Virus record (IMG/VR): IMGVR_UViG_3300020183_000346
Span: 1 to 29,358 of that record
Reading direction: 5' to 3' (one strand)
DNA: 29,358 bases
Source of the DNA: a virus
A program made the position numbers and the translations under genes. Of this stretch, positions 1 through 29,358 are shown one piece after another. The notes under the pieces were generated by a model. The model did no database searches and was not told the origin of the DNA. It worked only from the letters and a program-made list of their open reading frames with translations. How positions within the stretch are numbered: the stretch's first letter is position 1; every line of letters begins with the position of its first letter.

Positions 1-15
1 CACACGGAGATTTAG

Positions 16-23
16 GATAAATA
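16..23 (+). promoter_or_regulatory. T4-like late promoter box GATAAATA
   Basis: The octamer GATAAATA differs in its first base from the T4 late consensus TATAAATA. It ends 26 bases before the ATG at 50, leaving room for a short leader with the AAGGAG ribosome binding site at 39-44. It is one of ten similar boxes in front of genes in this window, which is the main reason to believe it; the octamer alone could occur by chance. Confidence 0.6.
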
Positions 24-49
24 CTCGACTCACCACATAAGGAGTGGAA

Positions 50-1264
50 ATGCTTTCATTTGGTCAATACAACAACGAGATCCTAAAGGAAGAGACTGCG
101 AAAAACAAGCATCTTGATCATGTGGAGGATCTAATGATTCTGTATGGTCAAAAGGGACTTGATAACGCAATAGCATTTCTCAAAGACATCATCGAAAGCC
201 TAAAGACAGGCAATACTAGTTTGGGCGTATCGACTAAGTGGGACGGAAAGCCTGCAATCGTCTGTGGTGAGAATCCTGATAACGGTAAGTTCTTTGTATC
301 AACTAAGTCAGTATTCGGGACGAAGGAACAGAAAGCGTATCACACAGAAGCGGAGATCAAGAAGGCAGGGTTTCCTTCCGATCTAGCAGACAAAATGATT
401 ATGTGTCTGAAACTGCTTCCAAAGGTAGGAATCGGTAAGAGGATTCTCCAAGGTGACCTCATGTTCACTCAGGACATGAAGAAGACAGTCAATATTCAGG
501 GTGTGTCTCACATTGGGTTTCAGCCAAACACAATCATGTACACCGTTCCAAAAGATAGTCCAATAGGAAGTAAGGTTGGGTCAGCAAAACTTGGTATGGC
601 TTTTCATACAGAGTATAAGGGGGACAGTCTAAAAACTTTGTCGGCGGTATCCTATAATTTCAATTCGAAGGTCTTGAAGCAAATGCCCGATGTTTGGGTC
701 ACAGATCCAAACATCTACGACCTGTCTCCTGCCCTTATGAAGGGTGGGGAGTCGGATATGGCTATCCGTATGCTGTCGGAGTGCGAAGCCTTGGCGAAAA
801 CAGTACGGCCATTCATCAAGACGCTAGTGGCACAGAAAGAACTCAATGATGACTATTTACTACCTTACATCAACAGTACCATAAACGGTGGATTGACCAA
901 CTTCAGCGCAGAAGGATGGAAACTGAATGTGAGGAGTAAGTTGGAAAAGGAGATAAATAAACTCAAGACTGAGAAAGGCAAAGCCGGTAAAACCGAAGTA
1001 TTGAATAAGCACTTGGCTTTCATAGACGCATACACGAAACAGATTAATCAGATGTTCGAACTGCACAACAAGATAGCCAAAGTCAAAGAGATGCTTTTGG
1101 GCAAACTCTATGCAATCTCGACTCTTGGTCACTTCTTTATGGATGAAAACGGAATTCGACCGACTAACCCTGAAGGTATCGTCATCTATAGATCAGGATC
1201 GGTCATCAAACTTGTCAACCGTTTGGAATTCAGTAAGCAGAACAGAAAGATGAATCAGGGGTAA
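50..1264 (+). CDS. Ligase-like nucleotidyltransferase with KWDG motif (DUF6267-like)
   Basis: 404-residue protein. Residues 63-66 read KWDG, matching nucleotidyltransferase motif I (KxDG) of the DNA/RNA ligase and capping enzyme superfamily, in which the lysine takes the nucleotide. Near the C-terminus EGIVIY (from E375) and VIKLVNR (K387) resemble motifs IV and V. A middle stretch RILQGDLMF fits the place of a further core motif. No C-terminal OB-fold is obvious, so what the enzyme joins or modifies is unknown. I recall related marine T4-like phage proteins filed under DUF6267, from memory and unverified. The ATG at 50 is preferred over an in-frame GTG at 44 because AAGGAG at 39-44 is ideally spaced from it and covers the GTG. 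The next gene starts 3 bases after the stop, so the two are probably cotranslated. A nucleotide-transfer fold is likely; activity is inferred. Confidence 0.75.
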   Translation: MLSFGQYNNEILKEETAKNKHLDHVEDLMILYGQKGLDNAIAFLKDIIESLKTGNTSLGVSTKWDGKPAIVCGENPDNGKFFVSTKSVFGTKEQKAYHTEAEIKKAGFPSDLADKMIMCLKLLPKVGIGKRILQGDLMFTQDMKKTVNIQGVSHIGFQPNTIMYTVPKDSPIGSKVGSAKLGMAFHTEYKGDSLKTLSAVSYNFNSKVLKQMPDVWVTDPNIYDLSPALMKGGESDMAIRMLSECEALAKTVRPFIKTLVAQKELNDDYLLPYINSTINGGLTNFSAEGWKLNVRSKLEKEINKLKTEKGKAGKTEVLNKHLAFIDAYTKQINQMFELHNKIAKVKEMLLGKLYAISTLGHFFMDENGIRPTNPEGIVIYRSGSVIKLVNRLEFSKQNRKMNQG

Positions 1265-1267
1265 CAG

Positions 1268-4200
1268 ATGCTTAACTTCCGAGATCACACAAACGCAATC
1301 AGCGAAGCAAAGAAAGATAGTGTAGTCTTTGCATTCGGAAGAATGAACCCGCCTACCATTGGTCACAAGGTAGTTGTTGAAAAGGTTCTGAGTGAGGCTG
1401 CATCAAAGGGAGCAGATCATTTCATCTTCGTATCCAAAACCCAAGACACCAAGAAAAATCCACTCGATCAAAAGTCCAAGGTTGAGTACCTGAAGAAGTT
1501 GTTTCCTAAGGTGAAGTTTCCAGTTGGAAAATCAACGAATCCATTTGATACAGTTCTGTATCTCTGCGAACTTGGATACAAGAAGATCTATGTGGTTACC
1601 GGTAGTGACCATATCGCAGAATACAATCGAATCAAGGAATACAAAGGCAAGGTAGCAACGAACGATCCAAAGAAGAGATCGTACTCATTTGACACGCTTG
1701 AGGTCATCGTTGCTGGCAAAGCAAGAGTGAAAGTGACTCTTGATATGGTCGATGAGATGATCAAGAAAGGTCAAGAGGTCGATCCTATGTACATGTCTGC
1801 TTCACTCATGCGTGAGGCGGCATTCAAGGATCGGTTTGATCTCTTCTCAATTGGCATACCAGGAAACAAGACTCTTGCTAAGAGCATGTGGAAGGAAGTT
1901 CGCAGAGGATTGAGTTTGAAAGAGGACTTCGGGCTTTTAGCAGAAGCACCCAAAACAGACGATGTGACCATTCTTGCTCTCACATCCTCCGAAAAGGATC
2001 TAAGTGATACTATAGAGAAGACTGAAGCGATCTGCAAAAGGCGCAAGATCGAATTCTATCCTGTGAAGACATCGAAAGCACAGGTAGAAATATCGAATGT
2101 TGCTTCGAAAAAGATCACTATAAAGAACTACGATGGAGAGGGTAAAGATGTAACCATCGTTCCAGAAAACACAGTCGCAATTGTTCGTGGTGGTGTGATG
2201 AACACCGAAATTGGTGTAGCCATCATGACTATTCTACAGAACAATGGTGTATTCATGGTCAACGAAAGAGCGGGTATGGAACTGTGTGCTAACAAGTTAG
2301 AGACAGCCATCGCTCTCAATAAGCACGGTCTACCTCACCCACGCACAGCATTCGTCGCCAACGAAGAGAACATCGAATCGGCTGTCAAGGAAGTTGGTGG
2401 TAAGTTTCCGATCATCTGCAAGACACTTACAGGAGCAGAGGGTATCGGGGTATCAAAAATTGATAGTATGGAAAGCCTGAAGTCTGTACTTCAGACATTA
2501 TGGAAGTATGGTGCGGAGATCATCATCCAAGAGTTCCTTCCTGGCTTCAAGAACGATGTCCGTAGCATCGTGCTGAACGGAAAGATCTTCGCATGTGCCA
2601 AGAGAGACAAGGCGCCTAAAGACTTCCGCACTAATATAGCCCGTGGATCAAAGGGCGGATCCCATCAGTTATCCGAAGATGAAGTCAAACTAGTCGAGCA
2701 GGCCGCACGGATTAGCAAGTGTTTCTATGTGGGTATTGATCATGTTATCAATGATGGTAAGCCATACATCATTGAAATGAATGCAAGTCCTGGAAGTGGC
2801 AACATATACTACCGTTACTATGAAGATGGTAAGGGCAAAGATAATGTCAAGGGTGAAGAACTAGTGGAAGACTTTGTAGAGTACATCATTGATAAAGCAC
2901 ACTGGAAACTATTCTCCAATCTAGCCGTTCGTGAAACTGTCAAGATTGATGGTACTGAATACACAGCAAAGATAGACACAGGCAACAGCGGTTACAACAT
3001 GATTCATGCTGAAGGCATCAAGGATAATGGAGACCACACAGTTTCGTTCAAGACCATGGACGGTAAGAAGGTCACTAAGAAAATCATCAGTAGAATCAAG
3101 GTCAAGAGCGGTATTGGTGAGAAGGAAAGAATCGTTGTGTTCATGGACATTGAGTTTCATGGTAAGAGATACCCGAACATCAAGTTCAGCCTTGGTGATC
3201 GAAGCCACATGTCAACCAAGATTCTTCTTGGATTGAGATTCCTTGAAAAGACAGGGTATGTGGTCGATCCCGCAAATGCAATATACCCACAATCTGATCC
3301 AAAGAAGGACTCAGTTGGAGAAGAGGAAGAAGAAGAGGAACTATCAGAGGCCATAATCAAAGGGAAAGCGAATGTTGCTGGCGCAGTCTTTCAGGTGATG
3401 AGTGATCCCCAAATATCAAAACAGATAGTTGGACTCTCCAAACTTCGGAAATTGGGTTCAGGTGAGTTTAATAAAGAGTTTGCAGATCTTACGCAGGAGA
3501 TTGCTATTGCATATCACAAGTCCTTGTCTAATGCAACATCAGTTGCTTTATTCATCGACCGATTAAAATTGCAGAAGATCATCGAAAAAATCCTGCATAA
3601 AATGCTTGAAGTTAGCGTTGACACGGGAGCCTATTCTGGAAAGTTAGCCTCTGTTCTTGGTTCACAATTGAACATGGGCGATTCTATTGACGAAGATTCT
3701 TTGCAAGAAGCCGATGTCACCAAGGGAAAGAAGTTTCACACAAAGAGCGGTAAGATCAAGACATCACCAAAAGACAAGAAGTCTGGACTGCCGAAGAAGT
3801 ATGTCTCTGGACTGTCGAAGCGAGAAGCAGAACTGCGAAAGCAAAGACTCGCAAAACGCAAAGGCATGTCTGATGATGATCCCAAGACTTGGGAGTTCGT
3901 GAACCCTAAGGAGAAGAAGATCAAGACTAAGCCTTCAAAGTACACAACTGCTTTCAAGAAACTCGCCAAGAAAGGCAAGTTGAAGGCTCTTAAGAATGAG
4001 TACGAGGTGAATGAAGCAATCGCAGCAATTGAAGCCTTTGAGAATCTTGATTACAAGACTCGTATGGACAGAGCGATTATGCTTGAGCAGAAGTCTATTG
4101 AAAAGGGACGAAAGGACTCGGCGTTAGTCTATCGTTCTTTCATAGAGTATGAAAAGCAAAGGCAGTATAGTAAGTATGACATGCAGACCAACATGCAAGA

Positions 4201-4912
4201 GGAGATCGAATACCTTTTGTATGAAGTGAGTCCACCTTCTGGTCCTGCTCGTCGCTTCTCAAAGAAGGAGAAGATCAAGAAAGAATTTCATAAGCGTTAC
4301 GGTAAGCGTTGGAAAGAAGTGTTCTATGCAACTGCATGGAAGATGCACAACGACTCCTTTGATCCAACAATCAATATGGTCGAGGCAGCAATCGATAGAC
4401 TCTATCTTTCATTAGACGAAGGTGCGTGGGATTGGACCGCAAAAGAAAAGCGTGGTCCTTTGAGTGTTGGCACAAATAAGATCGTCAAGACATATCGTAA
4501 AGACACTCCTGGTGAGAGAGAACGATTGGGCGAAGAGAAGAGTGATGAGGAAAAGGACGCTCTCTATAAGAAGTGGCAGAAACTTGTGAACATGTCAGGT
4601 AAAGAGATTCAATCCTTTCTCGACTCAGATGAAGGTAAAGAGGCCGGACTGTCTCGCAAAGAAGCAGGAAAGGCAGGATCTGATGGCGGAAAGATCACAA
4701 GCGGAAGAGATTCTGCCCGTGCCATCATTCGCATGCTCGATACACCCAAGGAAAAGTGGACAGCAAATGATTGGAAATGGGCTGGCAAGCAAGTCAGTTT
4801 CATCAGTCGAATGAAGGGTGCTAAGGGACCAACTAGGGACGATAAGGGTCGGCCAACACGCAAACTACTTGCCCTCAAGGTTTGGGGCTACAATCCGGAG
4901 AAGAAATCATGA
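1268..4912 (+). CDS. Multidomain protein: HxGH-type nucleotidyltransferase, RimK-like ATP-grasp, DTG retropepsin-like domain, basic C-terminal tail
   Basis: 1214 residues with at least four parts. Residues 18-200 form a cytidylyltransferase-like domain: GRMNPPTIGH (24-33) is the nucleotide-binding HxGH-type motif and MSAS (177-180) the later ISxS-like motif. Residues about 225-550 form an ATP-grasp domain of the RimK/glutamate-ligase type, with K385, QEFLPG (421-426) and the metal-binding E503 and N505 in IIEMNASPG. Residues about 560-675 hold IDTG (579-582), the active-site signature of retropepsin-like aspartic proteases and of the RimK-associated zinc-protease family. An acidic linker (685-691) leads into a lysine-rich half with KRYGKRWKEVFYATAWK and a C-terminal SDGGKITSGRDSARAI region, segments I recall from marine T4-like phages. 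The gene lies 3 bases after the ligase-like gene, with only a weak CAGGGG site, and overlaps the next start. Domain calls are firm; self-cleavage or substrate modification is inference. Confidence 0.8.
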   Translation: MLNFRDHTNAISEAKKDSVVFAFGRMNPPTIGHKVVVEKVLSEAASKGADHFIFVSKTQDTKKNPLDQKSKVEYLKKLFPKVKFPVGKSTNPFDTVLYLCELGYKKIYVVTGSDHIAEYNRIKEYKGKVATNDPKKRSYSFDTLEVIVAGKARVKVTLDMVDEMIKKGQEVDPMYMSASLMREAAFKDRFDLFSIGIPGNKTLAKSMWKEVRRGLSLKEDFGLLAEAPKTDDVTILALTSSEKDLSDTIEKTEAICKRRKIEFYPVKTSKAQVEISNVASKKITIKNYDGEGKDVTIVPENTVAIVRGGVMNTEIGVAIMTILQNNGVFMVNERAGMELCANKLETAIALNKHGLPHPRTAFVANEENIESAVKEVGGKFPIICKTLTGAEGIGVSKIDSMESLKSVLQTLWKYGAEIIIQEFLPGFKNDVRSIVLNGKIFACAKRDKAPKDFRTNIARGSKGGSHQLSEDEVKLVEQAARISKCFYVGIDHVINDGKPYIIEMNASPGSGNIYYRYYEDGKGKDNVKGEELVEDFVEYIIDKAHWKLFSNLAVRETVKIDGTEYTAKIDTGNSGYNMIHAEGIKDNGDHTVSFKTMDGKKVTKKIISRIKVKSGIGEKERIVVFMDIEFHGKRYPNIKFSLGDRSHMSTKILLGLRFLEKTGYVVDPANAIYPQSDPKKDSVGEEEEEEELSEAIIKGKANVAGAVFQVMSDPQISKQIVGLSKLRKLGSGEFNKEFADLTQEIAIAYHKSLSNATSVALFIDRLKLQKIIEKILHKMLEVSVDTGAYSGKLASVLGSQLNMGDSIDEDSLQEADVTKGKKFHTKSGKIKTSPKDKKSGLPKKYVSGLSKREAELRKQRLAKRKGMSDDDPKTWEFVNPKEKKIKTKPSKYTTAFKKLAKKGKLKALKNEYEVNEAIAAIEAFENLDYKTRMDRAIMLEQKSIEKGRKDSALVYRSFIEYEKQRQYSKYDMQTNMQEEIEYLLYEVSPPSGPARRFSKKEKIKKEFHKRYGKRWKEVFYATAWKMHNDSFDPTINMVEAAIDRLYLSLDEGAWDWTAKEKRGPLSVGTNKIVKTYRKDTPGERERLGEEKSDEEKDALYKKWQKLVNMSGKEIQSFLDSDEGKEAGLSRKEAGKAGSDGGKITSGRDSARAIIRMLDTPKEKWTANDWKWAGKQVSFISRMKGAKGPTRDDKGRPTRKLLALKVWGYNPEKKS

Positions 4913-5169
4913 AAGCATATAATGATCTCATTCAGAATATCGTGGAGGCTCGCATTGCGGCTCTTGAAAAGAAAGCAAAGCAAAGCGGGATCTCATATGG
5001 AATTCTAAAGCAAGTATACGACAGGGGCATGGCTGCTTGGAAAGGTGGTCACAGGCCCGGTGCAACTAGTCATCAATGGGCGTTTGCCCGTGTGAATTCC
5101 TTCATTGTCGGCGGAAAGACCCGAAGGACTGCTGACAAGGATTTGTGGAAGAAAGCAAAGGGAGGCTAA
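4909..5169 (+). CDS. Small conserved phage protein (DUF5824-like)
   Basis: 86-residue basic protein. The segment YDRGMAAWKGGHRPGATSHQ followed by WAFARVNSF, GGKTR and ADKDLW matches a short family common in marine T4-like phages and other phages, which I recall as DUF5824 without being able to check. Its function is unknown. The ATG at 4909 overlaps the upstream TGA (ATGA), and GGAG at 4897-4900 lies 8 bases before it. This start is much better than an in-frame TTG at 4882 that lies inside the previous gene and has no ribosome binding site. Translational coupling to the large multidomain protein is likely. In some phages the family occurs as a C-terminal piece of larger proteins, so it may be a detached domain of the upstream polypeptide (inference). 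Confidence 0.75.
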   Translation: MKAYNDLIQNIVEARIAALEKKAKQSGISYGILKQVYDRGMAAWKGGHRPGATSHQWAFARVNSFIVGGKTRRTADKDLWKKAKGG

Positions 5170-5171
5170 CG

Positions 5172-5178
5172 CTAAATA
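5172..5178 (+). promoter_or_regulatory. Late promoter box CTAAATA
   Basis: CTAAATA lies two bases after the stop of the previous gene and ends 19 bases before the ATG at 5198, with AAAGGA at 5185-5190 between them. This is the commonest form of the box in the window. It presumably drives the 5198-8170 group with a leader of about 13 bases. Confidence 0.6.
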
Positions 5179-5197
5179 AGGAGCAAAGGAAACAAAA

Positions 5198-5764
5198 ATG
5201 TTCACGAACCCTCACAACCAAAATCTACTCAATGATGTCATGCGTGTTCTTAGTGGAGAAACTACCGAGACTCCGATCAAGCCAGTTCCGCAATGGATAA
5301 CGGAGGCAGCAGAGGTTGCCGCAAGTGACATTCGATCTGTGCTTTCAGAGGGTGGTGTGGTGACGAGCGAGACTCGTCGTGACATTCTCCGTAAGCACCT
5401 CTCAAATGCAATTGAAGAATGTAACTGCTCTGTAAGTGGTGAAACCCCACTTCAGTTTGAAGAGGAAGTTCGCAAAGTTGAGATTGAAGAGGCTCGTATG
5501 GGTATGGGTCGCCCAAATGAGCCGCTCTCCAGAACCTTAAAGAGAGCCGCAAAGGCGATGAAGACATCGGGAAATGCTCCCCCCAAGCCAACCACAACCA
5601 AGCCACCCGAAAAGAAAGAAGAAGTCGAGGACGGCGAGGTGGATAGTGTTCAGGAAGAAACTGAAAGAGTCAACGAGATCGTTGATGGTCTTCGTGAATT
5701 CGTGTCAAAACTGTCCGAAGAAGAAGTATCGGTACTTCGTACCATTATCAACGAAAACAACTGA
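5198..5764 (+). CDS. Hypothetical protein with acidic C-terminus
   Basis: 188 residues, not recognised. The N-terminal half (residues 1-75) looks helical and includes a run resembling a head/core protein pattern (SGETTETPIKPVPQWITEAA). The middle has a low-complexity proline/threonine/lysine linker (about residues 125-143), followed by an acidic helical C-terminus rich in glutamate. No signal peptide or membrane segment is visible. The start is supported by AAAGGA 7 bases upstream and by the late promoter box just before it, so it is probably a late gene. It is followed at 18 bases by a likely virion protein. It could be a scaffold or assembly factor, but nothing in the sequence proves this. 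Confidence 0.65.
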   Translation: MFTNPHNQNLLNDVMRVLSGETTETPIKPVPQWITEAAEVAASDIRSVLSEGGVVTSETRRDILRKHLSNAIEECNCSVSGETPLQFEEEVRKVEIEEARMGMGRPNEPLSRTLKRAAKAMKTSGNAPPKPTTTKPPEKKEEVEDGEVDSVQEETERVNEIVDGLREFVSKLSEEEVSVLRTIINENN

Positions 5765-5782
5765 GTCAACTAGGAGAAACAA

Positions 5783-6577
5783 ATGCCGCTTTGGAACAAC
5801 ACAGATAGAGAAGAATCAAAGCCAACATGGCTTAACCAGTCTCAAAAGACCAGATGCGTTCGTACTGTTGCCGGATGGGAACTTCCTTTGGATGGGACTT
5901 CTCTCGGAGGACAACAAAGCGGATTGGCTGGAGTGACCGCTCCATCATTAACAGCAACAATTCCATTCACGGAACTACTTGTTGCTATGCCTCTTGATCC
6001 ATCATCGACTGGAACAACGAGTTCACTCTATGCTGTCAGGGTATCTGCTACAGGCGGCGCAACCGCTTCGGCAGATGTACCTAACTATCGGCCATACTTC
6101 ACATGTCCATTCTTAGGCGATAGTGCAACTGCTGGTGGACACAACTCGACCGGATTATCTTTCGCCAACTCTGCCACTGGTAGTGGAGCAGCATATGGAA
6201 GTTATGCTGTGAATGGATATGGTGTCTCGACTCTGATGTTTAAAGGATCGCAAACAGCCTATATTAAGGTTGTTGCAAACGACAGCAACTTTACACAAAA
6301 TTTGTCGTTCAGTGAGGTGACAGATTCTTTCGGAGCAGCCGGAAACATTGTTTCTGGAACTTCGTTACTCACCCCATCGAGTGTTCCAGTTGGAGTATAT
6401 GAGACATTCTTTGGACCAACATCTTCAATTGGTGTCGGAAACATTGCCGTATTCAAGATCAACAAGAACGGAACTACGGCAAATAGTGGTCCTTATACTG
6501 TTTCGCTTCTTGTAACAGACTCAATTGGCGCAACATCTAATACTACATTCCATGTTTCGTTCGGTGCAACTGCTTGA
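5783..6577 (+). CDS. Probable virion structural protein with Ig-like C-terminus
   Basis: 264 residues. The start MPLWNNTDREESKPTWL followed by TRCVRTVAGWELPL resembles an N-terminus I know from structural proteins of T4-like cyanophages. The body is rich in Gly, Ser, Thr and Ala with alternating hydrophobics, as expected for an extended beta-sheet virion protein. The end (about residues 165-264), with VAVFKINKNG-like strands and PYTVSLLVTDSIGATSNTTF, looks like an Ig/PKD-type beta-sandwich, a common decoration domain on phage surfaces. AGGAG at 5771-5775 sits 7 bases before the ATG. There are only two cysteines and no signal peptide. Position in the virion (head decoration or tail) cannot be assigned; family identity is from memory. 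Confidence 0.65.
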   Translation: MPLWNNTDREESKPTWLNQSQKTRCVRTVAGWELPLDGTSLGGQQSGLAGVTAPSLTATIPFTELLVAMPLDPSSTGTTSSLYAVRVSATGGATASADVPNYRPYFTCPFLGDSATAGGHNSTGLSFANSATGSGAAYGSYAVNGYGVSTLMFKGSQTAYIKVVANDSNFTQNLSFSEVTDSFGAAGNIVSGTSLLTPSSVPVGVYETFFGPTSSIGVGNIAVFKINKNGTTANSGPYTVSLLVTDSIGATSNTTFHVSFGATA

Positions 6578-6587
6578 TTAGGAGTAT

Positions 6588-7070
6588 ATGATGCGTAAGT
6601 TCAAGGAATTAAGAAAAACAATCTCTGAAGCCTCGGGTGCAGGGATTGATATGTCGGGGGTAAATCGCCCCCGTGTTGGTCCTATGGACAGTGACAACGG
6701 TGTTGATTTCAATCAAAATCTATCGCAGTTAAATCCTGCTGAAGTTGATAGAATCAATCTTTTTCTTGGAGCGATATCGGCTAAACCTTATCTTGACCCG
6801 AATCAGGCAATCAAGGAGGCACAGTCGAAACTGTCAACTGTTGGTTTGCAGTTTACGCTGAACAATAGAGATGATCTACGCAAAAGCGGGGAGAGAGTCT
6901 ACCCCCTGAGTCTGTTTGGTGGATCATTTGGTTTTGATGGTAAGACATATGGAACCAGTTCGGATGATAACATAGAACGCAGACTCGGCCACAAGTTGGG
7001 ACTGATGGTATCGTCTATTCCGACATCTACAGGAATGACGGCATTGAAAGCCGAAATCGTTCCGATGTAA
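6588..7070 (+). CDS. Conserved hypothetical protein
   Basis: 160 residues with no domain I can name. The N-terminus MMRKFKELRKTISEASGAG is basic, followed by a proline/glycine-rich spacer, a helical part (NPAEVDRINLFLGAI) and a region beginning YPLSLFGGSFGFDG that looks like beta structure. Similar short proteins with an ISEA-type head occur beside structural genes in marine T4-like phages, so a virion-associated role is plausible but unproven. Two ATGs (6588 and 6591) are available; AGGAG at 6580-6584 is 3 bases before the first and 6 before the second, so the second may be the real start. It is cotranscribed with its neighbours, separated from the previous stop by 10 bases. Confidence 0.65.
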   Translation: MMRKFKELRKTISEASGAGIDMSGVNRPRVGPMDSDNGVDFNQNLSQLNPAEVDRINLFLGAISAKPYLDPNQAIKEAQSKLSTVGLQFTLNNRDDLRKSGERVYPLSLFGGSFGFDGKTYGTSSDDNIERRLGHKLGLMVSSIPTSTGMTALKAEIVPM

Positions 7071-7085
7071 TATAAACACTTTGTG

Positions 7086-7472
7086 ATGATTGATGAGTTC
7101 CTAACAGAAAAAAACTACATTCGCTATGCAATGAAGAACTACGATAACCCCTCAGGGGGAATCGAAGAGTTCGAAGAGGACATGGCAAGGATAGTCTATC
7201 TGAAGAGGCTGTTTCGAAAGTATCACAACTCAGGCATACTTCGTGAAAGACTGGTTCTGAACCACATCATAACATTCTACAATGTGTTTGGAGTCGAGGT
7301 TGCCACTCGACTCCTTTTCTTTCGTATAGAGAGTGAACTTCACTACATATTGAGGACATTCTTGGTGTTCTTGAACTACTTACCTGATGGGAATCCCAAG
7401 TTCAACATTGGAGCGGATCTGATTTCTGTTCCTTTAGATCAGAAAATAGTGGACCTATTGAGGAGAATATGA
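7086..7472 (+). CDS. Conserved T4-like phage protein (DUF7207-like)
   Basis: 128 residues. The core LRERLVLNHIITFYNVFGVE followed by ATRLLFFRIESELHYILRTFLVFLNYLP matches a well-conserved short family of T4-like cyanophages and related marine phages (recalled as DUF7207, unverified). The function is unknown. It is mostly helical, with two amphipathic or hydrophobic helices but no clear membrane segment, and carries an acidic N-terminal third. A GTG at 7083 lies in frame just before the ATG at 7086, and no good Shine-Dalgarno is visible for either. A TATAAACA octamer at 7071-7078 is near but differs from the late box at one base. The stop overlaps the next start (ATGA), indicating coupled translation with the following gene, a pairing I recall from other marine T4-like genomes. 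Confidence 0.7.
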   Translation: MIDEFLTEKNYIRYAMKNYDNPSGGIEEFEEDMARIVYLKRLFRKYHNSGILRERLVLNHIITFYNVFGVEVATRLLFFRIESELHYILRTFLVFLNYLPDGNPKFNIGADLISVPLDQKIVDLLRRI

Positions 7473-8170
7473 TGGCAGGAATCAACATATTAGATACCTT
7501 CATAGCATATAAGTTCATCAAGATTATCTCAACTCCATGGAAAGATACCGATGCGTATAAACTAGGCATCGTTGACGAAAATGGAAAGATCCTCAAGAAG
7601 AGAGGCACCCTAACATCTCAAGCAGAAAAGACAGCGTATCCTAGCATTTTCTACACTCTATGCTGGAACATAAAGAAACTGCTTGATAAAGTTCCTGTCA
7701 TCAACCTCAAAAGTAGACCGGGAGCAATGATTGCATCTGTGATGCTTCTTCGTGAGATATCACATAAAGAGTTATCCAATCCATCTCTAATAGATGATCT
7801 AGTGAAAGAGGAATTGTCAAAGAGAGGAATGCACATAAGCACGATCTCTGAGTCTGCCTCTAATCCTAAAGCAATTCCCTCAGGAACCTATTCGGTTCGT
7901 GGACGAATGATTAGCATTGATTCTGATCTTTTTCCTATTGACGAGTGTTTTGGACATCCCGTCTACAAATCAAATGGTATGTTCTTCATTCTCTCTGAGG
8001 TTAAGAGAGTCAAGGAGGAAGCACCTGTGAACAATGTGGGTGGTGGTGCTATTGCAGGGGCATCACCGGGACAAGAACCTCCAGGTCCAAAAGGCGGGTT
8101 CAAGGGACTGAAGAAGTTACGAAAGAGAAAGCCGCCGCAGATTCCACCTATGGATGGCGGTTCACGATAA
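7469..8170 (+). CDS. Conserved hypothetical protein of T4-like marine phages
   Basis: 233 residues. The N-terminal domain (residues 5-120) includes DTFIAYKFIKIISTPWKDTD, KLGIVDENGKIL and AEKTAYPSIFYTLCWNIKKL, which I recognise as a conserved family next to the previous gene in T4-like marine phages, although its function is not known to me. The middle (about 125-185) has beta-like segments. The C-terminus is low-complexity, with glycine/proline stretches and a strongly basic end (KKLRKRKPP), suggesting nucleic-acid contact or flexible packing. The ATG overlaps the upstream TGA, and AGGAG at 7461-7465 is 3 bases before ATG 7469 and 6 before the second ATG at 7472. It is the last gene of the 5198-8170 group and is followed by a non-coding control-like region. 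Confidence 0.7.
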   Translation: MMAGINILDTFIAYKFIKIISTPWKDTDAYKLGIVDENGKILKKRGTLTSQAEKTAYPSIFYTLCWNIKKLLDKVPVINLKSRPGAMIASVMLLREISHKELSNPSLIDDLVKEELSKRGMHISTISESASNPKAIPSGTYSVRGRMISIDSDLFPIDECFGHPVYKSNGMFFILSEVKRVKEEAPVNNVGGGAIAGASPGQEPPGPKGGFKGLKKLRKRKPPQIPPMDGGSR

Positions 8171-8203
8171 TTGCTATGTATTGACGCTTTACAAATATAG
8201 CAA
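8171..8203 (+). other. Inverted repeat just after the 7469-8170 gene
   Basis: TTGCTAT (8171-8177) is the exact reverse complement of ATAGCAA (8197-8203), and the stem can extend to 9 pairs with one G-T. It starts on the base after the stop codon. There is no T-run after it, so it is a poor intrinsic terminator. It could be an operator, an RNA-stability hairpin or chance. Confidence 0.35.
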
Positions 8204-8215
8204 ACAAAGTCAAGA

Positions 8216-8275
8216 ACTTTCATAAGAAATTCTACTGACTTATAAGACCAACGCTATATTATTAGACTTTCATAA
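8216..8275 (+). repeat. Direct repeat ACTTTCATAA x2 in primase leader
   Basis: The 10-mer ACTTTCATAA occurs at 8216-8225 and again at 8266-8275, exactly 50 bases apart (about five helical turns). Both copies are in the non-coding stretch before the primase gene. Such spacing would suit a protein bound on one face of DNA, but two copies of a 10-mer are weak evidence. Confidence 0.4.
8235..8262 (+). promoter_or_regulatory. Possible host-type promoter upstream of primase
   Basis: CTGACT (8235-8240), 16 bases, then TATTAT (8257-8262) resembles a sigma-70 -35/-10 pair (4 of 6 and 5 of 6 matches). It lies between the two ACTTTCATAA copies. Primase is an early or middle gene in T4, so a non-late promoter here makes sense, and no late box is present in this gap. 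AT-rich DNA gives many such matches by chance. Confidence 0.35.
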
Positions 8276-8316
8276 AAGTGATTGACATTGGCAGTTTACA
8301 GGATACAATCTCGACA

Positions 8317-9348
8317 ATGGCTCAGTTCATAGACACAAAGTACATCAATCTGTTGTCTCCAAGGCTTGAGCGATTTCAATGGAAGAAACCTAACCTAGCG
8401 GCATGCCGATGTCCAATTTGTGGTGACTCATCCAAGAGCAAACAGAAGGTTCGATTTTACTTCTACGAGAAGAGCGGCAACTTCTTTGTACGATGCCACA
8501 ACTGTGACTACAGCACAACACTTGGCAGTCTCATTCGCCACATGGATGGTAATCTGTATCGGCAATACTGCTTTGAGAATCTGAAGGACAAGAACGACAA
8601 TGGCATCTTTGTTCGGAAAGAACAATCGGAACCAAAGAAGCCTACACTTCCTGAAAACGCCGTTCTTGATGAGATACCAAAGTTATCAGAACTATCATCA
8701 TCTCACCCTGCTGTAGAGTGGGCGAGAAGCAGAAAGATTCCGAAGGCAAAGTTCGACTTGCTCCACTATGCGGACAACTTTGCTGAGTGGGTGTCTCTTA
8801 TAGATCCCGATGCGAATGTCGGTGATGATCAGAGAGTGGTTATACCCATCTTCTCCCGCACGGGTGCGCTCACGGGCGCACAGGGGCGCATGCTCGGGCA
8901 GGCGCAGGCGCACGGGCGTGAGGTGAGATACATTACCATCAAGGCAGACAAGGACGGTGGGAGGCTCTGGTATGGTCTTGAGCGAGTGGATCCTGATAGA
9001 CCTTTGGTTGTTGTTGAAGGCCCAATCGACAGTCTATTCTTGACTAATGGTGTTGCTATGTTGGGTTTAGCCGATCCACTAAACATTCCTGTTGGTGTTC
9101 CTACAGACAAGATTGTCTATGCTTTAGATAACGAACCTAGAAACAAACAAGTCGTTGAGGCAATGGAAACGCTCATTGAAGCAGGAAGATCTGTCTGTAT
9201 TTGGAGTCCCCGTGTAAATGGAATCAAGGACATAAACGACATGGTTCTCAAGGGAATTCATGCAGCAGAGATCGAGTCAATCATTCGTGAATGTACATTG
9301 TCTGGTCTTTCTGCCAAACTTGCAATAAAGACTTGGAAGCGAGTCTAA
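8317..9348 (+). CDS. 61: DNA primase, T4 gp61-like
   Basis: Makes RNA primers for lagging-strand synthesis with the replicative helicase. From the ATG at 8317 the protein has 343 residues, almost the length of T4 gp61 (342). The N-terminus holds a zinc-binding domain, C32-x2-C35 and C60-x2-C63 (CPICGDSSK, CHNCDYS), after the family segment INLLSPRLERF. The catalytic half has TOPRIM-like motifs VVVEGPIDS (E234) and YALDNE, then DINDMV. The reading frame opens upstream at a GTG (8278), but the ATG start fits the family length and begins just before the conserved block; only AGGA about 13 bases upstream is visible, so the start is not certain. Residues about 180-203 are coded by an unusually GC-rich, repetitive patch (8855-8924). 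The family call is strong. Confidence 0.85.
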   Translation: MAQFIDTKYINLLSPRLERFQWKKPNLAACRCPICGDSSKSKQKVRFYFYEKSGNFFVRCHNCDYSTTLGSLIRHMDGNLYRQYCFENLKDKNDNGIFVRKEQSEPKKPTLPENAVLDEIPKLSELSSSHPAVEWARSRKIPKAKFDLLHYADNFAEWVSLIDPDANVGDDQRVVIPIFSRTGALTGAQGRMLGQAQAHGREVRYITIKADKDGGRLWYGLERVDPDRPLVVVEGPIDSLFLTNGVAMLGLADPLNIPVGVPTDKIVYALDNEPRNKQVVEAMETLIEAGRSVCIWSPRVNGIKDINDMVLKGIHAAEIESIIRECTLSGLSAKLAIKTWKRV

Positions 9349-9351
9349 ATA
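9345..9351 (+). promoter_or_regulatory. Late promoter box CTAAATA overlapping primase stop
   Basis: CTAAATA contains the TAA stop codon of the primase gene and ends 18 bases before the ATG at 9370. It could start late transcription of the acidic protein and ThyX independently of primase. Confidence 0.55.
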
Positions 9352-9369
9352 GAATTGTGGGAGCAATTT

Positions 9370-9639
9370 ATGGCAGACAATGATAACATCAACGAGAACA
9401 TCGATGAAAACGAGGAAACTGAAGAGATTGACTTTGAGGATACGGAGAACTCTCCGTTGTCAGATGCAGACATTGAGGAGAGTGAGCATGCAACTGCTGA
9501 CCTTCCTCCAGCGGACCTCATTGACTTGATTTCAAATCAGAAAGCAAGTGAAGCACGGGCTGAAATTTTCCGTGCCCTCTATAACAAGGTCGGAGAGAAG
9601 ATCGAAGACATGAAGACGGGAATTCGCAAAGGCGAATAA
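9370..9639 (+). CDS. Small acidic protein, possibly head-core-like
   Basis: 89 residues. The first half is extremely acidic (NENIDENEETEEIDFEDTE) and likely disordered; the second half, from PPADLIDLISNQKASEARAE to the end, looks like a short amphipathic helical domain. The C-terminal pattern (DLID, EIFRALYNKVGEKI) resembles small prohead-core or internal-head proteins of T4-like marine phages, but I cannot name a family. The ATG at 9370 is preferred over an in-frame TTG at 9355 because GGGAG (9359-9363) lies 6 bases before it. It follows a late-type promoter box, which fits a virion or assembly role. A DNA-mimic or inhibitor function would also fit the acidity (speculative). Confidence 0.6.
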   Translation: MADNDNINENIDENEETEEIDFEDTENSPLSDADIEESEHATADLPPADLIDLISNQKASEARAEIFRALYNKVGEKIEDMKTGIRKGE

Positions 9640-9657
9640 CAACTAGGAGTTTTTATC

Positions 9658-10377
9658 ATGAGTGGGAAGTGTGATATTGTCCCCGTACTTGATGCGGGGT
9701 ATGTTCAATATGTGGATCATATGGGAGATGACTTGACTGTTGTCAACGCCGCCCGTGTATCTTTCAACAAAGAAAGCGATTGGGATGGTGAACAACAATT
9801 GACAGGTGCAATCAAAGGTAAAGCACTTTCAGGTAAAGATCGAAAGTTGATTGATTACCTTGCAAAGCACAAACATTGGACACCATTTGGTCACCCACAG
9901 ATTACATTACGAATCAGTGCGCCAATCTCAATTCGAACTCAACTATTCAAGCACAAGCAAGGATTCGTTGAGAACGAGGTTTCTCGTCGTTATGTTACAG
10001 AAGATCCGACATTCTACATTCCTAAATGGAGATCTAAACCCACGAATGGAGCAAAACAAGGGAGCGAGGACTTCATCGATGATAAGCAGCGTGTTGACTA
10101 CTTTGACGAACTGTATCTTCAAGTTGTATCGAAGGCTCATGGATACTATGAGTACCTTATTCAGCAGGGAGTAGCCCCTGAACAGGCAAGGTTCATTTTG
10201 CCACAGGGAGCCTATACCGAATGGTGGTGGACGGGTAGTCTGGCTGCATATGCTAGAGTATATTCCCTCCGTTCAGATCCCCATGCCCAATGGGAAGTCA
10301 GATCATATGCACAGGCTATTTCCAAGATTATAGAACCTCTATATCCTGTCTCTTGGAACGCTCTAACCTGTCAATAA
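9658..10377 (+). CDS. thyX: Flavin-dependent thymidylate synthase (ThyX)
   Basis: Converts dUMP to dTMP with methylenetetrahydrofolate, FAD and NADPH, supplying thymidine for phage DNA. It has 239 residues, a usual ThyX length. The signature region reads KHKQGFVENEVSRRY (residues 98-112), a relaxed form of the RHRxxxxNExSxRY motif: both arginines of RHR are lysine and the spacing to NE is one residue longer if aligned from KHK. I recall such a variant from other phage ThyX proteins. Other family features are VNAARVSF (29-36), HWTPFGH (73-79), QARFILPQGAYTEW and the C-terminal SLRSDPHAQWEVR segment. TAGGAG at 9644-9649 lies 8 bases before the ATG. It fits with the B12-dependent ribonucleotide reductase at 18429 as part of a nucleotide-supply set. 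Confidence 0.92.
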   Translation: MSGKCDIVPVLDAGYVQYVDHMGDDLTVVNAARVSFNKESDWDGEQQLTGAIKGKALSGKDRKLIDYLAKHKHWTPFGHPQITLRISAPISIRTQLFKHKQGFVENEVSRRYVTEDPTFYIPKWRSKPTNGAKQGSEDFIDDKQRVDYFDELYLQVVSKAHGYYEYLIQQGVAPEQARFILPQGAYTEWWWTGSLAAYARVYSLRSDPHAQWEVRSYAQAISKIIEPLYPVSWNALTCQ

Positions 10378-10380
10378 ATA
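10373..10380 (+). promoter_or_regulatory. Late promoter box AATAAATA overlapping thyX stop
   Basis: AATAAATA (one mismatch to TATAAATA) includes the TAA stop of thyX and ends 16 bases before the ATG at 10397. It is the presumed main promoter of the fibre operon. Confidence 0.6.
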
Positions 10381-10396
10381 CAGGTTGGTGCGGTGA

Positions 10397-12043
<1,647 letters not shown>

Positions 12044-12077
12044 AGAATGCATTTGTTTTGAGTCAAGGTGAAATCTT

Positions 12078-13046
12078 ATGATTACAGGAAACAGCATCAT
12101 TCGAATAAGGCGTGGTGCCACGGGGGGAGTTATTCCCGTGGGTCTTACCTATGGCGAACTTGCTGTAAATATTACAGATCGCAAACTATATGTCGGAAAC
12201 GAGACAGGTGCTTCTGTAGAGATAATCGGTAGCGGTGTAGGCACAGGTGGTGGAGCAGAGACCACTTGGTCAAATCCTGCCCCAACAACCACAACGGACC
12301 TTGAAGGGGTTCCTGTCGGAAGCACATTTGAATTTGGAACAACTGCAATAGAGATACTTGAGCAGATTCTCTATGCTCCCGCCGCACCACCGCCACCACC
12401 TCCATACACATCAGTATCCTTTTCTAATTTCTCATCGGGTCTTGCGTCAACATATGAATTGGGAGAGACAGCAGGCAATGGATCTTTGTCTGTTTCTTGG
12501 ACAGCATCACAACCACATGACAATTGGGTTCCTGCAAGTGCATACATCAGTTATAGTGGATTGTCGAACGGTCAGGCTCTAACGGGCGCAAGCCCGACCG
12601 CAGGAAGTGCAGTTGCTGTTTACCCTGCGTTTAGATCAACGAGTCTATCATCAAACACAGTCACCATCACTCTAACGGGTCAGCAAGATCAGGGATCTAA
12701 TCCATCGACTTCAACAACAAGTAGATGGTGGACAAAGGCTTATTGGGGCAAGTCAACAAATGCATCATTGACAGACCCACTCGCACTATCAAATGGTAGT
12801 GATGTTGTCGTTACATCAGGAACAACAATAACAGCAAGCACAACAGATGCCGGTGGCTACTTCTATTTCTTCATCAACAATTATTACTCTGTCAGCAGCA
12901 TGACGCTTGCAGGATTTCCCGTTGCTTTGAATGGAGTTTCAACTGCATCTGTTGTCAATTCACAAGGCTTTACATCAACATATAAGATTTACAGAAGTTT
13001 TTATGAGTTACCCGGTCCTCTAGATATTGTTGTCGTTTACGCATAA
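12078..13046 (+). CDS. Tail-fibre/receptor-binding protein with Mtd-N-like head
   Basis: 322 residues. The N-terminus RIRRGATGGVIPVGLTYGEL followed by AVNITDRKLYVGN matches the short N-terminal module of many phage fibres (the 'major tropism determinant N-terminal domain' type), thought to attach the fibre to its base. A glycine-rich spacer, a linker that includes PPPPPP (about residue 107) and a Ser/Thr/Gly-rich beta body follow. TSTTSRWWTKAYWGKST and GGYFYFFINNYY suggest a compact C-terminal binding domain. The ATG lies behind AAGGTG (12065-12070). It is followed within 2 bases by the next fibre gene. The positions 12583-12596 form a perfect GC hairpin with a GCAA loop inside the gene. Family-level call is good; target unknown. 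Confidence 0.75.
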   Translation: MITGNSIIRIRRGATGGVIPVGLTYGELAVNITDRKLYVGNETGASVEIIGSGVGTGGGAETTWSNPAPTTTTDLEGVPVGSTFEFGTTAIEILEQILYAPAAPPPPPPYTSVSFSNFSSGLASTYELGETAGNGSLSVSWTASQPHDNWVPASAYISYSGLSNGQALTGASPTAGSAVAVYPAFRSTSLSSNTVTITLTGQQDQGSNPSTSTTSRWWTKAYWGKSTNASLTDPLALSNGSDVVVTSGTTITASTTDAGGYFYFFINNYYSVSSMTLAGFPVALNGVSTASVVNSQGFTSTYKIYRSFYELPGPLDIVVVYA

Positions 13047-13048
13047 TC

Positions 13049-15469
13049 ATGCCAATCACAGGAACAATTCCATTAACAGGTGTGCTTGCTCCAACATCAG
13101 AGTTGGCAACATATCCAATCACTGATCCGAGATGGGGAAAAGGTGGACTTAGAACTGTAGGAACAACAGCAGACCGTGATGCCATTCCACAACTTCGGCG
13201 TGAAGAAGGGATGGTCGTTTATGTGAGTGGTCTGAGCGGTGGTCTCTACTACTCCCTTCGTGGAGGAACAGGTAATGAACATTGGGAGATATTTCAGTCT
13301 GGTACAGGAGACACAGTTCAAGCAGGACACGGCATTGCAATCAGTTCGTCTAGTAGCACCAAGACAATCTTCAACACAGGTGTCACGGGATTCAATGGTC
13401 TTACTGGTAATGTGACACTAACTGGTGATGGTCAAGCAATTCTAGGTAAAGACAACAATAGAATCTCAGTTCGTGAAGCAAGCACCTCCGTAACTGGTGT
13501 CGCTTCATTCAACTCAAGTTACTTTGATGTTGCCAATGGTGCTGTGAGTGCAAAAAATATCAATATCAACGATAGTGTTGGGGGATTAGGCACACTTGTA
13601 CTAGGAGACTCTCGTACATTTGGTGGTAAAGACATTTCAGTTGCTTGGCAGGGTGGCAGTAACTTAGTTTTTACAAATCTAGGTGTCACTAGTTTCAATG
13701 GTCTTACTGGAACTGTAACACTCACAGGTGATGGTCAAGCAATTCTAGGTAAACTCAACAATAGAATCTCAGTTCGTGAAGCAAGCACCTCCGTAACTGG
13801 TGTCGCTTCGTTCAACTCAAGTTACTTTGATGTTGCCAATGGTGCTGTGAGTCTCAAGTCAGGCTATCAAGTCACAGGAGATACCGTAGTTGCAGGAACG
13901 AATGTAAGCATCAGTAGAAATGGTAATACTGTAACTGTCTCCTCAAGTTCGGCCTCATCGACAACAATAGTCAATGGTGTCACAGGAATTGGATTCGGGG
14001 ATGATATTGGTCTCACAGGTAAGATCAATTTGACTGCTGGATCTGGTATCTCAATCACTGGTGCTGTGAATGGTGATGGGGTTCGTCAAGTTACTATTAC
14101 AAACACAGGCATTACAGGGATTAGGTATCCTACAAATTTAGGAGGAAATTCATATCGAACTGGTGCATTTACAATAACCGGATCTCAGTATATCTCTGTT
14201 TTTAGTACAGATGGTGGCGACACAATAGAAATCGGAAATGATGGAGTACAAACATTCAATGGTCTAGGTGGCGCAAGAACTTTAACTGGTGATGGTGGTG
14301 CTGTTCAGGGTAAAGTTAACACTAGAATCTCAGTTCGTCTAGCAACTGATTCTCTTACTGGTGTCGCTTCGTTCAACTCAAGTTACTTTGATGTTTCCGC
14401 AAATGGTGCTGTGAGTTTAAAGAGTGGCTATCAAGTCACAGGAGATACAGTAGTTGCAGGACACGGCATTGCAATCAGTTCATCCAACAATACCAAGACA
14501 ATCTTCAACACAGGTGTCACTAGTTTTAATGGTCTCACTGGAAATGTGACACTTACAGGTGATGGTCAAGCAATTCTAGGTAAACTCAACAATCAAATTA
14601 GCGCAAGAGTTCCTACTGTCTGTGGAATAACAGGTGTTGTTGGTTTACTTTGTGGGGGTGGATTGATCATCAATAATGATGGTCTAATTTCTTTTGATGG
14701 CGGCGGTCCACCACCGCCTGATGGTTGTGCTCCAGATTGTAGTGTTTATAATGGTAATGAAGCACTTTGTGTAGCAGCCGGATGTGCGTACTGTCGAAAT
14801 AGTGGCGTGTGTGTTTGTGACACATCAAGTTCAGTATGCTTGGGTGGCTGGCAGACTTTCAACGCAAAGTTCAGTCAACTAAACACAGGATTAGGTGTAT
14901 CAGGAACATCATCTGGAAACATATCTTACATCTATCTTGATGTTGGTAATCTTGCAACCATGGGTTCGACAATTGAATCCTCAGACTCTGTTCTATTCTT
15001 CGATGCTAACGAACCTGGTATAATCAAAACCAAGAAAGCATCGATCAGTAAACTTCTGCTCGATAATGATAATCTGTTTGAAAGTAAGACTCCAAACCAA
15101 CTCACAAGAAACGCAAAGGCAAGTACAATTGAGTTTTCGGTGGTACTTGGTGATGTTGCAGCGGGATCACAAGGGCTTCTCAAGGGCGCAAGCGCACACT
15201 ACTACATTGCACAAAACACCGTCAGATCCTTGAATGGAATGACAGGTGATCTTGAGTTCATGCTCAATGGGTGCACAGGTGATGGTAGTGGAAATATCAC
15301 AATCACGGGAACAGTAAATGAAGTTACAGTTACAAACAATTGCCCAACAATTGTGATTGGACTGCCCGACAATGTCATGGTTCCCTACATCAGTATATCA
15401 GGTGGAACTTTCACAGAAACCGTAAGTGCGAACCTATTTATAGGAAGTATCGTAGGGGGAACCTTCTAA
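13049..15469 (+). CDS. Repeat-built tail fibre protein
   Basis: 806 residues. The N-terminus (1-90) includes TADRDAIPQLRREEGMVVYV, typical of phage fibre base domains. The shaft then repeats a module of about 53 residues (FNGLTGNVTLTGDGQAILGK ... SVTGVASFNSSYFDV ... NGAVS) three times, plus a partial fourth copy, between residues about 115 and 517. A small cysteine-rich insert (residues about 555-600, CAPDC, CAYC, CVC) may be a disulfide-bonded or metal-binding knob. The C-terminus is beta-rich and ends FIGSIVGGTF, like the end of the collagen protein (VSGGVF). The start ATG is 2 bases after the upstream stop, with no visible Shine-Dalgarno, so translation is probably by reinitiation. The role is likely receptor recognition or fibre shaft. 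Confidence 0.8.
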   Translation: MPITGTIPLTGVLAPTSELATYPITDPRWGKGGLRTVGTTADRDAIPQLRREEGMVVYVSGLSGGLYYSLRGGTGNEHWEIFQSGTGDTVQAGHGIAISSSSSTKTIFNTGVTGFNGLTGNVTLTGDGQAILGKDNNRISVREASTSVTGVASFNSSYFDVANGAVSAKNININDSVGGLGTLVLGDSRTFGGKDISVAWQGGSNLVFTNLGVTSFNGLTGTVTLTGDGQAILGKLNNRISVREASTSVTGVASFNSSYFDVANGAVSLKSGYQVTGDTVVAGTNVSISRNGNTVTVSSSSASSTTIVNGVTGIGFGDDIGLTGKINLTAGSGISITGAVNGDGVRQVTITNTGITGIRYPTNLGGNSYRTGAFTITGSQYISVFSTDGGDTIEIGNDGVQTFNGLGGARTLTGDGGAVQGKVNTRISVRLATDSLTGVASFNSSYFDVSANGAVSLKSGYQVTGDTVVAGHGIAISSSNNTKTIFNTGVTSFNGLTGNVTLTGDGQAILGKLNNQISARVPTVCGITGVVGLLCGGGLIINNDGLISFDGGGPPPPDGCAPDCSVYNGNEALCVAAGCAYCRNSGVCVCDTSSSVCLGGWQTFNAKFSQLNTGLGVSGTSSGNISYIYLDVGNLATMGSTIESSDSVLFFDANEPGIIKTKKASISKLLLDNDNLFESKTPNQLTRNAKASTIEFSVVLGDVAAGSQGLLKGASAHYYIAQNTVRSLNGMTGDLEFMLNGCTGDGSGNITITGTVNEVTVTNNCPTIVIGLPDNVMVPYISISGGTFTETVSANLFIGSIVGGTF
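13391..14599 (+). repeat. Four copies of a ~160-bp intragenic repeat
   Basis: Copies lie at 13391-13549 and 13694-13852 (159 bases each), 14255-14416 (162 bases) and a truncated one at 14525-14599. Copies 1 and 2 are almost identical at DNA level across their last ~110 bases. Copy 3 is more diverged. All are in frame, so recombination would change module number without breaking the reading frame. Confidence 0.85.
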
Positions 15470-15472
15470 ATA
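15466..15472 (+). promoter_or_regulatory. Late promoter box CTAAATA overlapping fibre stop
   Basis: CTAAATA includes the TAA stop of the 13049-15469 gene and ends only 10 bases before the ATG at 15483. Predicted leader is about 5 bases, with no Shine-Dalgarno inside it. Confidence 0.55.
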
Positions 15473-15482
15473 GGTATAGAAC

Positions 15483-16892
15483 ATGTCAAAGCAAAGCACA
15501 ATTCAACATTACTTCTCGCTCACACCCGCAGGCGTACCCGCAGGCGCAGGAATGACTTATGGCGAAATCGCCATCAATGTTGCTGATGAGAAACTGTTCA
15601 TTGAGAATGTGAATGGTGATGTTATTTCTCTCTCGCAGACAAAGGATCTGTCGGGGGCATTTGCACACTCGGATCAGGTTGTGACTTCAGTCAACGGAGC
15701 AACAGGTGCGATCACAAATGTTGCTAGAACAAATACGGCACAGACCTTTACGGGATTGCAGACTTTTGCCAACGGTATCACCGCTGTGGGCGGGACATTC
15801 GGAAATATTTCTGCTGCCGGTGCTTCATTTGGTGCTGACATATTTGTTCAGGGTATTAGAGTTGGTAGAGGTGGAGCAGGAGATTTAAACAGCGTTGCTA
15901 TTGGTGCAGATGCTCTTCCGGCTGGCGCATTCAATGTTGCTATCGGAAGAAGTGCGCTGCAAACAGCAGTAAGTCCAAGCAACAATGTTGCTATTGGGTG
16001 GCAGTCTCAAATGTCAGGAGAATCTCCAATCAACAATGTATCTATTGGTGCAAACTCTCTAAAATTGAACAGATTTGGTCAGGGTAATGTTGCGATTGGA
16101 TATGAGGCACTCCTCAACACAACGAGCAATGCCAATACAGCCATAGGTTCAATGGCACTTAGAAATACAACAACTGGATTCAGAAACACCTCAATCGGTA
16201 ATGAATCTCTCTACAGTAATACTTTAGGTGTTGCAAATGTCGCAATTGGTTATCAAGCAGGAAGATATCGTGGAGAATTTACTGCGTTATTCCCTAATGA
16301 TTTGGACAATGAAGAGATTTTTGCTTCGTCAAGAACTACAGGCACAGGTGGAATTTACATTGGTCAGTGGTCCAGAGCATCTGCAAATGGAACCGTGAAA
16401 GAAATTGTGATTGGTTCAGAAGCACTAGGTCTTGGATCAAACACAGCAGTCATTGGTGCAACTTCGCAAGTCTCTGCGACCATCTACGGAACTTTGAATC
16501 TGCCGGGTGGATTGAGTTCTGCATCAAACACCACACTCTCTGGAGTTAGAATCGTCAATGAAGGAGTCTATTGGAATGGCTCACAGAGAACAGTTTCAAT
16601 TAGTTTCCTTAGTGGTCAAGTACAAACCTTAACTGGAATTGGCTCGGGTGCAACAGGAGCAACCGCAATTTACTTTGCGGATGCACCGTCAACTGGTGCA
16701 GCATCGGTAACAGTAATCATCACAAACGGTGGGCAGATGACAGGCAATCAGGACTTCTGGAGTTCGAAGATCGAATGGCCGGGTGGCGTTAAGCCTGCAC
16801 TATCGTTTAACGGTATTGATGTTGTATCGTTCTTGACTGTTGATGGTGGAACAAACATCTATGGATTCCTTGGTGGATTGAACTTCTTATGA
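15483..16892 (+). CDS. Fibre protein with YadA-head-like repeats
   Basis: 469 residues. The N-terminus (residues 5-50, with MTYGEIAINVADEKLFIENV) is the same kind of fibre-base module as in the 12078 protein. After a Gly/Ala/Thr-rich linker, residues about 137-262 carry repeated NVAIG-type units (VAIGADAL, NVAIGRSAL, NVAIGWQS, NVAIGYEAL, NTAIGSMAL, NTSIGNESL, NVAIGYQAG). These are the short beta-roll repeats of YadA-like trimeric adhesin heads, about 14-23 residues apart. A C-terminal beta domain follows. The protein is probably a trimeric tail fibre or side fibre binding the host surface. It starts very close to a late box with no clear Shine-Dalgarno. The stop overlaps the next ATG (ATGA). 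A 12-base GC-rich unit is repeated at 15526-15549. Confidence 0.8.
   Translation: MSKQSTIQHYFSLTPAGVPAGAGMTYGEIAINVADEKLFIENVNGDVISLSQTKDLSGAFAHSDQVVTSVNGATGAITNVARTNTAQTFTGLQTFANGITAVGGTFGNISAAGASFGADIFVQGIRVGRGGAGDLNSVAIGADALPAGAFNVAIGRSALQTAVSPSNNVAIGWQSQMSGESPINNVSIGANSLKLNRFGQGNVAIGYEALLNTTSNANTAIGSMALRNTTTGFRNTSIGNESLYSNTLGVANVAIGYQAGRYRGEFTALFPNDLDNEEIFASSRTTGTGGIYIGQWSRASANGTVKEIVIGSEALGLGSNTAVIGATSQVSATIYGTLNLPGGLSSASNTTLSGVRIVNEGVYWNGSQRTVSISFLSGQVQTLTGIGSGATGATAIYFADAPSTGAASVTVIITNGGQMTGNQDFWSSKIEWPGGVKPALSFNGIDVVSFLTVDGGTNIYGFLGGLNFL
15526..15549 (+). repeat. 12-bp GC-rich tandem repeat inside fibre gene
   Basis: CCGCAGGCGTAC (15526-15537) is followed directly by CCGCAGGCGCAG (15538-15549), coding the AGVPAGAG stretch. 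The piece GGCGTACCC is shared with the 24684 array. Base composition is strikingly unlike the flanks. Confidence 0.6.
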
Positions 16893-17776
16893 TTGGTATT
16901 GTAAGAGCAGCATCAACTTCAAAGACCACATACAACTACCAACTGCTATCCGAAACTGCATTCGGTGCGAGTTCGGGAGCGCAATCTTACTCTATTCCCG
17001 CAGGAACGATTTATCTCGACATAGAGTTGTTTGGTGGTGGTGGTGGTGGTGGGGCTGCAAACAATTTCGCTTTCAATAGAGGCACATGGTATAGCGGTGG
17101 CGGGGGTGGAGCCGGTGGCGGTTACATTAGAGCCAAATATTTCGGTGATGCGGGGGGTCAAATAAATCTAAATCCCGCAGTTGCTATCACAGGAAATATG
17201 CAAGCAAATGACATCATTCATTTCACCGTTGGATCTGCTGGTGCTGGTGCAGCAGCAAACGGGGGATGGGGATCGAGTGGGGGAGCATCTTTCTTACAGT
17301 CTCATCAAAGAAATGGGAATATTATACTGACATTCACAGGACTAACAGCACCAGGAGGCGGTGGAGGTCAGGGTGGAAGATCTGATGGAGGGAGAGCAGC
17401 CGGTGGAGCGACTGCTCCAGCCATCCCATCTCTCAGTATATATTTGGTAGACGCTGCTGCCTCTAGATCGGGAACTGTTGGCGGATTGACTTCGACATCT
17501 GGAAGTTTTGGCGGAACCGGATCATCAGGAGCAGTATCTGGAATAACATCAATAGCAAGTTACTATCAGAACGGCGGATCTGGCGGTAACTTCGTTACAA
17601 ATCAACAACCAAGAGACGGAAAAGGTACAATTGATAACTTTACTTCACCACCAACTTACACAGGTGTCGCCGGAGGCGGCGGTGGGGGCGGATATAACGA
17701 AGCAGGAACAGGACTTACTGCAAGACAAGGTGCAACAGGTGGAATTGGTGGAGTGATATTCAGGGCATACGGATGA
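16889..17776 (+). CDS. Glycine-rich adhesin-like protein
   Basis: 295 residues with long glycine-rich runs: a run of seven glycines (about residues 50-56), GGGGGAGGGY (about 71-80), APGGGGGQGGR, and GGGGGGGY near the end. The pattern of Gly runs between short hydrophobic strands resembles the tip adhesin (gp38-like) of T-even phages, where glycine motifs pack as polyglycine-II helices, and other 'glycine-rich domain' fibre tips. The ending GATGGIGGVIFRAYG fits this class. It overlaps the upstream fibre by 4 bases and the next gene by 4 bases, so it is translationally coupled to both. No cysteine is present. The adhesin role is inferred from composition and position; homology to gp38 is not shown. 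Confidence 0.7.
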   Translation: MIGIVRAASTSKTTYNYQLLSETAFGASSGAQSYSIPAGTIYLDIELFGGGGGGGAANNFAFNRGTWYSGGGGGAGGGYIRAKYFGDAGGQINLNPAVAITGNMQANDIIHFTVGSAGAGAAANGGWGSSGGASFLQSHQRNGNIILTFTGLTAPGGGGGQGGRSDGGRAAGGATAPAIPSLSIYLVDAAASRSGTVGGLTSTSGSFGGTGSSGAVSGITSIASYYQNGGSGGNFVTNQQPRDGKGTIDNFTSPPTYTGVAGGGGGGGYNEAGTGLTARQGATGGIGGVIFRAYG

Positions 17777-18348
17777 CAAGAATACAAGTAAACATTCCAG
17801 AGGGTCGTGTTGGCGAGTGGTCTGTGAAGAAATTCATAGGTGACCATACAACAATCTATAGTCAAGCACTTGGTCAACCAGTAAATAGAATACATTCTGA
17901 AAACGACAACGAACTATACGGTGAGTACACATTTTTAATTCATGATGTGTATGGTCCGATTATGCAGGATACTGCATCAGAGTATCATGAACATGAGCCT
18001 TTGTGGGCTGGAGCAACAGGAGATGTTCTTATAGCGGGACTTGGAATTGGGTTCGTCAACCAAAAGTTAATCGATAATCCAAATGTAACATCTGTGACCA
18101 TAGTGGAAAAGAATCAAGATGTAATCGATTTAGTTTGGCAACATTGTCCCAAAAACCAATTATTTACTTTAGTACACGCTGACATCGAAACATGGGTTCC
18201 CCCACAAGGATCACATTGGAATTATGCTTGGTTTGATTCTTGGTGTGGAGATAATCAAATGAATTTGGAGAGTTATCAACAATTCATCACCAATAGATAT
18301 CAGCCATACTGCGATCAAATTGGTGTCTGGTGCAACATACTTTCTTGA
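17773..18348 (+). CDS. Putative SAM-dependent methyltransferase (spermidine-synthase-like fold)
   Basis: 191 residues. DVLIAGLGIG (84-93) is a class I methyltransferase motif I (AdoMet-binding Gly loop), VTIVEKN (108-114) gives the acidic residue after strand beta 2 (E112), and HADIETW (135-141) and YAWFDSW (161-167) fit motifs III-IV, as in spermidine-synthase-like enzymes. The N-terminal 60 residues (GEWSVKKFIGDHTTIY and YGEYTFLIHDVYGPIM) precede the nucleotide-binding core. The substrate is unknown. It is the last gene of the fibre operon and overlaps the adhesin by 4 bases (ATGA), so it may act on the fibre proteins, or it may only ride along. The binding fold is well supported; methyl transfer rather than aminopropyl transfer is a guess. 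Confidence 0.7.
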   Translation: MTRIQVNIPEGRVGEWSVKKFIGDHTTIYSQALGQPVNRIHSENDNELYGEYTFLIHDVYGPIMQDTASEYHEHEPLWAGATGDVLIAGLGIGFVNQKLIDNPNVTSVTIVEKNQDVIDLVWQHCPKNQLFTLVHADIETWVPPQGSHWNYAWFDSWCGDNQMNLESYQQFITNRYQPYCDQIGVWCNILS

Positions 18349-18395
18349 TCTTTTCGATAGTGCTTGCTCTATAGTATGCACCGCTGTACCATGGT

Positions 18396-18402
18396 CTAAA
18401 TA
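18396..18402 (+). promoter_or_regulatory. Late promoter box CTAAATA upstream of ribonucleotide reductase
   Basis: CTAAATA ends 26 bases before the ATG at 18429 and lies in an 80-base non-coding gap. AAGGAG (18417-18422) follows 6 bases before the start. A TTGATC...TATAGT pair (18345-18350 and 18370-18375) in the same gap is a weak possible early promoter; its 19-base spacing is poor. Confidence 0.5.
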
Positions 18403-18428
18403 CCCCCGCATAACACAAGGAGTGAAGT

Positions 18429-20390
18429 ATGTCTGACGAGATTCGACTGCCGACTGAGTATCAACAATTCATTCATCTTTCACGCTACTCTCGGTGGCTT
18501 GAAAACGAAGGACGAAGAGAGACTTGGGAGGAGACAGTCAATCGTTACTTCAACTTCTTCGACAAGCATCTTGCGAATCACACTAAAGGCAAGTTGACAA
18601 AGGCAGAGAGAGAAGAACTCCGTCAGGCAGTTCTCAATCTTGAAGTTCTTCCTTCTATGCGTTGCCTGATGACCGCAGGCGAAGCACTTGAGCGAGACAA
18701 CATCGCAGGGTACAACTGTGCATATGTACACATCAATCGTGTCCGTGCGTTTGATGAGATTCTCTATGTTCTCATGTGCGGCACGGGCGTAGGCTTCTCG
18801 GTCGAGCGTAAGTTTGTCGAGAAGTTGCCGACGATTGCTGAGGAGTTCAGCGACAGCGATACTGTCATCAGCGTTGCTGACTCCAAGATGGGTTGGGCAA
18901 AGGCGTTCCGTGAACTGATCAGCCTTCTCATCGTTGGTCAGATTCCGAAGTGGGATGTGTCCAAAGTTCGTCCTGCTGGATCACGACTCAAGACTTTCGG
19001 TGGTAGAGCATCTGGACCTCGTCCGCTTGAGGATCTGTTCAAGTTTAGTGTTGAGACATTCAGAAAGGCAGCAGGCCGTAAGTTGACCTCGATTGAGTGT
19101 CACGATATCGTGTGCAAGATTGCAGAGATTGTTGTCGTTGGTGGAGTCCGTCGTTCCGCACTCATCTCACTATCTGAACTCGGTGACGAGCGCATGCGTA
19201 ACGCCAAGAGTGGTGCTTGGTGGGAAGCCAATCCACAACGAGCACTTGCAAACAACAGCGTTGCTTACAAAGAGAAGCCTGACATTGGGACTTTCATGCA
19301 AGAATGGCTGTCTCTTTACAACAGCAAGAGCGGAGAGCGGGGTATCTTTAACCGTGCCGCAGCGCAGAAGACTGTTTCTAAGTTAGGTGATCGTCGTGAT
19401 CCGAACCACGAATTCGGCACGAACCCATGCTCTGAAATCATTCTTCGTGACCGTGAGTTTTGCAATCTTACGGAGATCATTGTTCGTCCTACAGATACTG
19501 TGGAAACCCTGATGAGAAAGGGTCGTATCGCTGCCATTCTAGGTACGATGCAGGCATCGCTTACCAACTTCCAATACATCTCTTCGGAGTGGACAAAGAA
19601 CTGCGAGGAGGAGGCTCTTCTTGGAGTTTCAATGACAGGTCAGTTGGATAACAAGATGATGCTTTCTATGGCAGATAACTCGGATCTTCTTCTGCCATCC
19701 TCACTTCCAAACATTCTTGAGACTGTCAAGAACAAGACCATCGAAGTGAATGCCGAATGGGCAAAGCGACTTGGCATCAATGCTGCCGCTGCAATCACAT
19801 GTGTGAAACCATCGGGAACTGTTTCGCAGTTGACCGATGCTGCATCAGGAATGCACCCACGGCACAGTCAATACTACATTCGCACAGTCCGTGCCGACAT
19901 CAAGGATCCCCTGTGTCAGATGATGCAGGAGGCAGGATTCCCGTCTGAGCCTTGTGTGATGCGTCCTGACCATACTAGGGTCTTCTCGTTCCCCATGAAG
20001 TCTCCTGATGGCTGCATGACCCGTAATGACATTACGGCAATCGAGCATCTGAATCTCTGGTTGACTTATCAGAGACATTGGTGTGAACATAAGCCATCAA
20101 TCACTATCACAGTCCGTGAGCATGAGTGGATGGATGTTGGTGCATGGGTCTATGCTCATTTCGATGATGTGTCGGGAATCTCGTTCCTGCCACATAGCGA
20201 CCACTCCTACAAGCAGGCTCCCTATCAGGACTGCACAGAAGAAGAATACGAAACTCTGCTTTCTCAAATGCCAAAGAATGTTAACTGGTCTGATCTTTCA
20301 AAGTACGAGAAGGAAGATCGAACTGCCGGTTCACAAACTTATGCTTGCTCAGGAGATAAATGTGAGTTGGTTGATCTAACCTCCTCATAA
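18429..20390 (+). CDS. nrdJ: Adenosylcobalamin-dependent (class II) ribonucleoside-triphosphate reductase, monomeric
   Basis: 653 residues. Reduces ribonucleotides to deoxyribonucleotides with coenzyme B12. Core motifs: YNCAYV (C97) and FCNLTEI (C345) give the redox cysteine pair, and NPCSEI (C334, E336) the thiyl-radical cysteine and its glutamate. CGTGVGFSVE (117-126) and GGVRRSALISLSE fit the RTPR barrel. The C-terminal CSGDKC (C640, C645) is the CxxxxC relay that re-reduces the active site, as in Lactobacillus leichmannii RTPR. No small subunit is coded nearby and none is needed. The start is supported by AAGGAG 6 bases upstream. T4 and most T4-like phages use class I NrdA/NrdB, so this type points to a cobalamin-supplied host such as a cyanobacterium or marine proteobacterium. 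No intein is seen. Confidence 0.92.
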   Translation: MSDEIRLPTEYQQFIHLSRYSRWLENEGRRETWEETVNRYFNFFDKHLANHTKGKLTKAEREELRQAVLNLEVLPSMRCLMTAGEALERDNIAGYNCAYVHINRVRAFDEILYVLMCGTGVGFSVERKFVEKLPTIAEEFSDSDTVISVADSKMGWAKAFRELISLLIVGQIPKWDVSKVRPAGSRLKTFGGRASGPRPLEDLFKFSVETFRKAAGRKLTSIECHDIVCKIAEIVVVGGVRRSALISLSELGDERMRNAKSGAWWEANPQRALANNSVAYKEKPDIGTFMQEWLSLYNSKSGERGIFNRAAAQKTVSKLGDRRDPNHEFGTNPCSEIILRDREFCNLTEIIVRPTDTVETLMRKGRIAAILGTMQASLTNFQYISSEWTKNCEEEALLGVSMTGQLDNKMMLSMADNSDLLLPSSLPNILETVKNKTIEVNAEWAKRLGINAAAAITCVKPSGTVSQLTDAASGMHPRHSQYYIRTVRADIKDPLCQMMQEAGFPSEPCVMRPDHTRVFSFPMKSPDGCMTRNDITAIEHLNLWLTYQRHWCEHKPSITITVREHEWMDVGAWVYAHFDDVSGISFLPHSDHSYKQAPYQDCTEEEYETLLSQMPKNVNWSDLSKYEKEDRTAGSQTYACSGDKCELVDLTSS

Positions 20391-20395
20391 AGCCT

Positions 20396-20403
20396 TATAA
20401 ATA
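20396..20403 (+). promoter_or_regulatory. Perfect T4 late promoter TATAAATA
   Basis: An exact TATAAATA octamer, ending 14 bases before the ATG at 20418. It is the only perfect match found among the gene-proximal boxes and the best anchor for the claim that the phage uses a T4-type late sigma. Leader would be about 8 bases, with no Shine-Dalgarno. Confidence 0.7.
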
Positions 20404-20417
20404 TCTTCGGGTATATC

Positions 20418-20774
20418 ATGGAAACTACTGCGATACAAACGCTTTGGTTGGGACTTATGCTGTATGTTCTTTACGAGACATCAGCCGTATATTCTTACAT
20501 TTCTTCCCGACCGATGAGACTCTTCAAATGGTGGACAAAGATTCACCTTTACAACTCTAATGAGGGTCTGTCATACTGCGATTGGTTAACATCGAAATAC
20601 CCAAAATCATTCCTATACAAACTACTGTCATGCAGATACTGTTTTGGTTTCTGGTTAGCATTAGGTATCTGCATGACAACGAAATCTCTAGAGAACACAC
20701 CCATCGTATACTTCTTGGGACAGTTCATTTGTTCACTATTCAACTTGAGCGAAAGGAAGATGAGAGATGCCTGA
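20418..20774 (+). CDS. Small membrane protein with CxxC
   Basis: 118 residues. Three hydrophobic stretches look like membrane segments: residues about 6-27 (IQTLWLGLMLYVLYE), 69-88 (LLSCRYCFGFWLALGICM) and 94-110 (PIVYFLGQFICSLF). C72 and C75 form a CxxC inside the second segment. The pattern 'SCxxCxxFW' is reminiscent of DUF1360-type small membrane proteins that recur in phages and bacteria (from memory). The function is unknown; a holin role is possible but nothing specific shows it. It starts behind a perfect late promoter without a Shine-Dalgarno and its end overlaps the start of the next gene by 8 bases. Confidence 0.65.
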   Translation: METTAIQTLWLGLMLYVLYETSAVYSYISSRPMRLFKWWTKIHLYNSNEGLSYCDWLTSKYPKSFLYKLLSCRYCFGFWLALGICMTTKSLENTPIVYFLGQFICSLFNLSERKMRDA

Positions 20775-21066
20775 AATCGTATTCGAAAGCCCTGATGATC
20801 TATACGACAAGATTGGTGACAAGCCGCTCGACCAAGATAATCATAAGCCGCTAATTCCGATTCATGCGGCAATTAAACTATTCAGAGATCCAAATGTCTG
20901 TAGTTGTAAAAAGGGCAAGAGGACGCAAGATACCATTCTAGGAATGTACATGTCTCTTCCTGCTTCAATCCGTATTAGTCCATTTCGTGAAAACATTCGA
21001 CAACTTTTCGATGGTTCAGTCATGGTTTTTAAGGTCAATGGTCTGGAGTTTGCACGGATAGAATGA
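20767..21066 (+). CDS. Hypothetical protein with CxC motif
   Basis: 99 residues, not recognised. VCSCKKGKR (from about residue 44) provides two cysteines spaced CxC within a basic stretch, after a region of aspartates and prolines (DKPLDQDNHKPLIPIHAA). The C-terminal half contains beta-like runs (SVMVFKVNGLEFARIE). AGGAAG about 6 bases before the ATG gives a good ribosome binding site inside the upstream gene. The end overlaps the next start by 4 bases (ATGA). The tight overlaps in this trio suggest joint expression with the membrane protein and the zincin-like protein. Confidence 0.6.
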   Translation: MPEIVFESPDDLYDKIGDKPLDQDNHKPLIPIHAAIKLFRDPNVCSCKKGKRTQDTILGMYMSLPASIRISPFRENIRQLFDGSVMVFKVNGLEFARIE

Positions 21067-21659
21067 TGTCATCAACTAACGAAATATTTGTCAAGTTCGT
21101 TAGAGAAACTCTCAAAGAGTACGGTCTTCAACTAAACCTAAGAAACACCAAATTCGTCAAGTCTGACGGGTTCATGTGTTGGGGTTTCTTTGATGAGAAA
21201 CAAATCTGTGTGGCAAAAAAGAACCCAAGGTGGATAGAGGTTCTTGCACACGAATATTCCCACTTCATTCAATGGAGAAGAGGAACAGAACTTTACAGAA
21301 AGTGCTTTGGTCCGACCAACAACTATGCTGATGTGGTTGAGGAATGGCTTCATGGTAAAGAGTTTTCACGCAGACGAGTTAAAAGTGCCTTTGAAACTTA
21401 CAGATCGATGGAGCGTGAATGTGAGCGCATAACTGTAAAGGTGATGCAAAGACATGGTATAAACTTCGATTTGGAACGATACACGCAAGAGTCGAATTGC
21501 CACATTTACATGTATCACTACATGGAAAAAAGAAGAAAGACCTCCTTCAAAAATGAACCTACTTGGAGGATGATTCGCAAAATGCCCTCGTCCTTCAGGG
21601 TTCAGTCTCACAGAACTATCCCGAAAGAGGTTCATGAAGTGTTTGATACCTTACTGTAG
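21063..21659 (+). CDS. HEYSH zincin-like protein (putative metallopeptidase)
   Basis: 198 residues. EVLAHEYSHFIQW includes H63-E64-x2-H67, the HExxH zinc motif of zincin peptidases, in a helix preceded by a hydrophobic strand (KQICVAKKNPRWIEVL). A possible third ligand glutamate lies in ERECERI (117-123), about 50 residues later, a spacing seen in SprT/ImmA-like and related phage zincins. The rest is basic and probably helical (RRRVKSAFETYRSMEREC; EKRRKTSF). The start may be 21063 or 21066, both ATG, and overlaps the upstream TGA (ATGA). The enzyme could process a host regulator or phage protein, or be a structural zinc protein; no substrate is evident. The motif is clear, the activity unproven. 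Confidence 0.65.
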   Translation: MMSSTNEIFVKFVRETLKEYGLQLNLRNTKFVKSDGFMCWGFFDEKQICVAKKNPRWIEVLAHEYSHFIQWRRGTELYRKCFGPTNNYADVVEEWLHGKEFSRRRVKSAFETYRSMERECERITVKVMQRHGINFDLERYTQESNCHIYMYHYMEKRRKTSFKNEPTWRMIRKMPSSFRVQSHRTIPKEVHEVFDTLL

Positions 21660-21664
21660 TGCTA

Positions 21665-21671
21665 CTAAATA
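21665..21671 (+). promoter_or_regulatory. Late promoter box CTAAATA touching the next start
   Basis: CTAAATA ends only 5 bases before the ATG at 21677, so the usual late start site (5-7 bases after the box) would fall on or next to the ATG. No Shine-Dalgarno precedes the ATG. This suggests a leaderless mRNA. Confidence 0.55.
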
Positions 21672-21676
21672 GCGGT

Positions 21677-24493
21677 ATGCCTCATTATAGAGTATTCAAC
21701 GCATATCCGTCTTTCAAATCTACATTCACTACCGATGCTGATGTGACTTTGCCCAATCCCATTCCAAACTATGGAATGATGGCAACCCATCTGCAAGATT
21801 ACTTCGACAATCAGATGTCCGAGACAGTTGTTTCTGGAACAGACAGTTTGTCGGTATTTCTTGCATCGAATAAAAGTCTGACTAGCATAGTCGCATCAGA
21901 CCTAACAGCAATGGCAAGTAATGCCTCAGTTGATTTTGGTGTTACTGCATCAACTATTGGATTTGGACTATTTGACTTCCGTGGAGAATCTTGGAAGTAC
22001 ATGATCGGTGATGGAATCATAGGACCAAGTAATACAACAAATCTATCTGCATATACAGAAACAGTAGATGCTGCGGTAGGAATACTGAACTACTTCAAAT
22101 CTGCATACCCATCTATCAAATGGGCATTTGCTGGACTGCCCCATCTACCGAAATACACATGCTTTGCTCCAACAGCAGGATCGTCTTTCTCCTGGGGAGA
22201 AGGACTTACAAATACTCCTGGTGCTACAAACAACTTTTGGGATGCACAACATCCAACAGGTGCGTCGGGTGTTTCGGGATCTTACGACGATAGAATTTTT
22301 GAGTGGAGCCATACTCCGAGCAATCTCAAATCTTTCTATAGAACAAAGTCAATCAGCAGATCTAGATCAGTTCTTGAGGCATCAGGATGGTTATGTCCTG
22401 ATGTGAATCCTGTTGCTACAGGTCAAACAATATTTGGTAAATATGTTCACACGATACTGCCTCACCACATTTACACATCGGATTTGGTCTCTATTTCTAA
22501 GGAGTTTTCCGACTCTCGTCTAGTGGACTGCAAGGTGATGCCGGTGTTCAACAGTCTTTTACGATCAAGAGAATCGCATGTTTATGATGACCCGTATGGT
22601 GAATTTTTAGAAAATGGAAGTGAACCATATGATCCAAACATTTTGATCGAGTACTTTACGGGGTTCACGGGATCATCAGGACAAGGTGCGTCTGGTGCCG
22701 CAGATATGGATGTTGATCTAGGCTTTATTCGTGCTGCCATACTTGAACCATCAGTTATAAATGGTGCAGTTGGTTTCATCTATCAAGATAACATTCCGTT
22801 GATGGTAAATTTTGCTTGCACTGGTACTACATCCCCAAGTGCGGCTGAATCGGAAGCAATTACTAGAGCAAGAAATTACATATCAGATAAAGTATATGAA
22901 GGAACAGATGTATCTCTAATTCCGTGGACATCGGTAAGAAATGAAGTACTTACTGTACTTTCATACAACATAACGGCCAAACAACTGAGAACAATATCTG
23001 AAGCAATTCCTGTTGGAAATGCGTGGTCATTTACATCCGCAAGTATTCAAGTGCCTGATGGAGAAAGCGTCGATGTTCCTCAATATAAATCCCTGTACTG
23101 GAAAAGGTGCAACGCCGGTATTTGCACTGATTTGGGAGAAAACACTTTCCAAGAGTATAAAGAATCGAACCCACTAATTGCTGACTGTGGCGATTGTCCT
23201 CCGTCCCCATGCGAACTTGGGGTGTGTTGTTTTGCTGAAGGTGGAATTGGATTTTGTTCAGATAATTATGTGGGGGATGAACCTGGATCTGGAATATGCG
23301 AAGAAGACTGTCCAGGAAATTTCACACCATTAGATTCTGACATATGTGGAGCCGGTGTTCCTATTACTTGTGCCAATTTGGGAGGTGCTGGACAAGGTTC
23401 AGCGGGTCCATGTTCTTCTCAAGGAAGCGAACTTGGTTGTTGGACACAGGTTCCTCCTGGACCACCTGATATTCCTTGTTGTGCTGATCAGGGTCTTGAC
23501 CCCGAAATACCGTGTGTATGGATAAAATGGTGTTCTTACGAGTGTCAATGGTGTGATGCACAATACCTTGATTGTAATGGAAATTTTAGTACTTGTCCAC
23601 CGGCTACTATGGAGATGCGGCAGAGAACTTGTCGGACTTATGCTATAGGTGACGGTGCATGTTGTTGTGTCGATTGCAGTGCATATGGTGGATCAAGCAC
23701 TGCTAGAATTCCGTCGCATTGTAGTGACTACGGCGATGGACTACCAGGATCTCCTCCTCTGCCGGGTGCGCCAGGCGGCGTGGTCGGTGGTATAGGAGGA
23801 AGACTGCATTGTGATAAATATCATGATATCGCTAACAATCCGAATTTTCCTCCGAGAGATCCGTTCGGCCAGCCTTGTAATGATCCAAACACGCCCTTTG
23901 GGCAATATTTCGATCCCAATGGCTGTGAAAAACCTTGTAATGATTTTGCTTCAGTTGAAACCGACCTCTGTGAATGTTGTGCTGTGACTAATCCAGACAT
24001 CTTTACAGAATCCGGCTCGGGACAGAGATGCTGCAATAGCAATGCTGGTAGACCGTCCGGACCGTTTGGATGCGGACCACAAAATGATTGTTTTCAACCA
24101 TGCGCCGCCGCCGTTCAGAACGGCGATCCAAATAGCAGTTCTTCAGGTGATGATTATGTACCAATAAATGACACCTTCTTCACATCTTTGACAGAAGAAG
24201 TGCAAAAGGTGATTGCAGAGGATCTGTATAAGTTCAATTTGATTCCTCTTCTTAATCCTGAAACAAAACTTCTAGTAGAAAATGTTGCAAAGAAGAAAAT
24301 ACTAAACTTGACTACACAGAGAAGTAGAGGAATGGTAATGAATACCATTTCGGCATACAAGGAAGTGATGAATCCAACAAAGAATACTATCTTGAATCTG
24401 AAGTACAACTATCTGCCGTCTAATCAAACTGCAAATAGAATTCGTTCTGAGTTCTCGTTTGACAGATTCCTTTTGCCAATTTCCTATACATAA
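21677..24493 (+). CDS. Large hypothetical protein with cysteine-rich centre
   Basis: 938 residues from the ATG. An in-frame GTG at 21659 also exists but has no Shine-Dalgarno and sits before the late box. Residues about 1-470 look like a compact alpha/beta region with tryptophan-rich segments (GFGLFDFRGESWKYMIGDGI; YPSIKWAFAGLPHLP); this reminds me of a TIM-barrel hydrolase, but I see no catalytic motif. Residues about 478-810 are extremely cysteine-rich: about 40 cysteines in about 330 residues, in pairs and triplets such as CC, CCC, CECC and CxxC, spaced by Gly/Pro/Asp loops. The last 110 residues are helical. There is no signal peptide or transmembrane segment. It is likely a large virion or adhesion protein, in the late region, followed by a microprotein. 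The function is not recognised. Confidence 0.7.
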   Translation: MPHYRVFNAYPSFKSTFTTDADVTLPNPIPNYGMMATHLQDYFDNQMSETVVSGTDSLSVFLASNKSLTSIVASDLTAMASNASVDFGVTASTIGFGLFDFRGESWKYMIGDGIIGPSNTTNLSAYTETVDAAVGILNYFKSAYPSIKWAFAGLPHLPKYTCFAPTAGSSFSWGEGLTNTPGATNNFWDAQHPTGASGVSGSYDDRIFEWSHTPSNLKSFYRTKSISRSRSVLEASGWLCPDVNPVATGQTIFGKYVHTILPHHIYTSDLVSISKEFSDSRLVDCKVMPVFNSLLRSRESHVYDDPYGEFLENGSEPYDPNILIEYFTGFTGSSGQGASGAADMDVDLGFIRAAILEPSVINGAVGFIYQDNIPLMVNFACTGTTSPSAAESEAITRARNYISDKVYEGTDVSLIPWTSVRNEVLTVLSYNITAKQLRTISEAIPVGNAWSFTSASIQVPDGESVDVPQYKSLYWKRCNAGICTDLGENTFQEYKESNPLIADCGDCPPSPCELGVCCFAEGGIGFCSDNYVGDEPGSGICEEDCPGNFTPLDSDICGAGVPITCANLGGAGQGSAGPCSSQGSELGCWTQVPPGPPDIPCCADQGLDPEIPCVWIKWCSYECQWCDAQYLDCNGNFSTCPPATMEMRQRTCRTYAIGDGACCCVDCSAYGGSSTARIPSHCSDYGDGLPGSPPLPGAPGGVVGGIGGRLHCDKYHDIANNPNFPPRDPFGQPCNDPNTPFGQYFDPNGCEKPCNDFASVETDLCECCAVTNPDIFTESGSGQRCCNSNAGRPSGPFGCGPQNDCFQPCAAAVQNGDPNSSSSGDDYVPINDTFFTSLTEEVQKVIAEDLYKFNLIPLLNPETKLLVENVAKKKILNLTTQRSRGMVMNTISAYKEVMNPTKNTILNLKYNYLPSNQTANRIRSEFSFDRFLLPISYT

Positions 24494-24514
24494 ACGAACA
24501 GAAAGGAGAACGCC

Positions 24515-24628
24515 ATGTCAGAATTTCTAGGTACAACTTGGTGGAGCGTATTGATGTTTGTCGCTGGTGCTTTAATCGGCGCACCGCTGTGGAAGTGGGT
24601 CTCGGCCAAACTTCCGTGGAGCAAGTGA
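24515..24628 (+). CDS. 37-residue single-pass membrane microprotein
   Basis: 37 residues with a good ribosome binding site: AAGGAG (24503-24508) 6 bases before the ATG. The protein has a Trp-Trp start (TTWWSVLMFVAGALIGAPLW) forming one membrane helix (residues about 8-28) and a short basic tail (KWVSAKLPWSK). I recall very similar short proteins in marine T4-like phages, including the final PW(S/N)K, but cannot name a family. It lies 21 bases after the giant gene and 24 bases before a terminator hairpin, so it is probably cotranscribed with that gene. A small membrane or holin-like accessory role is possible. The Shine-Dalgarno and composition support a real gene. Confidence 0.7.
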   Translation: MSEFLGTTWWSVLMFVAGALIGAPLWKWVSAKLPWSK

Positions 24629-24652
24629 TACGAAGTAAAGATCAGTAACTAC

Positions 24653-24675
24653 GGGGGGAGAAATCCCCCTGTTTT
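24653..24675 (+). terminator. Rho-independent terminator with GNRA loop
   Basis: GGGGGA (24654-24659), loop GAAA (24660-24663), TCCCCC (24664-24669), then TGTTTTC. The stem is 6 G/C-rich pairs with a GAAA tetraloop and a short T tract. It ends the 21677-24628 unit. Confidence 0.75.
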
Positions 24676-24683
24676 CATTCCTC

Positions 24684-24763
24684 CGTGCGTGGGCGTACCC
24701 GTGCGTGGGCGCACCCGTGCGTGGGCGTACCCGTGCGTGGGCGTACCCGTGCGTGGGCGTGAG
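24684..24763 (+). repeat. 16-bp GC-rich tandem array (five units)
   Basis: CGTGCGTGGGCGTACC repeats head to tail five times: 24684-24699, 24700-24715 (T to C in GCGCACC), 24716-24731, 24732-24747, and 24748-24763 (last two bases changed). It starts 8 bases after the terminator T-run and ends 2 bases before the late box CTAAATA (24766). GGG/CCC arms can fold into small alternative hairpins. It is not coding on the + strand; a minus-strand ORF across it is a repeat artefact. Base composition is quite unlike the flanks. Confidence 0.85.
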
Positions 24764-24765
24764 TG

Positions 24766-24772
24766 CTAAATA
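24766..24772 (+). promoter_or_regulatory. Late promoter box CTAAATA directly after tandem array
   Basis: CTAAATA ends 6 bases before the ATG at 24779, so the predicted transcript would start at or beside the ATG. The sequence between them is only ACAA-rich and has no Shine-Dalgarno. Confidence 0.55.
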
Positions 24773-24778
24773 CAACAA

Positions 24779-24991
24779 ATGCCCAAAAACTACGATGATC
24801 TAATCCGATCTTTAGATGAATGGTCTGCACCTACAGCCCACACAGGAAGAGTATCATCTCGTCTTAGCACTCGCACAGACCTCTCTGCAAAGGCCAAGAA
24901 GCCAAGCGTAGTGCAACCTACTCAGTTACCGTTCAGCAAGAAAGAGAAGGCTCGTAGGGGCATCCACGGCTTTCAGATAGGGGAAAAGTAA
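24779..24991 (+). CDS. Short basic hypothetical protein, leaderless candidate
   Basis: 70 residues, basic and probably disordered: MPKNYDDLIRSLDEW is an amphipathic start, then a Ser/Thr/Arg stretch (SSRLSTRTDLSAKAKKPS) and a lysine-rich end (FSKKEKARRGIHGF). No known domain. No Shine-Dalgarno can be found before the ATG; upstream is the late box (6 bases) and the GC-rich array. The final TAATG overlaps the ATG of the giant 24991 gene by one base, so this gene probably serves as the translation lead-in of that protein. Could be an assembly factor of the large protein (inference). The reading frame is real, judged by the overlap and codon pattern. Confidence 0.6.
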   Translation: MPKNYDDLIRSLDEWSAPTAHTGRVSSRLSTRTDLSAKAKKPSVVQPTQLPFSKKEKARRGIHGFQIGEK

Positions 24992-27900
24992 TGGGATTTC
25001 ACGGGTCACAGGGATTCTTTCGGTTCAGGGGTGCAACATCCATTCCACAGAAAGAAGTGGGAATATCGGGTGACTCACGGTACACAAGAGCATTCATAGA
25101 TCGTGAACCAATAACTATACATCTACCGTTCACTCCAACTCAATCTGCTGGATTGAGGGGGGACATTCCCGAAGGTCACTCACTACCTTGGTCCTATGTT
25201 CAGCAGTATTGGAGCAGAACACCCGGTATACCAAATGAATTCTACGATAGAAAATTTGTGCCAGATCTGGCTTGGAATTCGTATGGTTCTTTACAAAGAC
25301 TAGGTGAACATGTTTTTCTATCGGAAAGTGATGGAAACATCATCCTGATTCGAAATCCTGTTCTTAGTGGTACAACAAGAGTTAACGCAGGAATTCCTGC
25401 TTTGTATGATGATGGTGTTGGTGTGTTTCTGTCTATTCCCTATCTTTGGGGATCTGAGATTGAGGGTATTCATAGTGGGGCAAGAAGATTCATAGTTGGA
25501 CCAACAAAAAATCCACTATCAAATCCATTCTATGGTGAGTACGATTCATCATCCCTAGACCCACTTGGAAGACTCGGTGATATAGCCTGCTCAGGAACAG
25601 GAGATTTCGAAGCGGGAGAACTTCTTTTTGTAATGCCAGAGTATGGAACAACCTCTGCTTACGATGAAACAAGACACGATCTGTTCAACTACGCAGCAGG
25701 AGTTCGTGTAACTTCGTCGCAAGTGAATGAGCCTTTTAACTCTAACTTCTTACCAAACACTCCGTTCTCCATTGAAAATATAAACTATTCTGGATTTAGA
25801 CTCAGAGACAGAAAGAAACTTCCTGTTCCGTATTCGGTGCCAGATGAAGAATCTTTACTGTCCATGGTGAATGGCACAACGGTAGAACCGGATCGAACAG
25901 TTTATGGAACTAGTGCCAATCCACGCACTCCAGGTTTCAGTACCTTTGTGAGTTGGAAGTATACAGGTGTCAATGCAAATCCTTCTAGAAGGCATGCATT
26001 TGCAATTACAAAACGCCACTTGCTGGCGATGTCAACCCCATTTCACAACTATGCATACTCATCCGAAGCACCCTACACAAAAGATGTTTCAGGATTTGCT
26101 ACTGCTGTTACAGGATACACTCCTTTCACAGATCATCAGCCAGGAGACAAGGTCTATTTTTATGACCGAGTACAAAACACAGTGATCGAAAGAACAGTGG
26201 TTGCATCGATGCCATTTGATGTGGCATCTGTCCACAACACCATCAACAAGATAGTAAATGGGGCATATCCTAGACTTGAAACAACCTATGATGTAACTTA
26301 TCTTCCGCAAGGGTGTGGTATAGTTCTATCGTATCCAGATGGTACAACATATGATGCACCTTGTTACAACTATACTGTTGTGCAAGAGGGATACAATCGA
26401 ACAATTTACACTTCAAACGAAGAGCATGTGTCCCTGAATGAATATCTTCCTGTGGGAGGAACATCGGACATATTTGAGTTTGCTGAATTTGGTGATAAGT
26501 GGTTAGATCCGTATCCTGTGAGATCTGGTGAAGAGTCGGGAATAGAATTTGCTGACTCTGTTACTAGATTCAAAGACAAGTTTTTACAGAATTCAGTGTA
26601 CAAAGACAACTTCGATGGGATGAGCAACAATCAGTTTGGTGCAACATCTTTCTTTGAACTGATTCCCTACAACTCAACATTAGGTTTGAATTTTGGTGGA
26701 GTGACATCATCAACTGGCGAAGGTTGGTTCAATAGTTTGATGCCTTTCAACTACCCAATCAGAAATCTCTCATCATATACTCCGCTAGACCTTTATACGA
26801 TCAACAATCAATCGGGCACAAACTCTTTGTTGCTACAAAAGACTTTGACGAGTCCATTCCTGAAATCAATAGCGTTTGAAAACTCAATTGGTGAGCAACT
26901 ACCAACATCAGAGAATTTAAGATCAAGTCAAGCAAACCAGAGTGCTGGTGTGGTGGTTTATCCATCGTCTAGAGATGTAATTGCAGTTACAACAGAAACG
27001 CCTCCAAGTGTATCTGGACCGTCAATTCCTCCGAAAGAAGTGGATCCATCTTTACCCGAGTCATCAATCAGTGATCAGTTCTACTACTTGCCATCTGCGG
27101 CTAGAAACGCAATAGCAGAATACTTTCCGCACGGTTTAAACAATGTGTTTTATGGAAGTTTAGATGATGACGATGAGTTTAGAAGACTCATCACATGGCA
27201 CTACCTAACAAGTCACTACAAGGGATTGATTGATGGTAAGTGCAGCATTCATTTGTTGGATGAGGACTTACCTGATGGCGTTAAGCCCATCTCTTTCTTG
27301 GATGTAAGGCGTTCTGAGTTACATAAACACGAATTGTTCTTCGATGATCAAATGCGTGGATTTGCATCAAAGAGTTGTCCGCCTCAATCAGCATTTGTCC
27401 CTTATCAATACTATGGTAGAGGTGGACCAGGATGCGGATCTAGTTACGCACTCAATTCTTTTGCAAGAACATTTGCCAATCCTTATGGCGAATCGATGTT
27501 ATCATTTAGGTTGTTTAGACTAGGTCGGTGCGGAGATGATGTGTCGAATGCACTAGATCCTTGTGGTGAAATTGGAGAAACTGCCTCTGGTCCTGATTGT
27601 CGATGGGGTGTATGGGAAATCGGTGTTGGGTCAGATATCCCGATCTATCCGAACCGTGGACTTGATTCTGGATTATTGTTCTCTGATGTTTCTCAACAAA
27701 ATAATTGTTATGATTGCTGGTACAATTCGAACGACGCTAGAGAAAGAGAACTGCCTCCAAATGTACTGAATACTGACAAATTGAATGATGTAACATCTGA
27801 CAAGATTAGTTGGGGTGGAAGTGATCTTCCTGGTCCATTATTTACATACGGAAAAAGTGGAAGCCCAATTCTATCCAAGGTGGTTACCCAATCAGTATAC

Positions 27901-28824
27901 GGTGCAATGACTGATAACTACAGATACTTATTTGATTATGTTGTAACAGGACACAAAGGGGCTGATTTAAATCCTGGTGATGCCGTCTTCCAAAATTTCT
28001 CAGGTGCAACAGGAATTTGTTCGTATCCATTTGATAGTACTATTGGTAGAGTTTTTGCATACTCAAAGGACACAGGAAGACTAATTCTTTCCCTACGAGG
28101 ATCTCATCCAATTCTGTCAAGTGATTTGTTGCTTCGATGTGATGAAACTATAAGACCTATTGGTGCTACATTTGGAACAACTGCTGGATACATCGAAAGA
28201 TCATCATATGCAAATCCGTGTAGTACATCACCAACTGATACACAATTAGGGTTTCAATTTAAGCACGAATTGGGCAAGACTGGATATGCGTATGCACTCA
28301 AAGGAACAGGACTACCATATCCAAATGATCGTGAAGTCTCTACTTGGTTTGAAGTTCAGAGTGGCGGACCAAGAGTTTTTGGATTATATTGGCCCTTTGG
28401 TTTGTGGTATGAAGGGTGGTTAGAAGAACCCATTCTAAACAGTAAAGATGACACTTGTTCTTTTGTGGAATCTACAGATCCCATTCCCTCAAGTAATGCA
28501 CTTTATCTTGGTACTCACAATATGGGTATGTTCTTATCAGATCAACCGGTGTATTACCGAAGTACAAATGTGAATGATCCAAATCGTTTCTACTACTTCG
28601 GAAAGGTCGAAGATTTGTTCTACAAGATGCTTGAAGATTTCAATACCGCTAATGGTGTTACTGCACAATACAGATGCACTAAAGAGATCCTCAAGTATGA
28701 TAGTGAATCTAATGCATACAACTATCCAAATTCAGTAGTGGTACCTGGCTTGAGAACGCCCATGCCATCACTCACAAGAATCTATGCGGGAGTAAATATA
28801 AGAGAATCAGAGTTCCTGAAGTGA
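24991..28824 (+). CDS. Giant hypothetical protein, likely virion or adhesion component
   Basis: 1277 residues, no domain I can name. It is rich in Ser, Gly, Tyr, Asn and Pro with many short beta-like segments, and has scattered cysteines, clustered around residues 800-915 (e.g. SCPPQS, CGDD, CGEI, CYDCWY). Starting MGFHGSQGFFRFRGATSI there is no signal peptide; no coiled coil or transmembrane helix is obvious. The region GATGICSYPFDSTIGRVFAYSKDTGRLIL resembles a bead of beta structure. The start overlaps the preceding stop (TAATG), with GGGGAAAAG as a possible ribosome site. Its size, position after the cysteine-rich giant and late-promoter setting suggest a large virion protein such as a tail or fibre component. 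Function unknown. Confidence 0.65.
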   Translation: MGFHGSQGFFRFRGATSIPQKEVGISGDSRYTRAFIDREPITIHLPFTPTQSAGLRGDIPEGHSLPWSYVQQYWSRTPGIPNEFYDRKFVPDLAWNSYGSLQRLGEHVFLSESDGNIILIRNPVLSGTTRVNAGIPALYDDGVGVFLSIPYLWGSEIEGIHSGARRFIVGPTKNPLSNPFYGEYDSSSLDPLGRLGDIACSGTGDFEAGELLFVMPEYGTTSAYDETRHDLFNYAAGVRVTSSQVNEPFNSNFLPNTPFSIENINYSGFRLRDRKKLPVPYSVPDEESLLSMVNGTTVEPDRTVYGTSANPRTPGFSTFVSWKYTGVNANPSRRHAFAITKRHLLAMSTPFHNYAYSSEAPYTKDVSGFATAVTGYTPFTDHQPGDKVYFYDRVQNTVIERTVVASMPFDVASVHNTINKIVNGAYPRLETTYDVTYLPQGCGIVLSYPDGTTYDAPCYNYTVVQEGYNRTIYTSNEEHVSLNEYLPVGGTSDIFEFAEFGDKWLDPYPVRSGEESGIEFADSVTRFKDKFLQNSVYKDNFDGMSNNQFGATSFFELIPYNSTLGLNFGGVTSSTGEGWFNSLMPFNYPIRNLSSYTPLDLYTINNQSGTNSLLLQKTLTSPFLKSIAFENSIGEQLPTSENLRSSQANQSAGVVVYPSSRDVIAVTTETPPSVSGPSIPPKEVDPSLPESSISDQFYYLPSAARNAIAEYFPHGLNNVFYGSLDDDDEFRRLITWHYLTSHYKGLIDGKCSIHLLDEDLPDGVKPISFLDVRRSELHKHELFFDDQMRGFASKSCPPQSAFVPYQYYGRGGPGCGSSYALNSFARTFANPYGESMLSFRLFRLGRCGDDVSNALDPCGEIGETASGPDCRWGVWEIGVGSDIPIYPNRGLDSGLLFSDVSQQNNCYDCWYNSNDARERELPPNVLNTDKLNDVTSDKISWGGSDLPGPLFTYGKSGSPILSKVVTQSVYGAMTDNYRYLFDYVVTGHKGADLNPGDAVFQNFSGATGICSYPFDSTIGRVFAYSKDTGRLILSLRGSHPILSSDLLLRCDETIRPIGATFGTTAGYIERSSYANPCSTSPTDTQLGFQFKHELGKTGYAYALKGTGLPYPNDREVSTWFEVQSGGPRVFGLYWPFGLWYEGWLEEPILNSKDDTCSFVESTDPIPSSNALYLGTHNMGMFLSDQPVYYRSTNVNDPNRFYYFGKVEDLFYKMLEDFNTANGVTAQYRCTKEILKYDSESNAYNYPNSVVVPGLRTPMPSLTRIYAGVNIRESEFLK

Positions 28825-28826
28825 CA

Positions 28827-28833
28827 CTAAATA
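28827..28833 (+). promoter_or_regulatory. Late promoter box CTAAATA before 28854 gene
   Basis: CTAAATA lies two bases after the stop of the giant gene and ends 20 bases before the ATG at 28854, with AGGAGA (28841-28846) between. Confidence 0.55.
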
Positions 28834-28853
28834 CGAACACAGGAGATTACACT

Positions 28854-29162
28854 ATGGATAATGTCAAACTAATCAGAATGGTTTCGGGTGAAGAAGTGAT
28901 TGCAAAGGTACTTCAGGAGACACAAGATGGAGGTCTTCTTCTCAAGAACCCATGTATTCTTCTTCCTGCCGGTCAAGGTAGACTTGCTCTAGTTCCTTGG
29001 ATGCCTTATGCGGAAACGGAGAACATGGAAGTTCCGTCTAAGGTCGTTGCATTTCAAGTTACTCCAAAGAGCGATCTGGTCAACGAATACAACACGATGA
29101 ACAGCGGACTCATCGTTCCTGACAAGAGTGTTGCGTCACCGAAACTGACTTTGGTCGAGTAA
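28854..29162 (+). CDS. Conserved small phage protein (Sm-like beta-barrel type)
   Basis: 102 residues. VKLIRMVSGEEVIAKVLQE and LLKNPCILLPAGQGRLALVPWMPYA match a family very common in T4-like marine phages and some other phages, with an SH3/Sm-like five-strand beta barrel pattern; its job there is unknown, with RNA binding (Hfq-like) suggested for some relatives. AGGAGA (28841-28846) lies 7 bases before the ATG, which is preferred over the GTG at 28821 inside the previous gene. A strong terminator follows 46 bases after the stop. The gene is single, with its own late box. Confidence 0.7.
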   Translation: MDNVKLIRMVSGEEVIAKVLQETQDGGLLLKNPCILLPAGQGRLALVPWMPYAETENMEVPSKVVAFQVTPKSDLVNEYNTMNSGLIVPDKSVASPKLTLVE

Positions 29163-29207
29163 TCTGACCTTCTTATACGGCCAGATTTCGCAGAATCTAG
29201 CCTTCTG

Positions 29208-29240
29208 GAAAGGACACCTGTCGGAGGGTGTCCTTTTCTA
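29208..29240 (+). terminator. Strong bidirectional terminator between convergent genes
   Basis: AAAGGACACC (29209-29218) pairs perfectly with GGTGTCCTTT (29227-29236) around an 8-base loop; a G-T pair can extend it. The A-run on one side and T-run on the other allow function on both strands. It separates the + strand 28854 gene from the - strand gp46-like gene. Confidence 0.85.
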
Positions 29241-29242
29241 TT

Positions 29243-29358
29243 TCACACCATCTTGCTGTAGTTGCCCTTTTTAGTCATCTGTACATGTCGTTCGAACTTG
29301 TCCTGAAGAACTTCCTTTGACTTGTGGCTGATGACAAAGACATTCACCCCGTGCCCAC
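29243..29358 (-). CDS. 46: C-terminal end of gp46-like recombination endonuclease ATPase (partial)
   Basis: Only the last 38 residues are inside the window, on the minus strand (stop codon complement at 29243-29245; runs off the right edge). The end reads GVNVFVISHKSKEVLQDKF, then ERHVQMTKKGNYSKMV. ISHK with the following DKF is the D-loop/switch region (signature H) of Rad50/SbcC-type ATPases, and the ending resembles the C-terminus of T4 gp46 and its cyanophage relatives. With gp47 it would form the nuclease complex for recombination and host DNA degradation. It is convergent with the rest of the window, as is common for early/late boundaries. The call rests on a short piece. Confidence 0.6.
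   Translation of the reverse strand, partial: GHGVNVFVISHKSKEVLQDKFERHVQMTKKGNYSKMV

Follow-up and report, generated by a model that had tools for sequence, protein, structure and literature searches.

A 16-bp GC-rich tandem array between a terminator and a late box of a T4-like phage: probably a variable-number minisatellite of a small dispersed repeat family

The stretch of DNA analyzed here, 29,358 nt and referred to below as the window, belongs to the genome of a T4-like phage with 44.5% GC and holds part of it; primase, thymidylate synthase and ribonucleotide reductase genes were assigned by PHROGs. On its + strand, a conserved gene for a 37-aa protein (MSEFLGTTWWSVLMF..., 24515–24628), 86% identical in L007 and G002, is followed by an intrinsic terminator (24651–24676), a stem-loop ACGGGGGGAGAAATCCCCCTGT with a T tail. 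The stem-loop proper (24651–24672) was the best terminator-like site of the region in a terminator scan, and it is kept in syntenic relatives. Farther downstream on the same strand, a CTAAATA box (24766–24772) precedes a 70-aa gene (24779–24991, 85% identical in L007) and a 1277-aa gene (24991–28824, 67% identical in L007), the latter matching nothing in Pfam or PHROGs. CTAAATA occurs seven times on the + strand of the window and never on the – strand, mostly 9–32 bases 5' of an ORF; a late promoter is therefore a fair reading of the motif, which relatives also keep at this site. In the window and in relatives, this box is placed just 12 bases upstream of the start codon (ATG) of the 70-aa gene (24766–24781), so that the late mRNA would be nearly leaderless and devoid of the usual ribosome-binding site.

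Between the terminator and the late box lies a GC-rich tandem array, on the + strand at 24684–24763, made of four 16-bp units and a fifth that matches at 13 of 16 bases. The first unit, at 24684, is CGTGCGTGGGCGTACC; the second, at 24700, is CGTGCGTGGGCGCACC and carries one change, a C/T variant; those at 24716 and 24732 are perfect; the fifth, at 24748, is CGTGCGTGGGCGTGAG, and the last base that matches the unit unbroken is 24760. A tandem-repeat measure gives a 16-bp period with 96% matches and the units head-to-tail, and five unit sites with at most three mismatches were found against 0.02 expected in shuffled sequence. The five near-perfect units reported in the first-pass annotation are thus real and far above chance, the fifth being the weakest. 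The nominal fifth unit ends 2 bases before the late box, and seven bases (ATTCCTC) separate the TTTTC of the terminator from the array. The same annotation held that the repeat is not selected as protein, and a translated unit was indeed dropped from consideration, as 16 is not a multiple of three and relatives do without the stretch. The array matched no Rfam family and no tRNA, and no sigma-70-like site was found at 24600–24790, so no early promoter accompanies it. Every unit contains GCGTGGGCG, the textbook Zif268/EGR1 binding site, presumably a coincidence in a phage.

The 37-aa gene was used as an anchor to retrieve 42 loci from viral contigs, and the syntenic ones were compared with the window: L025 (G004), L037 (G005), L038 (G002) and L026–L028. 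Each has the terminator stem-loop, a spacer of 5–20 bases, the late box and the start codon, and no array; by BLAST, where the window has positions 24680–24763, G004 has 15 bases and G005 about 14. At this site, relatives differ only in the presence or absence of the array, and a comparison of genomes with and without it, as the first-pass annotation had suggested, found that those without it keep the genes, the terminator and the late box. The box is therefore independent of the array. Judged by these alignments, the array would be either a gain in the lineage of the window or a loss in all others, a gain being simpler.

A search for further copies of the unit, also proposed at the outset, came up empty in the rest of the window and succeeded in a sister phage. 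The exact two-unit pattern is present in one viral contig, L006, where 5.6 copies lie 3' of the terminator of a gene for a gp32-type single-strand-binding protein. G004, the nearest relative of the window, encodes a counterpart with 96% identity to this protein, which places L006 in the same phage group; L006 and the window do not overlap and are not known to be parts of one genome. A looser pattern added L120, the same gp32 locus in a phage near-identical to L006. In both, the gp32 terminator lies on one side of the array and the stop codon of a convergently transcribed gene on the other, with no late promoter at the site. The two array sites are about 15 kb apart on G004. The gp32 site is empty, with the terminator and no array, in six relatives (G004, G002, L190, L191, L192 and L194), and 530 kb of 80 other gp32-bearing loci hold no cluster of repeat words. 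The phage contigs behind these conclusions are metagenomic assemblies.

The array of the window and that of L006 agree over 50 bases without a mismatch and have the same two unit variants. Aligned DNA of G004 is about 84% identical to the window and 91% identical to L006. At 84–91% identity, several differences would be expected per 50 bases, from which we infer recent copying between the loci or strong homogenization. The near-identical pair at the gp32 locus points to resizing: the L120 array is shorter by 32 bp, or two units, than that of L006, and an alignment count gives four substitutions in the shared array versus one in about 230 flanking bases. The L006 units are uniform in the interior and degenerate at the edges. 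Such behavior is typical of tandem repeats subject to slippage and unequal exchange. No junction revealing the route of block transfer was found, and by-eye comparison of the flanks with the empty sites found no target-site duplication.

Related words had also been claimed for two other places in the window. The claim stands for a GC-rich patch in the primase gene (8855–8926 on the + strand), which is related to the array on the opposite strand: it has a 13-bp exact match and scores 34 versus 14.5 ± 3.1 for shuffled units rebuilt as tandem arrays (z 6.3, 0/300). It fails for the fibre repeat, which bears no significant resemblance to the unit and was set aside (z 1.3, 44/300 shuffles). The primase patch has the same nucleotide sequence in G004 for at least 69 bases, between differing flanks, and is missing from other relatives, which keep the GAQGR residues; a 16-mer of G031 matches it, in a stretch that has no array around it. 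The window has other repetitive sequence too: a collagen-like tail fibre gene (10744–11900) rich in tandem repeats of 9, 18 and 27 bp, and, within an 806-aa gene, a segment (13304–14593) with matches at many positions of the first 6 kb of G002, a structural module multiply repeated there.

GC-rich patches recur beyond the window. They are found in primase genes (the window, G004, G045, G046 and G026), in the C-terminal tail of helicase genes (G046, G045 and G026), in the gene for a 256–257-aa protein (G046 and G026) that we take to be a deacetylase from its sequence, and at L017 6414–6472, where GC-rich words with a 14-bp period lie just before a GGATAAATAC late box on a contig whose ORFs we read as nucleotidyltransferase- and glycosyltransferase-like. 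Against dinucleotide shuffles, many unlinked patches align better than expected (z 8.1 for L017 with the G045 primase, z 5.4 for the window primase with the window array). Under a stricter control, with 300 tandem arrays rebuilt from shuffled units, the distant patches score z 0.4–3.0 against the array, with L017 (8/300) and the G045 and G046 primases (3/300 each) borderline and the others null. The word CGCACGGG occurs in codon phases 0, 1 and 2 across genes, and in two phases 14 bp apart inside one primase gene; the likeness of the patches therefore lies in DNA, not protein. Compared with relatives, the coding patches show little net change in length and may reflect replacement or codon choice rather than insertion. 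CTCRC/GYGAG inverted words, picked after inspection, stand at 12 of 26 patch ends versus 1.15 in shuffles, and at 2 of 36 ends of other GC-rich patches in the same phages. The patches of G026, a genome of 51% GC, count for less because a reversed-sequence control also yields clusters there (two versus five).

No host or bacterial source of the unit was found: the exact tandem pattern gave no match in bacterial and archaeal genomes, and a looser one gave five, all in actinobacteria by title. Searching phages and plasmids by BLAST with the full 80-bp array was uninformative; its DUST score, 26 by our own calculation, exceeds the usual masking threshold of 20. A 48-bp query gave weak matches, to mycobacteriophages (best E 0.9) and to mostly actinobacterial plasmid records (best an Embleya replicon, E 4e-4), which were taken as chance likeness in GC-rich DNA.

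The best explanation, to which a probability of about 0.6 can be assigned, is that the array is a near-neutral variable-number minisatellite, copied between loci and belonging to a small family of GC-rich repeats that is dispersed among T4-like phages of one group. Sequence comparison documents the empty sites, the unit and its variants at a second locus, the differences in copy number and sequence, and a likeness across loci beyond composition. Of the options raised by the first-pass annotation, a mobile mini-repeat is the one these data bear out, with an empty site in relatives, the tandem unit at a different place in a sister phage and a copy number that varies there. A repeat that spreads and resizes, rather than a promoter switch, is favored because the array is missing in the nearest relatives and present behind the terminator of another gene in the sister phage. 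Copying would have brought in a block of units from a different locus to replace some 15 bases between the late box and the terminator that follows the 37-aa gene; blocks of this kind would lengthen and shorten by slippage or unequal recombination. The copying itself could proceed by template switching or gene conversion during recombination-dependent replication; both its direction and the near-neutrality of the array are what we infer from the distribution of copies. The array would be tolerated in this gap, since it is flanked on one side by a terminator and on the other by a promoter relying mainly, as in T4, on its –10 box. Some observations pull against the minisatellite reading: no genome carrying both arrays was seen among the contigs, the window array and the L017 patch both precede late boxes, and both 16-bp arrays lie directly behind terminators, which could mean a role there instead of tolerance.

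Control of the promoter, support of the terminator and service as a replication or packaging site are possible functions, each with evidence against it. The least improbable of these, though unlikely, is that the array forms a GC-rich buffer behind the stem-loop, strengthening termination or blocking read-through or converging transcription. Both 16-bp arrays do lie 3' of an intrinsic terminator, in L006 and L120 between convergent genes, and terminator plus array folds as RNA with z –2.4 versus shuffles, a value that includes the terminator itself. On its own, however, the array folds no more strongly than composition predicts (z +1.0), with no excess of structure over shuffles as RNA or as DNA, relatives manage with the terminator alone, and the related patches lie within genes. 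It is somewhat less probable still that the array serves as the binding site of a phage or host protein and so regulates the putative late promoter of the 70-aa and 1277-aa genes, as the first-pass annotation had considered; the array stops 2 bases before the late box, and the GC-word patch of L017 is likewise 5' of its box. Relatives nonetheless keep the box without the array, the L006/L120 array faces a convergent gene and no late promoter, and units of 16 and 14 bp are out of helical phase.

It is comparably improbable that simple GC-rich sequence expanded by chance at each locus independently, with no copying from one to another. Slippage alone is able to make arrays, and under the strict control the distant patches are only weakly like the array; 50 identical bases and two common unit variants at non-orthologous loci would nonetheless be unexpected without copying. 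A site of replication, recombination or packaging, another early suggestion, deserves the least credence: the iteron-like form of the array and the several related patches in or beside replication genes (primase, helicase, gp32) speak for it, while no positive evidence emerged for a packaging or recombination site, a role unlikely for a feature missing in most close relatives and differently positioned between phages. T4-type headful packaging, moreover, needs no such site.

The closest known kinds are bacterial VNTRs (minisatellites) and the mobile GC clusters of yeast mitochondrial DNA, and, less closely, the mobile regulatory cassettes of T4-type phages. Like VNTRs, the array has short tandem non-coding units, a copy number that varies between near-identical genomes and degenerate edge units; unlike them, it resides in a lytic T4-like phage, has a second, non-orthologous locus in a sister phage and has related patches in coding genes. 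The T4-type cassettes, reportedly described by Arbiol et al. in 2010, are said to consist of an early promoter and a stem-loop; they too are small intergenic pieces that move between loci near stem-loops or promoters, whereas the array is a tandem repeat with no early promoter. The yeast GC clusters are short, GC-rich and palindromic, sporadic, spreading between loci and fast-changing in sequence (PMC4478555). The array is likewise short, GC-rich in an AT-richer genome, sporadic, present at several loci and fast-changing, but its unit is tandem and no palindrome, and no target-site duplication was seen. Small non-autonomous, MITE-like bacterial repeats occupy both intergenic and intragenic places (PMC2229807); the array and patches share this small size and range of places and differ in that their ends seem to carry short inverted words instead of complete terminal inverted repeats, no target-site duplication was seen, and the coding patches show no clear insertion.

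A more tentative proposal, somewhat doubtful at present, is that T4-like phages harbor in these sequences a new family of GC-rich, non-autonomous mini-elements sharing inverted ends, whose tandem arrays land behind terminators and which, at the DNA level, also take over stretches of replication genes that tolerate them. As far as searched, a minisatellite common to different loci has no counterpart in cultured phages. With two loci, their empty sites and a near-identical pair differing in copy number, the jumping and resizing of a repeat in T4-type recombination-dependent replication become testable. The coding patches, if truly related, would mean that a DNA-level process shapes stretches of replication proteins.
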